NCBI GenBank assembly: GCA_014218215.1
Contig: CP043652.1
Coordinates: forward strand, 930,001-994,000
Length of the DNA stretch: 64,000 nt
Origin: Geodermatophilaceae bacterium NBWT11
GTDB lineage: Bacteria; Actinomycetota; Actinomycetes; Mycobacteriales; Geodermatophilaceae
Reading direction: 5' to 3'
In this document: piece after piece, positions 1 to 64,000 of the stretch
How positions within the stretch are numbered: position 1 is the stretch's first letter
Layout: each line of letters begins with the position of its first letter
Made by a program: the position numbers and the translations under genes
The notes under the pieces: model-generated
The model's input: only the letters and a program-made list of their open reading frames with translations
Told to the model about the DNA's origin: nothing
Databases searched by the model: none

Positions 1-2
1 AC

Positions 3-1124
3 CTGTGGCTGGACCAGGCCACGGAGATGCCCTCGGGGATCGAGCGGACCGTGGCGTGGTCGCGGGTCGACTGGCTCGAGCAGACCCTGCCCGCCTGGGG
101 TGCGCTCATCGACCCCCTGGCCGAGCGCGTGGTCGCCGCGATGACCGCCGCGCTGCCGGCCGAGGCGCAGGCGATGGCCGGTCCGCTGGCCGGGATGATG
201 GGCCAGATGGGCGGCATGATGTTCGGCGCCCAGGTCGGCCAGGCCCTCGGCAAGCTCGCCGACGAGGTCGTCACGAGCACCGACGTCGGTCTGCCGCTCG
301 CCCCGGCCGGCACCGCGGCCCTGGTGCCGCAGAACGTCGACGCGTTCCGCGCCGGCCTGGACCGTCCCGAGGAGGAGGTCCGCCTCTTCCTGGCCCTGCG
401 CGAGGCGGCCCACCAGCGGCTCTTCGCGCACGTGCCGTGGCTCCGCCAGCAGCTGGCCGACGCCGTGCACGCCTACGCCCGGGGCATCCACGTCGACGCC
501 GACGCGATCCAGCGGGGGCTGGAGGACGCGATGGGCGGCATGGAGGGCGGCTTCGACCCGCAGGACCCGGAGAAGCTGCAGCAGCTGCTGGGCAGCGGCG
601 TCCTGGAGCCGGCCGAGACCCCCGAGCAGCAGATGGCGCTGCGCCGGCTGGAGACGCTGCTGGCCCTGGTCGAGGGCTGGGTCGACGTCGTCGTCGCCGA
701 GGCCGCCGGCAAGCGGCTGCCCGGGCACGGGGCGCTGGCCGAGACCATGCGCCGCCGCCGCGCCTCCGGCGGACCGGCCGAGCAGACCTTCGCCACCCTG
801 GTGGGGCTGCAGCTGCGCCCGCGCCGGCTGCGCGACGCCGCCACGGTGTGGGGCGCGATGACCGCCCAGCACGGCAGCGACGCCCGTGACCGGCTCTGGT
901 CGCACCCGGACCTGCTGCCCACCGCCGACGACCTCGACGAGCCGCTGGACTTCGTGGGCAAGCAGGGCACCGGCTCCGGTGACCAGCGCGACGCCGACGG
1001 TCAGGACGAGTTCGACCGGCTCACCGCCGGGCTGGACCTGCAGGACCCCTCCACCGCCGAGGACGACGGCGACGGCGACGGCGACGGCGACGACCCTGCC
1101 GACGGGAAGCCCGCCACCAGCTGA
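3..1124 (+). CDS. Zinc-dependent metalloprotease-like protein (TIGR03624/DUF2342), 5' end missing
   Basis: This is the C-terminal part of the protein family represented by Rv3195 in mycobacteria. The frame is open to the left edge (LWLDQATE precedes the first ATG at 27), so the true start lies outside the window; about 373 residues are visible. The likely metal site is the His-x5-His in REAAHQRLFAHVPWL (H129 and H135 counted from the ATG at 27), followed by an acidic EGWVD helix near residue 216. The tail is low complexity, with an Asp-Gly run encoded by a GACGGC-type hexanucleotide repeat near 1066-1095. Peptidase activity is inferred from the motif only; the family's physiological role is unknown. 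Confidence 0.85.
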   Translation: MWLDQATEMPSGIERTVAWSRVDWLEQTLPAWGALIDPLAERVVAAMTAALPAEAQAMAGPLAGMMGQMGGMMFGAQVGQALGKLADEVVTSTDVGLPLAPAGTAALVPQNVDAFRAGLDRPEEEVRLFLALREAAHQRLFAHVPWLRQQLADAVHAYARGIHVDADAIQRGLEDAMGGMEGGFDPQDPEKLQQLLGSGVLEPAETPEQQMALRRLETLLALVEGWVDVVVAEAAGKRLPGHGALAETMRRRRASGGPAEQTFATLVGLQLRPRRLRDAATVWGAMTAQHGSDARDRLWSHPDLLPTADDLDEPLDFVGKQGTGSGDQRDADGQDEFDRLTAGLDLQDPSTAEDDGDGDGDGDDPADGKPATS

Positions 1125-1128
1125 CCCC

Positions 1129-1806
1129 TCAGTCGGTGTCGCCCTGGTCCCCGACCGGGGCGGCACCGACCCGGGACTCCACGCCCTCCAGGAAGCCCAG
1201 CGCCCGCTCGGCCCGCGGGTACCGGCCGACCAGCGCCCAGAAGGCGTCGTCGTGCGCGGGCTCGAGCAGGTGGGCGAGCTCGTGCACCAGCACGTAGTCC
1301 ACGACGTACTCGGGCATCCCACGCAGCCGGCTGGACAACCGGATCGTCCGGTCGGCGGGGGTGCACGAACCCCAGCGGCGGTTCTGGTTGTCCACCCAGC
1401 GCACGCTGCTGGGCAGCACGCCGCCCAGGTGGGCATCGGACAGCGCCCGGGCGCGGGCGGCCAGCTCGTCGTCACCGCCCAGGGTGCGGCGCCGACGGTC
1501 CTCCCGGGTCTCGAGCTTGGCGACCATCTGGGCCACCCAGCGACGCTCCTCGGCGGCGCTGAAGGAGGCCGGGATCAGCACGACGGTGCGGTCGTCCTCG
1601 CGGTAGGCGGTGACGGTGCGCCGCCGCCGGGGACTGCGGCGGACCTCGATCGCCCCCGTCCGCTGGGAGCCCGGCCCGTGTGCCTCGCCCGCCCCACGGT
1701 GGGCGCGGCCGGTGGAGACACCGGCGCGCCCGGACCCACGGAGGGCGGCCGGCACCGCGGCGGCGGTGTCGGTCGAGGTGGTGTCGGGGGTGTCCGGTGA
1801 CTGCAC
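1129..1806 (-). CDS. YgjP-like (DUF45/M48-type) metallopeptidase
   Basis: A 225-residue protein whose C-terminal half carries the YgjP/WLM metallopeptidase fold. The zinc motif HELAHLLEPAH starts near residue 175, preceded by the family-typical NRRWGSC and VDYVLVHE segments. The N-terminal 80 residues are Arg/Ala-rich and probably disordered. I chose the GTG at 1806 because a -10-like TACCGT (minus strand, 1818-1813) sits exactly six bases upstream, as in other likely leaderless genes here, and because residues further upstream look non-coding. It converges tightly on the preceding metalloprotease gene. The substrate is unknown. Confidence 0.82.
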   Translation of the reverse strand: MQSPDTPDTTSTDTAAAVPAALRGSGRAGVSTGRAHRGAGEAHGPGSQRTGAIEVRRSPRRRRTVTAYREDDRTVVLIPASFSAAEERRWVAQMVAKLETREDRRRRTLGGDDELAARARALSDAHLGGVLPSSVRWVDNQNRRWGSCTPADRTIRLSSRLRGMPEYVVDYVLVHELAHLLEPAHDDAFWALVGRYPRAERALGFLEGVESRVGAAPVGDQGDTD

Positions 1807-1812
1807 CCACGC

Positions 1813-1818
1813 ACGGTA
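1813..1818 (-). promoter_or_regulatory. -10 element of a probable leaderless promoter (YgjP-like gene)
   Basis: TACCGT on the minus strand matches the actinobacterial TANNNT -10 and lies six bases before the GTG at 1806, which puts the transcription start at or next to the start codon. No clear -35 is visible. Confidence 0.45.
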
Positions 1819-2129
1819 ACCACCGGAGGGCCGCTCATCCAGACCGCGGACACCCGGTCGGGGACGAGTGCACACGCTCGGTGGACATCCGGGCCGGGAT
1901 CGGCCGCTCCGGGCGCCGTCCACAGGGTCCACGGGCCCTCCGGCCCGGCCCCGCGCGGACCCGGCCACCCGACCGGGCAGTTCCGCACCCGTCCCTCCCC
2001 TGCCCGTGCACAGCGCCGGGGCCACCCTCCCCACCTCGTCCACAGCTCCGTCCACAGGCGGTGGACAGAGCCCGACCGGGTTGTGGACGCCGGGCCGGTC
2101 CCGACCCCGTCCGGTGACACGCTCGGCCG
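1819..2129. other. Divergent intergenic region with clustered GTCCACA (DnaA-box-like) motifs
   Basis: About 310 bases between divergent genes with no supported ORF. It contains GTCCACAG at 1918-1925 and four further hits packed in 2036-2089: TCGTCCACA at 2036-2044 (8/9 to the actinobacterial DnaA box TTGTCCACA), GTCCACAG at 2050-2057, GTGGACAG at 2061-2068 and TTGTGGACG at 2081-2089. No replication gene is nearby, so this is not proposed as an origin; it may be a DnaA-titration or regulator site. Confidence 0.4.
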
Positions 2130-3221
2130 GTGACCGAGAGCACCCACCCCCTGCTGCCCCCAGGGACCCCGCTGCTGCGGCTGGGCGCCGACACCCTGCA
2201 GATCGGCGGGGCCGACGGTGGCACGGGGTTGCGGGTGGGTCCGCTGGGCGAGCGGGCCCGTCGAGCCGTCGTCACGGTCCTGCGGTCCCTCGACGGGTCC
2301 CGGCCGGAGCGGTCGCTGCCCGCGCTGGCGGTCGCCTCGGGCGTCCCCGCCGACCTGCTGGCCGACCTGGTGGTCGGGCTGCGCTCCACCGGCCAGCTCG
2401 TGGACCTCTCCCCCGCCGACCTGCTGGCCACCGACCCCGGGCCGGCGGGGCGGGCGCGGGCCGGCACCGAGCTCCCCGCGGCGGTGGCGCCGGGCCCCGG
2501 TCGGTGGCGCGGGCGCCGGGCGTCGGCCGTCGTGGTGGACGGGGCCACCCGGGTGGGTGTCCCCCTGGCGGCCCTGCTGGCCGCCGGTGGGGTGGGCCGG
2601 GTGCACGTGGTCGACCGCGGACCCGTCCGGGCCGAGGACGTCGTGGTGGGCGGGCTGTCCGCCCTGGACGAGGGACGCCCCCGCGCGCTGGCCGCGGCCG
2701 ACGCCGTGCGGCGGGTGGCCCCCCAGGTCGACCTGCGGCCGCTGCCCCCGGGGCGCCCCCCTGACCTGGTGGTCCTCTGCCGGCCGTGGGCGGCCGTCGA
2801 CCCGCTGCAGGGCGGCCTGCACCGGGACGGGGTGCCGCACCTGGTGGCCACCGTCCGCGGCGAGACCGGTGTGGTCGGCCCGCTCGTGGTGCCCGGCCGG
2901 ACCAGTTGCCTGCGCTGCGCGGAGGCGACCCGGCGCGACGAGGACCCCGGCTGGGCCGAGGTGGTCGCCGGTCTGCGGGAGCCCGTCGTCGGGTCACCCG
3001 GCGGCGGGCCGGCCAGCGGCAGCTCGCTGACCTGCCTGTCCACGGCCGCGGCGGCCGCCGCCCAGGTGCTCGCCCACCTCGACGGCGACGCCGCGCCCAC
3101 CGTGGTGGGGGCGACGCTGGAGCTCCGTCCACCGGGGTTGGTCCCCGTCCGCCGGGTCTGGCCGGCGCACCCGGGGTGCCCCTGTCAGGCGGCCGGGGCA
3201 GCGGGCCCGCCGCCGATCTGA
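2130..3221 (+). CDS. Degenerate E1/ThiF-like (cyclodehydratase-like) protein
   Basis: A 363-residue protein resembling the E1/ThiF-like cyclodehydratase family, in the place of Rv3196. An N-terminal winged-helix-like region precedes a Rossmann-like segment (about residues 133-220, AVVVDGATRVGVPLAALL...RVHVVD). The nucleotide-binding GxGxxG loop of active E1 enzymes is absent. Four cysteines, C260/C263 (CLRC) and C350/C352 (CPC), could form the structural zinc site typical of E1-like folds. It starts at GTG 2130 and ends 31 bases before the ABC1 kinase gene on the same strand, so the two probably form an operon. A scaffold or peptide-binding role is more likely than adenylation; that is inference. 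Confidence 0.7.
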   Translation: MTESTHPLLPPGTPLLRLGADTLQIGGADGGTGLRVGPLGERARRAVVTVLRSLDGSRPERSLPALAVASGVPADLLADLVVGLRSTGQLVDLSPADLLATDPGPAGRARAGTELPAAVAPGPGRWRGRRASAVVVDGATRVGVPLAALLAAGGVGRVHVVDRGPVRAEDVVVGGLSALDEGRPRALAAADAVRRVAPQVDLRPLPPGRPPDLVVLCRPWAAVDPLQGGLHRDGVPHLVATVRGETGVVGPLVVPGRTSCLRCAEATRRDEDPGWAEVVAGLREPVVGSPGGGPASGSSLTCLSTAAAAAAQVLAHLDGDAAPTVVGATLELRPPGLVPVRRVWPAHPGCPCQAAGAAGPPPI

Positions 3222-3252
3222 CGCCTCGCTGCAGAACAGGGACACTGGAGGG

Positions 3253-4575
3253 GTGACGGACACCGGACGGGGAATCCCACGCACCTCGGTGTCGCGGACG
3301 GCGAAGCTGGCCTCGCTCCCGCTGGGCGCGGCGGGCCGGGCGACGCTGGGCATCGGCAAGCGACTGTCGGGCCAGTCGTCGGAGGAGGTCTCGGCCGAGC
3401 TGCAGCAGCGCACCGCCGAGCAGCTCTTCGCCGTGCTCGGCCAGCTCAAGGGCGGGGCCATGAAGCTGGGGCAGCAGCTCTCGGTGTTCGAGGCTGCCGT
3501 CCCCGAGGAGCTCGCCGCGCCCTACCGCGAGGCCCTGGTCAAGCTGCAGGAGGAGGCGCCCCCGATGCCGGTGCGCACCGTGCACGCGGTGCTGGCCCAG
3601 CAGCTCGGTGGCACGTGGCGGACCCGGTTCGCCGACTTCGACGACACCCCGGCGGCCGCGGCGAGCATCGGGCAGGTGCACCGGGCGACCTGGCGCGACG
3701 GCCGGGACGTGGCGGTCAAGATCCAGTACCCCGGTGCCGGTGCCGCGCTGATGGCCGACCTGAACCAGCTGTCCCGCTTCGCGCGGATGTTCGCCGTCCT
3801 GTTCCCCGGGATGGACGTCAAGCCGCTGATCACCGAGCTCAAGGCCCGGGTCGCCGAGGAGCTGGACTACGGCCAGGAGGCCGACTCCCAGCGCGCCTTC
3901 TCCGCCGCCTTCGTCGACGACCCGCAGATCAGCGTGCCCCGGGTGGTGGCCAGCGCTCCCAAGGTGATCGTGTCGGAGTGGATGGAGGGCACCCCGCTCG
4001 CCAAGATCATCACCGACGGCACCCAGGAGCAGCGCGACCGCGCCGGGATCCTGCTGACGGTGCTGCACTTCTCCGGCCCGCAGAAGGCCGGCCTGCTGCA
4101 CGCCGACCCGCACCCGGGCAACTTCCGGTTGCTCCCCGACGGCCGGCTCGGGGTCATCGACTTCGGCGCCATCGCCCGCCTCCCCGGCGGGCACCCCGAG
4201 CCCATCGGCCGGCTGGTGCGGCTGGCGCTGGCCGACGAGCCCGAGCACGTGCTGGCCGACCTGCGCACCGAGGGCTTCGTCCGGCCCAACGTGGCGGTCG
4301 ACGCCCGCGGGGTGCTGGACTACCTGCGCCCGCTGCTGGAGCCGGTCGCCACCGACCACTTCCACTTCACCCGGGCCTGGATGCAGGAGCAGGCCACCCG
4401 GGTGGGCGACCCGCGCAGCGAGGCGAGCCGCCTGGGCCGCCAGCTCAACCTGCCCCCGGCCTACCTGCTGATCCACCGGGTGACGATGGGGTCGATCGGG
4501 GTGCTCTGCCAGCTCGGTGCGGCCGGGGACTTCCGCGCGGTCTGCGAGGAGTGGCTGCCCGGCTTCTCCGCCTGA
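3253..4575 (+). CDS. AarF/ABC1/UbiB-family protein kinase-like ATPase
   Basis: A 440-residue member of the ABC1/ADCK/UbiB family, corresponding to Rv3197. Visible signatures are the KxGQ motif (GGAMKLGQQLS, near residue 72), the alanine-rich nucleotide loop AAAASIGQVHRA (about residues 135-146), the VAVKIQYP lysine strand, the catalytic HADPHPGNF loop and the metal-binding VIDFGAI. The set is complete, so ATP binding is likely. Family members act in quinone or lipid homeostasis; in mycobacteria the neighbour of whiB7 has been linked to macrolide susceptibility. The GTG at 3253 follows GGAGGG immediately, possibly with a near-leaderless start. Confidence 0.88.
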   Translation: MTDTGRGIPRTSVSRTAKLASLPLGAAGRATLGIGKRLSGQSSEEVSAELQQRTAEQLFAVLGQLKGGAMKLGQQLSVFEAAVPEELAAPYREALVKLQEEAPPMPVRTVHAVLAQQLGGTWRTRFADFDDTPAAAASIGQVHRATWRDGRDVAVKIQYPGAGAALMADLNQLSRFARMFAVLFPGMDVKPLITELKARVAEELDYGQEADSQRAFSAAFVDDPQISVPRVVASAPKVIVSEWMEGTPLAKIITDGTQEQRDRAGILLTVLHFSGPQKAGLLHADPHPGNFRLLPDGRLGVIDFGAIARLPGGHPEPIGRLVRLALADEPEHVLADLRTEGFVRPNVAVDARGVLDYLRPLLEPVATDHFHFTRAWMQEQATRVGDPRSEASRLGRQLNLPPAYLLIHRVTMGSIGVLCQLGAAGDFRAVCEEWLPGFSA

Positions 4576-4585
4576 GGGCCGTCCC

Positions 4586-4747
4586 TCAGGGGTCCAGCCG
4601 GGCCTCGATCTCCCGGACGTGCCGCCGGACGCAGCCCGGGCACAGCACCCGCTCGACCCCGCCCCGGGTGGTCTCCCGGGCCCAGTCCAGCGGCACCGGC
4701 ACGGGCGCCCGGTGGCCGCAGACCCCGCAGGCGGTCGGTGTCTCCAT
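4586..4747 (-). CDS. Small zinc-ribbon protein, function unknown
   Basis: A 53-residue protein beginning METPTACGVCG. Two CxxC pairs (C7/C10 and a CPGC at about 36-39) suggest one zinc ribbon, followed by a charged C-terminal helix. The ATG at 4747 is preferred over upstream codons because the protein-like sequence begins there. It converges on the ABC1 kinase gene with stops about 10 bases apart. I do not recognise a named family. Confidence 0.6.
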   Translation of the reverse strand: METPTACGVCGHRAPVPVPLDWARETTRGGVERVLCPGCVRRHVREIEARLDP

Positions 4748-4864
4748 CCCCCGATGATGCCCGCCGCAGGACGACGACGGCCCCACCTGCTCCCTGGTCG
4801 GGGTGCGCGGGTGGGGCCGTCGGTGGTGCGCTCGGCGGGGTGGGTGGCGGGACGGGCGGCACGG

Positions 4865-5047
4865 TCAGCGCACCGCGGCGCTGGCCCGGGCGGCCCGGCG
4901 GGTCGCCCGCTCGGCGCGGCGCGCCCACCGTCGTGCGGCGACGACGCGGCGGGCCCGGGCGGCCGCGTCGGCATCGGCCACCAGGTGCTCCTGGTGCGTG
5001 CGCGCCACGAGCAGGACGCCGTCGTAGTGGTTGCTGGTGAGGTCCAT
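4865..5047 (-). CDS. Small basic hypothetical protein downstream of whiB7
   Basis: A 60-residue ORF beginning MDLTSNHYDG, with a strong Shine-Dalgarno (GGAGAGGAGGGG) ending two bases before the ATG at 5047. The C-terminal half is an Ala/Arg-rich predicted helix. It lies 44 bases downstream of the whiB7 stop on the same strand and may be co-transcribed with it, so it could belong to the antibiotic-stress response. No family is recognised. Confidence 0.5.
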   Translation of the reverse strand: MDLTSNHYDGVLLVARTHQEHLVADADAAARARRVVAARRWARRAERATRRAARASAAVR

Positions 5048-5091
5048 GTCCCCTCCTCTCCGGGTCTGGTGGTGGTCGGTGCCGGGCCCGC

Positions 5092-5373
5092 TCACGCGGC
5101 GACCTTGCGGGGCCGGCCCCGGGGCCGCTTGCGGGCGATGACGACGCCGTGGTCGAAGATCTCCCCGCCCCAGACGCCCCAGGGCTCGCCCCGGTCCAGC
5201 GCGCCGGCCAGACAGTCGGTCCGCAGGGGACAGTCGACGCAGTGCGCCTTGGCCTCCTCCAGCCGGGCCGGGGTCTCGGCGAACCACAGGTCGGGGTCCT
5301 GCACCCGGCAGGGCAGGACGGGCCCGAGCTCGGCGTGCCGGTCCGGTGCCGGGTGTTCGATCGTGTGCTGCAC
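5092..5373 (-). CDS. whiB7: WhiB7, iron-sulfur transcriptional activator of antibiotic resistance
   Basis: A 93-residue WhiB-like regulator. Four Fe-S cysteines are in place (C22, C45, C48, C54: Cx22Cx2Cx5C), followed by the GVWGGE turn (residues 66-71) and a C-terminal AT-hook RPRGRPRK (about 83-90), the feature that separates WhiB7 from other Wbl proteins. Known WhiB7 proteins bind region 4 of the principal sigma factor and AT-rich DNA just upstream of the -35 to induce intrinsic resistance genes. The start is GTG 5373 with AAGGAG eight bases upstream. Its position next to the ABC1 kinase and uvrD2 matches mycobacteria. Expression is probably autoactivated and attenuated through the leader described separately. 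Confidence 0.95.
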   Translation of the reverse strand: MQHTIEHPAPDRHAELGPVLPCRVQDPDLWFAETPARLEEAKAHCVDCPLRTDCLAGALDRGEPWGVWGGEIFDHGVVIARKRPRGRPRKVAA

Positions 5374-5459
5374 GGCCGCTCTCCTTCTCCTCGTGCCGTG
5401 ACCGGTCGACGGAGGTCCCGCCGACCGGGAGGTCGGTGGGATCGGCGGCGGACGTGACG

Positions 5460-5501
5460 GAGGCCGCGGATCCCGGGTGTGTCACCGGGTCCCGCGGCCT
5501 C
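5460..5501 (-). terminator. Candidate attenuator/terminator hairpin in the whiB7 leader
   Basis: A 17-bp stem (5501-5485 with 5476-5460, two mismatches) and an 8-base loop, lying between the upstream ORF stop (5524) and whiB7. There is no U-tract, which is common for actinobacterial terminators. A shorter hairpin with a 10-bp stem, 5440-5417, follows before the whiB7 ribosome-binding site and could sequester translation. Confidence 0.5.
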
Positions 5502-5544
5502 GAGGAGGTCCGTGCGAGCTGCTAGCTCGGAGAGGTCCTCGAGG
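5498..5544 (-). promoter_or_regulatory. Candidate anti-terminator stem overlapping the upstream ORF end
   Basis: A perfect 9-bp inverted repeat (TCCTCGAGG at 5536-5544 and CCTCGAGGA at 5498-5506, plus-strand reading) encloses a 6-bp inner hairpin (5515-5529). One arm lies in the last codons of the 71-codon upstream ORF; the other shares four bases (5498-5501) with the terminator stem, so the two structures compete. A ribosome reaching the upstream ORF stop would free the terminator, and a stalled one would favour this stem. Confidence 0.45.
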
Positions 5545-5737
5545 GCGGTGTGCCCGGGGTGGTGCTCTTCTCGTCGGTGGTGGCGCCGACCGGCAGACCG
5601 GTCATCGGGACGCGCAGCCGGACGGCGGCAGGCAGAGCGGTCCCCTGGAACCGGTCGGCCTGCGGGCTGGTGAGGCTGCCGCCACACGCGACGGAGACCC
5701 CGACGTGGATCGGGGTCTGGTAGGTGTTCGTGCCCAT
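5522..5737 (-). CDS. 71-codon upstream ORF in the whiB7 leader
   Basis: A 71-residue ORF (MGTNTYQTPIHVG...) with a strong Shine-Dalgarno GAGGAGGGG six bases before ATG 5737, ending at TAG 5524-5522. It lies entirely between the predicted whiB7 promoter and whiB7, so it would be translated from the whiB7 leader. Known whiB7/wblC leaders carry upstream ORFs that sense translation inhibition. This one is long for such an element and contains no recognised domain. Its Pro/Ser/Thr-rich end overlaps one arm of the candidate anti-terminator. It may act as a leader peptide, a small protein, or both. Confidence 0.6.
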   Translation of the reverse strand: MGTNTYQTPIHVGVSVACGGSLTSPQADRFQGTALPAAVRLRVPMTGLPVGATTDEKSTTPGTPPSRTSPS

Positions 5738-5833
5738 CTGGACCCCTCCTCTCGGGGCTCGGAGCGCGGCCGGTGGGCCGGGCTCGGGGTGGCGGTCAGG
5801 TCGTGCCCTCCGTCACCGGAGGGCGTGCTCAGG

Positions 5834-5872
5834 AGGCTAGGGGACCTCCCGGACAGCGGTCAACGCATTAAA
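5834..5872 (-). promoter_or_regulatory. whiB7 promoter with AT-rich WhiB7-type activator site
   Basis: Reading the minus strand: an AT-rich TTTAAT (5872-5867), three bases, a -35 TTGACC (5863-5858), an 18-base spacer and a -10 TAGCCT (5839-5834). An AT-rich block just upstream of the -35 is the described binding arrangement for the WhiB7 AT-hook. The implied leader to whiB7 is about 450 bases and contains the 71-codon ORF. Confidence 0.7.
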
Positions 5873-5886
5873 CGAGGCCGACCCGA

Positions 5887-7923
5887 TCAGGTGTCCGCGG
5901 CCACCGTGGCCAGCACGTCCTCGCCGTAGGCCGCCAGCTTGCGGGCGCCGATCCCGGGCAGGGCGGCGAGCTCGGTGAGGGTGCGCGGCCGGGTCTCGGC
6001 GATGGCCTGCAGGGTGGCGTCACCGAGGACGACGTAGGCCGGCACGGAGGCCGCCGTGGCGGCCTCGGTCCGCCAGCTGCGCAGGGCCTCGAACAGCTGT
6101 CCGGCGGCGCCGTCGAGGACCACCGCGGCGCGCGCGGCGGGGGTCCTCCGGGCGGCTGTGGACTCCGGGGCGATGCCGGTGAGGAAGCGGCTGCGGGGGC
6201 GGGAGCGGCGACCCCCGGGCTGGCGGGACAGCGACCAGGACAGCGTCAGCTGCTCCCGGGCGCGGGTGACCGCGACGTACAGGAGCCGGCGCTCCTCCTC
6301 CACGGCGTCCGGGCGGTTCAGCGACTGCGCGATGGGCAGCACCCCGTCGACCAGGCCGACGACGAACACGGCGTCCCACTCCAGGCCCTTGGCCGCGTGC
6401 ATCGAGGCCAGCGTGACGCCCTGGACGGTGGGGGCGTGCTGGGCGTTGGCCCGCTCGGCCAGGTGGGTGACGAAGCCGGCCAGGTCGAGCGTGGGCTGCT
6501 CGGCGACCAGGTCGACGGCGAGGTCGACCAGCGCCGACAGCGACTGCCAGCGGTCCCGGGCCGCCCCGCCGGGTGGGGGGCGGTGCTCGACCCAGCCGAC
6601 CGACGCCAGCACGTCGCGCACGGTGGGCACCAGGGCGCCGTCGTCCCGGCCGGCGGCCGCACCGCGCAACAGCAGCACCGCCTCCCGCACCTCGGGCCGC
6701 TCGAAGAACCGCTCCCCGCCCTTGAGCACGTAGGGCACCCCGGCGTCGGCCAGCGCGGACTCGTAGACCTGGGACTGGGCGTTGATCCGGAAGAGCACCG
6801 CGATCTCTGCGGCAGGCAACCCGCCGTCCACCAGCGCGCGGCAGGCCGCGGCGACCGCGGCGGCCTCCGCGGGCTCGTCGGGGTGCTCCAGGAAGCGCGG
6901 CTCGGGGCCGCCGGCTCGCTGGCCGAGCAGGCGCAGCCCCGGCAGGCCGCGACGCCGGGGCGCCATCCCGATGATCCGGTTGGCCAGGCCGACGACCTCC
7001 GGCGTGGAGCGGTAGTCGCGCTCCAGCTTCACCACCTCGGCGTCGGGGTAGCGGTCGGCGAACCCGAGCAGGTGGTCGGGGTCGGCGCCGGTGAAGGAGT
7101 AGATCGTCTGGTTGGGGTCACCGACCACGCACAGCTCGGCCCGGCCACCCAGCCAGGCGTCGAGCAGCCGCTGCTGCAGCGGGTTGACGTCCTGGTACTC
7201 GTCGACGACGAAGTGCCGGTACTGCCCGCGCACCTCCCGGGCGACGTCGCGGTGCTCCTCCAGGGCGTAGGCGGTGACCAGCAGCAGGTCCTCGAAGTCC
7301 AGCGACCCGTCGCGGGACTTGGCCTGCTCGTAGCTGGCGTACACCGCGGCGACGGCGGCCGGCTCGAACGGGGTCTCCCGGGCCGCGGCCTTCGCCCGGG
7401 CCGGGTAGTCCTCCGGGGTGGCCAGGGTGGTCTTGGCCCACTCGATCTCACTCGCCAGGTCGCGCAGGCTGGCCCGGTCGGTGGTCAACCGGTTGCGGGT
7501 GGCGGCACCGGCGACGACCCGCAGCTTGTTCTCCACCAGCTCGGGCATGGGGCCACCGAGCACCCGGGGGGCGAAGTACCGCAGCTGACGCATCGCGGCG
7601 GCGTGGAAGGTGCGGGCCTGGACACCGCCCACGCCCAGCGCGGACAGCCGGCCCCGCAGCTCCCCCGCGGCCCGGGCGGTGAACGTCACGGCCAGCACCT
7701 GCTCGGGGGTGTAGACGCCGGTGTGCACGCCGTAGGCGATCCGGTGGGTGATCGTGCGGGTCTTGCCGGTCCCCGCGCCGGCCAGGATGCAGACCGGGCC
7801 GGTCACCGCCGCCGCCGCGGTGCGCTGCTGCTCGTCCAGGCCGGCCAGCACCGCCGCCGCGCTGTCGGGCGGGGGGCTCTCCGTCGACCCCGCACGACCC
7901 GACCCGAGCTCACCGACGACCAC
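5887..7923 (-). CDS. uvrD2: ATP-dependent DNA helicase UvrD2
   Basis: A 678-residue superfamily 1 helicase. Motifs seen in order: Walker A AGAGTGKTRT (about residue 45), VDEYQDVNPLQQ (motif II), VGDPNQTIYSF (III), the EERRLLYVAVTRA segment (VI) and a C-terminal HRDC domain (last about 75 residues, ending LPGIGARKLAAYGEDVL). UvrD2 of mycobacteria shares the HRDC domain and the neighbour mrx1. The GTG at 7923 is preferred because upstream in-frame residues are not protein-like. A CAGACT six bases upstream of it could be a weak leaderless -10. Confidence 0.93.
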   Translation of the reverse strand: MVVGELGSGRAGSTESPPPDSAAAVLAGLDEQQRTAAAAVTGPVCILAGAGTGKTRTITHRIAYGVHTGVYTPEQVLAVTFTARAAGELRGRLSALGVGGVQARTFHAAAMRQLRYFAPRVLGGPMPELVENKLRVVAGAATRNRLTTDRASLRDLASEIEWAKTTLATPEDYPARAKAAARETPFEPAAVAAVYASYEQAKSRDGSLDFEDLLLVTAYALEEHRDVAREVRGQYRHFVVDEYQDVNPLQQRLLDAWLGGRAELCVVGDPNQTIYSFTGADPDHLLGFADRYPDAEVVKLERDYRSTPEVVGLANRIIGMAPRRRGLPGLRLLGQRAGGPEPRFLEHPDEPAEAAAVAAACRALVDGGLPAAEIAVLFRINAQSQVYESALADAGVPYVLKGGERFFERPEVREAVLLLRGAAAGRDDGALVPTVRDVLASVGWVEHRPPPGGAARDRWQSLSALVDLAVDLVAEQPTLDLAGFVTHLAERANAQHAPTVQGVTLASMHAAKGLEWDAVFVVGLVDGVLPIAQSLNRPDAVEEERRLLYVAVTRAREQLTLSWSLSRQPGGRRSRPRSRFLTGIAPESTAARRTPAARAAVVLDGAAGQLFEALRSWRTEAATAASVPAYVVLGDATLQAIAETRPRTLTELAALPGIGARKLAAYGEDVLATVAADT

Positions 7924-7956
7924 GGCCCGAGTCTGGCAGCCGGGTCCGACAGCCGG

Positions 7957-7983
7957 GGGAAGCATCCCCAGGGGGTCGTCGTT
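7957..7983 (+). promoter_or_regulatory. Candidate SigR/SigH-type (redox sigma) promoter of mrx1
   Basis: GGGAAG (7957-7962), then 18 bases, then GTT (7981-7983), close to the SigR/SigH consensus GGAAT-N18-GTT with one mismatch. It precedes the mycoredoxin gene by about 70 bases, a fitting target for an oxidative-stress sigma factor. Confidence 0.4.
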
Positions 7984-8056
7984 GTCCCGGGTGCGTGCGA
8001 CCGCATGCCGTCGACCCGAGTGGCCGGCGTCCGCACCACCGATGGAGGATCGCTCC

Positions 8057-8320
8057 GTGAGCGCACCGACTGCCCCCGTGACCATGTACACCACCAGCTG
8101 GTGCGGCTACTGCGTCCGGCTGAAGAAGCTCATGCAGCGTGAGGGCATCGAGTGGGCCGAGGTCAACATCGAGACCGACGACGGTGCGGCCGACCTGGTG
8201 ATGAAGGCCAACGGCGGCAACCGCACCGTGCCCACGCTGGTCTTCGCCGACGGCAGCGCCCTGACGAACCCCAGCATCGAGCAGGTCAAGAACCAGCTCG
8301 CACAGCTCCCCGGCGCGTGA
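8057..8320 (+). CDS. mrx1: Mycoredoxin 1, mycothiol-dependent glutaredoxin-like oxidoreductase
   Basis: An 87-residue thioredoxin-fold protein. The active site is the CGYC pair (C16/C19) in YTTSWCGYC, with the cis-proline loop NRTVPTLVF around residues 56-64. Mycoredoxin 1 reduces protein-mycothiol mixed disulfides, and the length and CGYC motif match the family. The GTG at 8057 has GGAGGA seven bases upstream, which decides it over an in-frame ATG at 8042. It is divergent from uvrD2, as in mycobacteria. Confidence 0.9.
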   Translation: MSAPTAPVTMYTTSWCGYCVRLKKLMQREGIEWAEVNIETDDGAADLVMKANGGNRTVPTLVFADGSALTNPSIEQVKNQLAQLPGA

Positions 8321-8358
8321 TCCCGGCTCCACGGCCCTCCCCGGGTGATGATCACCCT

Positions 8359-8384
8359 GGTGCGGGCCGTGGACGGCCCGCACC
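8359..8384 (+). terminator. Hairpin downstream of mrx1
   Basis: A perfect 10-bp stem (GGTGCGGGCC / GGCCCGCACC) with a 6-base loop. It is preceded by a second inverted repeat, GGGTGA-TGA-TCACCC at 8343-8357, which could be an operator for the following ANTAR gene. There is no U-tract. Confidence 0.5.
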
Positions 8385-8427
8385 GCCGCGACCGTCCGGG
8401 TCGCCCCGAGGCAGGGAGGACGTGGTC

Positions 8428-9048
8428 GTGAGCACACCGGTCGGTCCCGCCGCGACCCCCGCCGAGCCCCACCTGGCCCCCGGTGACGACGTCGTGCGCA
8501 CCGCGGCGGGGGCGCCGGCGTTCGTGGTCACCCGCACCACCCGGGGCTGGGCGGTGCTGACCCCCGCTGGAGCCGAGGACGCCCCCGACCTCGTCGAGGC
8601 CATGAGCCTGGCCGACCTGATCGCCGAGGATCTGGGCGCCTCGCCCGAACCCGGTCGCGACGCCCGCCGGGCCGCCCGGGGTGCGGTCGACGCCGCCGAC
8701 GAGACCGACCCCCGCGACGCCCGGATCGCCGGCCTGGAGCGGACCGTCGCCCAGCTGGAGCACGCACTGGCCACCCGGGTCTCCACCGAGCGGGCCATCG
8801 GGGTGCTCGCCGCACGGTCGGGCTGCAGCCCCCGGGAGGCCTTCGAGGGGCTGCGCAAGCAGGCCCGGTCCGCCGGACGGTCGGTGCACGACCTGGCCCG
8901 CGAGGTCATCGACGGACTCACCTCGGCCCCGACCGTCCCGGCACCGGCCACTCCCCCGCCGGGCGACCAGTCCGCGCGGGGCAGTGCGCGTCGGGTCGAG
9001 CGCACCCGTGCCCGGCACGGGGCCGCCCCCGGTCCGGTCCAGGGCTGA
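8428..9048 (+). CDS. ANTAR-domain protein, putative RNA-binding antiterminator
   Basis: A 206-residue protein. Residues about 100-160 match the ANTAR three-helix RNA-binding domain: LEHALATRVSTERAIGVLAA, then SPREAFEGLRKQARSAGRSVHDLAREVI. ANTAR proteins bind paired hexaloop hairpins in nascent RNA to prevent termination. The first 90 residues form a small uncharacterised domain rather than a GAF or receiver domain, so the input signal is unclear. The C-terminal tail is Pro/Arg-rich. The GTG at 8428 lies seven bases after GGGAGGA; the GTG at 8422 is too close to it. Confidence 0.8.
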   Translation: MSTPVGPAATPAEPHLAPGDDVVRTAAGAPAFVVTRTTRGWAVLTPAGAEDAPDLVEAMSLADLIAEDLGASPEPGRDARRAARGAVDAADETDPRDARIAGLERTVAQLEHALATRVSTERAIGVLAARSGCSPREAFEGLRKQARSAGRSVHDLAREVIDGLTSAPTVPAPATPPPGDQSARGSARRVERTRARHGAAPGPVQG

Positions 9049-9149
9049 CCCTGAGCTCTCCGCTCCCGCTCACCCCCGTCGCGCTGGCCGACCGTCTCGC
9101 GGCCCTGCTGGCCGACACCCCGGCCGAGGCCGGCGCCGCCGCGCTACGG

Positions 9150-9698
9150 GTGGCCCTCGACGGGCCGGACGCCGCCGACCCCGAGGCGCTGGCCCGGGCG
9201 GTCGCCGAACGGCTCCCCGCGCTCGGCCGCCCGGTGACCGTCGTCCCGGCGGCCGGGTTCCTGCGTCCGGCCTCGGTGCGCCTGGAGCACGGCCGCACCG
9301 ACCCCGACGCGCGGTACACCGACTGGCTCGACGTCCGTGCCCTCGCCCGGGAGGTGCTCGACCGGGTCGGCCCCGGCGGGCCCGGTGACGTGCTGCCCGA
9401 GCTGTGGGACGCCGTCCGGGACCGGGCGACCCGGGCCGTGCGGGTGCCCGCAGCCGGGGTCGTGCTGGTGCCCGGGGCGCTGCTGCAGGGCGTCGGGCTG
9501 GCCTTCGACGTGGTGGTGCACCTGCGGGTGGGCCCGGCTGCCCGGGCCCGCCGCACCCCGGCGGCGCAGGCCTGGGAGCTGCCGGCCTTCGACCGGTACG
9601 ACGACGAGGTCGACCCGGTGGCGCTGGCCGACGTGGTCGTGCTCGCCGACCACGCCGACCGGCCGGCGCTGGTGCTGCAGGGCCGCTACAGCTCCTGA
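9150..9698 (+). CDS. Uridine-kinase-like protein with lost P-loop
   Basis: A 182-residue protein aligning by eye with actinobacterial uridine-kinase-like P-loop proteins: LDGPDAADPEALARAVAERL sits where active enzymes have a GKT loop, and GVVLVPGALLQG where the Walker B-like strand is expected. The GKT is gone (ADPEA), so kinase activity is unlikely. Coding-like sequence continues upstream without ATG or GTG back to CTG 9051, just after the ANTAR stop, so the real start may be a rare codon there. The 3' end overlaps the convergent nudC gene by 13 bases. Confidence 0.6.
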   Translation: MALDGPDAADPEALARAVAERLPALGRPVTVVPAAGFLRPASVRLEHGRTDPDARYTDWLDVRALAREVLDRVGPGGPGDVLPELWDAVRDRATRAVRVPAAGVVLVPGALLQGVGLAFDVVVHLRVGPAARARRTPAAQAWELPAFDRYDDEVDPVALADVVVLADHADRPALVLQGRYSS

Positions 9699-10678
9699 GC
9701 CAACCAGCGGTCGAGGATGTAGCGGGCGATGGAGACCGGCGGCGGCAGCGCGGCCGGTCCGTCACCGGCCAGCAGCTCGGCCCGGCTGAACCAGCGGGCC
9801 TCCTCGATCTCGTCGTGGTCGACCCGCAGCTCGGTGTCCACCGCACGCGCCGTGTAGCCCAGCATCAACGACTGCGGGAAGGGCCAGGGCTGGCTGGACA
9901 CGTACTGCACGTCGGTGACCTCGAGACCGACCTCCTCGGCGACCTCGCGGGCCACCGCGGCCTCGGCGGACTCCCCCGGCTCGACGAACCCGGCCAGGAT
10001 GGAGAACCTCCCGGCCGGCCACACGGCCTGCCGGCCCAGCACGCACCGGTCACCGCCGTCGTGCACCAGCATGATCACCGCGGGGTCGGTCCGCGGGAAG
10101 ACCTCCTGGCCCGTGCTGGGGTCGCGCTGGGTCCAGCCGGCCTTCTCGATGGTGGTCGCCGTGCCCGTGTAGGGGCTGAAGCGGTTGCGCTCGTGCCACT
10201 CCACGATGCCCACCGCCTGGGCCAGCAGGCCGGCGTCCCGGTCGCCGAGCTCCCCGCCGACCTCGCGCAGGCCGGTCCAGCTGTCCACCGGCCGGCCGTT
10301 GACGGTCAGCGCACGCTCCCCCCGGACCACCGCGTACGGCACGCCGTCGGCGTGGCCGAGGTAGATGCCACCGGTGGGGAACCCCGGCTGGGTGTCCCAG
10401 ACGAGCTCCGGACCGGCCGCCCCCTCGTGCACCGGCACCTGGCGCTTCTCGTCGATGGTCAGCACCTGCACCGGGCGGCCCTGTGCGGGGTCCTCGAGCA
10501 GCCGGTCCAGGTGGCCGCGGTCGTGGCCCACCCGGGACAGCACGGGCACGTCGTCCCCGGAGGAGGCGGTGGAGGTGACCCACACGCCGTCCTCGACGGG
10601 GGTCTCCAGCGGCGGGTGGCCTCCGGTCGGGGGCTCGGGGTTGTCGGCGGCGGTGCTGCCGCCGGGGGGGACGGTCAC
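9686..10678 (-). CDS. nudC: NudC-type NADH pyrophosphatase (Nudix), zinc cysteines missing
   Basis: A 330-residue Nudix hydrolase. The Nudix box GFVEPGESAEAAVAREVAEE is intact and the NudC signature SQPWPFPQSLMLGY follows, so NAD(H) pyrophosphatase or RNA NAD-decapping activity is likely. The zinc-ribbon position normally holding CxxCG reads RFSPYTGTAT and no replacement cysteines are visible, so this NudC probably lacks zinc. The GTG start at 10678 overlaps the stop of the upstream M16 gene (GTGA), indicating translational coupling. Location beside uvrD2 and mrx1 matches Rv3199c. Confidence 0.9.
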   Translation of the reverse strand: MTVPPGGSTAADNPEPPTGGHPPLETPVEDGVWVTSTASSGDDVPVLSRVGHDRGHLDRLLEDPAQGRPVQVLTIDEKRQVPVHEGAAGPELVWDTQPGFPTGGIYLGHADGVPYAVVRGERALTVNGRPVDSWTGLREVGGELGDRDAGLLAQAVGIVEWHERNRFSPYTGTATTIEKAGWTQRDPSTGQEVFPRTDPAVIMLVHDGGDRCVLGRQAVWPAGRFSILAGFVEPGESAEAAVAREVAEEVGLEVTDVQYVSSQPWPFPQSLMLGYTARAVDTELRVDHDEIEEARWFSRAELLAGDGPAALPPPVSIARYILDRWLAQEL

Positions 10679-12051
10679 GCGGAGCTCCCGGGGGTCGTGG
10701 AGGGGACGGTCTCGACCGGGCCGAGGGCGCGCAGCTGGTCCTCGACCTCGCTCGCGTCACCGACCACGACCGTGGTGAGACCGGCGGGGTGCAGCCAGCG
10801 GCGCGCGGCCGCGGACACCTCGTCGAGGGTGACGGTGGCCAGGGCGGCCTGGTGCTCGGCCAGCCACTCGGGGGGCAGGCCGTGGCCGATCAGCGCGGAC
10901 AGCGTGCTGGCCAGCCCGGCGTGGGTGGCCGTGGCCAGGGCCATCGTGCCCAGCACGTACCGGCGGGCGCCCTCGAGCTCGGCGTCGGTGACCGGCAGCA
11001 GGGCGATCCGGCCCAGCTCGTAGGTGGTCTCCAGCAGGGCGGGCCCGGTGACCCCGGTGGCGACGTCGGCGTCGACCAGGAACGAGGAGCCGGCGCCCAA
11101 GTGGTCGACCGCGCTGCGCGGGCTGTACGTGTAGCCGCGGCGTTCCCGGATGTTCTCCACCAGGCGGGAGGAGAAGTAGCCGCCGTAGACCATGTTCGCC
11201 AGCCGGACGGCCGGCAGCTCGGGGTCCAGCCGGCCGGGCGCAGGACCGCCGAGCCGGATGTTGGACTGCACGGCGCCCGGCCGGTCGACCAGCTGCAGCG
11301 GCTGGGGGCCGACGGTCGGCAGCGGCCCGGCCTCGACGCCGGTGCCCTCGCCCACCCAGTCGCCCAGGGCGGCGGCCACCGCGTCGGCGGCGGCCGCGGG
11401 GTCCAGGTCGCCGACGAGGACCAGCGTGCTGCCCGCGGGGAGCACCCGCTGGCGGTGGAGGGTACGTAGCGCGGCCGGGGTGACCTGCTCGACGAGGCCG
11501 GGCTCGGGCATCTGCACGGCGTAGGGGTGCTGGCCGTAGCGGCGGGTGGCCAGGGCAGTGCGGGCGACCACGCCGGGCTGGGAGCGGGCGATGCCGATCC
11601 GCTCGGTGACCCGGGCGCGCTCGGCGGCGACCTGGTCGGTGGGGTACGTGGGGCGGACGAGCAGCTCGGCGAGCACACCCAGCACGGCGGGCAGCCCGGC
11701 CGGGAGCATCGTCGTCCCCAGCAGGAGGCGGTCGGGGTCGGCCGACACCGACAGCTCGGCGCCCTCGGCCTGCAGCAGCTGGGCGACCTGGACCTGGTCG
11801 TGGGACTTCGTGCCCAGCAGCACCGCCCCGGTCAGGACCGAGGTGCGGGCCACGTGCACGGCGGCCGCGCGGGCGGAGGGGGCCGCGAACGGGATCCGCA
11901 GCCGCAGCTCGACCAGCGGGACCCCGGGCCGGGGCACGACGGCCAGCCGCAGCCCCGAGGGCAGCGTGCTCAGGTGCACCTCGGGCACCGGCTGCGGGCG
12001 GGGGTCACCCAGCGGCGGGACCAGGGAGAGGTCGAGGACGGGGGCGCTCAC
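10675..12051 (-). CDS. M16-family peptidase-like protein, non-catalytic subunit
   Basis: A 458-residue M16 (insulinase/pitrilysin-like) protein without the HxxEH zinc motif; the corresponding region reads LRLRIPFAAPSARAAAVHVAR. The C-terminal R/Y-type motif (SSRLVENIRERRGYTYSPRS) is present. This is typical of the inactive partner of bacterial M16B heterodimers. The start is GTG 12051, 28 bases after the catalytic M16 gene and overlapping nudC at the 3' end. Together with the upstream gene it should form a clamshell protease for oligopeptides. Confidence 0.85.
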   Translation of the reverse strand: MSAPVLDLSLVPPLGDPRPQPVPEVHLSTLPSGLRLAVVPRPGVPLVELRLRIPFAAPSARAAAVHVARTSVLTGAVLLGTKSHDQVQVAQLLQAEGAELSVSADPDRLLLGTTMLPAGLPAVLGVLAELLVRPTYPTDQVAAERARVTERIGIARSQPGVVARTALATRRYGQHPYAVQMPEPGLVEQVTPAALRTLHRQRVLPAGSTLVLVGDLDPAAAADAVAAALGDWVGEGTGVEAGPLPTVGPQPLQLVDRPGAVQSNIRLGGPAPGRLDPELPAVRLANMVYGGYFSSRLVENIRERRGYTYSPRSAVDHLGAGSSFLVDADVATGVTGPALLETTYELGRIALLPVTDAELEGARRYVLGTMALATATHAGLASTLSALIGHGLPPEWLAEHQAALATVTLDEVSAAARRWLHPAGLTTVVVGDASEVEDQLRALGPVETVPSTTPGSSA

Positions 12052-12079
12052 GAGGGGCCTCTCAGACGGTGGGGGGTGG

Positions 12080-13381
12080 TCACGATCGGGTGCGCAGCTC
12101 GAGGACGGCGGCGCTGTCGCGGGTGAGACCGCGGGCGGCCTGCTGCACGGCCTCGGGGGTGACGGCGGCCAGCCGCGCGGCCAGTTCGCCGGACAGCTCG
12201 GCGCGGCCGTGCACCAGCTCGGCGGAGGCGAAGCCCAGCGTGCGCCCCAGCACCGAGTCGGCGCCGCGGAGCAGCTGCGCGCTGGTGCGGGCCTGCACCC
12301 GGGTGAGCTCCTCGGCGGGCACGCCGTCCTGGGCGACCTTCTCGACCTCCTCGTGCACCGCGGCCAGCACCCGCTCGGGGGTGACGTCGGCCGGGTGGTG
12401 CACCTGGGTGGTGAGCAGGGTGGCGTCCCGGACGTCGAACGGGTCGCCGAACAGGCCCACGTAGGAGGCCTGGGCGACCGCGAGGTGGTCCTGGTGCACC
12501 AGCCGCAGCTCCAACCGGGAGGCGTCGCCCTCGCTGAGCAGCTCCGAGAGAAGCACGGTCCCGAGGTAGGTCTCCAGGTCACCCACCGGGTCGGGCACCC
12601 GCCAACCGATGGCCACCGCCGGTGCCGGTGCCAGGTCGTCGACCACCACGGCGTGCCGGGGGCCGGTCGGGGAGGCCTCCCCCGTGTAGGGCGTGGGCGG
12701 GGCCGCCCGGTGCGGGACGGCGTCGAACCACCGGCGCACCAGCGCCTCGGTCTCGGCGACGTCGAGGTCACCGCCCAGGCAGAGCACCGCGTTGGCCGGG
12801 GCGTAGTAGCGGTCGAAGAAGTCCTGCGCGTCGTCCACGGTGGAGGACTCGAGGTCGACGAAGGAGCCGTACCCGTCGTGGGTGTTGGCGAAGGACTCGA
12901 ACGCGACCTCGGGCAGCTGCAGCCAGGGGAAGGCGCCGTAGGGCCGGTTGAGCACGTTGACCCGGATCTCCTCCTTCACCACGTCGATCTGGTTGCGGAG
13001 GTTCTCCTCGGTGATGGCCGGGGACGCCATCCGGTCGGCCTCCAGGAACAGCGCCCGCTCCAGCGCCTCGGCCGGCAGCGCCTCGAAGTAGTTCGTGTAG
13101 TCCTGGTGGGTGGAGCCGTTGAAGGTGCCGCCGGCGGCCTGGACGAGCCGGGCGTGCTCCATCTTCGGCACGTGCGCCGAACCCTGGAACATGACGTGCT
13201 CGAAGAGGTGGGCGAACCCGGTGCGGCCCTGCGGCTCCGAACGCATGCCGACGTCGTAGAAGACGCTGACGGCGACGACCGGGACGCTGCGGTCCGGGGC
13301 CAGCACGACGCGCAACCCGTTGTCGAGGGTGAACCGCTCCACCGGGTGCCGGAGGGTCAGATCGGCAGCGGTCGCAGTCAC
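12080..13381 (-). CDS. M16-family zinc peptidase, catalytic subunit
   Basis: A 433-residue M16B peptidase. The inverted zinc motif HLFEH lies near residue 58 (GFAHLFEHVMFQGS) and the distal glutamate of the family is in the VVKEEIR helix, so it should be active. It pairs with the motif-less M16 protein encoded directly downstream. The start is GTG 13381, with a -10-like TAGGGT (13393-13388) exactly six bases upstream, suggesting leaderless transcription from here even though other same-strand genes lie upstream. Confidence 0.9.
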   Translation of the reverse strand: MTATAADLTLRHPVERFTLDNGLRVVLAPDRSVPVVAVSVFYDVGMRSEPQGRTGFAHLFEHVMFQGSAHVPKMEHARLVQAAGGTFNGSTHQDYTNYFEALPAEALERALFLEADRMASPAITEENLRNQIDVVKEEIRVNVLNRPYGAFPWLQLPEVAFESFANTHDGYGSFVDLESSTVDDAQDFFDRYYAPANAVLCLGGDLDVAETEALVRRWFDAVPHRAAPPTPYTGEASPTGPRHAVVVDDLAPAPAVAIGWRVPDPVGDLETYLGTVLLSELLSEGDASRLELRLVHQDHLAVAQASYVGLFGDPFDVRDATLLTTQVHHPADVTPERVLAAVHEEVEKVAQDGVPAEELTRVQARTSAQLLRGADSVLGRTLGFASAELVHGRAELSGELAARLAAVTPEAVQQAARGLTRDSAAVLELRTRS

Positions 13382-13387
13382 CGTCCG

Positions 13388-13393
13388 ACCCTA
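13388..13393 (-). promoter_or_regulatory. -10 element of a probable leaderless promoter (M16 pair)
   Basis: TAGGGT on the minus strand, six bases before the GTG at 13381. No convincing -35. Confidence 0.4.
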
Positions 13394-13407
13394 TCCGCGG
13401 GTACCGG

Positions 13408-14292
13408 TCACAACACCTCCACCGCCTCCAGCACCCGGTCGACGACGCCGTAGAGCTCGGCGTGGGTGTTGGGGATGGAGATGTAGAGCAGAGCCGGTGC
13501 CGGGCGACCGACGTCGACGACGAGCATCGCGGCGCGCTCCCCGCTGGCCTCGTAGCCCTCGACGTCCCAGCTGAGGGTGAACTCGTACAGCCAGGCGGGC
13601 GCGCCGTCGACGGTCATCGCCTCGTCGCGCAGCACCGCACGCTCGTTGGGTGCGGGGTAGTAGTTGCCCCGCGCGCTGTCGGCGACGGCCAGCGCGGTGG
13701 CCTGCTCGCTGCCCGGCCCGGCCCAGCCGTAGCCCTCGGCGACCGGCCCGGAGGTGACCTGGGCGATGAACTGCCCGCCGCTGGGCACGCCCTCCTGGGT
13801 GACGAAGAACTGGCCGGCCACCGACGTCGTCTCGAACGGGACACCGGAGGCGTACTCGTACCAGCCGTCGCCGAGGAACGGGTAGGAGATGCCGGCCTCC
13901 TCGTCGAGGATCCGCACCGTGCCCGGGTCGAAGGTCGGCCCGGCCGGGGCGGTGACCGCGGCCGACGTGGCGACCGGGGTGCTGCTGCCCGACCGGCCCA
14001 GGAGCACCGCCACGAGGACGACCACCACGACGGCGACGAGCACCCCGCCGCCCACCAGCAGCGGCGCGGTGCTGCTGCGCCGGGGCGGTGCGGCGGTCCA
14101 CGGCGCGGCCGGACGCTGCGGGACCGGCTCGAACGCGGACCCGACGTCGACCCCGGGGCCGGCCGGTGTGGTGACGTCGGACCAGGTCACCCCGTTCCAC
14201 CAGCGCACCAGGCCCGGGCCGCCGTCGGGGTCGGGGTACCACCCCGGTGCCGCCACCTGCGTCCCGCCCCCGGACTGCCCTGGTCCGCTCAT
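13408..14292 (-). CDS. DUF2510 membrane protein with extracytoplasmic domain
   Basis: A 294-residue protein. Residues 15-38 match DUF2510 (APGWYPDPDGGPGLVRWWNG), followed by a proline-rich linker, one transmembrane helix (about residues 75-97) and an extracellular domain of about 190 residues that I do not recognise. It lies directly downstream of the kinase gene in the same orientation (39 bases), so it may be a partner or substrate of that kinase. The start is ATG 14292. Confidence 0.75.
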   Translation of the reverse strand: MSGPGQSGGGTQVAAPGWYPDPDGGPGLVRWWNGVTWSDVTTPAGPGVDVGSAFEPVPQRPAAPWTAAPPRRSSTAPLLVGGGVLVAVVVVVLVAVLLGRSGSSTPVATSAAVTAPAGPTFDPGTVRILDEEAGISYPFLGDGWYEYASGVPFETTSVAGQFFVTQEGVPSGGQFIAQVTSGPVAEGYGWAGPGSEQATALAVADSARGNYYPAPNERAVLRDEAMTVDGAPAWLYEFTLSWDVEGYEASGERAAMLVVDVGRPAPALLYISIPNTHAELYGVVDRVLEAVEVL

Positions 14293-14331
14293 GCCGGCGA
14301 GCCTAGGGGGCCCGGTGTCCGGGCCGGCGGG

Positions 14332-16000
14332 TCACAGGTCGTCCCGGTCGGCGGTGTCCCGCCACCAGGACAGCAGGGGCGGGAGGCCGTCGACGCCGCC
14401 ACCCCGGGCGGACACGGTGGCCAGGCCCGGGCGGTCGTCCCAGGTCCAGGTGAGCACCGGGTCGCCGTCACCGTCCACCGAGCAGGCCAACCGGCCGACG
14501 GGCTGCTCGTCGAAGTCCGCCAACCGCACCCACCCCTGCTCGCCCTCGGACGCGGAGCACGTGTAGTCGTCGTCCCCCTCGAGCTGGGGCAGCCCGCCGG
14601 CGGCGACGACGGCCTCGAAGGCCGCGGCTGCCTCCGCCGGGGAGCCGTAGAGGTCGTAGCGCTGGGTGGCCGGGCCGTCCTCGGTGCCGCTGACCCCGCA
14701 GTCCAGGCCGGTGAGCACCGCGTCCGTGGGGTCGGTGACCGTGCAGGAGGACGGGTCGACGTCGGCGGGCAGCCCGACGGCGAGCAGGTCCTGTCGGGCA
14801 CCGATCGCGTCGTCCTGGGCGTCCGACGCCCGGCCGAGGGCGAGCACGAGCCCGATCCCGAGGGCAGCCGCGACCAGCGCCAGGACGACGACGGTCACCG
14901 GCAGCACCCGGCCGGGAGCCCGCCGGGCGGGCGCCGTCCGGTCCGGCGCCCACGGCGGGGGTCCGGGGAACGGGGCCGGGGCACGCGGGGGCTGGGCCTG
15001 GACCGACGTCGGTGCCGGGCGGGGCCGTTCGGCCGTCTCCGGCCGGCCGCCGTCACCGGCGGCCAGGCCGATCGTGGTGGGCGCGGTGCCCTCGGTCGGC
15101 GGGAGCTCGGCGGGGCGGGGCACCTCGACGCCGCTGACGCTCAGCGCCGCACGGGCGGCAGCGGCCATGCCACCGGCCGAGGTCCACCGCTCCGCGGGGT
15201 CCTTGGCCAGCCCCCGCGCCACGATGGCGTCCAGCAGCGCCGGCACCCCGGGGGTGATCGAGCTCGGTGCCGGCGGCGGGGTGTTGACGTGGGCGTACAT
15301 CTGGCTCGCGGCGTCCGCGGCGGTGAAGGGCCGCTGACCGGTGAGGGCCTCGAACAGCACGCAGGCCAGGGAGTAGACGTCGGCCGCCGCACCCAGCTCG
15401 CCGCCCAGGAACCGCTCGGGCGCCATGTACTCGGTGCTGCCGACGGTGAGCCCCGTGCCGGTCAGCGGCGGGCCGGTGCTGCTGTCCACGGTGCGCGCGA
15501 TGCCGAAGTCGACGAGGTAGACGAAAGTCCTCCCCCGGCGCCGAGTCGGCCAGGTCGCCGCCGTCGGCCCGGCCGACGAGCAGCACGTTGGAGGGCTTGA
15601 CGTCGCGGTGCACCAGGCCGTCGGCGTGCGCGGCGTCCAGTGCCCGGGCCACCTGACCGACGACGTCGACGGCACGGGCCGGGTCGAGCGGACCGGTGCG
15701 CCGCAGGAGAGCGGCCAGGTCCTCGCCCTCGACCAGCCGCATGTCCAGGAACAGCCGGCCCTCGATCTCGCCGTACCGGTGGATGGGGACGACGTGCGGT
15801 TCGCGCAGCCGGGCGGCCACCCGGGCCTCCCGGCGGAACCGCTCCCGGTAGCCCTCGTCGGTGGCCCACTGCGGGTGCAGCACCTTCAGGGCGACGTCCC
15901 GCTCGTGCTCGGCGTCGTGGGCCCGCAGCACCTCGCCCATGCCACCGCGCCCGAGCACCCCGAGCACCCGGTAGGGACCGAACTGCGCGCCCTCCTCCAC
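14332..16000 (-). pseudogene. Ser/Thr protein kinase (PknB-type) with single-base frameshift
   Basis: Two overlapping reading frames encode one receptor-type kinase. The first (from ATG 16000) has the glycine loop [13 protein letters not shown] lysine and HRDVKPSN catalytic loop, then runs out of frame. The second supplies [16 protein letters not shown], a transmembrane helix (VLPVTVVVLALVAAALGIG) and an extracellular domain. Removing one base in the AAA at 15524-15526 joins them as [14 protein letters not shown] with no residue lost, giving 555 residues. This looks like a one-base insertion, probably a sequence error rather than decay, because both halves are otherwise intact. The ATG follows the M20 peptidase stop by one base. 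Confidence 0.85.
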
Positions 16001-16001
16001 C

Positions 16002-17423
16002 TCAGCGTCCGGCGAAGGGGACCGTGGCGAGCTCGCGCCACAGGTGGGCGGTGGCCTCGGCGCCGCGGTACAGCATCGGCAGCAGCACCCGCTCGTCCGG
16101 TGCGTGGATGCGGTCGGTGGGCAGGCCCGCGCCGAGGAAGAGCAGCGGGGCGCCGAGCACCTCCACCAGGTCGGCCTCCGGGCCGCTGCCGCCCTCGCGG
16201 GTGAACAGCACGTCCTCGCCCGGGACGTCGAAGGCCTGCCCGATGGAGCGCAGCAGCGCGTCCATCGCCGGGTGGTCCAGGTCGCTGGCGCACGGGCTCA
16301 CCCCGCCGGCCGGCACGTGCACGTCGGCCTCGATGCCCGCGGGGGTGTGCTGCTCGACCCAGGCCCGCACCTGCTCCGCCAGGTCGGACGGCACCTGGTC
16401 GGCCACCAGCCGGAAGGTCACCTTGGCGTGTGCCTCCGACGGCACGATCGTCTTGTGCCCGGGCCCGGTGTAGCCGCCCCACATGCCGTTGACCTCGGCG
16501 GTGGGCCGGGCGCCGACCCGCTCCAGGGTGCTGAAACCGGCCTCGCCGGTGGCCGCGCGGGACGCCGCCGGGCCGGCCAGCCAGGCCGCCTCGTCGAAGG
16601 GCACCCGGCCCATCAGCGCACGCTCGCGCTCGGTCAGCGGACGCACCTTGTCGTAGAAGCCCGGCAGGGTGACCCGGCCGGACTCGTCGTGCAGGCCGGC
16701 CAGCAGCGACGCCATCGCGTGCAGCGGGTTGGGCACCGCGCCGCCGAAGGACCCGGAGTGCAGGTCGACGCCCGGGCCGCGCAGGGTGATCTCGGCATCG
16801 GCCAGCCCGCGCATCGCGGTCACCGCGCTGGGCACGTCGGCGGCGGCCATGCCGGTGTCGCTGACCACGACGACGTCGCAGTCCAGCCGGTCGCGCCGCT
16901 CGTGCAGCAGCTCGACGAAGTGCGGGGAGCCGGACTCCTCCTCGCCCTCGACCAGCAGCTTCACCGTCACCGCGGGGGTGTCGCGGCCGGTGGCAGCCAG
17001 GTGCGCACGCATGCCCAGCAGGTGGAAGGCGACGTTGCCCTTGTCGTCGATGGCGCCGCGGGCGTGCAGCTCGGGGCCGGCCGGGGTCTCCACCCGGGTG
17101 GGCTCGAAGGGCGGGTACGTCCACGCCTCCTCCGGGTCCACCGGCTGCACGTCGTGGTGGCCGTAGACCAGCGCGACCGGTGCGCCCGCGTCGGCCGAGG
17201 GCCACTCGGCGTAGACGGCGGGGGCGCCGGCGGTCGGCCACACCTCGACCACGGGGAAGCCCGTGCGGCGCAGCGCCTGAGCCAGCCACTGCGCGCTGGC
17301 GGCCACGTCGCCGGCCCGGGCCGGGTCGGCGGACACCGACGGGATCCGCAGCCAGGCGTCCAGGTCGGCGTGCAGGTCGTCCAGGTGGGCGGTCACGAAG
17401 TCGCGTTCGGCGTTGCTGCTCAC
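16002..17423 (-). CDS. M20-family dipeptidase/deacylase
   Basis: A 473-residue M20 metallopeptidase. Metal-ligand motifs are in order: YGHHDVQP (about residue 90), GAIDDKGN (about 122) and VEGEEESGS (about 157), with the dimerisation domain in the middle third. The subfamily typically hydrolyses dipeptides or N-acyl amino acids; the exact substrate is not predictable. The GTG at 17423 has TACCGT (17435-17430) six bases upstream. It is the first gene of a minus-strand run that continues with the kinase and DUF2510 genes. Confidence 0.88.
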
Positions 17424-17429
17424 CGCGCG

Positions 17430-17466
17430 ACGGTAACGCGCCCCGCCGGGGCACCCGGGATACGTT
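17430..17466. promoter_or_regulatory. Two back-to-back leaderless promoters
   Basis: In the 50-base gap between divergent genes, TACCGT on the minus strand (17435-17430) lies six bases before GTG 17423, and TACGTT on the plus strand (17461-17466) lies seven bases before ATG 17474. Both fit TANNNT -10 boxes of leaderless transcripts. Confidence 0.5.
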
Positions 17467-17473
17467 CGGCGCC

Positions 17474-18307
17474 ATGCCCCCCGGACAGCTGCAGGTGGAC
17501 GTCGGCGACCTGACCTTCGACGTGCGGACCGACGGTCCCGAGGACGGCCGCCCGGTGCTGCTCCTGCACGGGTTCCCGCAGAACTCCTCCTCGTGGGCCG
17601 CGGTCAGCCCGCTGCTCGCCCAGGCCGGGCTGCGCACCTACGCCCCCGACCAGCTCGGCTACTCCCCCGGCGCCCGGCCCGACGAGCCCGAGGCCTACGC
17701 ACTGCCCGCCCTGGCCCAGGTCACCGCCGACCTCATGACGGCCCTGGACGTGCCAGTCGCCGATGTCGTGGGCCACGACTGGGGCGCCAACGTGGCCTGG
17801 GCGCTGGCCGCCTGGCACCCCGACCGGGTGCGCACGCTCACCGCGGTGTCGGTGCCGCACCCCACCGCGTACACGCTGGCCTACCGGGCCGACCCGGAGC
17901 AGAAGGAGCGCTCGGCCTACATCAAGCTCTTCTGGCAGGTCGACAAGGCCGAGCGGGTCCTGCTCGAGGACGACGCCCGTCGGTTGCGCCGGCTGCTGGA
18001 CGGGGTGGACCCGGAGGCCGTGGCCGACTACGTGGCCCACCTGCAGGCGCCGGGCGCGCTCACCGCGGCACTGAACTGGTACCGGCAGATGAGCGGGGAC
18101 ACCCCGGTGGACCCGGTCGGGGTGCCCACCACCTACGTGTGGAGCGACGCCGACGTGGCCGTCGGCCGCACGGCAGCCGAGGCCTGCGCGGACCAGGTGA
18201 CCGGGGACTACCGCTTCGTCCAGCTGCCCGGGGTCTCGCACTGGGTGCCCGAGCACGCCCCGGAGGCACTGGCCCGGGCGGTGCTGGACCGGGTCGCCTC
18301 GGCCTGA
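17474..18307 (+). CDS. Alpha/beta hydrolase, epoxide-hydrolase-like
   Basis: A 277-residue alpha/beta hydrolase. The oxyanion HGFPQNSSSW (about residues 35-44) and the aspartate nucleophile elbow VGHDWGANVAW (about 96-106) are typical of soluble epoxide hydrolases and haloalkane dehalogenases; SHWVPEHAPE supplies the catalytic histidine near residue 258. Asp rather than Ser as nucleophile argues against a simple esterase. The substrate is unknown. It converges on adnB, with stops two bases apart. Confidence 0.85.
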   Translation: MPPGQLQVDVGDLTFDVRTDGPEDGRPVLLLHGFPQNSSSWAAVSPLLAQAGLRTYAPDQLGYSPGARPDEPEAYALPALAQVTADLMTALDVPVADVVGHDWGANVAWALAAWHPDRVRTLTAVSVPHPTAYTLAYRADPEQKERSAYIKLFWQVDKAERVLLEDDARRLRRLLDGVDPEAVADYVAHLQAPGALTAALNWYRQMSGDTPVDPVGVPTTYVWSDADVAVGRTAAEACADQVTGDYRFVQLPGVSHWVPEHAPEALARAVLDRVASA

Positions 18308-18309
18308 GC

Positions 18310-21300
18310 TCACCGGTCCTCCCCGGAGACCAGGGCCAGGAGGCCGGCCTCGTCGAGCAGGTCGACCGGGCGCAGCGTCACCCCGGCGGCCACGTGGTGG
18401 AACCCGGCGCTGACCTGCTCCACCGGCACCCCGGTCAGCCGTGACCAGCCCAGCCGGTAGGCGGCCAGCTGCACCCCGGCCGCGGCCAGCTCCGCGGGGC
18501 CGGGCACCGGGCCGGTCTTCCAGTCGATCACCTCGTAGCCGCCGTCGGGGGTGACGAAGACGGCGTCGATCCGACCGCGCAGGGTGAGCGGGCCCAGCGG
18601 CGTCTCGAACGGCGCCTCGACGTCGACGGGCTGCCGGTCGGCCCACTCCCCGGCCAGGAACCGCTCCTGCAGGGCGGTCAGGGTGTCGTCCGGCGCGGCC
18701 GCGGCGTCGCCCGAGCCGGGCAGCTCGTCGATGTCGATGAGCCGGGACGCCCCGAACCGCTGCTCCAGCCAGAGGTGGAAGGCGGTCCCACGGCGGGCGA
18801 GCGGGGCAGGCGCCGCGGGCATCGGCCGGCGCAACCGGCGGGCCAGCTCGGCGGGGTCGCGGCGGAGCGCGACCAGGGCCGAGACCGACAGGTGGGCGGG
18901 CAGGGACACCTCGGTCGCCCCGCGGCCGGACTCGGCCCGCTCGCGGAGCAGCAGGTCGGCGTCGCGGACCCAGTCGGTGACCACGTCGTCGTCGTCGGCG
19001 CCCAGGCCGGGCTCCCCCAGCGGGTGCGCCCGGGTGGCCCCGACCAGCTCGGCGGCCGCGGTGAGCGCCCGTCGACGGGTGGCCGACAGCGGGTCCGTCG
19101 GCCACACCCCCACCGGCCACTCGGCCAGCGCCGGGTTGGTGGCGTCCTCGTCAGGGGCCTCGGCCCAATGGTCCACCACCCCGGCGCCGGCCTCGCAGGC
19201 CTCCCGGACGGCCTGCAGCAGGGTCGAGGGCCCGTTGGGCTTGACCCCGTCGCGCCACCAGCTGCCCGAGCAGAGCAGCAGCCGCTTGGCCCGGGTGACC
19301 GCCACGTAGCCCAGCCGGACCTCCTCGGCCAGCCCGAAGGCCTTCCACTCCTCGACGTAGGTGCCCAGCGCGTCCCGGACCACGGACTGGTCACCGGAGC
19401 CCGGGACGGGCAGGCGCAGCCGGGGCAGGTCCTCCCGGTCGGTCGCGCGCAGCTCGACCGGGACGGCACCCGGGTCGCTGATCCAGGAGTCGGAGGTGTC
19501 GGGCTTGCTCGGGAACTGCCCGACGGTCATCCCGGGCACGCCGACGACGTCCCACTCCAGGCCCTTGGCCGAGTGCCCGGTGAGCAGCTGGACCGCGTCG
19601 GGGTTGACCGCGATCTCCCCGGGTTCCAGGCCGCGCTCGCGGACCTCGGCGTCGGACAGGTAGCCCAGGAACGCCGGCAGCGAGGGCAGCTCGGCGAGGT
19701 CGGCGAACTGGGCCGCCACGGTGTGCAGCGCGTCCAGGTGGGTGCGCGGGGCACCCGGGGTGGCGTCGGGGTGGCTGGCCAGCTCGGTCTCCAGGCCCAG
19801 GGTGCGCACGACCTCGTCGACCAGGTCGGGCAGCGGCTCACCGAGCCGACCCCGCAGGCCACCGAGCTCGGCACCCAGCCGCCGCAGCCGCCGGTGTCCC
19901 TCGACGGAGTAGGCGTCGGGGCGGCCGAGGTCGTCCAGCGCCTCGACGATGCTGCCGCGCTCGGGGGCCAGCTCGACGACCGGCGCCGCGCCGGCCTCGT
20001 CCACGCGGGGACGGCGGTCGCGGACCAGCTGGCGGGCCCGGGCCTCCAGGGCGGCGAGGTCTCGGGGACCGATCCGCCAGCGGGCGCCGGTGACCAGCCG
20101 ACCCAGCGCGTCCCCAGCGGTGGGGTCGACCAGCACGGTCAGCGTGGCCACCACGTCGGACACCTCGGGCACGTCGAGCAGACCGCCCAGGCCGACCACC
20201 TCGACCGGCAGCCCGCGGGCCCGCAGCGCCGCGGCGATGCCCGGGAGCTGGGCCCGGCGGCGGGCGAGCACCGCGATGGTGGGCCGCTCCCGGGCCGGGT
20301 CGGGCTCGGCGGGCCCGTGCCACTGCGCCGCAAGCCGGTCGGCCAGCGCCTCGGTCTCCTCGGCGATCGTGTCGTAGAGCCCGACGTGCACCTCGCCCGG
20401 GCCGGCCGTCGGCGCCGCGGTCAGGTCGGGCAGCGGGGACGCGTCCTCGGGCTGGGGCAGCCGCCCGGCGACGGTGTTGGCGATGGCCAGCACCGCCCGG
20501 TCGTTGCGCCAGCTGGTCGACAGGGTGAGCCGCTGCGCAGGCCGGTCGGCAGCACCCGGGAAGGTGCGCGGGAAGCGCTCGATGGTGCCCGAGGAGGCGC
20601 CGCGCCAGCCGTAGATGGACTGCCGGGGGTCCCCGACGGCCAGCACCGGGTGCTCGCTGTCCCCGCCGTACAGGGCCTCCAGCATCCGCAGCTGACCGAC
20701 CGAGGTGTCCTGGTACTCGTCGAGCAGCACCACCCGCCACCGGGCCCGCTCCCGGCGGCCCACCTCGGGCGAGGCGGTGGCCACCCGGGCGGCGTAGGCC
20801 ACCTGGTCGGCGTAGTCGATGGCGCCCGCGGCCCGCTTGCGCGCCTCGTAGGCCTCGACCATCGGCAGCAGGGCCACCCGGGAGCGCTGCCGGGCGAGCA
20901 CCTTGAGCACGTCGGCGTAGGGCCCCTTGGTGCGGCCGGTCACCGGGTAGGCCCGGACCTGGTCCTCGAAGCGCGTGGTCCAGGCCCGCAGCTGGTCAGG
21001 GCTCACGTCGTGCTCGCCCAGCTCGGAGGCCAGCTGCAGGACGTCCTCGGTGGTGGTGACCAGCCCGAGCGAGACGTCGCTCATGTCGCCGGTGTGCGCG
21101 GCCACCGCGGTCGCCGCCTGACCCCAGCACATGGCCGGCCCCAGCACCCCGGCCCCGGGCTCGACGCCGATCCGCAGCCCGTGCTCGGCGACGATCCCGG
21201 CGGCGTAGCCGTGGTAGGTCGCCACCGTGGGCGCGGCCACGGCGAGCCGCTCGGCCAGTGCCGGAGCGGTGTCGGGGTGCCGGGCCAGCGCGGTCAACCG

Positions 21301-21642
21301 GAGCCGGACGCGGGCACCGAGCTCGCTGGCGGCCTTGCGGGTGAAGGTGAGGCCGAGGACGGCCTCCGGGGCCACGAGCTCGTTGGCCACCAGCCACGCG
21401 ACCCGGGCGGCCATCGTCTCGGTCTTGCCCGACCCGGCCCCGGCGACCACCACCATCGGCCGGTCGACCGGGGCCGACACCACCGCGGCCTGCTCCGGCG
21501 AGGGGGCGTAGGAGAGCCCGCACCGCCGGGCCACCTCCGCGGGGTCCAGCAGCTGCGGCAGCGGGACGGCCGCCGGGGCGACCATGCCGGGGAGGTCGAA
21601 GGCGAGCTGCTCCTCGGGCTGCTCGCCGCGGCGGGGGGTCAC
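18310..21642 (-). CDS. adnB: AdnB-type helicase-nuclease subunit
   Basis: A 1110-residue UvrD-like helicase fused to a PD-(D/E)xK nuclease. Walker A is VVAGAGSGKTET (about residue 70), followed by LLDEYQDTS, VGDPRQSIYGWRG and GLEWDVV. The C-terminal nuclease shows LRGRIDAVF...YEVIDWKTG. It lacks the flanking cysteine cluster seen in the partner. AdnAB resects double-strand breaks in mycobacteria, with the two subunits encoded side by side as here. The GTG at 21642 overlaps the adnA stop (GTGA), so translation is coupled. Confidence 0.9.
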   Translation of the reverse strand: MTPRRGEQPEEQLAFDLPGMVAPAAVPLPQLLDPAEVARRCGLSYAPSPEQAAVVSAPVDRPMVVVAGAGSGKTETMAARVAWLVANELVAPEAVLGLTFTRKAASELGARVRLRLTALARHPDTAPALAERLAVAAPTVATYHGYAAGIVAEHGLRIGVEPGAGVLGPAMCWGQAATAVAAHTGDMSDVSLGLVTTTEDVLQLASELGEHDVSPDQLRAWTTRFEDQVRAYPVTGRTKGPYADVLKVLARQRSRVALLPMVEAYEARKRAAGAIDYADQVAYAARVATASPEVGRRERARWRVVLLDEYQDTSVGQLRMLEALYGGDSEHPVLAVGDPRQSIYGWRGASSGTIERFPRTFPGAADRPAQRLTLSTSWRNDRAVLAIANTVAGRLPQPEDASPLPDLTAAPTAGPGEVHVGLYDTIAEETEALADRLAAQWHGPAEPDPARERPTIAVLARRRAQLPGIAAALRARGLPVEVVGLGGLLDVPEVSDVVATLTVLVDPTAGDALGRLVTGARWRIGPRDLAALEARARQLVRDRRPRVDEAGAAPVVELAPERGSIVEALDDLGRPDAYSVEGHRRLRRLGAELGGLRGRLGEPLPDLVDEVVRTLGLETELASHPDATPGAPRTHLDALHTVAAQFADLAELPSLPAFLGYLSDAEVRERGLEPGEIAVNPDAVQLLTGHSAKGLEWDVVGVPGMTVGQFPSKPDTSDSWISDPGAVPVELRATDREDLPRLRLPVPGSGDQSVVRDALGTYVEEWKAFGLAEEVRLGYVAVTRAKRLLLCSGSWWRDGVKPNGPSTLLQAVREACEAGAGVVDHWAEAPDEDATNPALAEWPVGVWPTDPLSATRRRALTAAAELVGATRAHPLGEPGLGADDDDVVTDWVRDADLLLRERAESGRGATEVSLPAHLSVSALVALRRDPAELARRLRRPMPAAPAPLARRGTAFHLWLEQRFGASRLIDIDELPGSGDAAAAPDDTLTALQERFLAGEWADRQPVDVEAPFETPLGPLTLRGRIDAVFVTPDGGYEVIDWKTGPVPGPAELAAAGVQLAAYRLGWSRLTGVPVEQVSAGFHHVAAGVTLRPVDLLDEAGLLALVSGEDR

Positions 21643-24600
21643 CGGGTCACCTGCCGACCGGACTCCTGCACCGGGCAGCTGCGCTTGAAGGAGCAGCGGT
21701 CGCAGTCGGTGTCGGTGCGGGCGGCGAAGGTGGCCGCCCCCATGCCCTCGCCCACCTCGGCGACGAGCTCCCCCGCCCAGGTCTCCCGCGGGGGCACGTC
21801 GTCGGGCAGCGGGGCCTGCACGTGCTCCTTGGCCGCCTTCTGCGCCCCGCCGACCTGCAGCAGGGACGCCCCGCCGGGCACCGCGCCGTGCCGGGCGAAC
21901 GCGCCCTCGGCCACCGCCACCTGGTAGGCGGCCAGCTGGCCGTGCTCGGCGACGGTGCGGGGTGCGGTCCTGCCGGTCTTCAGGTCCACCACGACCAGCC
22001 GGCCGGCGTCGTCGCGTTCGAGCCGGTCGACCTGCCCGCGCAGCCGCGCCCGGCCCACGGTCACGTCGAAGTCCTCCTCGGCGGCGACCAGCTCGCGGTC
22101 CCCCCGGGCGTGCCACCCCAGGAACTTGGTCAGCATCTCCTGGGCACGGTCCCGCTGGCGCTGGTCGAACCAACCGGGCCCCAGGTCGAGCCGGTCGAGC
22201 TCGCCGTCGAGCACCGCGGCGGCCTCGGCCGGCGGGAGACCCTCGGCGACCTGCTGGGCGACGTCGTGCACCGCCGACCCGACCGTCCGGGTGGTCTCGG
22301 GGGACGCCTCGGCACCCACCGCGCCGAGCACCCAGCGCAGCGGGCAGCGCTGGAAGGTGTCCACCGCCGAGGGCCGGACCCGTACCGCCTCGGCCGGGTC
22401 GACCAGCGGGGACTCGTCGGACAGCGGCGCCAGGCCCCACCAGCTCGACGGGTCGGCACCGGGCACCCGCTCCTCGGCCAGGCGGCGCAGCAGGGCGGCG
22501 GCGCTGGCCCGTCGGGCCGTCGGGGTGTGCGGGTCGGTGAGGGCCCGACGCAGGTCGGCCACCAGCGCCGGCAGGGTCAGCGCCCGGGGCAGCGGGGTGT
22601 GCGGGCGGGTGCCGTCGCCCTCGGCGGGCGGTTCGGCCACCAGGTCGAGGAACCGGCTGGCGTTGGCCCCGGCGTCGGCCCCCTCCAGGCCCCCGTCGAC
22701 GGCGGTGACCACCAACCGGCGTCGGGCCCGGGTGACCGCGACGTAGAACAGCCGACGTTCCTCGGCCAGGGCGAGCGAACGACGGTCCAGCGTCGCGGTG
22801 TCGGTCCCGGCGGCCGCGTCGACCAGGTCCTCGGAGCCCAGCAGGCTGGCCCGCACCCGGAGGTCGGGCCAGACGCCCTCCTGCACCCCCACGACGCACA
22901 CCAGGTCCCACTCCAGGCCCTTGGCGGCGTGCGCGGTGAGCAACCGGACCGTCTCCCCCGCCGGGGCGCGGGCGGCCCCGCCGTCCCCAGGCAGCTCCTG
23001 GGCCCCCACGTGGTCGACGAACTGGGCGACCGTGGCGTACGGCAGCCGGTCGACGAACGCGGCTACCGCGTCGAACAGCGCGACCACCGAGTCGAGGTCG
23101 CGGTCGGCCACCGCGCCAGCGGGACCGCCGCCGGCACTGGCGCGCGCCCACCGCGGCCCCAGACCGCTGGCCTGCCACATGGCCCAGAGCACGTCCTCCG
23201 CGCTGCCGCCGCGGGTGAGCGCGAGCCGCCCGGCGCCCAGCACGTCGGCGACCCGGTCGGCCGGACGCGCGACGTGGTCGGGCAGCGCCTCCAGCAGGGT
23301 GGCATCGGCGAGCACGTCGGCCAGCGGGGTGCCGCGCTCGGCCGGGTCGATCCCCCGGTCGACGAGCACCCGGCGGGCGGCCCGCCGGAGCCGGCGCAGG
23401 TCGAGCACGGTGGCCCCGCCGAGCGGGGAGGCGAGCAGGGCCTCGGCACCGGACTCGGTCACCCAGACCTCGCCGTCCTGGTCCGGTCCGGCTCCGGCGC
23501 CGTCCGCGGCCGGCGGGGGGAGCAGGGCGCGGAGCCCGGCCAGCAACGGCTCGACGGCCGGCTGCTGGGCCAGCGCCAGGTCGTCGGCGGAGACCGCGAC
23601 CGGCACCCCGGACTGGCCGAGCGCCCGGCGGACCGGCGCCAGGGCCGACGACGTGCGCACCACCACGGCCATCTCCGACCAGGGCACCCCCTCGACCAGG
23701 TGGGCCCGGCGCAGCGTGTCGGCCACGTGCGCGGCCTCCACCGCGGGGGTGTCGAACACGTGCACCTCGGCCGTCCCGGCGGCGGTGTGCTCCCCGGGCT
23801 GCAGCCGACGGTGCTCCCACGGGCCGGGCAGCCCCTCGGCCACCCGGCGGCTCACCGCCAGCAGCTCGGCCCCCGACCGCCGGCACACCCCCAGCGACAG
23901 GCGCTGGGCCGGCCGGCCGTCGGCGTGCCGGAACCGCTCGGTGAACTCGGTGATGCCCCGGGGCTCGGAGCCGCGGAACGCGTAGATCGCCTGGTCGGGG
24001 TCACCGACCGCGACGAGGTCCCGCCCGCCGCCGGAGAGCAGGTGCAACAGCTCCACCTGGGCGGGGTCGGTGTCCTGGTACTCGTCGACGAACAGCCAGC
24101 GCGTGCGGACCTGTTCCACCCGCAGCAGCTCGGGGTCGGCCTGCAGCTCGGCGATGGCCTCGCGCACCAGCTCCGCCGGGTCGTACCCGCTGCCCGAACC
24201 ACCGAAGGACGTCTCCAGCCAGGTGACGTCCTGGTACTGCTGGGCGAACCGGGCGGCGGCCACCCAGTGCGGCCGGTCCAGCGACCGGCCCAGCGCCGCC
24301 AACCGCGCGGGGTCGACCCCCCGTTCGGTGGCCCGCAGGACGAGTTCGCGGAGCTCCCGGCGGAACCCGGCGGTCTCCAGGGCCGGCCCCAGGTCGCTCG
24401 GCCACCGGAGCACGTCGTCCTCGACGTCCCCGCTCAGCAGTCGGCGGACGGTGAGGTCCTGCTCGGCCGAGGCCAGCAGCCGCGGCGGGGGGTCTCCGCG
24501 GCGCACCGCCGCCCGGTGCAGCACGCCGAAGGCGTAGGAGTGGAAGGTACGGGCGACGGGCTCCCGGATGGTGCGCCCGACCCGGGCGGTGATGCGGGTG

Positions 24601-24914
24601 CGCAGCTCGGCCGCGGCCTTGCGGCTGAAGGTGAGGACCAGCACCCGCTCGGGGTCCAGACCGGACTCGATCCGCCGGGCGACGGCCTCGACGATCGTCG
24701 TCGTCTTGCCCGTCCCCGGGCCGGCGAGCACCAGCAGCGGACCGCCGGGGTGGTCGACCACCGCCTGCTGGGTGGGGTCGAGCACCGGCCGCACGGCCGG
24801 TGGTGCGGTCGGTCGCACCAACCGGTAGCGGGGTGCGGCGACCGGCCCGGACACCTCCGGGTCGACACCACCGACGTGCGCCTCCGGCGCCTGCTGCGTT
24901 CCCCCCACGGCCAC
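21639..24914 (-). CDS. adnA: AdnA-type helicase-nuclease subunit
   Basis: A 1091-residue UvrD-like helicase with C-terminal PD-(D/E)xK nuclease. Motifs: VLAGPGTGKTTT (about residue 65), LFVDEYQDTDPAQ, VGDPDQAIYAFRG, and nuclease residues LRGQVDRLER...LVVVDLKTG. Cysteines QRCPLRW before the nuclease and CDRCSFKRSC near the end could hold an Fe-S cluster, as in AddB-type nucleases. It is the upstream partner of adnB. The start is GTG 24914, 31 bases after the alkyltransferase-like gene, making a DNA-repair operon. Confidence 0.9.
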   Translation of the reverse strand: MAVGGTQQAPEAHVGGVDPEVSGPVAAPRYRLVRPTAPPAVRPVLDPTQQAVVDHPGGPLLVLAGPGTGKTTTIVEAVARRIESGLDPERVLVLTFSRKAAAELRTRITARVGRTIREPVARTFHSYAFGVLHRAAVRRGDPPPRLLASAEQDLTVRRLLSGDVEDDVLRWPSDLGPALETAGFRRELRELVLRATERGVDPARLAALGRSLDRPHWVAAARFAQQYQDVTWLETSFGGSGSGYDPAELVREAIAELQADPELLRVEQVRTRWLFVDEYQDTDPAQVELLHLLSGGGRDLVAVGDPDQAIYAFRGSEPRGITEFTERFRHADGRPAQRLSLGVCRRSGAELLAVSRRVAEGLPGPWEHRRLQPGEHTAAGTAEVHVFDTPAVEAAHVADTLRRAHLVEGVPWSEMAVVVRTSSALAPVRRALGQSGVPVAVSADDLALAQQPAVEPLLAGLRALLPPPAADGAGAGPDQDGEVWVTESGAEALLASPLGGATVLDLRRLRRAARRVLVDRGIDPAERGTPLADVLADATLLEALPDHVARPADRVADVLGAGRLALTRGGSAEDVLWAMWQASGLGPRWARASAGGGPAGAVADRDLDSVVALFDAVAAFVDRLPYATVAQFVDHVGAQELPGDGGAARAPAGETVRLLTAHAAKGLEWDLVCVVGVQEGVWPDLRVRASLLGSEDLVDAAAGTDTATLDRRSLALAEERRLFYVAVTRARRRLVVTAVDGGLEGADAGANASRFLDLVAEPPAEGDGTRPHTPLPRALTLPALVADLRRALTDPHTPTARRASAAALLRRLAEERVPGADPSSWWGLAPLSDESPLVDPAEAVRVRPSAVDTFQRCPLRWVLGAVGAEASPETTRTVGSAVHDVAQQVAEGLPPAEAAAVLDGELDRLDLGPGWFDQRQRDRAQEMLTKFLGWHARGDRELVAAEEDFDVTVGRARLRGQVDRLERDDAGRLVVVDLKTGRTAPRTVAEHGQLAAYQVAVAEGAFARHGAVPGGASLLQVGGAQKAAKEHVQAPLPDDVPPRETWAGELVAEVGEGMGAATFAARTDTDCDRCSFKRSCPVQESGRQVTR

Positions 24915-24945
24915 GGGTCGATCAGACCACGGGGCACCGACAGTC

Positions 24946-25233
24946 TCAGGCGCGGTGACGTCGGTCCGGCCAACCCACCTCTGCGAGGTCCACCCGGCCG
25001 CCCCGCAGCGGCACCCCGTCGGCGGCCAGCAGCTCGAGCTGGCGCACCCGCACCTGCTCGGCTGCGGTGCCGTCGGCGCGGACCACCCGGAACCAGGGCA
25101 CCGCTCCCCCGCCCGTGGACAGCGCGCGGGCGACCCGCCGGGGTCCCACCCCGACGAGCCGCCCGATGGCGCCGTACGTGCTCACCCGCCCGGCCGGGAT
25201 GGCCTCGACGACGTCGAAGACCGCCTCGTCCAC
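24946..25233 (-). CDS. Alkyltransferase-like (ATL/MGMT-fold) DNA-binding protein
   Basis: A 95-residue protein with the MGMT DNA-binding fold: IPAGRVSTYGAIGRLVG and VGPRRVARALS. The alkyl-acceptor motif PCHRV of true methyltransferases reads PWFRV, so the acceptor cysteine is replaced by Trp, as in ATL proteins that recognise O6-alkylguanine and recruit other repair factors. Rv3204 occupies the same place. The GTG at 25233 gives the family's usual length; CTG codons further upstream cannot be excluded. Confidence 0.82.
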   Translation of the reverse strand: MDEAVFDVVEAIPAGRVSTYGAIGRLVGVGPRRVARALSTGGGAVPWFRVVRADGTAAEQVRVRQLELLAADGVPLRGGRVDLAEVGWPDRRHRA

Positions 25234-25271
25234 GTCGACCGGAGCTCCGGTCGACGGCGGCTCGGACAGGG

Positions 25272-26336
25272 TCAGCCCACGTAGTTGCTGTTGACCCGCC
25301 ACCACTCGTACAGGGCGGAGACGTCGGCCTGAGTGGTGCCCGGGCTGGTCACGTAGCCCTCGATGAGGAACTGGTCGTCGGTCCACACCAGCAGCACCGT
25401 GCCGTCGGTGAGGATCGCGCAGCCGACCTGGCCGGTCTGCGACCGGTCGTCGGTCGCCCACGGGTAGTAGCCCACGGTGGTGGAGCAGTCCTGCCCGGTC
25501 GGCAGCTCGCTGAGCCCGCCGCCGGTGACGTCGGTGAGGAAGACGTCGTCCATCGTCGTGGTGTCGGGGTACTGGTAGAACCGCGCCTGCGCCGGCCCGG
25601 GCTGGGTGAGCGCCGCACCGCACTGCGCGGCCGCCGTGTCACCGTCGCCGGCCAACGACGCCTCCTCGCAGTCGGTGAAGTCGCTCGGGAGCACCGACAC
25701 GAGGTCCTCGGCGCTGCCGCCGGTCGAGGTCGGCTCGGAGGTCTCGGTGGACTCCGAGCTGGACGACGACGGGCTCGAGGACGTCGAGGAGGCCGAGCTG
25801 GAGCTGGTGGCCGAGGAGCTGCTGGCGATCGGCTCGTCGTCCCCGCCACCGAGGTTGACCACCAGCAGCACGGCGACGACGGCGACGATCACCACCGCGG
25901 CGACCGCCCCGATGATCAGGCCGGTCTTCTTGTTGCCCCCGCCCTGCGGGCCCTGCGGACCACCGCCGTACGGGCCGCCGGGCCCCCCAGGACCCCCGGG
26001 CCCGCCCGGGCCGCCGAAGCCGGGGCCGCCGGGTCCGCCCGGGGGCGGGCCGGCCTGGCCCGGCTGGCCGTAGCCACCGGCGGGCTGGCCGAACTGCTGG
26101 GTGGGCTGCTGGCCGAAGCCACCGGGCTGCCCCTGCTGCCCCGGCTGCCCGAAGCCGCCCTGCTGGGTCGGCTGCTGGCCCCACCCACCGGACTGGCCCG
26201 GGTCCTGACCGGGCGCCTGGCCCGGGGTCTGGCCGAAGACCTCGGTGGGCTGGTCACCACCGGGCTGACCCGGGAACGGGGGACGTCCACCGGGCGGAGG
26301 TCCGTAGGGGTTGTTGCCCTGGGGCGGCTGCGACAT
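25272..26336 (-). CDS. Gly/Pro/Gln-rich single-pass membrane protein
   Basis: A 354-residue protein: an N-terminal cytoplasmic region (about residues 1-140) of repeated GQPGQ/QQPTQQ and collagen-like GPGGPGG units, one transmembrane helix (TGLIIGAVAAVVIVAVVAVLLVV), a Ser/Thr-rich stalk and an extracellular domain of about 150 residues with several cysteines. The layout resembles actinobacterial envelope proteins of unknown role. ATG 26336 is preceded by AGGAGG at good spacing and by a -10-like TACGAT (26381-26376). It heads the operon carrying the ATL and adnAB genes. Confidence 0.75.
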   Translation of the reverse strand: MSQPPQGNNPYGPPPGGRPPFPGQPGGDQPTEVFGQTPGQAPGQDPGQSGGWGQQPTQQGGFGQPGQQGQPGGFGQQPTQQFGQPAGGYGQPGQAGPPPGGPGGPGFGGPGGPGGPGGPGGPYGGGPQGPQGGGNKKTGLIIGAVAAVVIVAVVAVLLVVNLGGGDDEPIASSSSATSSSSASSTSSSPSSSSSESTETSEPTSTGGSAEDLVSVLPSDFTDCEEASLAGDGDTAAAQCGAALTQPGPAQARFYQYPDTTTMDDVFLTDVTGGGLSELPTGQDCSTTVGYYPWATDDRSQTGQVGCAILTDGTVLLVWTDDQFLIEGYVTSPGTTQADVSALYEWWRVNSNYVG

Positions 26337-26375
26337 GGGTGCTGACCTCCTGCGATGCGGACTCGTCCGGTGCGG

Positions 26376-26381
26376 ATCGTA
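26376..26381 (-). promoter_or_regulatory. -10 element upstream of the surface-protein/ATL/adnAB operon
   Basis: TACGAT on the minus strand gives a leader of about 33 bases with an AGGAGG ribosome-binding site before ATG 26336. No clear -35 and no LexA-type palindrome were seen. Confidence 0.4.
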
Positions 26382-26436
26382 GGTCCCCGGTGGCCGGTCC
26401 GCTGCACGGCACAACGACCCGCGCGCCCCGTTCGGG

Positions 26437-27021
26437 TCAGCTGCGGCGACCGAAGCGGGCCAGCAACCGGGTCTGCGCGTCGGCGCCGGCCGGCACCGGG
26501 ACGGCGGGGTCGACCAACCCGGGGACGCCGTCGGGACCGAGCCGGTGCTCGGCGTAGACCAACCCGGCCTGCACGAGCTCGTCGTCCAGGACGGTGTCCC
26601 CGCCGGTGGCCCGGGCGAGGTCCCACGCGTGCACGGTCAGGTCCACCGTCATCTCGGCCAGGTAGTCGGTGCCGACCGTCGGCCCGGCCGAGAGGTCCAC
26701 GGTCGAGGACATCGCGTCCGGGTCGGCCCAGGCGGTGAGCGCGGCGTCGGCAGCGGCCTCCCACGTCCCCAGCGGGTCGCCGTCCAGGAGCGCCTCCGTG
26801 CCGGTGGGCACCCGCGTGCCGGCCTCGGCCACCGACTCCCCGGCCAGCAGCGCCGGGGCCCACCGCTGCTCGGCCACGAGGTGTGCCACCAGGTCGGCCA
26901 CGGTCCACCCGGGGAGGCACGCGGCGTCCCACTGCCCGGGCTCGACGGCGTCCACCCGGTCGGTGAACCGGGCCTGCGCCCGCTGGAAGAGCTCGAGGAG
27001 TGCCACGTGGTCCGGTGCCAT
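26437..27021 (-). CDS. DinB-like / TIGR03086-family metal-binding protein
   Basis: A 194-residue protein of the mycothiol-dependent maleylpyruvate isomerase N-terminal (DinB-like four-helix) family. LPGWTVADLVAHLVAEQRW (about residues 36-54) and the later MTVDLTVHAWDLARATG (about 130-146) supply the histidines of the metal site. Such proteins often use mycothiol or another thiol as cosubstrate; the reaction is not predictable. The ATG at 27021 matches the family's usual start. Confidence 0.8.
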   Translation of the reverse strand: MAPDHVALLELFQRAQARFTDRVDAVEPGQWDAACLPGWTVADLVAHLVAEQRWAPALLAGESVAEAGTRVPTGTEALLDGDPLGTWEAAADAALTAWADPDAMSSTVDLSAGPTVGTDYLAEMTVDLTVHAWDLARATGGDTVLDDELVQAGLVYAEHRLGPDGVPGLVDPAVPVPAGADAQTRLLARFGRRS

Positions 27022-27040
27022 GACCCCATGGTGACGTGCT

Positions 27041-27105
27041 GGAACGGCCCCCTCGCAGGGCCCCGGGCCGCGCGCAGCGTGGCCCGGGGAGCGAGGGGGT
27101 CCTTC
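27041..27105. repeat. 65-bp hairpin repeat, copy A
   Basis: Its minus strand runs from GAAGGACCCCCTCGC to GCGAGGGGGCCGTTCC around a GC-rich inner stem. It is about 60/65 identical to copy B at 54657-54721. It abuts the moeZ stop codon and precedes the DinB-like gene, so here it may end moeZ transcription. Confidence 0.8.
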
Positions 27106-28265
27106 TAGTAGGTGGGGAGCGCCTTGTCGATGCGGGTCGCCCAGGCGGTCACGCCGCCCTGCACGTGCACGGCGTCCTTGAAGCCCGCGGCCTTGACCGC
27201 GGCCAGCGCCTCGGCCGAGCGGACCCCGGTCTTGCAGTGCAGCACGATCGGCCTGTCCTGCGGCAGCGAGGACAGCGCGCGGCCGGAGAGGATCTCGTCC
27301 TTGGGGATCAGCGTCGCGCCCGGGATCGAGACGATCTCGTACTCGTTGGGCTCGCGGACGTCGATCAGGGCGAAGTCCTTGCCCGCGTCCATCATGTCCT
27401 TGAGCTCGTCGACGGTGATCGTCGAGCCGGCGGCGGCCTCCTGGGCCTCCTCGGACACCACACCGCAGAACGCCTCGTAGTCGATGAGACCGGTGATCGG
27501 CTCGCCCTCGGGGTCCTTGCGGATCTTGATGGTGCGGAAGGTCATCTCGAGGGCGTCGTAGACCATCAGCCGGCCCAGCAGCGTGTCGCCGATGCCGGTG
27601 ATCAGCTTGACCGCCTCGGTCGCCTGGATGGCGCCGATGGTCGCGCAGAGCACGCCCAGCACGCCGCCCTCGGCGCACGAGGGGACCATCCCGGGCGGCG
27701 GCGGCACCGGGTAGAGGTCGCGGTAGTTCGGCCCGTGCTCGGCCCAGAACACCGACACCTGGCCGTCGAAGCGGTAGATCGAGCCCCACACGTAGGGCTT
27801 GCCCAGCAGCACGCAGGCGTCGTTGACCAGGTAGCGGGTCGCGAAGTTGTCGGTGCCGTCGACGATGAGGTCGTAGTCGGCGAAGATCTCCTCGACGTTC
27901 TCGGAGTCCAACCGGGTCTGGTGCAGCCGGACGTCGACGAGCGGGTTGATCTCCTTGATCGAGTCCCGCGCGCTCTCGGCCTTGGACCGGCCCACGTCGG
28001 ACTGCCCGTGGATGATCTGGCGCTGCAGGTTGGACTCGTCGACGGTGTCGAACTCGACGATGCCCAGCGTGCCGACCCCGGCCGCCGCCAGGTACATCAG
28101 CACCGGCGAGCCGAGACCACCGGCACCGACGGCGAGCACCTTCGCGTTCTTGAGCCGCTTCTGCCCGTCCATCCCGACGTCGGGGATGATCAGGTGGCGG
28201 CTGTAGCGGCGGACCTCGTCGACGGACAGGTCGGCGGCGGGCTCCACCAGGGGTGGCAACGACAC
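27105..28265 (-). CDS. moeZ: MoeZ/MoeB-type adenylyltransferase-sulfurtransferase
   Basis: A 386-residue two-domain protein. The E1-like domain has AVGAGGLGSPVLMYLAAAG (about residue 45), DESNLQRQIIHG and DGTDNFATRYLVND; a C-terminal rhodanese domain (from about residue 285) ends with the active-site loop HCKTGVRSAE. It activates and sulfurates ubiquitin-like carriers such as MoaD, CysO or ThiS. The GTG at 28265 follows GAGGAG at good spacing. Rv3206c is the positional counterpart; no moa genes are in the window. Confidence 0.92.
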   Translation of the reverse strand: MSLPPLVEPAADLSVDEVRRYSRHLIIPDVGMDGQKRLKNAKVLAVGAGGLGSPVLMYLAAAGVGTLGIVEFDTVDESNLQRQIIHGQSDVGRSKAESARDSIKEINPLVDVRLHQTRLDSENVEEIFADYDLIVDGTDNFATRYLVNDACVLLGKPYVWGSIYRFDGQVSVFWAEHGPNYRDLYPVPPPPGMVPSCAEGGVLGVLCATIGAIQATEAVKLITGIGDTLLGRLMVYDALEMTFRTIKIRKDPEGEPITGLIDYEAFCGVVSEEAQEAAAGSTITVDELKDMMDAGKDFALIDVREPNEYEIVSIPGATLIPKDEILSGRALSSLPQDRPIVLHCKTGVRSAEALAAVKAAGFKDAVHVQGGVTAWATRIDKALPTY

Positions 28266-28382
28266 GTCGTTCTCCTCGTGACTGGGGGGCGTCCCCGGCC
28301 GGTGGCCGGGGTTCCTGCTGCGGGCAACAGCCTGGCAGGTGCCCCTCTTCCCACCCAGCGCAGACCCCTCCGGCGCCGCACC

Positions 28383-28826
28383 ATGGGCGCCGTGACCAGC
28401 CCCTCCCCGCTGCGCCCGGGCGCGCCCACCCACATCCGCCTGACCGTCACCGACGTCCCCCGCGCGCAGGCGTTCTGGACCGACGTCTGCGGCTTCGAGA
28501 CCGCCGTCGGCGGCCCGCCCCAGGACGACGACGGGACGGTCGCCGAGGCCCTGCAGGGCGGGGTCGTGATGGCCGGCCGGGGGGTCCGGATCGGGCTGCG
28601 GCCGGTGGACGCCGAGCGGGCCGGCGACCGCTTCGACCCCTTCCGGGTGGGCCTGGACCACCTCAGCCTGGCCGTGGACACCCACGCCGAGCTCGAGCAG
28701 GCGGCAGCCTTCTTCGACGAGGTCGGGGTGCCGCACGGACCGGTGCGCACCGCGATGGGCGCGTCCTACCTGGCCTTCTTCGACCCCGACGGCATCGCGA
28801 TCGAGCTCACCGGGCCCTCCAGCTAG
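28383..28826 (+). CDS. VOC-fold (glyoxalase/bleomycin-resistance) protein
   Basis: A 147-residue VOC protein with both beta-alpha-beta-beta-beta modules: THIRLTVTDVPRAQAFWTD at the start, LDHLSLAV at mid-length and FFDPDGIAIELTG at the end, giving His and Glu metal ligands. Substrate unknown. ATG 28383 and GTG 28392 are both possible starts. Its stop overlaps the stop of the convergent DUF3152 gene. Relative to mycobacteria it is an insertion between moeZ and the DUF3152 gene. Confidence 0.8.
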   Translation: MGAVTSPSPLRPGAPTHIRLTVTDVPRAQAFWTDVCGFETAVGGPPQDDDGTVAEALQGGVVMAGRGVRIGLRPVDAERAGDRFDPFRVGLDHLSLAVDTHAELEQAAAFFDEVGVPHGPVRTAMGASYLAFFDPDGIAIELTGPSS

Positions 28827-29844
28827 GGGAACGGCCAGGCGTTCTTCTGGCAGCCCTCCAGGCCCAGGGTCTGCTGCTGCATGACCGGGGCGAGCTGCCC
28901 GGCGCCGGGGCAGGGCTGGTGGCCGTTGCCCAGCGCGTGCCCGACCTCGTGGTTGACCACGTACTGCCGGTAGGTGGCGATGTCACCGCCGTAGTCGGGG
29001 ACGGCGGTCTCCCAGCGGGCGAGGTTGATCACCGCACGCTCGCCGTACCGGCAGGACGTGTAGCCCCCGGTGCCCACACCGGGGCAGTAGGTCTCCATGC
29101 TGCCCGGGCTGACCAGGCTGACCCGGAAGTCGTACTCCCCCGCGGCGGCCTCCGCGGCGCCCACCCGCTGGAAGCTCATGGCCCCCCGGAGCCCCAGGAC
29201 CGGGGGTCGCCGAGCGTGGCCTCGACCGCGGCGGCGAAGCCCGGGCCGTCGACCTGGATGCCGTCCTCGACCTCGACGACGAAGCGCTCCAGCGGTCCGC
29301 TGCCGTACACCGCCGAGCTGCCGTCCACGACCGTCACCGTGCCGGTGCCCTGCTCGACGTAGCTGGCCGGGCCGGTGGTGGCAGGGAGGTCGGTCGGGCC
29401 GGCGTCGCCCTCGGCGGGCGCGGGCTCGGCGGTGACCTCCGGCGCGGTCGTGGCGGGGGCGGCACGGGAGGAGACCGGCGCCGCCGAGCCGGCCGCCGTC
29501 GTCCCCGGGTCGGAGTCGGCCTGCCCGGTGCCGGTGACGGCGACGTCGACGAGCGCCAGCACGGTCAGCACCGCCAACAGCGGCACGGCGTAGGCCCGCC
29601 AGCCCCAGCGCGCGGCGAACCGGGCGAACCACCCGGTCGCGGGCCGACCGCCCCCGGTGCCGCGGCGGGTGACGAGCGGGTCGCGCCGGGCCACCAGCGG
29701 GCCGGGGCGGGGCACCGGCTGCGACGGGCGGGAACGCCGGGCACCGCGGGGCGGGCTGGGCCGGGGGCCCACGAGCGGGCGGTCGCGTCCGGAGCCCGCC
29801 CCGGGGCCGGCAGGCCGCTGGGGGTCGTGGTCCGGACGGGTCAC
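28823..29844 (-). pseudogene. DUF3152 zincin-like secreted protein with single-base frameshift
   Basis: An N-terminal frame (GTG 29844) encodes a basic cytoplasmic tail, a membrane anchor (YAVPLLAVLTVLALVDVAV) and the start of the DUF3152 domain up to LGDPRSWGSGG, then stops at 29176. The remaining domain continues in another frame from MSFQRVG and contains VNHEVGHALGNGH, a HExxHxxxxxH zinc motif. Adding one base to the C6 run at 29181-29186 restores a 340-residue protein. The shift is in a homopolymer and both parts are conserved, so a sequence error is more likely than a dead gene. Rv3207c is the counterpart. Confidence 0.85.
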
Positions 29845-29930
29845 GGCGGTGAGGCTCTCACGGCCACCGGGCCACCCGGTCGAGCGCACGGTCGGCCCCG
29901 GTCGTGTCGGACCGTCCCGTCCCACCCGCC

Positions 29931-30989
29931 TCAGCGACCCCGCTCGGCGGTCTCCTCGATCAGCCCGAGCACCGCGCGGGCGGTGTCCTCGGGTGCCTCG
30001 GTCATCGCCACGTGCCCGACCCCGGGCTGCACCTGCAGGCGCGCGTCGGGCAGCGCCGCCGCCAGCCTCGGGGCCATCCGGGGGTCGACCAGCTTGTCCT
30101 CCGCCCCCCACACCACCACCGTCGGGACGGCGACGGCACGGGCGGCCCGCCAGGCGTTGGCCCGGCCGACCCGCAGGTAGGAGGTCATCAGCCCACGCAT
30201 GCTGCGGGTCAGCGCGCGGTCGGCCCACGGCTGGGAGTCCCGCAGCCGCATCTCCTCCACCGCCTCGTCGTACCGCGCCTTCGGGACCCGCGCCGGGTCG
30301 CCGAAGCACATCGCCAGGATCCCGCGGACCCGCTGCTCGGGGGTGCCCACCGACACCCGCCGCTCGGCCAGCGTGGGGATGCCGGGCAGCAGCAGCAGGG
30401 CGATGGCCCGGTCGAAGGCCGGCGGAACCCGGTAGACCGGCATCGCCGGGGAGACCAGGGTGAGGGTGGCGATCAGATCCGGGCGCCGGACGGCGACCAG
30501 CAGGCTCACCAAACCGCCCAGGGAGTTGCCCAGCAGGTGCACCGGCTCGCCCCGCCCCGACCCGGGCAGGTCGCGCACGTGCTCGAGGACGGCGACGACG
30601 GCGCGCACGTGCCGGGCGATGGCGTACCCGCCGCGGGGCGGCTCGGACTGCCCGAAACCGGGCAGGTCCACCGAGAAGCCCTCCAGCCGCACCGCCAGCA
30701 GGGCGGCCAGGTCCGTCCAGTTCGTCGACGCGCCACCGAGGCCGTGCACGTAGAGCGCCCGCTCGTGCGGGGCACCGTCGGCGGCCCCGTCGACCGGGCC
30801 GGTCCACGGGGTGTGGCGCAGGAAGACGGTGCCGCCGTCGGCCGGCACCTGCTCGCCGGGCCAGGCGGGGACGAAGGGCCGCAACCGGCGCATCCGGGTG
30901 GTCGAGAGCACGGCGGTGCGGGGCTCCCCCGTCGACGGGGCACTCGCGGGGGCACGGGTGGCCTCCGGGGCCGGCCGGGCGTCAGGCAC
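29931..30989 (-). CDS. Alpha/beta hydrolase, serine nucleophile
   Basis: A 352-residue alpha/beta hydrolase. HGLGGASTNW forms the oxyanion loop, LLGNSLGG the serine nucleophile elbow, GAEDKLVD the acid and GVGHVAM the histidine, so the catalytic set is complete. The first 40 residues are a disordered Pro/Ala-rich extension. The GTG at 30989 is chosen because TACCGT (31002-30997) lies seven bases upstream; an in-frame GTG at 31025 is less likely. It is divergent from the TetR gene. Confidence 0.83.
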   Translation of the reverse strand: MPDARPAPEATRAPASAPSTGEPRTAVLSTTRMRRLRPFVPAWPGEQVPADGGTVFLRHTPWTGPVDGAADGAPHERALYVHGLGGASTNWTDLAALLAVRLEGFSVDLPGFGQSEPPRGGYAIARHVRAVVAVLEHVRDLPGSGRGEPVHLLGNSLGGLVSLLVAVRRPDLIATLTLVSPAMPVYRVPPAFDRAIALLLLPGIPTLAERRVSVGTPEQRVRGILAMCFGDPARVPKARYDEAVEEMRLRDSQPWADRALTRSMRGLMTSYLRVGRANAWRAARAVAVPTVVVWGAEDKLVDPRMAPRLAAALPDARLQVQPGVGHVAMTEAPEDTARAVLGLIEETAERGR

Positions 30990-30996
30990 GGCGGCG

Positions 30997-31002
30997 ACGG
31001 TA
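30997..31002 (-). promoter_or_regulatory. -10 element of a probable leaderless promoter (hydrolase)
   Basis: TACCGT on the minus strand, seven bases before GTG 30989. On the opposite strand a TAACAT at 31046-31051 could serve the TetR gene with a ten-base leader. Confidence 0.4.
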
Positions 31003-31060
31003 GACCACCTCCGCACTCGGACCACCGGGTACCGAACCCGCCGGTAACATCTGCCGGGCC

Positions 31061-31735
31061 ATGCACCCCTCCCGCCCGAGCTCCCCGCCCGCCGGCCCCG
31101 CTGTCGCGGCCCGCCGCACCTCCCGCCTGCCGCGGGGTGCGCGCCGCCTGCAGCTCCTGCGCGCCGCGCAGGAGGTCTTCGTGGCGCAGGGGTTCCACGC
31201 CGCGGCCATGGACGACATCGCCGACCGGGCCGGGGTCAGCAAGCCGGTGCTCTACCAGCACTTCCCCGGCAAGCGGGAGCTGTACCTGGCCCTGCTGGAG
31301 CAGCAGGTCGGCGAGCTGGCCGCGCAGGTCCGGCAGGCGATGAGCGGCACCGACGACAACCGCACCCGGGTCGACGGCGCGGTCGGTGCCTACTTCGACT
31401 TCATCGACGCCGACGGCGAGGCCTTCCGGCTGGTCTTCGAGTCCGACCTGCGCAACGACGACGAGGTGCGCCGCCTCGTCGACCAGGGCGCCCGGGCCTG
31501 CGTCGAGGCCATCGCCGAGGTCATCGCCGCCGACACCGGGGTGGACACCGAGCGCGCCCAGCTGCTCGCCTCGGGCATGACCGGGCTGCTGGAGACCAGC
31601 GCGCGCTGGTGGCTCCCCCGCAAGGGCACGGTGTCCCGCGACGAGGCCGTCGCGCTGATGAGCTCGCTGGCCTGGCGGGGCATCTCCGGCTTCCCGCGCA
31701 TCGGGGACGACGACCACCCCACCCCCACCCGCTGA
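31061..31735 (+). CDS. TetR-family transcriptional regulator
   Basis: A 224-residue TetR regulator. Residues 25-75 form the helix-turn-helix domain (RLQLLRAAQEVFVAQGFHAAAMDDIADRAGVSKPVLYQHF); the C-terminal ligand domain includes FDFIDADGEAFRLVFESDLRND, shared with the Rv3208 type. That regulator is adjacent to the same DUF3107 gene in mycobacteria. It may regulate the divergent hydrolase; no clear palindromic operator was found in the 71-base gap. Confidence 0.9.
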   Translation: MHPSRPSSPPAGPAVAARRTSRLPRGARRLQLLRAAQEVFVAQGFHAAAMDDIADRAGVSKPVLYQHFPGKRELYLALLEQQVGELAAQVRQAMSGTDDNRTRVDGAVGAYFDFIDADGEAFRLVFESDLRNDDEVRRLVDQGARACVEAIAEVIAADTGVDTERAQLLASGMTGLLETSARWWLPRKGTVSRDEAVALMSSLAWRGISGFPRIGDDDHPTPTR

Positions 31736-31788
31736 GCACGTTCGCTCTGGGCGCACCCCACCAGGCGGCTGCGGCCCCCGCGCTCGAC

Positions 31789-31794
31789 TAGCGT
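31789..31794 (+). promoter_or_regulatory. -10 element of the DUF3107 gene
   Basis: TAGCGT, about 50 bases before GTG 31845, leaving a short leader with an AGAGGAGG ribosome-binding site. The same hexamer is used upstream of the Nudix, WXG100 and hpf genes. Confidence 0.45.
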
Positions 31795-31844
31795 CGCGGG
31801 CAGCAGCCAGACGAGGCCGCCCGACCAGAGGAGGCATCTCCAGC

Positions 31845-32078
31845 GTGGAAGTCAAGATCGGTGTCCAACACTCCCCCCGCGAGCTGGTCATCGACAGCCC
31901 GAAGACCCCGGACGAGATCGCGGCGGAGGTGTCGGCGGCCATGTCCTCCAGTGACGACGGCCTGCTGACGCTGGTCGACGAGCGCGGCCGCCGGGTCGTC
32001 GTCCCCACGAACAAGATCGCCTACGTCGAGATCGCCGAGGCCGACAGCCGTCGCGTCGGCTTCATCGCCGGCAACTGA
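31845..32078 (+). CDS. DUF3107 small conserved actinobacterial protein
   Basis: A 77-residue protein of the DUF3107 family (TB9.4/Rv3208A type). MEVKIGVQHSPREL at the start and DERGRRVVVPTNKIAYVEI near the end are family-typical. The GTG at 31845 has AGAGGAGG about eight bases upstream. Function unknown; it is linked to the TetR gene across many actinobacteria. Confidence 0.92.
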   Translation: MEVKIGVQHSPRELVIDSPKTPDEIAAEVSAAMSSSDDGLLTLVDERGRRVVVPTNKIAYVEIAEADSRRVGFIAGN

Positions 32079-32109
32079 GCAGCGCGGCCCACAGGGTCGC
32101 GAGTCCTCC

Positions 32110-32141
32110 CTGGGGGCGGTCCCGTCCGGGGCCGCCCTCAG
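32110..32141. terminator. Bidirectional hairpin between convergent genes
   Basis: A 14-bp stem with two mismatches (CTGGGGGCGGTCCC and GGGGCCGCCCTCAG) and a 4-base loop, between the DUF3107 stop and the ferritin-like gene's stop codon, which it overlaps. Confidence 0.55.
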
Positions 32142-32803
32142 GTGTTCAGACCGAGGGCCTGCATCCGCTCGGTGTGCGCGGCCATGATCCGCTGGAGCAG
32201 CTCGCCCACGCCGGCCAGCGAGCCCGTGCCCGCGATGATCAGCTCGGCGAGACCGTCGCGCTCGGCGATGACCACCTGCGACTGGGTGAGGGCCTCGCCC
32301 ACCAGCCGCCGGGCCCAGAGCGCCAGCCGCCCGGCGACGGTGCGGTCGGCGGCGATCGCGGCGCGCACCTCGCGGACGGCGAAGTCGGCGTGCCCGGTGT
32401 CGGCGAGCACCTCCAGCACCAGGTCCCGGTCGGCGGGGGGCAGGAACGCGGCCACCTCCCGGTAGAAGTCCGTCGCCAGCCCGTCGCCCACGTGCGCCTT
32501 GACCAGGCCCTCGAGCCAGGTGCCGGCCCGGGTGGAGTCGTGGAAGGCGTCCAGCGGGGCGACGAAGGGCGCCATGGCCGCGGCCGGGGAGACCCCCAGC
32601 TCGACCAGCCGGGCCGAGAGCCGCTCGTGGTGCGCGATCTCGGCCGCGGCCATCCGGGCCAGCGCCGAGCGGCCCTCCAGCGTGGGTGCCAGCCGGGCGT
32701 CCTCGGCCAGCCGGTCGAAGGCGGTCAGCTCGGCGTAGGACAACACCCCGAGCAGGTCCACGACCGGCCGCACGTGGTCGTCGGGCTCGACGGGGCTGCT
32801 CAC
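32138..32803 (-). CDS. Ferritin-like fold protein
   Basis: A 221-residue all-helical protein of the ferritin-like fold family seen beside rhlE in actinobacteria. Possible carboxylate and His ligands lie in SYAELTAFDRLAEDA and AAEIAHHERLSARL (about residues 20-65) and in the later GHADFAVREV segment. Whether it binds iron is not shown by the sequence. The GTG at 32803 has AGGAGGG upstream. It is divergent from rhlE. Confidence 0.75.
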   Translation of the reverse strand: MSSPVEPDDHVRPVVDLLGVLSYAELTAFDRLAEDARLAPTLEGRSALARMAAAEIAHHERLSARLVELGVSPAAAMAPFVAPLDAFHDSTRAGTWLEGLVKAHVGDGLATDFYREVAAFLPPADRDLVLEVLADTGHADFAVREVRAAIAADRTVAGRLALWARRLVGEALTQSQVVIAERDGLAELIIAGTGSLAGVGELLQRIMAAHTERMQALGLNT

Positions 32804-33169
32804 GGGTGGGGCCCTCCTGGTGGTCGACGGGTCCTCCCCCGGACGGGGGACGGCGCCCCGCGGGCGACGCTCAGGACCGGTGCGCACCGTATCCCGCGCT
32901 AGGATGGCGTCCGGCGGGCCGCACGGCTCGCTCTCCGTGTGCGCTGACGACCGCCGGACGACGACCGCCGGGGCCCTCCCCAGGGCACCGAGGTCGGTCT
33001 CCTCGGGCCGTCCACCACGACGTCCGGGTCTGCTGGCCGCGTCGGCGCTGGACCCAGATCCCGGAACCGACCGGGACCGTGCAGCGTCGGCGCCGCCGAT
33101 GCGCCGGTCCCCCACCAGACCGAGGCGAGACCACTGACCTCCAGCCGACAAGACACCGACCAGACCGCC
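32804..33169. promoter_or_regulatory. Long divergent intergenic region and probable 5' leader of rhlE
   Basis: 366 bases with no supported gene. A -10-like TAGGAT at 32900-32905 on the plus strand would give rhlE a leader of about 255 bases with several GC-rich inverted repeats. RNA-helicase genes are often controlled through such leaders; this is inference. Confidence 0.4.
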
Positions 33170-34867
33170 GTGAGCGCCCCGGAGCTGGAGCACGCCGAGA
33201 CCGGCGCCCCCGCCCCCGAGCAGCTCGAGGCCCAGATCGACGAGCTGGGCGGCGCCCCCGTCCCGCCCGACGCGCCGCTGTTCAGCGACTTCGACGTGCA
33301 CCCCGACGTCGTCGCGGCACTGGCCGAGAACGGCATCACCCGCACCTTCGCCATCCAGGAGCTGACCCTCCCGCTCGCCCTGGCCGGCAACGACCTCATC
33401 GGGCAGGCCCGCACCGGCACCGGCAAGACGCTGGGCTTCGGCGTCCCCATGCTCCAGCGGGTCTCCCCGCCGGCCGAGGGCGGCGACGGGGTGCCGCAGG
33501 CGCTGGTCGTCGTCCCCACCCGTGAGCTGTGCGTGCAGGTCTCCCGTGACCTCGGTGCCGCCGGTGCCAAGCGCGGCATCCGGGTGCAGGCCATCTACGG
33601 CGGCCGGGCCTTCGAGCCCCAGGTCTCGGCGCTGCAGGCCGGCGTCGAGATCGTCGTGGGCACCCCCGGCCGGCTGCTCGACCTCGCCCAGCAGGGCCAC
33701 CTGATCCTGGGCAAGGTCAAGGTGCTCGTCCTCGACGAGGCCGACGAGATGCTCGACCTGGGCTTCCTGCCCGACATCGAGCGGATCCTGGCGATGGTCC
33801 CGGACAAGCGGCAGACGATGCTCTTCTCGGCCACCATGCCCGGCCCGATCGTGACGCTGTCCCGGTCGTTCATGTCCCAGCCCACGCACATCCGGGCGCA
33901 CGGCAACGACGAGGGCTCGACGGTCCCCCAGACCACGCAGTACATCTACCGGGCACACAACCTGGACAAGCCCGAGCTGCTGTCCCGGGTGCTGCAGTCC
34001 CGCGACCGCGGTCTGGTGATGGTGTTCTGCCGCACCAAGCGCACCGCCCAGAAGGTCTCCGACGACCTCGTCGAGCGCGGCTTCGCCGCCGCCGCGGTGC
34101 ACGGCGACCTGGGCCAGGGCGCCCGCGAGCAGGCGCTGCGGGCCTTCCGGGCCGGCAAGGTCGACGTCCTGGTCGCCACCGACGTCGCCGCCCGCGGCAT
34201 CGACGTCACCGGCGTCAGCCACGTCGTGAACTACCAGTGCCCCGAGGACGAGAAGACCTACGTGCACCGGATCGGGCGCACCGGCCGGGCCGGCAGCACC
34301 GGCGTCGCCGTCACCCTGGTCGACTGGGACGACATCCCCCGCTGGCAGCTGATCAACAAGGCCCTGGGCCTGGACTTCACCGACCCGCCGGAGACGTACT
34401 CCACCTCGCCGTGGGTCTACACCGACCTCGACGTGCCGACGACGGCGACCGGCCGCCTCCCCCGCGCCCAGCGCACCCGCGAGGGCCTGGGCGGCGAGAC
34501 CCTCGAGGACCTCGGCGAGACCGGCAAGCGTCAGAAGGCCGGCGACCGGGACCGTGGCGGTGACCGTGGTGGTGACCGTGGCGGCCGCTCGCAGGCCGGC
34601 GGTCGTTCGGGCCCGGGCCGGGAGACCGTGGGCGAGGACGAGGCCCCGTCCGTGGGCCCGGCCAAGAGCCGTCCGCGCCGGCGCACCCGGGGCAACGGCG
34701 AGGCAGCAGCCGGTGCGGCCGCCGCCAGCGACGGTCCTGCCGTCGAGGGCTCGGCCGCCGGCTCCTCCAGCGAGGCCCCCTCCGGGGACGGCACCACCAA
34801 GCCGCGGCGTCGCCGCCGCCGGGGCGGGGCCAACCGTGGCGGTGGCGGCTCGGAGTCCGCGGCCTGA
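33170..34867 (+). CDS. rhlE: DEAD-box RNA helicase, RhlE-type
   Basis: A 565-residue DEAD-box helicase. Ordered motifs: ARTGTGKT (I), PTRELC (Ia), TPGRL (Ib), DEAD (II), SAT (III), VATDVAARGID (V) and HRIGRTGRAG (VI). The C-terminal 130 residues are an Arg/Gly-rich tail (DRDRGGDRGGDRGG, KPRRRRRRGG) that should bind RNA. Members remodel rRNA and mRNA, often in cold or ribosome assembly. Rv3211 is the positional counterpart. The GTG at 33170 lacks a strong Shine-Dalgarno. Confidence 0.93.
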   Translation: MSAPELEHAETGAPAPEQLEAQIDELGGAPVPPDAPLFSDFDVHPDVVAALAENGITRTFAIQELTLPLALAGNDLIGQARTGTGKTLGFGVPMLQRVSPPAEGGDGVPQALVVVPTRELCVQVSRDLGAAGAKRGIRVQAIYGGRAFEPQVSALQAGVEIVVGTPGRLLDLAQQGHLILGKVKVLVLDEADEMLDLGFLPDIERILAMVPDKRQTMLFSATMPGPIVTLSRSFMSQPTHIRAHGNDEGSTVPQTTQYIYRAHNLDKPELLSRVLQSRDRGLVMVFCRTKRTAQKVSDDLVERGFAAAAVHGDLGQGAREQALRAFRAGKVDVLVATDVAARGIDVTGVSHVVNYQCPEDEKTYVHRIGRTGRAGSTGVAVTLVDWDDIPRWQLINKALGLDFTDPPETYSTSPWVYTDLDVPTTATGRLPRAQRTREGLGGETLEDLGETGKRQKAGDRDRGGDRGGDRGGRSQAGGRSGPGRETVGEDEAPSVGPAKSRPRRRTRGNGEAAAGAAAASDGPAVEGSAAGSSSEAPSGDGTTKPRRRRRRGGANRGGGGSESAA

Positions 34868-34895
34868 TGGCAGGTCGGCTCCTCGTCGCACCGGC

Positions 34896-36038
34896 GTGAG
34901 CCGGCTGCGGCGCCCGCCGCTGCGGGTCTGGGTCTGGACGGCTGCCGCCCTCGCGGTGGTCGTCGTCGCCGGTCTGCTCTGGCGCGGCTCGGACGCCGCG
35001 GCCACCACCAGCACCACCGCGGCCGAGCCGGCGGTCGCCACCGGCAGCCCGGCTGCCGAGCTGGCCGCCGCCTGGACGGCCACCCCGACCGGACCGGCAC
35101 CCGACCGGGCCGTCGAGTCCGGCCGGGCGGTGCTGGCCCAGGACGACGGCTTCCGCGTGCTCGACCCGGGCACCGGGGACGAGGCGTGGCGCTACACCCG
35201 CAGCAACGCCCGGCTCTGCGGCGTCACCACGGTCTCCGACCGGGTCGTCGCGCTATTCTCCACCGGCGGCCGGTGCAACGAGATGGTCGCCTTCGACGCC
35301 GGGACCGGCGTGCGCACCTGGTACCGCTCCGCCGGGTTCGCCGCCGACGCGACGCTGTCCAGCACCCAGGGGATCGTGCTGGCCCGCAGCGCCGGGGGCG
35401 TGGCCACCGTCGACCCGATCGGCAACGGCACCCGCTGGCGCTACGAGGTGCCCGAGGGGTGTCGGCTCACCGACGCCGCCGTGGGCAGCTCCGGGGTGGC
35501 CGTGCTCCAGCGCTGCGGGGAGGACGCCAGCAGCGCGGTCCTGTTCGACGGGATCGACGGCACCCAGCTGTGGAGCCGCGACCTCGGCGTCCCCGAGGCC
35601 CGGCTCACCGGTGCCGACCGGCTGGTCGGGGTCGTCGCCGGCGACGCCCTGCAGGCCCTCTCCCCCGCCGACGGGACGACCCTGCAGGACGTCCCGCTGC
35701 CGGCCGGCGGAGGCGACGGACCGCTCCAGCAGGCCGGGACGGACGACGCGGTGCTCGTGTGGGCCCGCGGCACGGTCCTGGTGCTGGACGCGACCACCGG
35801 CGCACTGCGCTGGTCCCTGCCGGCGGTGGGCCTGCCGGCGGTGGACGAGGGCGGCAAGACCCCGGACGGTGCCGTGCTGGTCCCCGAGGACGGCGCGTTC
35901 GTCCGCCGCCAGCTCGCCACCGGGGACGAGGTGTCCCGCTCCACGGCGCCCACCGGCGCCCCGGTCGGTGGCCGGGCTGCCGTGGTGGGCTCGACCGTCG
36001 TCCTGGCCACGGCGGAGCAGGTCACCGCCTACCGCTGA
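34896..36038 (+). CDS. PQQ-like beta-propeller membrane-anchored protein
   Basis: A 380-residue protein with an N-terminal transmembrane anchor (VWVWTAAALAVVVVAGLLW) and a periplasmic beta-propeller of PQQ-like repeats, e.g. GTGDEAWRYT, GTGVRTWYR, GIDGTQLWSRDL and ATTGALRWSL. Paired cysteines (NARLCG, GGRCNEM, EGCRLTD, LQRCGED) may form disulfides. No catalytic residues are evident, so a binding or scaffold role is likely. Rv3212 follows rhlE in the same way. Confidence 0.83.
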   Translation: MSRLRRPPLRVWVWTAAALAVVVVAGLLWRGSDAAATTSTTAAEPAVATGSPAAELAAAWTATPTGPAPDRAVESGRAVLAQDDGFRVLDPGTGDEAWRYTRSNARLCGVTTVSDRVVALFSTGGRCNEMVAFDAGTGVRTWYRSAGFAADATLSSTQGIVLARSAGGVATVDPIGNGTRWRYEVPEGCRLTDAAVGSSGVAVLQRCGEDASSAVLFDGIDGTQLWSRDLGVPEARLTGADRLVGVVAGDALQALSPADGTTLQDVPLPAGGGDGPLQQAGTDDAVLVWARGTVLVLDATTGALRWSLPAVGLPAVDEGGKTPDGAVLVPEDGAFVRRQLATGDEVSRSTAPTGAPVGGRAAVVGSTVVLATAEQVTAYR

Positions 36039-36058
36039 CGCAGGCGCACAATCGACGC

Positions 36059-36976
36059 ATGCTCCCCGGCGGCTCCGAAGAGACAGCGCCCGACGACCTG
36101 CGCCAGCTGACCCGGTACGACGCCGCGCCGGTGTCCTTCCCCGGGGGCGCCGGTCCGCTCGCCGCGCTGGACACCGGCGCGGGCGCCCGCGGGGCGGTCC
36201 TCATGATCGCCGGGTTCACCGGCACGAAGGAGGACTTCGCCCCGCTGCTGGCCCCCCTGTCGGCGGCCGGCTGGCGGGTCGTCGTCCTCGACCAGCGCGG
36301 GCAGTACGAGTCCCCCGGGCCGGACGACCCGGAGGCCTACACCGTCGACCTGCTGGCCGCGGACCTCGTCGGCGTGGCCCGGGTGCTCCGCGAGGAGGGC
36401 CCCGACGCCCCGCTGCACCTGCTCGGTCACAGCTTCGGCGGCATCGTGGCCCGTGCCGCGGTGATCGCCGACCCCGGGCTCGTCGACTCCCTCACCCTGC
36501 TGGCCAGTGGTCCGGCCGGTCTCACCGGCCCGCGCGCCGAGCTGCTCGAGCACCTCGCGCCGCTCCTGGCGGCCGGCGGGGTGCGGCTGGTGCACGAGAC
36601 GCTGGAGCAGCTGGCCCTCACCGACCCCCGGTCGCAGGACGTCCCGGTCGCCGTCCGGGAGTTCCTGGCCACCCGGTTCCTGGCCAACACCGAGGCCGGC
36701 CTCACCGGGATGGCCGCGGCCATGACCGAGGAGCCCGACCGGGTGGCCGAGCTGGCCGCCACCGGCGTCCCGGTGCTGGTCGCGCACGGCGACGCCGACG
36801 ACGCCTGGACCCCGGCCGCGCAGACCGACATGGCCCGCCGGCTCGGTGCCCGGCACGAGGTGCTCACCGGCTCCGTGCACTCCCCGGCGATCGAGGTGCC
36901 CGCGCAGACGGTGCGGGTGCTGGACGACTTCTGGGCCGCCGTCCCGGCCCGCACCCACCAGGAGGCCGACGCGTGA
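36059..36976 (+). CDS. Alpha/beta hydrolase, serine nucleophile
   Basis: A 305-residue alpha/beta hydrolase: IAGFTGTKED oxyanion loop, LLGHSFGG nucleophile elbow (about residue 125), HGDADDAW acid and a GSVHSPAIEVP histidine. ATG 36059 lies 20 bases after the propeller gene, and the stop overlaps the next start as GTGA, so it is coupled to the MpaB-like gene. Substrate unknown. Confidence 0.85.
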   Translation: MLPGGSEETAPDDLRQLTRYDAAPVSFPGGAGPLAALDTGAGARGAVLMIAGFTGTKEDFAPLLAPLSAAGWRVVVLDQRGQYESPGPDDPEAYTVDLLAADLVGVARVLREEGPDAPLHLLGHSFGGIVARAAVIADPGLVDSLTLLASGPAGLTGPRAELLEHLAPLLAAGGVRLVHETLEQLALTDPRSQDVPVAVREFLATRFLANTEAGLTGMAAAMTEEPDRVAELAATGVPVLVAHGDADDAWTPAAQTDMARRLGARHEVLTGSVHSPAIEVPAQTVRVLDDFWAAVPARTHQEADA

Positions 36977-37836
36977 CCTCGATCAGGGACGTCACCCCCG
37001 CGCAGGACCTGGCCGGCTTCTTCGGCCCGGACTCGATCACCTGGCGGATCCACGCCGACCCCAGCTACTCCGTCGGTGGCCTCCGTGCCCTGCTGCTGCA
37101 GGCGCTGCACCCGGTCGCGATGGGCGGGGTCTCCCGGTTCTCGGTCGGCTTCCAGACCGAGCCGTGGGCCCGGCTCACCCGCACCGCCGAGTACGTGGCC
37201 ACCCTGACCTTCGGCACCCGCCGGGAGGCCCTGCGCGCCGTCCGGGCCGTCCGCGGGGTGCACCGCGGGAAGTCCGACGTCGAACCGACCACCGGTCGCG
37301 CCTACAACGTCGACGACCCGGACCTGCTGCTGTGGGTGCACGCCTGCGAGGTCGACTCGCTGCTCTCGGTGGCCCGCCGCTCCGGCGTGCCGCTCACCGA
37401 CGCCGACTGCGACGCCTACGTGGCCGAGCAGGTGGTGGCCGGCGAGCTGATCGGCTGCACCCCCGGCACGGTGCCCTCCTCGGTGGCCGAGCTCGCCGCC
37501 TACTTCGAGCGGGTCCGCCCCGAGCTCGCGCTCACCGACCCCGCCAAGGACGCCCTGCGCTTCATCCTGGTGCCCCCGATGCCCGGCTGGGTGCAGGTGC
37601 TGACCCCCGCCCGCCCGGCGTGGGCCGGGCTGGCCTCCCTGGGCGTGGCCACGCTGCCCCGGTGGGCCCGGTCGATGTACGGCCTGCCGGCCCTCGCCCT
37701 GACCGAGCCGGCCACCACCGCCGCGGCGCGGGCCTTCCGGCGCACCACCCTGGCGCTGCCGACCCGGGTCCGGGAGAACCCGACGCTGCGCGCCGCCCGC
37801 GAACGCGTCGCCGTCGGCACGCCCGTGGTCGCCTGA
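36973..37836 (+). CDS. DUF2236 / MpaB-like oxygenase
   Basis: A 287-residue protein of the DUF2236 (latex-clearing/MpaB) family. Family-typical segments are SITWRIHADPSYSVGGLRALLLQALHP near the start, FGTRREALRAVRAVRGVH (about 75-95) and the DPDLLLWVHACEVDSLL helix (about 116-132) with heme-pocket histidines. Relatives are heme b-dependent oxygenases. GTG 36973 overlaps the preceding stop by four bases, and the gene ends one base before the convergent nuclease gene. Confidence 0.85.
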   Translation: MTSIRDVTPAQDLAGFFGPDSITWRIHADPSYSVGGLRALLLQALHPVAMGGVSRFSVGFQTEPWARLTRTAEYVATLTFGTRREALRAVRAVRGVHRGKSDVEPTTGRAYNVDDPDLLLWVHACEVDSLLSVARRSGVPLTDADCDAYVAEQVVAGELIGCTPGTVPSSVAELAAYFERVRPELALTDPAKDALRFILVPPMPGWVQVLTPARPAWAGLASLGVATLPRWARSMYGLPALALTEPATTAAARAFRRTTLALPTRVRENPTLRAARERVAVGTPVVA

Positions 37837-37837
37837 C

Positions 37838-38647
37838 TCACCCGCGCAGCGCGGCCCGCCCCTCGGGGCAGGACCGACGGAACGGGCACCCCGCGCAGTG
37901 CTGCCCGGTGACGACCGGGAACGCGGTGTCGGGGTCCGCCCCGGCCTCGACGGCGGCCGTCGCCGCGGTGGCCTCCCGGGCGGTGGCCTCGGCCCGCTCC
38001 ACGTGCTCGGCGAGGGTCCCCGGGGTGTGCTCGAAGGCCGCCACGGTCGCAGTGGGCAGGTGGTGCAGCTCCACCCGGGTGCAGGGACGACGGAACGTGC
38101 GCCGGACGCCGAGGACGTACAGCGCCAGCGCCTGGGAGTCCGCGGCCTCGGCCTCGGTGCTCGGCCGGCGACCGGTCTTGTAGTCCACGACGACCAGCTC
38201 CGCGCCACGCTCGTCGATGCGGTCCACCCGGCCCGAGACGCTCAGCGTCCCCGTCGTCACCGTGACCTGGCGCTCGGTGGCCAGCGGAGGATCGGCCGGG
38301 TCCAGTCCGGCGACGTGCTCCTCGACCCACCCGGCGGCCCGGGTGCGCCACTCCTCGGCGTCCGGGGCCTCCACGGCGGTGACCGTCGTCCAGTGCCGGT
38401 CCAGCAGCCGCCGGGCCGACGCCGGGGTGCGCTCGGCCACCGGCAGCTCCCACCAGGACCGCAGCGCGGCGTGCACCGCGGCCCCGACCGAGGCGTTCAC
38501 CCGCGGCATCGACTGCGGTGGGGTGGGCCGGTCGACGTAGCCGAACCGGTAGCGCCGGGGGCAGGTGTCGTGGGCGGCCAGCTTGCTGGGGGTGGCGGTG
38601 AACAGCGGCTCGGGCAGCCCGGGCAAGTCGAAGGCCAGCTGGCTCAC
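37838..38647 (-). CDS. RecB-family PD-(D/E)xK nuclease with Fe-S cysteines
   Basis: A 269-residue stand-alone nuclease of the Cas4/RecB family. DTCPRRYRF near residue 28 and HCAGCPFRRSC near the C terminus provide four cysteines for a 4Fe-4S cluster; the nuclease core shows VSGRVDRI...LVVVDYKTG (about residues 140-160). It has no helicase domain. GTG 38647 overlaps the PHP gene stop (GTGA), so the two are translationally coupled. Its DNA substrate is unknown. Confidence 0.87.
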   Translation of the reverse strand: MSQLAFDLPGLPEPLFTATPSKLAAHDTCPRRYRFGYVDRPTPPQSMPRVNASVGAAVHAALRSWWELPVAERTPASARRLLDRHWTTVTAVEAPDAEEWRTRAAGWVEEHVAGLDPADPPLATERQVTVTTGTLSVSGRVDRIDERGAELVVVDYKTGRRPSTEAEAADSQALALYVLGVRRTFRRPCTRVELHHLPTATVAAFEHTPGTLAEHVERAEATAREATAATAAVEAGADPDTAFPVVTGQHCAGCPFRRSCPEGRAALRG

Positions 38648-39501
38648 GCGGTCGCCGGGGCGCTGCCGGTGCCCAGGGACACCAGCCGGGCGTACTGCTC
38701 GGGGTCGGTGGTGCAGGCCGCGATCGGGGTCGTCTTGTTGCTGCCGTGGTAGTCGCTGGACCCGGTGGTCAGCAGGTCCAGGTCGGCGGCCAGGCCCCGC
38801 AGCAGGTCGCGGTCGGCTGGCACGTGGTCGGGGTGGTCGACCTCCAGACCCAGGAGCCCGGCCCCGGCCATCGCGGCGATCGCCTCGTCGCCGACGATCC
38901 GGCCGCGGGAGCGGGCCAGTCCGTGTGCGAACACCGGCACGCCACCGGCGGCGCGCACCAGGGCGATCCCCTCGAGGACGTCGGTGTCGGCCTTGGCCAC
39001 GTAGTACGGGCTGGTGTGGTGCAGGAGGCCGGCGAAGGCCTCGTCCACCGAGCCGACCACCCCGGCGTCGACCAGGGCCCGGGCGACGTGCGGGCGCCCC
39101 ACCACGCCCCCGGCGCTGCGCTCGACGAGCCGCGCCCAGCTGATCGGGTGCCCGTCGGCCGCCAGCGCGGTGACGATCCGTTCGCCGCGGCTGAGCCGCT
39201 CCTCGCGCAGCCGCTGCCGCTCGGCCGCCAGCTCGGGGGCGTCGGGGTCGAACAGGTAGGCCAGCAGGTGCACGCTGATCGGCGGCTCGTCGGCCGGGAA
39301 CCAGCGGCAGGACAGCTCCGTGCCGGGGACGACGGTCAGCCCGGCCGGCGCGGCCGCGATCGCCTCGGCCCAGCCGTCGGTCGTGTCGTGGTCGGTGAGA
39401 GCGACGACGTCCAGACCGGCCGCCGCGGCCGCCTGCACGACGCCGGTGGGGGTGTCGGTGCCGTCGGAGACCGCCGAGTGGGTGTGCAGGTCGATGCGCA
39501 T
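38644..39501 (-). CDS. PHP-domain phosphoesterase
   Basis: A 285-residue PHP-family phosphoesterase of the TrpH/RNase AM type. Metal ligands appear as DLHTHSAVSDG at the start, LTDHD, GTELSC, the ARPHVAR-like GRPHVARALV, FAHGL and GSSDYHG near residue 260. Characterised relatives hydrolyse 3',5'-nucleoside bisphosphates or trim RNA 5' ends. ATG 39501 gives the canonical MRIDLHTHS start. It sits in a minus-strand run with a small membrane protein, a PH-domain protein and the RecB-like nuclease. Confidence 0.88.
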   Translation of the reverse strand: MRIDLHTHSAVSDGTDTPTGVVQAAAAAGLDVVALTDHDTTDGWAEAIAAAPAGLTVVPGTELSCRWFPADEPPISVHLLAYLFDPDAPELAAERQRLREERLSRGERIVTALAADGHPISWARLVERSAGGVVGRPHVARALVDAGVVGSVDEAFAGLLHHTSPYYVAKADTDVLEGIALVRAAGGVPVFAHGLARSRGRIVGDEAIAAMAGAGLLGLEVDHPDHVPADRDLLRGLAADLDLLTTGSSDYHGSNKTTPIAACTTDPEQYARLVSLGTGSAPATA

Positions 39502-39507
39502 CACCGG

Positions 39508-40185
39508 TCAGCCTGCCGCACGGGTCCGACACCCGCGGCGGCGCCGCCGCTCAGCGCTTGGGGTTGCGGTACCCGGGGATCGGGCGGTGTCGACCCGGTG
39601 GTACGGATCGGGCGTCTCGGCCCGGGGCGGCGTACCGCCCGTCGGGCCGCCGCCCTCCTCGTCGTCCTCGCGCCGACCGCCGGCCGGGAACAGCAGCCCG
39701 GTGATCCGGTCGTAGAGGTCGGTGGCGTCGGGCAGGTAGGTGATCCGGGAGAGCGCCTGGTCCTGCCCGGCCGACTCGAAGCGGAACGTGCCGTAGCCGA
39801 GCACCTGCCCGACCGGGGTCTCCTGGTAGGTCAGGTCGGTGACCCGGCGCAGCGGCATCATCGCCACGGTGCGCACCAGCACCCCGCTGGTCATCAGCAC
39901 CCGGCGGTCGGTCACCAGGAACTGCCGGACCCGCCACTCGACCACGTACACGGCCAGGTAGACCAGGGCGACCACGGTGACGACCAGCCCCACCGTGGCG
40001 GTGAAGCGGTTGTCCGGGTCGACCTGCAGCACCCACAGCCCGGCCAGCAGCGCGGGGACGCCGCGCACGGCCGGGCGCACCAGGACGGCCCAGTGCCGGC
40101 GGGCCGCGACGACGGCCTGCTCGTCGGGCAGCAGGTACTTGTCGGCGTCCTTGCTCGCGCGGGTGCGGCGCTCGGTGCCCGTCAC
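39508..40185 (-). CDS. PH-domain (bPH2-like) membrane protein, possible 3' frameshift
   Basis: A 225-residue protein with two adjacent transmembrane helices (VRGVPALLAGLWVL and VGLVVTVVALVYLAVYVV) and a bacterial PH domain (residues about 85-165: QFLVTDRRVLMTSGVLVRTVAMMPLRRVTDLTYQ). After residue about 195 the frame becomes low-complexity (SAERRRRRGCRTRAAG), while another frame reads RPIPGYRNPKR and stops at 39551, which looks more like a real C terminus. A one-base deletion near 39586 could explain this. GTG 40185 follows the small membrane protein by 16 bases. Confidence 0.8.
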   Translation of the reverse strand: MTGTERRTRASKDADKYLLPDEQAVVAARRHWAVLVRPAVRGVPALLAGLWVLQVDPDNRFTATVGLVVTVVALVYLAVYVVEWRVRQFLVTDRRVLMTSGVLVRTVAMMPLRRVTDLTYQETPVGQVLGYGTFRFESAGQDQALSRITYLPDATDLYDRITGLLFPAGGRREDDEEGGGPTGGTPPRAETPDPYHRVDTARSPGTATPSAERRRRRGCRTRAAG

Positions 40186-40201
40186 GGGGCCGAACCCGCG
40201 G

Positions 40202-40360
40202 TCAGACCAGCGAGCCGACGAAGGACGCCAGCGAGGACGCGGCGTCCCCGAGGGCGGTGCCGGCGTTGCGCACGATGTCCGCCGAGTTCTCCGGCTGCTG
40301 GATCACGTAGAACAGCACGAAGGCGACGACGAGCCAGGTGAGGACCTTCTTGAGGTTCAC
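40202..40360 (-). CDS. Small single-pass membrane protein
   Basis: A 52-residue protein: MNLKK, one transmembrane helix (VLTWLVVAFVLFYVI), then a QQPENSADIVRNAGTALGDAASSLASFVGSL amphipathic tail (sequence split here by description only). The GTG at 40360 has GGAGGT seven bases upstream. It lies directly upstream of the PH-domain gene and is probably its membrane partner. Function unknown. Confidence 0.7.
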   Translation of the reverse strand: MNLKKVLTWLVVAFVLFYVIQQPENSADIVRNAGTALGDAASSLASFVGSLV

Positions 40361-40484
40361 ACCGTCACCTCCGTCAGAGGGGGTGGGCAGACGCCGGGGC
40401 GTCGGCACGGTCGGGGAAGGACCGCGCCACATGAGTAACACGCGACGCACGCGTCACGTGGGCGCCACGCCGCGCGGCGCGTCG

Positions 40485-41105
40485 TCACGACCCGGGCAGG
40501 AGGTGTTCGGACGGCGGACCCAGCGGCAGCGTCGGCAGCACCCGGTCGCGCAGGTCGACCAGCACCAGGTCCTCGGCCAGCAGCCAGGCCGCCGACGCCG
40601 GCCAGGTCACCAACCACAACCAGACGCCGAACGCCTCCCCCACGAACGCCGCGCGGTCGTCGCTGGTCGGCACCTCCCACAGGGCCGCCCGCTGACCGGC
40701 CGCCTGCACCGCCGCCGACGACGGCCCGGCGACCAGCTCCCCGGGGTCCAGCCAGGGCAGCCCGGCGTACCCGGCACCCAACCCGGTGCCCGGCTCCTCC
40801 GCGACCAGCACGACCTCCGCCTGGCCGCCGAGCGGGGCGGGGCCGGCGCAGTCCACGACGATCCCCCGCGCACCGGGCTCGCCGCCCCAGGCCAGCCCGG
40901 TCACCGCCCAGCCCTCCGGCATCGGGTCCGGGACCCAGGCCGGGACCCGGGCGTCCACCGTCACCGCCGAGATCGTCGCGTGGTCGAGCACCGGCGTGTG
41001 GTGCAGCGGGGTCACCGCGGCGTGCAGGTGGCACCACGCCTGGTCCGACCCGGGCCGGACGACGAGGACCTCACCACACCGCGGACACACCGGGCTCGCG
41101 CTCAT
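40485..41105 (-). CDS. DUF6758-family protein
   Basis: A 206-residue protein matching the actinobacterial DUF6758 pattern: an N-terminal zinc-knuckle-like CPRCGE with a later CHLH, then WVPDPMPEGWAVTGLAWGG, LVAEEPGTGLGAGYAGLP and GEAFGVWLWLVTWPASAAWLL. ATG 41105 starts MSASPVCPRC. No enzymatic motif is seen. It is divergent from the Nudix gene, with repeat copy C in between. Confidence 0.8.
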   Translation of the reverse strand: MSASPVCPRCGEVLVVRPGSDQAWCHLHAAVTPLHHTPVLDHATISAVTVDARVPAWVPDPMPEGWAVTGLAWGGEPGARGIVVDCAGPAPLGGQAEVVLVAEEPGTGLGAGYAGLPWLDPGELVAGPSSAAVQAAGQRAALWEVPTSDDRAAFVGEAFGVWLWLVTWPASAAWLLAEDLVLVDLRDRVLPTLPLGPPSEHLLPGS

Positions 41106-41143
41106 CCGGGCAACCGTCCAACCCCGGGGCCACCTCGTCAAGA

Positions 41144-41207
41144 GAAGGACCCCGTCGCCCCCCACCACTCGCAGGCTCGCGGCGTGGCCCGGCGACGGGG
41201 CCGTTCC
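41144..41207. repeat. 64-bp hairpin repeat, copy C
   Basis: Shares its ends with copies A and B (GAAGGACCCC...GGGGCCGTTCC) but the inner arm reads GTCGCC...GGCGAC instead of CTCGC...GCGAG, a compensatory change that keeps the stem paired. The loop region differs. It lies between two divergent genes, upstream of both, so it is not simply a terminator. Confidence 0.7.
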
Positions 41208-41220
41208 ATCCGGTCGCCGT

Positions 41221-41226
41221 TAGCGT
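41221..41226 (+). promoter_or_regulatory. -10 element of a probable leaderless promoter (Nudix gene)
   Basis: TAGCGT, seven bases before GTG 41234. It begins 13 bases after repeat copy C. Confidence 0.45.
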
Positions 41227-41233
41227 CGCCGCC

Positions 41234-41640
41234 GTGACGGGGTTGGTGGCGTGTGTCGGGGGGATCGTGTTCGACCGGCGCGGGCGGTTGCTGGTCGTGC
41301 GGCGGGCCAACGACCCCGACGCCGGGGCCTGGTCGGTGCCCGGGGGCGGGTCGAGGCCGGGGAGGACCTGGCCGCCGCCGTCGTCCGGGAGGTCGCCGAG
41401 GAGACCGGGCTGACCGTGGTCGCCGGGCCCGAGGCCGGCCGGGTGCTCGTCCCGGCGCACGCGCCGGTCTACGAGGTCGTCGACCTCGTCTGCACCCCGA
41501 CCGACCCCGACGCCCACCCGGTGGCCGGTGACGACGCGACGGACGCCGCGTTCGTCGACCGGGCCACCCTGGGTTCCCTGCGCTGCACGCCCGGGCTGGT
41601 CGCCACCCTGGACGGGTGGGGCCTGCTCCCCCGCTGCTAG
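41234..41640 (+). pseudogene. Nudix hydrolase with single-base frameshift
   Basis: The first frame reads TGLVACVGGIVFDRRGRLLV...AWSVPGG and the second continues GRVEAGEDLAAAVVREVAEETGL, so the Nudix box spans the break. Adding one G in the GGGGG run near 41341-41347 restores a 135-residue protein with an intact Nudix box (GGRVEAGEDLAAAVVREVAEE). Leaderless -10 and box conservation suggest a live gene with a sequence error. The stop overlaps that of the convergent MaoC gene. Confidence 0.82.
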
Positions 41641-42143
41641 CGGCGCACCGGCTCCGGACGACCGGGCTGCTCGCCGCCGCGCGCCTCACCGTAGGAGCGC
41701 TTGGGGATCATGACCTTGCGCCGGAACACGCAGACCACGGTGCCGTCCTGCTTGTAGCCGATCGTCTCCACGTGCACGACACCCCGGTCGTCCTTGGACG
41801 TCGACTCCTTCTTGTCCAGCACGGTCGTCTCGCCGTAGACCGTGTCCCCGTGGAAGGTCGGCGCCACGTGCTTGAGCGACTCGACCTCCAGGTTGGCGAT
41901 GGCCTTGCCGCTGACGTCGGGGACGCTCATCCCGAGCAGCAACGAGTAGACGTAGTTGCCGACCACCACGTTCTTCCCGAAGTCGGTGGTCTCGCCCGCG
42001 AAGTGGCTGTCCAGGTGCAGCGGGTGGTGGTTCATCGTGATCAGGCAGAACAGGTGGTCGTCGTACTCGGTGACCGTCTTCCCGGGCCAGTGCTTGTAGA
42101 CCGCACCGACCTCGAACTCCTCGTAGTACCGGCCGAACTGCAC
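41637..42143 (-). CDS. MaoC-family hotdog-fold dehydratase
   Basis: A 168-residue single-hotdog protein: GRYYEEFEVGAVYKHWPGKTVTEYDDHLFCLITMNHHPLHLDSHFA carries the hydratase segment (Asp and His around residues 27-46, in place of the usual D-x-NPxH), and LEVESLKHVAPTFHGDTVY is family-typical (long motif given only to mark order; key residues D28/D29, H40, H43). Relatives hydrate enoyl-CoA or mesaconyl-CoA. GTG 42143 is preceded by GGGAG. It is divergent from the membrane-enzyme pair. Confidence 0.85.
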   Translation of the reverse strand: MQFGRYYEEFEVGAVYKHWPGKTVTEYDDHLFCLITMNHHPLHLDSHFAGETTDFGKNVVVGNYVYSLLLGMSVPDVSGKAIANLEVESLKHVAPTFHGDTVYGETTVLDKKESTSKDDRGVVHVETIGYKQDGTVVCVFRRKVMIPKRSYGEARGGEQPGRPEPVRR

Positions 42144-42226
42144 GGATCTGCTCCCGGTGTCGTCGTTGACGCAGGTTGGAGGGGCGCCGCACCGGTCACG
42201 GACCGGGTCGGACGTGGCGGCGATCC

Positions 42227-42232
42227 TACGAT
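42227..42232 (+). promoter_or_regulatory. -10 element of a probable leaderless promoter (HTTM pair)
   Basis: TACGAT, six bases before GTG 42239. Confidence 0.45.
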
Positions 42233-42238
42233 GGGCCG

Positions 42239-42727
42239 GTGACCCTCCAGTCCGCGCCCGAGGTGGCGGCCCCGCCGGAGGTCGAGCGGCTCTCGGCCGC
42301 CGGCCGCCGTGGTCGGCTGGCCGCCGCCGCCCTGGTCCTCGCACTGCTGCTGGCCGGCAGCGTCTGGGGCGACGACTCCGAGTTCCCCTTCGGCCCGTTC
42401 CGGATGTACTCCACCCGGGCCGCACCCGACGCCCCCGTGGTGTCCACCCGGGTCGTCGGGCTGACCGCCGAGGGCGAGGAGGTCCGGCTCTCCGGTGGCG
42501 AGGTGGGCCTGCGCCGCGCGGAGTTCGAGGGCCAGCTCCCCCGCCTCGTCGACGACCCGTCCCTGCTCGGTCTGGTCGCCGACTCCTACGAGACCGCGAA
42601 CCCCGGCGGGCCGGACCTGGTGTCGGTCGAGGTCGTGCAGCGTCGCTTCGAGCTCGTGGACGGCGCCCGCACCGGCGCCTACACCGACGACGTGCTGGTC
42701 TCCTTCGACCTGGACGGTGCCGCGTGA
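42239..42727 (+). CDS. Small single-pass membrane partner of the HTTM protein
   Basis: A 162-residue protein with one N-terminal transmembrane helix (LAAAALVLALLLAGSVWG, about residues 24-41) and a periplasmic domain starting DDSEFPFGPFRMYS. It ends with a GTGA overlap into the HTTM gene, so the two proteins are made together in similar amounts. The FPFxPFxMYS start of the outer domain recurs in HTTM-associated proteins, as far as I recall. No enzymatic residues recognised. Confidence 0.75.
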   Translation: MTLQSAPEVAAPPEVERLSAAGRRGRLAAAALVLALLLAGSVWGDDSEFPFGPFRMYSTRAAPDAPVVSTRVVGLTAEGEEVRLSGGEVGLRRAEFEGQLPRLVDDPSLLGLVADSYETANPGGPDLVSVEVVQRRFELVDGARTGAYTDDVLVSFDLDGAA

Positions 42728-43674
42728 CCCGCAGCGCCGGCACCGCCGTGACCGACCGGCCCGAGACCGCCGCCGCCGTCCCGCTGACCCCCCGCTGGTG
42801 GTTCCGCCCGGTGCCGCTGGCCCGGATCGCGGTCTTCCGGGTGATCGCTTACCTGTTCATCCCGGTCGACGTCTTCCTCACCACTGCCTGGGTGCGCGCG
42901 CACGCCGACGTGCCGACCGAGTTCTACCAACCGCTGGTCATCGGTCGGCTGCTGCACCTGCCCACCCCCACGCACACCGTCGTCCTGGTCGTGCAGTGGG
43001 CGCTCGTGCTCGCCGCTCTCGCCGCCGCGAGCGGGAAGGCACCCCGGCTCCTGGGCTGGGCGGTCTTCCTGCTCTACGCGGAGTGGATGGTCATCGCGAT
43101 GAGCTACGGCAAGGTCGACCACGACCGGATCGCCTTCCTCGTCGCCCTCGCGGTGCTGCCCACGATCGGCCGCGCCCGGTGGAAGGACCGGCGCTCCTCG
43201 GAGGCCGCGGGGTTCGGGGCGGCCGCCGTCCTGGTCACCGTGATGCTCACCTACTTCCTCGCTGCCTGGGCGAAGATGCGCTTCGGCGGCTGGGACTGGG
43301 CCACCGGCTCCACGCTGACCCGGGCCGTGCTCCGCCGCGGCACCGACCTCTCGCTGTGGACCCTGGACGTGGCCTGGCTGCTGCCCACCGCGCAGTGGCT
43401 GATGCTCGCCTTCGAGTTCGCCTCGCCGTTGATGCTGCTGGTGCGCTCGGACCGTGCCCGGGCCGCGCTCGTGCTGTTCCTGCTCGGCTTCCACGTGATG
43501 GTCTACGCCGGCGTCGGCATCATCTTCCTGCCGCACTGCATCGCGATCCTGTCGATCCTGCCGTGGGAGCGACTGCGTGGCGCCCGCGCCGGGCTGGCGG
43601 CCCGGCGGACACCCGCCACCGCCGGTGCCGCCGACGGGGACGGTGCCACCGGACCACCGGACCGCACCGGCTGA
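42724..43674 (+). CDS. HTTM-domain (vitamin K carboxylase-like) membrane protein
   Basis: A 316-residue polytopic protein with about seven hydrophobic helices. It begins with the HTTM signature PLARIAVFRVIAYLFIPVD, then YAEWMVIAMSYGKVDHDRIAF and YFLAAWAKMRFGGWDW, the lysine- and Trp-bearing loops typical of the family. HTTM proteins are distant relatives of vitamin K-dependent gamma-carboxylases; the bacterial function is mostly unknown. GTG 42724 overlaps the partner's stop. Confidence 0.85.
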   Translation: MTRSAGTAVTDRPETAAAVPLTPRWWFRPVPLARIAVFRVIAYLFIPVDVFLTTAWVRAHADVPTEFYQPLVIGRLLHLPTPTHTVVLVVQWALVLAALAAASGKAPRLLGWAVFLLYAEWMVIAMSYGKVDHDRIAFLVALAVLPTIGRARWKDRRSSEAAGFGAAAVLVTVMLTYFLAAWAKMRFGGWDWATGSTLTRAVLRRGTDLSLWTLDVAWLLPTAQWLMLAFEFASPLMLLVRSDRARAALVLFLLGFHVMVYAGVGIIFLPHCIAILSILPWERLRGARAGLAARRTPATAGAADGDGATGPPDRTG

Positions 43675-43695
43675 CCGCCCCCGCCGGTCCGGGGG

Positions 43696-43989
43696 TCAGA
43701 TCATCGCCCCGATCCGGGCGGCCATGTCGGCCTCGTGCTGCTGGTAGGCGGTCGCGACGTCGGACAGCAGGGTGCCCATGCCGGTCAGCGAGTCGCTGAC
43801 GCCCTGGCTGGAGGCCCGCCACTGCTCGTAGAGCGCGCTGAACTGCTGCGCGGCCTGGCTGTCGCTCCACCCGTCGGTGACGCCGGAGTTGATGCTCGCC
43901 GAGAGCGTGCCCAGCCGGGACGACTGGTCGGCGGCCTCCCCCCGGCACTGCGCGGACATGGCCTGCAGGGTGGCGATGTCGACCTTCAC
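43696..43989 (-). CDS. WXG100-family protein (ESX-like), WXG motif altered to WSD
   Basis: A 97-residue helical-hairpin protein of the WXG100 superfamily: MKVDIATLQAMSAQCRGEAAD, then DGWSDSQAAQQFSALYEQW at the turn. The usual W-x-G is W-S-D; the second helix continues to YQQHEADMAARIG. The GTG at 43989 has GGAGGAGGA just upstream and a -10-like TAGCGT (44036-44031). It is divergent from a large FHA-FtsK/EssC ATPase, the expected motor for such substrates. Confidence 0.85.
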   Translation of the reverse strand: MKVDIATLQAMSAQCRGEAADQSSRLGTLSASINSGVTDGWSDSQAAQQFSALYEQWRASSQGVSDSLTGMGTLLSDVATAYQQHEADMAARIGAMI

Positions 43990-44030
43990 GGTTCCTCCTC
44001 CTGGTCCGGGCACCTCCCGGTCGGTCCAGG

Positions 44031-44092
44031 ACGCTAGGTCGGACGACGACCCGGCGGGCCCGGCCGTCCACAGGCCGGGGCGCTGTCCACAG
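44031..44092. promoter_or_regulatory. Divergent promoter region of the T7SS-like pair
   Basis: TAGCGT on the minus strand (44036-44031) probably drives the WXG100 gene. Two GTCCACA motifs lie beyond it: GTCCACAG at 44066-44073 and CTGTCCACAG at 44083-44092. Confidence 0.4.
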
Positions 44093-44141
44093 ATGTCCGT
44101 CGGCGCCCCCACGCGACCCCGTTCCGGGTGACAGTGCCCCC

Positions 44142-47100
44142 GTGTCACCGACCCCTGCCGATCCCGCGCCGGTGCCGCCGGACCGCCCGGCGCACCGGAG
44201 CTGGACCCTGCACGGCGCAGGGGGCGTGCAGGTCGACGTCGAGGTCCGCGCACCGGGGACGGCCACGGTGGCCGAGGTCCTCCACGCCCTCCCGGCCGCG
44301 GTGCCCGCCGGGGTGCCCGGCACGGGCGCGGACGGGTTGTGGTCGGGGTCGGACCGGTTGGACCCGGCTACCCCGCTGACCGACCCGGCACTCCACCACG
44401 GGGCCCGGTTGGGCCTGGGCCGCCCCGGTCCCCGCCCCGCGGCCGGCGGCTCCGCGGTGGAGCTGCACGTGGTGGGCGGTCCGGACGCCGGGCGCACCCT
44501 GCCCCTGGGCCGAGAACCCGTGACGGTGGGTCGCAGCCGGTCCTGCGGACTGGCCCTGGCCGACCCCGACGTCTCCCGCGCCCACGTCCGCGTCAGCGCC
44601 GGGACGACGGCTGTCCTGGTCGGCGACCTGGGCTCGGCGAACGGCACCGCGTTGGCCGCCGGCAGCACCACGGTCGACGGGGACACCCCGTGGCCACTGG
44701 GGCGCCCGGCTGCGGATCGGCTCCAGCACGCTGTGCCTGAGTGCCGCGACCGGCTCTCCCGTCGACCTCCGGCCCGCGCCGGGTGGACGCTGGGCGGTGC
44801 ACCCGGCCGGCCGGGTGCCACCCCCGCTCCCCGGTGAGGTGACCGTCGCCGAACCCGCCGAGCCGCCCGAGCGCTCCCGCCGGGCACTGGCCTGGGTGGC
44901 CATCGCGTTGCCCGCGGTCGGTGGGGTGGTGATGGCCTGGGCCCTCTCGGCGCCGCACTTCCTCTTCTTCGCGCTCCTCAGCCCGGTCGTCGCGCTCGGC
45001 AGCTGGTTGTCCGACCGGGTGTCCGGTCGCCGGGGTCACCGGCGGGCGGTCGCCGAGCACGCCGTCGCCCTGGTCGAGGTCGAGCGTGCGCTCGCGGCGG
45101 CGGTGGAGCTCGAGGTCACGGCCCGGGAGACGGCCGTCCCCGACCCGGCCACCGCGACGACCGCCGCCCGCCGCCGGTGCGCGCCGTTGTGGAGCCGCTC
45201 GGCCACCGACCCGTGTCTGCTCGTCGTCCGGCTCGGGGTGGGGCCGGGGCCCACCCGGGTGCTCCGGCAGCCCGCCGGCTCTCCGGGCGTGCCGGTGACC
45301 GCCGAGGCCCTGCCGGTCACCGTCGACCTGCGGACGGGCGGACTCACCGTGCGCGGGCCCCGGGACCCGGTGCTGGGCGTGGCCCGGTCGGTGGTCGGTC
45401 AGGTGGTCGCCCTGCACCCGCCCCGCACCGTGACGCTGGCGCTGGTCACCTCCCCCGACCGGGCCCACGACTGGCGCTGGACCCGGTGGCTGCCGCACCT
45501 CGTGGGTCCCACGAGCGGGACCGTCGGCCACCGGCAGCTGCTCGTCGTGGACGCCCCGCTCGACGAGGCCCTCACCGCCCGGGTGCGCGCCGCCCGGGCC
45601 GCCGGGGTCAGCTGCCTGGTCCTCGCGGCCGGTCCCACACCCCTGGACGGTGACGGCACCGCCCTGCTGCAGGTGACCGGGGAGACCGGCAGCGGTGGCC
45701 GCCTGACCCGTCCTGCTGCCCCCGACCAGCCCCTGCTGCTGGACGCGACCTCGGCGGACGTCGCGGCGGCCCTGGCCCGCGACCTGGCGCCGCTGGACTG
45801 CCCACCGGAGTCAGGAGGCCTCCCCGCCGACGTCCTGTGGCGCGACCTCACCGACGCCGGCGCACCGTGGTCGGGCGACCGGACCTCCCTGACCGCCATC
45901 CTGGGCACCGGGGTGGACGGACCGGTGACCGTGGACCTGTGCGCCCAGGGCCCGCACGCCCTGGTGGCCGGCACCACCGGGTCGGGGAAGTCCGAGCTGC
46001 TGCGCACCCTGGTGCTGGGTCTGGCCACCGCCCACCCGCCGGACCGGTGCAGCTTCCTGCTCGTGGACTACAAGGGCGGGGCCGCCTTCGCCGAGGCCGC
46101 CCTGCTGCCGCACACCGTGGGCGTGCTCACCGACCTCGACGGCCCGTCCACCGCCCGCGCCCTGCGCTCACTGGGGGCCGAGCTCACCCGGCGCGAGCGG
46201 GTGCTCGCCGAGCACGGGGTCCGCGACCTGGCCCAGCTGCCCCCCGGCGTCGCGCTGGCCCGGCTGGTCATCGTCGTCGACGAGTTCGCCACCCTCACCG
46301 AGGACCTGCCCGGCTTCGTCACGGGCCTGGTCGGCATCGCCCAGCGCGGCCGCTCGCTCGGGCTGCACCTGGTGCTGGCCACCCAGCGGCCGGCCGGGGT
46401 GGTCAGCCCGGAGATCCGGGCCAACTGCACGCTGCGGCTGTGCCTGCGCACCACCGACGAGGCCGGCTCCCGGGACGTGCTCGGCGTGCCGGACGCCGCA
46501 CTGCTCCCGGTCGACCGACCGGGGCGCGCCCTGCTGCGGACGGGCTCGGAGGACGTCGTGCCCGTGCAGGTGGCCCGGGTGGCGACCCCCGCGGCGGACC
46601 TCGGAGACCGCGTGCGGGTCACCCCGTCGTCGTGGCCCCCCGGTCCCCGGCTCGACCCGACCGCGCGCGACCAGGACGGGGAGACCGACCTCGCCCGGTG
46701 CGTGGCCGAGCTCGTCGCCCGGGCCGAGGCGGCCGGGGTCACGCGCCCGGACCGGCCCTGGCTGCCACCGCTGCCCGACCGGGTGGCGGCCGCCGACCTC
46801 GCCGCCGCCGGGCCCCGCCACGTGGCCTGGGGGCTCGTCGACCGGCCCGACCTGCAGCGCCAGGAGCCGTTGACCGTGGACCTGGCGGGCGGCGGCTGGC
46901 TGGTCGTCGGGGGCCCGGGCAGCGGCCGCACCACCGCGCTGCGCACCCTGCTGGGCGAGGCCGTGACCTCCCTGGGGCCGGACCAGCTGCACGTGCACGT
47001 GGTCGACCACGGCGGCGGGGCCCTGACGGCCCTGGCCGGGTCCGTGCCGCACACCGGGACGGCACTGGGTCGGGAGCACGGGCACCGCCTGCTCCGCCTG

Positions 47101-48225
47101 GTCACCCGCCTGCAGGAGGAGGTCGACCGCCGCCGCACGGCGGCCGGCGAGCACCCCGCGGTCCTGCTGCTGGTGGACGGCCTGGACTCCGTCGTGGCGG
47201 CGCTGGAGGAGGTCGAGCCAGGCAGCGGGGGCACCCTGCTCCTGCGGCTGGTCCGGGACGGCGCGGCCGTCGGGCTGACCTGCGTGCTGACCACCGACCG
47301 GGTCGTGCCCGGCAGCAGGTGGGCCGGTGCGGTCGGGGCCCGGCTGGTGCTGCCCCTGGGCGACCGGTCCGACTACGCGGCGGTGGGTGTCCCGGTCCGT
47401 CTGGTCCCCGGGCACCGGCCCCCGGGGCGGGGGCTGCTGGGCGAGGACGCCACCGAGGTGCAGCTGGCCGTGCCCCGCCCGCTGCCCACCTCCTGGCCGC
47501 CGCCGGTCACCGACCGGGGCCGGGCACCCGTCCGGGTCGTGGAGCTGCCCGCCGACCCCGTGCTGACCCTGCAGCGGGGACGACGTCCGGCCACGGCGGT
47601 GGCGCTGGGCCCCGGGGGCGACGAGGGCGACCCGGTGGTCCTCGACCTCGCGGTCACGGGCGGGCTCCTGGTCGCCGGGCCACCCGGCAGCGGCCGGACG
47701 ACGACGCTGCTCGCGCTCGCCACCCGGCTGGCCGGCGCGGGGAGCGACGTCGCGTGGTGTTCCCCGCGTGGCGGCCGGACCCCCGGGGGCTGCACCGGGC
47801 TCCGGCCCGACGACGTGGACGGCCTGCGGGACTGGGCGGACGGACTCGGTGGGCGCCCGGGGGTGGTCGTGGTCGACGACCTGCCGGTGCTCCCGGACGC
47901 CACCGCCGACCTGCTGGGGACGCTCGGCCGACCCGGCGGGTCGGTGCTGCCCGTGGTGTCCGGGGGCACCGCGGACCTGGCCACGGCCTTCCGGGGGCCC
48001 GCCGTGGCCCTGCGCCGCTCGCGGACGGTCCTGCTGCTGCGCCCGGCCCGCGGGGACGCCGAGCTGCTGGGCCTGCGCCTGCCCCGGGCGCCCCTGCCAC
48101 CGCGGCCCGGCTCGGGGTGGGCCGTGCTGGGCGGGGTGCCCGTGCGGGTGCAGGTCGCCCGGCAGACCACGCTCTCCGAGCCCCCCGAGCCCCCGGGACC
48201 CGAGGGCCGGCACCGTGCCCCGTGA
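44142..48225 (+). pseudogene. FHA-FtsK/SpoIIIE (EssC-type) type VII secretion ATPase with single-base frameshift
   Basis: An N-terminal frame (GTG 44142) carries a ubiquitin-like/FHA segment (VTVGRSRSCGLALADPDVSRAH...GSANGT). It shifts frame at the GGGG near 44699-44702; deleting one G continues as LGARLRIGSS and joins the 1142-residue second frame, giving 1360 residues in all. Then come two transmembrane helices and three FtsK/SpoIIIE modules: D1 with GTTGSGKSE and VIVVDEFATL, D2 with GGPGSGRTT, D3 with GPPGSGRTT (Arg for the P-loop Lys in D2 and D3). The architecture matches EssC-like motors. No EccB, EccD, EccE or mycosin gene is near. Confidence 0.85.
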
Positions 48226-48229
48226 CGGG

Positions 48230-48733
48230 TCAGAGCAGGTCGAGCACCGGCCCGATCTCCTGGGTGGCGTACCAGGCGAGCTCGTGGCCCTCGGCCTGGT
48301 CGACCACGAACTGCGCGTCCTCGCTGCCCAGGTCGGCCTCCAGCACCACGCCCACGGCCCGCCGGACGTCGTCCTCGGCGTCGGCCACGTCGATGTGCGC
48401 GCTGGCGATCTCGGCGAGGGTGAGCTCGACCTCGGCCCGCGCGGCACCCCGGTCGGTGTCGGGGTCGCCCAGGGGCGTCACCGCTGCGTCGGGCACGTCC
48501 GCGGCCAGCACCACGCGGCGCCGGTGCGACCCCGGGTCGACGTCGACCAGGCGGAGGCTGGCCCGTGCCGCGCCGAGCAGGGCGGCGTACTCCAGCTCCT
48601 CGTCGTCGGCGTCCAGGTCGTAGAAGCCGCGCAGCTCGGGAGTGACCGCGAAGACGGTGTGCGGCCCGGCCAGCCGGCCCTCGTCGAGCAGCTGGCGCAG
48701 GAGGTTCGTGGTCGCCGGCAGGTAGACGCGCAT
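48230..48733 (-). CDS. DUF6912-family protein
   Basis: A 167-residue protein beginning MRVYLPATTNLLRQLLDEG, characteristic of the actinobacterial DUF6912 family; the rest is acidic (pI visibly low) with RRRVVLAADVPDAAV and a C-terminal EGHELAWYATQEIGPVL. Function unknown. ATG 48733. It converges on the FtsK gene with stops about four bases apart. Confidence 0.75.
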   Translation of the reverse strand: MRVYLPATTNLLRQLLDEGRLAGPHTVFAVTPELRGFYDLDADDEELEYAALLGAARASLRLVDVDPGSHRRRVVLAADVPDAAVTPLGDPDTDRGAARAEVELTLAEIASAHIDVADAEDDVRRAVGVVLEADLGSEDAQFVVDQAEGHELAWYATQEIGPVLDLL

Positions 48734-48740
48734 GGGCCCA

Positions 48741-48760
48741 GTCTCCCGCACCCGGGAGAC
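48741..48760 (-). terminator. Hairpin between the WS/DGAT-like and DUF6912 genes
   Basis: A perfect 8-bp inverted repeat GTCTCCCG-CACC-CGGGAGAC, seven bases downstream of the WS/DGAT stop. It could end that transcript or act as an operator for the DUF6912 gene. Confidence 0.5.
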
Positions 48761-48766
48761 GCGACC

Positions 48767-50173
48767 TCAGCGGACCGCCTCGACGAGGGCGGCGACCTCC
48801 TGCTCGATCAGGTCGGCGAGCACGTCGACGTCGCTCACGCCGTCCCGGTCGGCGTTGAGCCCGACGTAGACGGTGCCGTCGTAGCTGGTCAGCCCGATCG
48901 ACAGACCCTGTCCGCGCGCCAGCGGGACGACCGGGAAGACCTCCAGCATCCGGGCGCCGGCGGCGTAGAGCGGCACCTGCGGACCGGGCACGTTCGTGAT
49001 GAGCAGGTTGAACAACCGCCGGGACAGCCCGCTGGCCGCCCGGGCGCCCAGGGCGTGCAGCGTCGGGGGCGCGAAGCCCGACAGCGCGACCAGCGCAGAG
49101 GCGCCCACCGACTGGCCCTGCTGGGAGGCACCGCGCATGGCGTAGCCGATCCGGGCCAGCCGGACGCGGGGGTTGGGCTCCCCCACCGGGAGGTCCAGGA
49201 GGAAGGAGGACACGCGGGTGCCGGCCTCGAACTCCCCGTCCCCGGACTCCGGGCGCACCGACACCGGCACCAGCGCCCGGATGGAGGTGGAGCCGATGAC
49301 GGGCTCTCCCCGGGACAGCAGCCACTCGCGCAGCGCGCCGGTGATCGTGGCCAGGAGCACGTCGTTGACCGTGCCGCCGAGGGCCTTGCGGACGGTCTTG
49401 AGGTCGTCGAGGTCGGCCCGGGCGACGGCGACGCGCCGCTGGCGGCCCACCGCGCCGTTGAGCGGGCTGGTCGGGGCCGGGCGCACCGTGGTGCGGGCCA
49501 GGGCCGACAGCACCGAGCCGGCCGTGCCGAGCAGCCGACCCGCTGTGGTCCGCACGTCACCGGTGGCCGTCCGGAGGGTGTCCAGGACCGCGGTGGGGCG
49601 CTGCACGTACTCCTCGACGGCCTCCCACACCAGCTCCACCGACCCCGGGGGGCGCCGCGGGCGCCAGTCGTCGACCGGGGCCGGCCGGTCGGCGAGCACC
49701 GGGACGTCGTCCAGGATCACCTGCCCGATGTCGATGGCGCCCAGGCCGTCGACCAGGGCGGGGTGGGTCTTGGTGACCACCGCGATCCGGTCGTCGGCCA
49801 GCCCCTCGACCAGGTACATCTCCCACAGCGGCCGGCTGTGGTCCAGCGGTCGGGCGGTGAGCCGGGCGACGAGGTCCAGGAGCTGCTCCTCCGAGCCCGG
49901 GCGGGGCAGTGCGGAGCGGCGCACGTGGTAGGTCACGTCGAAGTCCGGGTCGTCCACCCAGGCCGGGTTGGCCAGGTGCCCGGGCACCTCGACGACCCGC
50001 TGCCGGAACCGGGGCACCAGCGGCAGGCGGGAACGCACCAGGTCCACGAGGTCCTCGTGGTCGAGCCCACCGCGGGGGGACTCGAGCACCAGGACGCCCG
50101 CGACGTGCATGGGCGTGTCGGGTTCCTCGAGGTACAGGAACGACGCGTCCAGCGAGGTGAGGCGATCGACCAC
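48767..50173 (-). CDS. WS/DGAT-family acyltransferase-like protein, catalytic His replaced
   Basis: A 468-residue wax ester synthase/diacylglycerol acyltransferase-like protein: MVDRLTSLDASFLYLEE at the start, PLWEMYLVEGL before the active site, and TNVPGPQ with SYDGTVYVGLNADRD near the end. The catalytic HHxxxDG motif reads HPALVDG (about residue 140), with the second histidine changed to proline (codons CAC CCC). Activity is therefore doubtful. The GTG at 50173 has GGGAGGAG upstream. Confidence 0.87.
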   Translation of the reverse strand: MVDRLTSLDASFLYLEEPDTPMHVAGVLVLESPRGGLDHEDLVDLVRSRLPLVPRFRQRVVEVPGHLANPAWVDDPDFDVTYHVRRSALPRPGSEEQLLDLVARLTARPLDHSRPLWEMYLVEGLADDRIAVVTKTHPALVDGLGAIDIGQVILDDVPVLADRPAPVDDWRPRRPPGSVELVWEAVEEYVQRPTAVLDTLRTATGDVRTTAGRLLGTAGSVLSALARTTVRPAPTSPLNGAVGRQRRVAVARADLDDLKTVRKALGGTVNDVLLATITGALREWLLSRGEPVIGSTSIRALVPVSVRPESGDGEFEAGTRVSSFLLDLPVGEPNPRVRLARIGYAMRGASQQGQSVGASALVALSGFAPPTLHALGARAASGLSRRLFNLLITNVPGPQVPLYAAGARMLEVFPVVPLARGQGLSIGLTSYDGTVYVGLNADRDGVSDVDVLADLIEQEVAALVEAVR

Positions 50174-50248
50174 GGTGCTCCTCCCGGTGAGGTGGCCCAC
50201 GCTACGGGCGCGGGCGCGAGGGGGACACCCGACCGGGGACCACCGGGT

Positions 50249-51529
50249 TCAGCGACGTCGCCGCAGTCCCCGACGGGTCGGCGCGGGCACCTCGGCCAGC
50301 TCGGCGGCAAGGGTGCGGAGGGCCACCCGCAGCGGGGAGCGCTCGGCGACCTCGGCGAGGGTGCGGCCGGCGGCGAGGGCCGCGTCGGCCGCCCGCCTGT
50401 CGGCGGGCAGGAAGGCCCCCACGCGGATGCCGGCGAACCGGCTGAGCGCGGTGGCGATCTCCTGCTCGGGGTCTCCGGGCACCGGCCCCCGGCGGACCTG
50501 GTTGACGACGACCACCGGGGTGACGTCGGGCAGCACCTCGCGCAGCTGCCCCAGGGCGCGGACGGTGCGCTGCAGCGCGACCGGGTCGGCACCGCTCACG
50601 CACAGCACGGTGTCGGCCCGCTCCAGGACCGCCACCGTCGCGCCGTTGCGGCGCGGGGCGGCCGTGTCGAAGGACAGCTCCTCGTCCTCCTCCACGCAGA
50701 ACGCGCAGTCGACGACGGTCAGCGCCGACAGCCGCCGGGCCTGCTCGAGGAGCGTCTCCACCGACTGCGGCCGGACCTCGGGCCAGCGGTCGGCCCGGGA
50801 CAACCCCGTCAGCACCCGCAGCTGCGGCGCCACCGCCCACGCCGTCCGGGCCAGCCCGGGGACGTCGAGGGTGCCGGCCGATGCCAGCCGGGCCGCCGCG
50901 GCGATGCCGGGGGACTCGTCGAGCAGCCCGAGCACCTGCGCGACCACCCCGCCGTAGACGTCGGCGTCCACCAGCAGGGTGGACACCCCGAGCCGGGCGG
51001 CCTCGTCGGCGACGCTCACCGCGACCGTCGTCCGGCCCGGTGCCCCGGTCGGCCCCCACACCGCGACGACCCGCCCGCGCCCGGTGGGCCGGTCCGCAGG
51101 GTCCTCGGGCAGGCCCAGGACGGGCAGCGCGGCGCGCGGGTCGCCGACGTCGTGGCCGGTGGCAGGCACCCCGCTGACCGCCTCGCGCAGGGCGCGGGCG
51201 ATCTGGGCGGCGTCGGCGTCGGCGGGGAGCACCCGGGAGACGCCGAGCTGGCGGAGCCGGTCGGCCCCGGTGCGGTCGCCGGGTTCGACCAGCCCGACCA
51301 CCGCGACCCCGGCGGCGAGCAGCCGGGCCACCGCGTCGCCGTCGAGGCGACGGAGCTCGGCCGACAGCAGCGCGGCCTGCCCGGTCCCGGTCGCGGCGGC
51401 CGCGAGCAGGTCACCGATGTCGACGCACCGCCGGACGACCGTGACGCCGTGGTCGGCCCGGTCGAGCTCACCGACCAGCTCGGACTCCCAGGCCGCGCCG
51501 GTGACCGCGGTGAAGACCTGCAGCGCCAT
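50249..51529 (-). CDS. CpaE-like MinD/ParA-family ATPase
   Basis: A 426-residue protein with an N-terminal receiver-like domain (residues 1-120) and a MinD/ParA-like domain. The P-loop reads WGPTGAPGRTTVAVSVADE (about residue 155) with Arg in place of the signature Lys; DADVYGG follows as the Walker A-prime/switch. Related proteins localise Flp/Tad pilus machinery, but no tadA-tadC or pilin gene is in the window. ATG 51529 shares one base with the stop of the SAF gene (TGATG). Confidence 0.78.
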   Translation of the reverse strand: MALQVFTAVTGAAWESELVGELDRADHGVTVVRRCVDIGDLLAAAATGTGQAALLSAELRRLDGDAVARLLAAGVAVVGLVEPGDRTGADRLRQLGVSRVLPADADAAQIARALREAVSGVPATGHDVGDPRAALPVLGLPEDPADRPTGRGRVVAVWGPTGAPGRTTVAVSVADEAARLGVSTLLVDADVYGGVVAQVLGLLDESPGIAAAARLASAGTLDVPGLARTAWAVAPQLRVLTGLSRADRWPEVRPQSVETLLEQARRLSALTVVDCAFCVEEDEELSFDTAAPRRNGATVAVLERADTVLCVSGADPVALQRTVRALGQLREVLPDVTPVVVVNQVRRGPVPGDPEQEIATALSRFAGIRVGAFLPADRRAADAALAAGRTLAEVAERSPLRVALRTLAAELAEVPAPTRRGLRRRR

Positions 51530-52272
51530 CAGCCGGTCGGCCCGGCCGTGGTCGGGGCCGTCGACCCCGGGGTCGCGGTCACCGGGCCCTCGGCGGACTC
51601 GCGGACCACGACGACCAACGCCCGGCCGCCGATCGCGGACAACACGTCCTGGGCGTCGTCGGCCCGGACCGCGACGACCACCTGGACCGTCGTGGTGGCG
51701 GTGGACAGCACGCCCTCCCCCCGACCGGACACCGCCTGCACGGGCGCGCCACCGACCACGAGGTCGACGTCGCCGGTGACGACGCCCGCCCCGGCAGCGG
51801 GGTCGGCGACGGCGTAGACGTCGACCAGCTGCCCGCGGGCCAGGCTGGGCGGCACGTAGCCGGCCTGGACGGGGAGGGCGAGCTGCACCAGGTCCGAGCC
51901 GGGTTCCAGGGCGGCCCGCGGGAGCAGCTCCCCCGCCGAGACCGCCCGGCCGAGCACCTGACCGGCGGGGCGCGTCGTGGTCGAGAGGTAGGCCGCGGCA
52001 GCGTCGTCGAGCCGGACGGAGGTGGCCACCAGGTCCTCCTCGGTCAGGACGGTCCCCGCCGCCAGGTCACCCGAGGCTGCCCAGACCGGCACCGTGGCGT
52101 CGGCGGCGGTGACCACCCGGGCACCGACCACGACGGAACCCAGCACGAGCAGCACGCCCAGGACCAGCCGCAGGTCCAGCCAGCGGGGTGGCCGCACCCG
52201 GCGTGGGGTGGGCCCGTCCGGTGGCGCGGCCGCGGACACGGCGTCCCTGCTCGTGCCTGTCCCCGTGGCCAT
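51529..52272 (-). CDS. SAF-domain (CpaB/RcpC-like) membrane protein
   Basis: A 247-residue protein: disordered Pro-rich start, one transmembrane helix (LRLVLGVLLVLGSVVVGARVV, split reading around residues 32-52), then a SAF domain (VWAASGDLAAGTVLTEEDL...GRAVSAGELLPRAAL, about 58-120) and a C-terminal beta-rich region. CpaB/RcpC proteins with this layout anchor Flp pilus secretins. ATG 52272 follows GGGGAG. Coupled to the CpaE-like gene. Its partner system is missing here. Confidence 0.78.
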   Translation of the reverse strand: MATGTGTSRDAVSAAAPPDGPTPRRVRPPRWLDLRLVLGVLLVLGSVVVGARVVTAADATVPVWAASGDLAAGTVLTEEDLVATSVRLDDAAAAYLSTTTRPAGQVLGRAVSAGELLPRAALEPGSDLVQLALPVQAGYVPPSLARGQLVDVYAVADPAAGAGVVTGDVDLVVGGAPVQAVSGRGEGVLSTATTTVQVVVAVRADDAQDVLSAIGGRALVVVVRESAEGPVTATPGSTAPTTAGPTG

Positions 52273-52353
52273 GCCACTCCCCGTCGTCCCACGCGCCCCA
52301 CTGGGCCCGGTCGGACGCAGATGATGACGTAGGAGACCGGACGAGTGCTCTGG

Positions 52354-52362
52354 TTGTCCACA
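52354..52362 (+). other. Perfect DnaA-box match TTGTCCACA in a divergent promoter
   Basis: Nine of nine bases to the actinobacterial DnaA box, in the 172-base gap between the SAF gene and the HTH gene. Related CTGTCCACAG sites occur in other intergenic regions of the window (44083, 53281, 60584). Confidence 0.4.
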
Positions 52363-52444
52363 GCTGCGGGTGTGGACTGCCCCGACGGGGTCACCGCCCG
52401 GGGTGCCAGACTGGGGCCACCTCACGAGGGAGACGACCGACACC

Positions 52445-52684
52445 GTGGCCACCCAGCGCTTCCTGACCCTCGACGACGTCGCGGAGATCCTCAACGTGTC
52501 GTGGTCGCAGGCCTACGCGTTGGTCCGCCGCAAGGACCTCATCGCCATCCAGATCGGCGGCCGGGGCCAGTGGCGGGTGGAGAACGAGGAGCTCGAGCGG
52601 TTCATCGCCCAGAAGTACGCCGAGGCCCGCGGGAGCACCCCTCCCCCGGTGTCGGCGGACGCCGAGGACGCCCGCACCTCGTGA
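52445..52684 (+). CDS. Small helix-turn-helix (excisionase/HTH_17-type) DNA-binding protein
   Basis: A 79-residue protein: MATQRFLTLDDVAEILNVSWSQAYALVRRKDL forms the winged helix-turn-helix start (helices about residues 8-32), followed by IQIGGRGQWRVENEELERFI. The fold is that of MerR-like excisionase/BldC-type proteins. Such small regulators act in development or recombination; the target is unknown. GTG 52445, with GAGGGAG about 11 bases upstream. Confidence 0.85.
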   Translation: MATQRFLTLDDVAEILNVSWSQAYALVRRKDLIAIQIGGRGQWRVENEELERFIAQKYAEARGSTPPPVSADAEDARTS

Positions 52685-52687
52685 CGG

Positions 52688-52706
52688 CCGGGGCGCTCAG
52701 CCCCGG
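52688..52706. terminator. Bidirectional hairpin between convergent genes
   Basis: A perfect 7-bp stem CCGGGGC-GCTCA-GCCCCGG, immediately after the HTH gene and overlapping the stop of the following minus-strand gene. Confidence 0.55.
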
Positions 52707-53266
52707 GACGACACCGCCGGTGACACGACGGCCAGAGCGGTGAGCACGACCGTCCGTACCTGACGGACGGCGGCCCGACGTCGCGGCTCGTCGGCGGGGT
52801 GCTCGGCGAGCTCGAAGTAGTCCGCGCCGACCCGGTCGACGGTCCCGGTGAGCACGCTGCCGTCGACCAGCACGCACTGCAGCGGCGCCCGGTCCCGGGC
52901 CAGTGCGCGCACCGCCCGGCGCAGGTCCCAGGCCCGGGCCACGAGACCGTCGTCCGCCGGGGCGGCGGTCGCCGCTCCCAGCCCGACCAGGGCGCAGACG
53001 CCGGCGGTCGCCACCAGGTGCTCGCGGCTGCGCTCGTCGACCAGCAGCACCCAGTCGGGTCCGAGATCGGCCACCCGACCCGACACCTCCCCGGCGCCGG
53101 TACAGGTCAGTCCGACCTCGTGCCCGCGGGCGCCACCGAGCCGGTCGAGCCACCGGAGCCGCCCCACCGCGGCCCGGGAGCGTGAGGCGCCCTCGGCCCG
53201 CTCCGCGGCGGACTCCGCGGCGTCGAACTGCGCCTGCAGGTCCGCGAACAGCTGCTCCCACCGCAC
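52697..53266 (-). CDS. Conserved actinobacterial hypothetical protein
   Basis: A 189-residue protein beginning MRWEQLFADLQAQFDAAESA with a coiled N-terminal helix, then two beta-rich stretches (VGLTCTGAGEVSGRVADLGPDWVLL and LQCVLVDGSVLTGTVDRVGADYF) that look like duplicated SH3/LSm-like strands. No catalytic motif. GTG 53266. It is divergent from the LysM gene. I recognise the pattern from actinobacterial genomes but not its function. Confidence 0.7.
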   Translation of the reverse strand: MRWEQLFADLQAQFDAAESAAERAEGASRSRAAVGRLRWLDRLGGARGHEVGLTCTGAGEVSGRVADLGPDWVLLVDERSREHLVATAGVCALVGLGAATAAPADDGLVARAWDLRRAVRALARDRAPLQCVLVDGSVLTGTVDRVGADYFELAEHPADEPRRRAAVRQVRTVVLTALAVVSPAVSSRG

Positions 53267-53280
53267 ACCGGCGAGGGTAG

Positions 53281-53335
53281 CTGTCCACAGATCCGTGCAT
53301 TTGGTTGCGTTTGCTGTCTTTGAGCGTGTTCAGTG
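53281..53335 (+). promoter_or_regulatory. AT-richer promoter region of the LysM gene
   Basis: After CTGTCCACAG (53281-53290) the sequence turns unusually AT-rich for this genome, with TTGGTT at 53302 and several TTTG runs before the gene. It is probably the promoter; exact boxes cannot be assigned. Confidence 0.35.
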
Positions 53336-53356
53336 TCGACGACCGAGGAGGACGAC

Positions 53357-54025
53357 GTGACGGTGCGACGCTGGGCGACGACGACGCTGGCCATGGCCGG
53401 CACGGCGGTGCTGCTCGCCCTGCTGGCCCCCGACCGGGCGCTGGTGGACGCCGTGCTGGCCGGTCCCCAGCAGCTGGTCGACACCCGGGGGTCCGACGTC
53501 CTCGTCGTCGTCCTCGCCTGGGTGCTCGCCGCGGCGTGCTGGGCCTGGGGTCTGCTCGGCCTGGTGCTCACCGGTCTCACCGCGGTGCCCGGGGTCGCCG
53601 GCCGGGTGGCCGCCGTCGCACTGCTGGTGCTGCTCCCCGCCGGTGCCCGGCGGGCGGCGGCCGTCGCCGTCGGCCTCTCGCTGGCGACCGGTGCCGTGCT
53701 CCTACCGGCGGGAGCGGCATCGGCGACCCCGGTCGTGACGGCCACCGCCGACGCCGTCCCCGACTGGCCGACGGCCGATCCACCCGCCCCCGTGCCCGAC
53801 TGGCCCACCGCCCCGTCGGCGGAGGACCACGTGGTGCTGCGGGGCGACTGCCTCTGGGACGTGGCGGAGGCCTGGCTGACCGCCCGGTCCGGAGGCACCC
53901 CACCGACGACCGGCTCCGTGGCCGCGGCGGTGGCGGCGTGGCACCAGGCCAACGCCGACGTGATCGGCCCCGATCCCGACGTGCTGCTCCCGGGTCAGGT
54001 GCTCACCGCACCGCCCGCCCCCTGA
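53357..54025 (+). CDS. LysM-domain membrane protein
   Basis: A 222-residue protein with three hydrophobic segments in the first 120 residues (LAMAGTAVLLALLAP, VLVVVLAWVLAAACWAWGLLG, VAAVALLVLLPAGA) and a C-terminal LysM-like domain (HVVLRGDCLWDVAEAWL...LLPGQVLTAP, about 158-220). It should bind peptidoglycan from the membrane. The GTG at 53357 has GAGGAGGA about five bases upstream, better than GTG 53333. Followed by the Rv3235-like gene. Confidence 0.8.
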   Translation: MTVRRWATTTLAMAGTAVLLALLAPDRALVDAVLAGPQQLVDTRGSDVLVVVLAWVLAAACWAWGLLGLVLTGLTAVPGVAGRVAAVALLVLLPAGARRAAAVAVGLSLATGAVLLPAGAASATPVVTATADAVPDWPTADPPAPVPDWPTAPSAEDHVVLRGDCLWDVAEAWLTARSGGTPPTTGSVAAAVAAWHQANADVIGPDPDVLLPGQVLTAPPAP

Positions 54026-54052
54026 CCCGTTGCCCACCCGAGAGGACCGACG

Positions 54053-54655
54053 ATGACCGTCGCACCCACGACCGCACCCGACCCCGCGCTGTCCGACCCC
54101 GGGGTGACCGATCCCGGGCTGACCGGCCGGGACGTGTTCGGCCGCCCGCGCCCGCACGGGGTGCACCTGCGCCTGGTGCGCACACCCGGCCCGACGGTCG
54201 ACCCGCACCCGGTCACGTCGCTGGTGCAGCTCGGCGTCCGCCCACCCCGCCCGGTGTGGACCCCGGGCCCCCGCCCCCGGGTGGACGTGGTCGACGAGGA
54301 CGGCGACTTCGGCCCCAGTCCCACGCGTCGCCTGGACCTGCCCGACCCCACGACCGCCGGACGCCGACTGGTGACCCTGACCCTGGAGGCCTTCACCGGC
54401 CGGCGGCCGTTCACCCAGCTGCGGTCCTCGTTCACCCTGCCGGTGTTCACCGCCGTCAGCCGGGGGCGGCGCCCCCGCTGGTGCGCCGAGGGGACCGGGC
54501 CGCTGCTGGTCACCTCGGTGCGCGTGTCCGAGCCGGTGGACGGGGTGGCGGAGGTCAGTGCGGTGGCCCGCCGCAACGGACGCGCCCACGCCGTGGCCGC
54601 CCGGCTCGAGGGCATCGACGGCGCCTGGCGGTGCACCGCCCTGCAGGTCGGCTGA
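54053..54655 (+). CDS. Rv3235-family (DUF6459) protein
   Basis: A 200-residue protein with a disordered Pro-rich N-terminal half and a C-terminal alpha/beta domain (RRLVTLTLEAFTGRRPFTQLRSSFT, then VTSVRVSEPVDGVAEVSAVARRNGRAHAVAARLE; about residues 105-198). This is the fold of the Rv3235 family, which neighbours secA in actinobacteria. ATG 54053 follows GAGAGGA. It converges on secA with repeat copy B between. Function unknown. Confidence 0.8.
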   Translation: MTVAPTTAPDPALSDPGVTDPGLTGRDVFGRPRPHGVHLRLVRTPGPTVDPHPVTSLVQLGVRPPRPVWTPGPRPRVDVVDEDGDFGPSPTRRLDLPDPTTAGRRLVTLTLEAFTGRRPFTQLRSSFTLPVFTAVSRGRRPRWCAEGTGPLLVTSVRVSEPVDGVAEVSAVARRNGRAHAVAARLEGIDGAWRCTALQVG

Positions 54656-54656
54656 C

Positions 54657-54721
54657 GAAGGACCCCCTCGCCCCCCGGCCCACGCTCCGCGCGGCCCGGG
54701 CCCCTGCGAGGGGGCCGCTCC
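54657..54721. repeat. 65-bp hairpin repeat, copy B
   Basis: GAAGGACCCCCTCGC...GCGAGGGGGCCGCTCC, about 60/65 identical to copy A. It fills the gap between the convergent Rv3235-like and secA genes and could end both transcripts. Confidence 0.8.
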
Positions 54722-54722
54722 A

Positions 54723-57713
<2,991 letters not shown>

Positions 57714-57720
57714 GGAGCCC

Positions 57721-57726
57721 AATGTA
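57721..57726 (-). promoter_or_regulatory. -10 element of a probable leaderless secA promoter
   Basis: TACATT on the minus strand, seven bases before GTG 57713. No good -35. Confidence 0.45.
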
Positions 57727-57750
57727 GTGCGGCCCTGCCACCGTCCCGGC

Positions 57751-58452
57751 TCAGCGCAGGACGAGCCGCTTCTCCTTCGGGTCCAGCACGACCTCGCGAC
57801 TGCCCTGCCGCATCCCCTCGAGCACCGTGTCCACCACGGCCTGCTGGTCGAACCCGGCGGGCAGCTTCGGCGGCGAGCCGGCCAGCGCGCGGTCGACCAG
57901 GCCGGTGTCCACGTGCGGGGGCTTGACGTCCAGGACGGTCAGCGACCGGGCTCGCACCTCCCGCCGCAGCACCGACGCCCACGCCGACAGCGCGGCCTTG
58001 GAGGCGGAGTACTCGGCCATCTGCAGCGTCGGCGCGTCGGCCACGATCGCGGAGAGCAGGACGACCGCTCCCCCGTCGGTCAACCGGGGCAGCGCGGCCC
58101 GGACCAGGCTCATCGGGGCCAGCGTGTTCACCGCGAACAGCTCCTCGGTGACGGCGTCGTCGGCGTCGGCCGCCGGCCCGAACGCGACCACCCCGGTCGC
58201 GACGACGACCGCGTCCAGCCCGCCCAGGGCGTCGGCGGCAGCGGCCACGGTGGCCCGCACGGCGTCGACGTCGACGGCGTCCACGGTCCAGGAGGGCACC
58301 CCGCCGAGGTCGGTGGCCAGTGCCTGCACACGGCCGGGGTCGCGGCCGGTCACCGCCAGCCGGGCGCCGGCGCCGGCCAGACCCCGGGCAAGGGCACCGC
58401 CCAGCACGCCCGTCGCCCCGGCCACCAACACGCGCGCTCCCTGGAGTTCCAC
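57751..58452 (-). CDS. Short-chain dehydrogenase/reductase
   Basis: A 233-residue classical SDR: nucleotide loop [16 protein letters not shown] (about residue 9), NTLAPMSLV, catalytic Ser in LLSAIVAD and YSASK (Tyr and Lys near residues 146-150). GRDPGRV after strand 2 favours NADP. The GTG at 58452 starts [15 protein letters not shown]; upstream residues look non-coding. Substrate unknown. Lies just upstream of secA on the same strand, in a separate or readthrough transcript. Confidence 0.87.
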
Positions 58453-58526
58453 GGGTCGGTCCTGCCCCCGCCACGCGTGCGCCAACCGCGCTTCCGCAGG
58501 CGTACGGCACACCATGGGCCTCGCCG

Positions 58527-58532
58527 TACCCT
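58527..58532 (+). promoter_or_regulatory. -10 element of a probable leaderless promoter (PPOX protein)
   Basis: TACCCT, six bases before GTG 58539. Confidence 0.45.
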
Positions 58533-58538
58533 GCGCCG

Positions 58539-58931
58539 GTGGCCCGTGACGAGCTCTCCGACGACCTGCGCACCTTCTTCACCGAGCGGCACCTGGCGAC
58601 CCTGACGACGCTGCGGGCCGACGGGACCCCGCACGTGGTCCCGGTCGGGGTGACGTTCGACCTCGAGACCCGCACCGCCCGGGTGATCACCTCGGGCGGC
58701 TCGGTGAAGGCCCGGCACGTGCGGGACGGCGCCGGGACGGCACGGGTGGCGGTCTGCCAGGTGGACGGGCGGCGCTGGACCACGCTGGAAGGCGTGGCCA
58801 CCCTGCGGGACGACGCGGCGTCGGTGGCCGACGCGGTGACGCGGTACACCGCGCGCTACCGCCAGCCGCGGGAGAACCCGGCCCGGGTCGTCCTGGAGAT
58901 CGCCGTCGACCGGGTCCTGGGCAACCAGTAG
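58539..58931 (+). CDS. PPOX-class F420-dependent oxidoreductase family protein
   Basis: A 130-residue split-barrel protein of the TIGR03618 type: LATLTTLRADGTPHVVPVGVTFD, SVKARHVRDGAGTARVAVCQVDG and RYTARYRQPRENPARVVLEI. Such proteins bind F420, FMN or related cofactors and reduce varied substrates. Length and order match the family. It is divergent from the SDR gene and probably leaderless. Confidence 0.85.
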   Translation: MARDELSDDLRTFFTERHLATLTTLRADGTPHVVPVGVTFDLETRTARVITSGGSVKARHVRDGAGTARVAVCQVDGRRWTTLEGVATLRDDAASVADAVTRYTARYRQPRENPARVVLEIAVDRVLGNQ

Positions 58932-58944
58932 GACCCCTCGGGAC

Positions 58945-59000
58945 GCGCACGCCCGCCACGAGCCCCGGGACGGGGCCGGGGACTCGTGGCGGGCGCGCGG
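58945..59000. terminator. Strong bidirectional hairpin between convergent genes
   Basis: Arms GCGCACGCCCGCCACGAG and CTCGTGGCGGGCGCGCG pair over about 17 positions with few mismatches, enclosing a second GC-rich stem (CCCCGG/CCGGGG). It lies between the PPOX stop and the hpf stop. Confidence 0.7.
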
Positions 59001-59010
59001 GTGTCGCTCC

Positions 59011-59682
59011 CTAGACGCCGGCGGTCTCCCGCGCGACGTCGGCCGCAATCGCATCGGCGTCGCCACCGGCGGAGTCACCGGCGAGCCGGATGAGGCCGTA
59101 GTCGTAGGCGTGCCGGCGGTAGACGACCGTCGGGATGCCGGTCTCCGCGCAGGCGAAGAGGAAGAAGTCGTGCCCGACGAGCTCCATCTCGTGCAGGGCC
59201 TGGTCCACCGTCATCGGGGTCGCGGGGTGCTGCTTCTCCCGGACGACGCGGCCGGGGAGGTGTTCCTCGGGCTCGAGCGGGTCGGCCCCGACGGGGGCCG
59301 GCTCACGGTCGACCGCGGGGGTGGCGTCGGCGAACGCCGCGCCGTCCAGGCGGACGCTGGCCGGGGTGCGGCGGCCGTGGTGCACCCGTCGCCGGTCGGC
59401 AGCACGGCGCAGCCGGTTCTCCAGCTTGGTGACCGCGGCGTCCAGGGCGGACTGGAAGTCCGCCGCACAGGCCTCGGCCCGGACGACCGGGCCCTTGCCC
59501 CGCAGGGTGATCTCCACGCGCTGGCAGTTGGCGGACTGGCGTGGGTTCTTCTCGTGGAGCAGTTCCACGTCGAAGCGCTCGATCTTGGCGTCGAAGCGCT
59601 CCAGCTGGCCGACCTTGTCCTCGACGTGCTGTCGGAAGTGCTCGGGCACCTCGACGTTGCGACCTCGGACGACGATCTCCAT
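59011..59682 (-). CDS. hpf: Long-form ribosome hibernation-promoting factor
   Basis: A 223-residue long HPF: the N-terminal domain (MEIVVRGRNVEVPEHFRQHV...VEITLRGKGPVVRAE, residues 1-95) binds the 30S decoding site, and the C-terminal domain (ALHEMELVGHDFFLFACAETGIPTVVYRR, about 160-195) dimerises ribosomes. Length and both domains mark it as the long form that makes 100S dimers. ATG 59682 has GGAGGT upstream. Position between secA and comF matches mycobacteria. Confidence 0.94.
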   Translation of the reverse strand: MEIVVRGRNVEVPEHFRQHVEDKVGQLERFDAKIERFDVELLHEKNPRQSANCQRVEITLRGKGPVVRAEACAADFQSALDAAVTKLENRLRRAADRRRVHHGRRTPASVRLDGAAFADATPAVDREPAPVGADPLEPEEHLPGRVVREKQHPATPMTVDQALHEMELVGHDFFLFACAETGIPTVVYRRHAYDYGLIRLAGDSAGGDADAIAADVARETAGV

Positions 59683-59714
59683 GTGACCTCCCGAACTCGG
59701 GTGTGATCGATCCG

Positions 59715-59744
59715 ACGCTAGCCCCGCGCGGGGCAGCACCACAA
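59715..59744 (-). promoter_or_regulatory. hpf promoter with palindrome in the spacer
   Basis: -35 TTGTGG (59744-59739), 18-base spacer, -10 TAGCGT (59720-59715). The spacer contains the perfect 14-bp palindrome GCCCCGCGCGGGGC at 59721-59734, well placed for a repressor or activator site. Confidence 0.55.
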
Positions 59745-59760
59745 CGTGAACGACGGCGTC

Positions 59761-60534
59761 TCACCCCCACCGCCCGTGACGCACCGTGATCACTCCTGGC
59801 CCAGCGGTCACCGGGGGTCGAGCACCGGCCGGGGTCGCCGCGACCACGGCCGCCAGCACCGTGCCGGTCGCCGGCGCGACCGGCAGCGCGGCCGCCGCCT
59901 CGCACAGCGTCGCCCCGCTGGTCACCACGTCGTCGACGAGGACGACCAGTGCGTCCGGTGGCACCCCCGGGGCCCGCCGGGGCACGAAGGTGCCGGCCAG
60001 GTTGGCCCGGCGGTCGGCCGCGGTGAGCCCGGCGGAGTCCGCCACGCGCCCTCGTCGGGCGAGCAGTCGGGCACGTCGTGCGTCCAGCCCGGAGCCCCGC
60101 AGCTCGCGCACGGCGGCGGAGGTCAGCTCCCCCACGTGGTCCCGGCCGCGCTCGCGCAGCGCGGCCCGGCTGCTGGGCACCGGCACGAGCAGGAGGGGCC
60201 CGGGGCCGTCCCGTGCCGCCTGGCAGACCCCGACCACGGCGAGGGCCAGGGCCGCGCCGAGCGGGCCGGCGAGCTCGGCCCGGCCGTGCTCCTTGAACGC
60301 CAGCACCACCGGCTTGACCGGTCCGGCGTAGGGCCCGGCGGCGACCGTGGGCGGGAAACCCTCGGGATGCCGCCGCGGCCGGGCCAGGTGCGGGTGGGTC
60401 AGCCACCGGGCGCAGCGCGGGCAGACCACCTCCCCCGGGCCCCCGCACCCGGCACACACCCGCGGCAGCACGAGGTCGGCGAGCGGTGCGAGGAGGTCCT
60501 CGACCACGCTGCGCAGCACCCGGCGTCCGTCCAC
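59761..60534 (-). CDS. comF: ComF-family phosphoribosyltransferase-like protein
   Basis: A 257-residue ComF protein. An N-terminal zinc finger (CAGCGGPGEVVCPRC, about residues 28-42) precedes the PRTase-like domain with VKPVVLAFKEHGRAELAGPL and the PRPP-type loop LVDDVVTSGAT (about residue 215). ComF proteins act in DNA uptake in competent bacteria; no other com genes are present, so its actinobacterial role is open. The start is uncertain among GTG 60534, 60519 and 60507; 60534 is used. Confidence 0.85.
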   Translation of the reverse strand: MDGRRVLRSVVEDLLAPLADLVLPRVCAGCGGPGEVVCPRCARWLTHPHLARPRRHPEGFPPTVAAGPYAGPVKPVVLAFKEHGRAELAGPLGAALALAVVGVCQAARDGPGPLLLVPVPSSRAALRERGRDHVGELTSAAVRELRGSGLDARRARLLARRGRVADSAGLTAADRRANLAGTFVPRRAPGVPPDALVVLVDDVVTSGATLCEAAAALPVAPATGTVLAAVVAATPAGARPPVTAGPGVITVRHGRWG

Positions 60535-60629
60535 GGCCCCACCCTGGTGGGCCGTCGTCCCCCGCGGACGCCCCGCCGACGAGCTGTGGACAGACCCCAC
60601 CGGTGTGGAGGACGGCGCCCGCGCCGTCC

Positions 60630-62333
60630 TCAGAGCGGGTAGAGGGGCGCCTCCCCGGGGAGCGGGCCGGCCCCCCGGACCAGCGTCGACCACGTGCCGC
60701 CCACCAGCTGCCAGAGCGTCCCGCCGGCCGAGACCAGCGGGGCCCGACTGGGCGCGGCGGCCACCGAGGTGGGCTGGCTCGGCAGCCCGGACAAGGTGAC
60801 CGTCGACAGCCCCCAGCCGTCCACGCTGACGGAGTAGGGCACGGTGCTGTCCTCGGCGGCGTCCCCGGCGAGCACGACCAGGCTGCCGGCGTTGCGCCAG
60901 GCCACGTCGACCACCTGAGACAGCGCGGGGGCCACCGAGCGCAGGTCCCGCAGGGCGACCTGGTCGTCGCTGCGCACCACGGTGCCCACCAGGAGCTCGC
61001 CGCCGTCGGCGCCGCTGACCACGACCGCGGCCCGGACCCCGTCGGGGCTGAGCCGGAACTGCGTGGTCGGCCCCTGGCCGGCGAGGGTGGTGGCGGCGAC
61101 GGTCTGCGGGGCGCCGGAGGCAGGGACCCGGATGACCTCGACGCCGTCCCGCACGGTCCAGACCTCGGGCCGGGTGGCCGCCGAGGTCGGCGGGGTGAGG
61201 GTGGTGGCGCTCAGCAGCGGCGCCAGGTCCCCGCCGTACGGCCCGTACAGCAGGGTGGCCTGTCCCCCGTTCCCGGAGACCGCCGCCAGCTGGCCGAGCG
61301 CATCGCTGCGCCCGTCGGCGGTGATCGCGGCCGAGGTGAGGCCGTACACCCCGGTGCCGGCCGGTCCCGGGGCCGCGGAGCCGTCCGTGGCCACCCGGAG
61401 CGCACCGGACGAGAGGTAGTGGCCGACCGAGGAGACCGGCACCGAGTCCGGGTCCAGCCCGGCCCAGTCGTCGACGGACTGCTCGTCGGGCACCCCCGGG
61501 ACGTCCACCGGCTCGCCGTCGATGCGGATCCGCACCGCGCGCACCAGCGGGTCCAGGGACCACACGAGCTGGGCGGACAGGGCGCTGGCGTCGTCGTCCC
61601 CACCGGGCTCGGTGCGGGTGAGGTCGACGGTGGCGACCTGCCGCTCGACCACGACGTTGCTGCGCAGCTCGTAGCCCAGCAGCGGGTTGGCCACCCCGGC
61701 CGCGATGGCGGTGGAGGGGCCGGCGATGAGCCGGTCCACCAGCGACGTCGGCTGGTTGCCCCCGCCGACGAAGAACCGGGGGTCGGGCACGACCCGGGTG
61801 CCGGTCGGGTCGAGGAAGTAGGCGGAGACCTGGTCGTAGGTGCGCGAGAAGTCCGGTTCCAGGAGCACCAGCCCGTCGACCGGGTCGGCGATCCGCCACT
61901 CGCCGTCCTCCTGCACCAGCGTCGAGGTGCGGGTGAAGACCTGCTCGGCGCCGACGGTGAAGACGCCCTGTCCGTCGACGGTGCCGACCAGCTGGGCGGT
62001 GATCTCCACCGTGCTCCCGTCGGTGGCGACCGGGGCGTAGTCGCTGCTGATCACCGTGACGCTGCCGGTGTCCGACCACGTGTCGGCCGCCTCGGTGGTC
62101 AGGTACTGGCGGGCCACCGGGTGGTTGCGGGTGGTGCTGGCCATCGCCTCGACGAAGCCGCGGACGACCTCCTCGGGGCTGGCGCCGGCCTCGGGGGGCA
62201 GCGCCTCGATCCCGACGTCGGACGGCGGGTCGGCGACCTGGGTGATCTGCACGGTCGGGGAGCTGGTCGGCACCGTGGTGCAGCCGGTCAGCAGTGCGAG
62301 CAGCACGGCGACGCAGCCGGCCCGGGCCCTCAC
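60630..62333 (-). CDS. lpqB: Lipoprotein LpqB, modulator of MtrAB
   Basis: A 567-residue lipoprotein. The signal peptide ends in the lipobox LLTGC (lipidated Cys18). Then a GerMN domain (about residues 190-300: LVDRLIAGPSTAIAAGVANPLL...) and a C-terminal beta-propeller (VAVSG-type repeats, about 330-560). LpqB binds the extracellular part of MtrB and tunes MtrA phosphorylation. GTG 62333 overlaps the mtrB stop (GTGA), so the two are coupled. Confidence 0.94.
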   Translation of the reverse strand: MRARAGCVAVLLALLTGCTTVPTSSPTVQITQVADPPSDVGIEALPPEAGASPEEVVRGFVEAMASTTRNHPVARQYLTTEAADTWSDTGSVTVISSDYAPVATDGSTVEITAQLVGTVDGQGVFTVGAEQVFTRTSTLVQEDGEWRIADPVDGLVLLEPDFSRTYDQVSAYFLDPTGTRVVPDPRFFVGGGNQPTSLVDRLIAGPSTAIAAGVANPLLGYELRSNVVVERQVATVDLTRTEPGGDDDASALSAQLVWSLDPLVRAVRIRIDGEPVDVPGVPDEQSVDDWAGLDPDSVPVSSVGHYLSSGALRVATDGSAAPGPAGTGVYGLTSAAITADGRSDALGQLAAVSGNGGQATLLYGPYGGDLAPLLSATTLTPPTSAATRPEVWTVRDGVEVIRVPASGAPQTVAATTLAGQGPTTQFRLSPDGVRAAVVVSGADGGELLVGTVVRSDDQVALRDLRSVAPALSQVVDVAWRNAGSLVVLAGDAAEDSTVPYSVSVDGWGLSTVTLSGLPSQPTSVAAAPSRAPLVSAGGTLWQLVGGTWSTLVRGAGPLPGEAPLYPL

Positions 62334-63919
62334 CGGGCCACCCCCGGACGACGGACGACGGCCGGGCGCAGCGGGAGGGGCGAACCGGTGAGCTCTGTGT
62401 CCGGGGACAGCGGGAGGGTCAACCGGAACTGGGCACCCTGGTCGGGCTGGCCCCAGACCTGCAGCCAGCCACCGTGCAGCCGGGCGTCCTCCAGGCTGAT
62501 CGACAGACCCAGGCCCGAGCCGCCGACGGTGCGCACCCGGGCCGGGTCGGCCCGCCAGAACCGGTCGAACACGTGCTGGGCGTCCTCGGAGGACAGCCCC
62601 ACGCCGTGGTCGCGCACGGTGATGGCCGCGGCTGTGCGGTTCGCGGCCAGCGTGAGCTCCACCGGCCGTCCGGCCCCGTGCTCGATGGCGTTGCCGACCA
62701 GGTTGCGCAGCACCCGCTGCACCCGGCGGGCGTCGACGTCGGCGATCACGGCGCGGTCGGGGGTGCGGACGTCGAGCCGGCAGCCGTGCCGCTCCGCGAG
62801 GGTCTCCATCCCGGAGACGACCCGGTGCAGCAGCGGGGCGAGGTCGGTGGGTTCGGGCTCGAGCACCGCGACCCCGGCGTCGTAGCGGCCCATCTCCAGC
62901 AGGTCCGACAGCAGGAGCTCGAACCGGTTGACCTCGGCGTAGAGCAGCTCGGCGGAGCGGGCGACGGCCGGGTCGAAGTCGGTGCGCGACTCGTAGAGCA
63001 CCTCGGCGGCCATCTGCACGGTGGTCAGCGGGGTGCGCAGCTCGTGCGAGACGTCGGAGGTGAACCGCTGCTGCAGCTGGGACAGGCCCTCGAGCTGGGT
63101 GATCTGCTTCTGCAGGCTGTCGGCCATGGCGTTGAAGCTGCTGGCCAACCGGGCCAGGTCGTCCTCCCCGCTGACCGCCAGCCGTTCCTCCAGCTGCCCC
63201 TCGGCGAGCTTCTGCGCCCCCCGCGCGGCACGGCGCACCGGGTCGACCACCAGGCGGGTGACCAGCACCCCGATGCCGACGACGAAGAGGGTCAGCGCGA
63301 TCCCGCTGATCACCACCGTGCTGCGGATGAGGGACAGGGACTCCTGCTCCTGGTCCAGCGGGAAGGCGTAGTAGAGGTCGACCTGCTCCCCGCCCTGGCC
63401 GTCGATGGGCACCGGGGCGCCGACCAGCAGCGTCGGTGCCGGTTGCTGACCGGCGTCGGGCATCTCGGCGTACTGGTAGTTCTGCGACCCGGCGTCCACG
63501 GCGCTGACCAGGGCCGGGGGCAGCGCGGGGTAGAGGAACTGCCGGCTGGCCGCGGGGCGGGCGGTGTCGCCGGTCCGGTAGACCATGACGACGTCGAAGT
63601 TGCCGGCCTCGCCGTTGCGGCTCTGCAGCTCCCGCACGGTGCGGTCCAGGGTGGACCGGACACTCGCACCGTCGCCGGTGACGATCCCGGAGACCTGCGA
63701 CTGGGCGTAGGACACCCCGGCCTGCATCTGGTCGATGGCGGCGTTCCGCTTGACCTGCAGCAGCTGGTCGCTGATCTGCCGGAACAGCACGAAGCTCACG
63801 ATGACGACGACGATGCCGGCGACCAGCATGGTGATCGCCCCGATCCGGAACTGCAGCTGCGACCGCCAGGCGCGCCACAGGGCCCGGGCCCACCGCTGGG
63901 CCGTGGCCCTCGGGTTCAC
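62330..63919 (-). CDS. mtrB: MtrB sensor histidine kinase
   Basis: A 529-residue histidine kinase: first transmembrane helix (IGAITMLVAGIVVVIVSFVLF, about 27-47), extracytoplasmic sensor domain, second helix (STVVISGIALTLFVVGIGVLV), HAMP, HisKA with the phospho-acceptor in FTSDVSHELRTPLTT (about residue 300), N-box LRNLVGNAIEHG and G-box DHGVGLSSED. MtrAB controls cell-wall metabolism and division genes in actinobacteria. GTG 63919 lies seven bases after the mtrA stop. Confidence 0.96.
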   Translation of the reverse strand: MNPRATAQRWARALWRAWRSQLQFRIGAITMLVAGIVVVIVSFVLFRQISDQLLQVKRNAAIDQMQAGVSYAQSQVSGIVTGDGASVRSTLDRTVRELQSRNGEAGNFDVVMVYRTGDTARPAASRQFLYPALPPALVSAVDAGSQNYQYAEMPDAGQQPAPTLLVGAPVPIDGQGGEQVDLYYAFPLDQEQESLSLIRSTVVISGIALTLFVVGIGVLVTRLVVDPVRRAARGAQKLAEGQLEERLAVSGEDDLARLASSFNAMADSLQKQITQLEGLSQLQQRFTSDVSHELRTPLTTVQMAAEVLYESRTDFDPAVARSAELLYAEVNRFELLLSDLLEMGRYDAGVAVLEPEPTDLAPLLHRVVSGMETLAERHGCRLDVRTPDRAVIADVDARRVQRVLRNLVGNAIEHGAGRPVELTLAANRTAAAITVRDHGVGLSSEDAQHVFDRFWRADPARVRTVGGSGLGLSISLEDARLHGGWLQVWGQPDQGAQFRLTLPLSPDTELTGSPLPLRPAVVRRPGVAR

Positions 63920-63926
63920 CGGCAGG

Positions 63927-64000
63927 TCACGGCGGACCGGCCTTGTAGCCGACGCCGCGCACGGTGAGCACCACCTCGGGCCGCTCGGGGTCGCGCTCGA
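63927..64000 (-). CDS. mtrA: MtrA response regulator, C-terminal end only
   Basis: The last 23 codons of a gene that continues past the right edge: ERDPERPEVVLTVRGVGYKAGPP, the end of an OmpR-type winged helix (the VRGVGYK wing strand). The order mtrA-mtrB-lpqB and the close spacing identify it as mtrA. Confidence 0.93.
   Translation of the reverse strand, partial: ERDPERPEVVLTVRGVGYKAGPP

What the first reader, a model, noticed from the sequence alone, without database searches (positions are those of the whole stretch)
5374..5886. whiB7 leader as a ribosome-sensing attenuator with a 71-codon upstream ORF
All parts are in one leader: a promoter with an AT-rich block exactly 3 bp upstream of a TTGACC -35, a well-initiated 71-codon ORF, a 9-bp anti-terminator whose one arm lies in that ORF's last codons, and a terminator stem sharing four bases with the other arm. 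Attenuation of whiB7/wblC by translation stress is known, but the long ORF and this particular geometry look distinct from the short mycobacterial leader ORFs.
Basis: partly seen in the sequence, partly recalled or inferred. Interest (0 to 1): 0.75.

Follow-up and report, generated by a model that had tools for sequence, protein, structure and literature searches.

The report
whiB7 leader attenuator in Klenkia
A soil actinobacterium carries the known kind of RNA switch that turns on its master antibiotic-resistance regulator when ribosomes stall, and comparing many relatives suggests that the switch's long leader peptide is kept by selection as a general-purpose sensor of stalled ribosomes.

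Summary
The features are real: WhiB7-type promoter, SD-led 71-codon uORF, antiterminator formed by the uORF's last codons, strong hairpin, then whiB7, in a genome that groups with Klenkia (Geodermatophilaceae). The mechanism is the published whiB7/wblC uORF attenuator, so this is a new member of a known kind. The claimed distinction fails: long uORFs are the rule (median 97 codons in 186 leaders); 71 is second-shortest of nine same-genus leaders. Own uORF tails pair with own downstream arms far better than swapped ones (0 of 5000 permutations). A weakness of this locus: almost no U-tract (3 T in 10, joint lowest of 180).

New here: the uORF body evolves neutrally residue by residue (pN/pS 1.09), yet its content is non-random. 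Of 62 mutually dissimilar uORFs, 54 hold an Arg/Lys-X-Arg/Lys macrolide/ketolide arrest motif (30.9 expected). X+P is enriched, Pro-Pro is avoided in the body (2 against 19), and 52 uORFs average 18.33 distinct residues (17.30 expected). In this window the motif is R40-L41-R42. This gives codon-level predictions for stalling inside the whiB7 uORF, which a 2025 paper calls untested.

The parts
5858..5872 (-). WhiB7-type promoter upstream half: AT block TTTAAT 5872-5867, GCG, -35 TTGACC 5863-5858
   Evidence: position conserved in 85 of 103 family leaders
5834..5839 (-). -10 element TAGCCT (18-bp spacer)
   Evidence: transcription start (about 5827) is inferred, not mapped
5805..5824 (-). perfect 8-bp hairpin just after the inferred start, role unknown
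   Evidence: sequence
5743..5750 (-). Shine-Dalgarno AGGAGGGG of the uORF
5522..5737 (-). 71-codon uORF (leader peptide), 19 of 20 amino acids present, no Trp
5612..5620 (-). codons R40-L41-R42: Arg-X-Arg (macrolide/ketolide arrest motif) within the uORF
   Evidence: Arg/Lys of such motifs kept in 136 of 136 same-genus comparisons against 36 of 180 for other body Arg/Lys
5492..5548 (-). antiterminator fold: last 9 uORF codons including the stop, with the post-stop stretch and the outer terminator 5' arm
   Evidence: -32.3 kcal/mol, z -4.0; permutation test over 58 leaders
5460..5501 (-). terminator hairpin (17-nt arms, 8-nt loop), poor U-tract after it
   Evidence: -33.4 kcal/mol, z -5.9; 3 T in 10
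5402..5436 (-). family-specific pair of overlapping hairpins (arms 5436-5431, 5428-5418, 5412-5402) between terminator and whiB7
   Evidence: CCGAC..GTCGG in 92 of 102 family leaders, 0 of 56 others
5092..5373 (-). whiB7 (93 aa, GTG start; WhiB domain and C-terminal AT-hook-like RGRPRK)
   Evidence: AT_hook match is below Pfam's cut-off

Best explanation
This is a uORF-controlled transcription attenuator of whiB7. Ribosomes that read the 71-codon uORF to its stop cover the uORF tail, so the hairpin at 5501-5460 forms and RNA polymerase stops before whiB7. When a ribosome stalls earlier in the uORF, the tail is free, pairs with the post-stop stretch and the 5' arm of the hairpin, and transcription runs on into whiB7; WhiB7 then feeds back on its own promoter through the AT block. 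The uORF body works as a sensing track rather than a peptide product: almost any translation trouble in it is enough, and selection keeps in it at least one macrolide arrest motif and a nearly full set of amino acids, and keeps out Pro-Pro, which could stall ribosomes without any drug. Shown here: anatomy, conservation, co-evolution of the two arms, content statistics. Inferred: transcription start, termination, antitermination, feedback and stalling in this organism, and that the content statistics reflect selection for sensing.
For: uORF and hairpin called in 186 of 195 distinct leaders. Own tail plus own post-stop arm folds at a mean of -30.2 kcal/mol against -23.5 (sd 0.42) for permuted partners, 0 of 5000, in 58 thinned leaders of 182 (51 outside the family: 0 of 5000; 7 in it: 11 of 5000); a 36-nt stretch further upstream shows no such effect. 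Tail codons change slowly at synonymous and nonsynonymous sites (pS 0.051, pN 0.040) while the body is neutral (pN/pS 1.09, 115 pairs). +X+ in 54 of 62 dissimilar uORFs against 30.9 expected, 0 of 2000 shuffles; X+P 50 against 26.4; PP in the body 2 against 19.0; the other two reading frames show no comparable effect (z 1.8 or less in size). Amino-acid variety 18.33 against 17.30, z 7.1, 0 of 1000, replicated in 10 further uORFs with z 4.1. Published mechanism: passages.
Against: The window's hairpin has the joint lowest T count (3 of 10) of 180 leaders, shared by its sister L005 and by L074, so efficient termination here is doubtful. The AT block (TTTAAT; TTAATT most common in the family) is in the reported place but does not match the GAAAWY letters reported for S. 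coelicolor WblC (passage of PMC7157823). The family-only test with a phylogeny-aware null found no significant covarying pair. In the 10-uORF replication +X+ reached 9 of 10 against 6.6 expected (60 of 1000 shuffles as high); in a looser set 10 of 13 against 7.7 (131 of 1000): not significant. Other patterns deviate too: Gly-X-Gly is enriched, here and in the upstream-gene control; adjacent Arg/Lys totals are up (49 against 34.5) and acidic-X-acidic is down (9 against 17.0) in the bodies. PP is also low in the upstream-gene control (24 against 36.9, z -2.4), and over whole uORFs PP is not depleted because the tails are rich in it (39 against 37.6). XDK and XPW are not enriched. Sister L005 has only 14 distinct residues against 16.5 expected.
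Confidence: 0.82

Rival explanations
1. In this lineage the attenuator is decaying or leaky: without a U-tract the hairpin hardly terminates, and whiB7 is controlled mainly by its autoregulated promoter, or by NusG- or Rho-assisted termination.
For: T count 3 of 10 in the window and sister L005, lowest of 180 together with L074; the seven other same-genus leaders have 5 of 10. L005's uORF has 63 codons and only 14 residue types.
Against: The antiterminator of the window is still a good fit: only 1 of 57 foreign post-stop stretches folds as well with its tail, and 0 of 57 foreign tails with its stretch. The hairpin stem is intact.
Confidence: 0.25
2. The content signature (+X+, X+P, no PP, many residue types) is not selection for sensing but a by-product of composition, local repeats or RNA constraints.
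For: Gly-X-Gly is enriched too, and other pair patterns deviate; the motif ACC GGT CTG is conserved at nucleotide level inside the uORF, so RNA-level constraints do act in the body. The +X+ replication alone is not significant.
Against: Shuffles keep each peptide's composition; by number of peptides only spacing 2 is enriched for Arg/Lys among spacings 1-8 and 1-6; frames 1 and 2 show no such effect by number of peptides, though frame 2 has mildly raised pair totals at spacings 1-4 (z 2.4-3.4); Arg codons of R[LP]R vary synonymously; Arg/Lys in +X+ is kept more often than other body Arg/Lys, 2222 of 3464 against 2850 of 8124.
Confidence: 0.3
3. The uORF encodes a small protein that acts in trans.
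For: Well-initiated frames of up to 138 codons.
Against: Body pN/pS 1.09 in 115 close pairs; no Pfam or NCBIfam match for the window's uORF; 52 uORFs were found with no blastp hit at E 0.01 between any two.
Confidence: 0.04
4. The leader controls translation of whiB7 by hiding its Shine-Dalgarno sequence rather than, or besides, transcription.
For: Strong extra hairpins lie between terminator and whiB7 in the family.
Against: Own pairing of the first 30 nt with the SD region is no better than swapped pairing (646 of 5000 permutations as good in the family, 4841 of 5000 outside).
Confidence: 0.07

Closest known systems
whiB7/wblC uORF-mediated attenuator (Lee, Lee and Roe 2022, not held; Burian and Thompson 2018, not looked up; described in passages of PMC10727445, PMC11550727 and PMC4128351)
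   Same: Autoregulated promoter, SD-led uORF, terminator hairpin, antiterminator using uORF and terminator sequence, whiB7 downstream.
   Different: Here a member from the Klenkia group with a very poor U-tract and a family-specific extra hairpin pair; AT block letters differ from the S. coelicolor GAAAWY. The +X+ / residue-variety / no-PP signature was not mentioned in the passages read.
Macrolide-arrest leader peptides with an Arg-Leu-Arg motif (ErmDL; PMC8298421, abstract and passages)
   Same: An Arg-X-Arg motif in a leader frame whose stalled ribosome would refold the mRNA.
   Different: ErmDL has the motif at residues 6-8 and its stalling refolds the mRNA in favour of ErmD expression; here the motif is at residues 40-42 of a long frame and the output would be transcription.
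Amino-acid attenuators such as Mycobacterium ilvB1 (PMC13236596, passages)
   Same: uORF, antiterminator and terminator logic.
   Different: The ilvB1 uORF is rich in the codons of its own pathway; whiB7 uORFs contain nearly all residues.

Membership tests
whiB7/wblC uORF attenuator | whiB7 orthologue downstream (WhiB domain plus C-terminal AT-hook-like motif) | tested here: met
   Pfam Whib E 4.2e-15; AT_hook 14.4 bits against cut-off 17.4; of four matches in the own genome this one is the query itself, the other three are 38-47% identical
whiB7/wblC uORF attenuator | AT-rich site 3 nt upstream of the -35 element | tested here: met
   place met (described for WblC in a passage of PMC7157823); letters TTTAAT do not match the GAAAWY reported there
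whiB7/wblC uORF attenuator | SD-led uORF ending shortly before a hairpin | tested here: met
   stop lies 20 nt before the hairpin
whiB7/wblC uORF attenuator | antiterminator joining uORF tail and terminator 5' arm | tested here: met
whiB7/wblC uORF attenuator | antibiotic- or starvation-dependent readthrough | not testable with these tools
   needs RNA from cells
textbook Rho-independent terminator | GC-rich hairpin | tested here: met
textbook Rho-independent terminator | run of U right after the hairpin | tested here: not met
   3 T of 10; scan found none. So the hairpin is not filed as a textbook intrinsic terminator; whether it terminates is open
macrolide-arrest leader peptide (ErmDL type) | Arg/Lys-X-Arg/Lys in the leader frame | tested here: met
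   R40-L41-R42
macrolide-arrest leader peptide (ErmDL type) | drug-dependent ribosome arrest at the motif | not testable with these tools
   needs toeprinting; PMC8298421 notes that not every +X+ stalls (passage)

The most novel reading that the evidence does not exclude
whiB7/wblC uORFs across Actinomycetia are content-selected universal translation sensors: residue order is free to drift, but selection keeps at least one macrolide/ketolide arrest motif (+X+, also X+P), at least one codon of nearly every amino acid, and no Pro-Pro in the body, while the last codons are held as RNA. Their unusual length would be explained by the need to fit this set of triggers.
Probability: 0.5. Interest if true: 0.75.

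Novelty: new member of a known kind. Interest (0 to 1): 0.5.

Why it matters
WhiB7/WblC is a central switch of intrinsic antibiotic resistance in actinobacteria and answers to many unrelated drugs and to starvation. How one frame can sense so many inputs is open; a passage of PMC12121999 says that antibiotic-induced stalling inside the whiB7 uORF has not been tested. The content signature turns that question into codon-level predictions for any species.

Tried and rejected
Family-only covariation with a tree-based null gave no significant pair; clade splits dominate and the stems hardly vary. SD sequestration: no signal. Pairing of the mid-uORF motif GGNACCGGTCTGCC with the post-stop stretch was compared by eye on the output and dropped, because the variants did not compensate; no statistic was run. 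A trans-acting peptide was rejected because body pN/pS is about 1.

Rows dropped: of 200 loci, three other whiB-like genes of the own genome and two duplicates were left out, leaving 195. Nine had no uORF call; two of these (L034, L055) show a uORF under the looser rule, and L017, L056 and L057 hold too little upstream DNA. Some wrong picks remain in the 186: 182 passed a spacing and GGCC filter and were used for folding, 181 of 40 or more codons for the content tests, 180 for T counts; the content tests used the unfiltered set. The length count put two same-family leaders (L023, L028) outside the family (101 and 85); later calls use 103 and 83. In the replication set 48 of 172 new loci gave no call, 36 of them titled Nocardia; one of these (L253), inspected, shows a larger-loop hairpin and a long upstream stretch beyond my limits, and L215 is the named record of L007's genome. 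After removing look-alikes of earlier uORFs only 10 remained.

Many patterns were tried: 16 and a further dozen or so, without correction. In one search whole-peptide PP was below expectation in the family (47 of 103 peptides against 64.0) and above it outside (53 of 83 against 33.4); the split into body and tail came after that. Control weakness: the long-ORF fragments of the window were picked by length and may include wrong frames; the three-gene control is small; the upstream-gene and whiB7-protein controls are homologous sets, and the whiB7 protein itself is rich in +X+ (z 14.4) and poor in PP (z -6.0), so it is no fair control.

Full report
WHAT IS THERE. On the minus strand of the window, whiB7 (5373-5092, 93 aa, Pfam Whib E 4.2e-15) is preceded by a leader of about 450 nt (start inferred) and, upstream, by a UvrD-like helicase gene ending at 5887. 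The name of the window's own record was not seen. Two corrections: the antiterminator is larger than 9 bp and takes 8 bases of the hairpin's 5' arm, and the hairpin is followed by almost no U.

MORE THAN CHANCE. Antiterminator and hairpin fold well below dinucleotide shuffles (z -4.0 and -5.9; 0 of 200 shuffles each). The promoter pattern is found in 85 of 103 family leaders and in none of the shuffled copies; outside the family a looser pattern was found in 40 of 83. Open reading frames as such are cheap in this GC-rich DNA, so the evidence for the uORF is its conserved position, SD and ending.

RELATIVES. I collected 195 distinct whiB7 upstream regions from the family and the class. In 186 an SD-led uORF ending near a strong hairpin was called; in 182 of them the hairpin holds GGCC and starts 10-32 nt after the stop. 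uORF length: median 97 codons, range 28-138; 34 of 186 are 71 or shorter; in the family 3 of 101 (median 102); outside it 54 of 85 are 71 or longer. Among the nine same-genus leaders the lengths are 63-101 and the window's is the second shortest.

CO-EVOLUTION OF THE SWITCH. For 58 thinned leaders (of 182) I folded each uORF tail (36 nt) with its own post-stop stretch and the first 10 nt of the hairpin, and with those of the others. Own partners: mean -30.2 kcal/mol; permuted: -23.5, sd 0.42; 0 of 5000 permutations reach the native value (51 non-family leaders alone: 0; 7 family leaders alone: 11 of 5000). A 36-nt stretch ending 48 nt before the end of the stop codon gives no effect (4950 of 5000 as good). 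It was not visible within the family alone by a tree-based pair test, where sequences are too alike.

THE uORF BODY IS NOT A CONSERVED PEPTIDE, BUT ITS CONTENT IS NOT RANDOM. In 115 close within-genus pairs body pN/pS is 1.09, while the last 13 codons are slow at both site classes (pS 0.051, pN 0.040), as expected for an RNA element. Yet the same-genus alignment showed one fixed charged feature, R-L-R (R-P-R in one). RLR occurs in 60 of 103 family uORFs against 3.2 expected, but these are related. I then tested Arg/Lys pairs by spacing against composition-preserving shuffles: by number of peptides only spacing 2 is enriched (53 of 62 thinned uORFs against 29.6; 45 of 52 without mutual blastp similarity against 24.4, 0 of 1000). 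Arg/Lys-X-Arg/Lys is the ketolide/macrolide arrest motif, X+P another macrolide motif (PMC8298421, abstract and passages). In 62 dissimilar uORFs (52 plus 10 later ones) +X+ occurs in 54 (30.9 expected, 0 of 2000), X+P 50 times in the bodies (26.4 expected, 0 of 2000 as high), and Pro-Pro only twice in the bodies (19.0 expected, 0 of 2000 as low). Reading frames 1 and 2 of the same DNA show no comparable effect (z 1.8 or less in size).

AGAINST IT. Gly-X-Gly is also enriched, here and in the upstream-gene control; adjacent Arg/Lys totals are up (49 against 34.5), acidic-X-acidic is down (9 against 17.0); XDK and XPW are not enriched; PP over whole uORFs is not depleted because the last 12 residues are rich in it (37 against 26.7), and PP is somewhat low in the upstream-gene control too (z -2.4). 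For it: +X+ residues are kept within genera more often than other body Arg/Lys (2222 of 3464 against 2850 of 8124; the window's genus 136 of 136 against 36 of 180; weakest in one genus, 373 of 904 against 743 of 2192), and the Arg codons vary synonymously, so the constraint looks peptide-level.

AMINO-ACID VARIETY. The 52 dissimilar uORFs contain on average 18.33 different residues; random draws from their pooled composition give 17.30 (sd 0.145; 0 of 1000). Frames 1 and 2 give z of -1.8 and -0.6, upstream-gene ends -5.9. Differences between species in composition would lower, not raise, this number (inference). The window's uORF has 19 of 20 (no Trp), which alone is unremarkable (probability 0.14); its sister L005 has only 14.

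REPLICATION. Before fetching leaders from further orders I wrote both hypotheses down. Of 172 new loci, counting the named set that was fetched, but not analysed for this, before that note, 124 gave a uORF; after removing every one with similarity to an earlier uORF, 10 remained. Variety replicated (19.10 against 17.86, z 4.1, 0 of 1000; looser set of 13: z 4.4). +X+ went the same way (9 of 10 against 6.6; 10 of 13 against 7.7) but is not significant (60 and 131 of 1000). X+P and the body/tail split of Pro-Pro were looked at only afterwards, on the pooled 62, so they are exploratory.

MECHANISM. The published model, as passages of PMC11550727, PMC10727445 and PMC13393426 state it, fits this locus: full translation of the uORF favours the hairpin, stalling favours the antiterminator. 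With a stall at codon 41 (5617-5615) the antiterminator arm starting at 5548 lies 67 nt downstream and would be free. I add that the length and the drifting but complete content of the uORF look like a sensing track: an uncharged tRNA or a drug-stalled ribosome almost anywhere in it would do. Induction by starvation is reported (passages). A 2025 paper notes that stalling inside the whiB7 uORF has not been tested (PMC12121999, passage).

THE WEAK POINT OF THIS LOCUS. T in the 10 nt after the hairpin: window 3, sister L005 3, the seven other same-genus leaders 5, leaders outside the family mean 6.7; only one other leader of 180 (L074) is as low. The hairpin here may be leaky or need NusG; that is open.

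NOVELTY. No title or abstract opening in the listings of six library searches mentioned +X+ motifs or residue variety in whiB7/wblC uORFs, nor did the passages read. Lee 2022 and Poulton 2024 are not held and Burian and Thompson 2018 was not looked up, so this is no proof. The locus itself is a new member of a known kind.

Noticed in passing
window 5436-5402 (minus strand): Three arms that can form two mutually exclusive hairpins (CCGACC / GGTCGGCGG / CCGTCGACCGG) between terminator and whiB7; arm1:arm2 motif in 92 of 102 family leaders and 0 of 56 others, arm2:arm3 in 77 and 7. Function unknown.
   Followed up: partly
window 5602-5594 (minus strand; variant ACC GCT CTG at 5641-5633) and family uORFs: In-frame motif ACC GGT CTG (Thr-Gly-Leu) recurs inside uORF bodies: 76 of 76 occurrences of ACCGGNCTG are in frame 0, and GGT is used in 58 of 78 TGL sites against 174 of 1085 Gly codons, so a nucleotide-level constraint is likely. 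The letters CCGGTCTGA end the uORF in several other leaders such as L038, L047, L048 and L053. Unexplained.
   Followed up: partly
window 5824-5805 (minus strand): Perfect 8-bp hairpin right after the inferred transcription start; possibly an mRNA-protecting 5' hairpin.
   Followed up: no
L005 (Klenkia MAG) leader: Sister leader shares the eroded U-tract and has a 63-codon uORF with only 14 residue types; relaxed selection in this pair is possible.
   Followed up: partly
genomes G093 and G280: Each has two whiB7-like matches, suggesting a second copy.
   Followed up: no
window 7748-8320 (plus strand): ORF whose C-terminal part contains a CGYC-type glutaredoxin/mycoredoxin-like sequence next to the helicase gene (by eye, not searched).
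   Followed up: no
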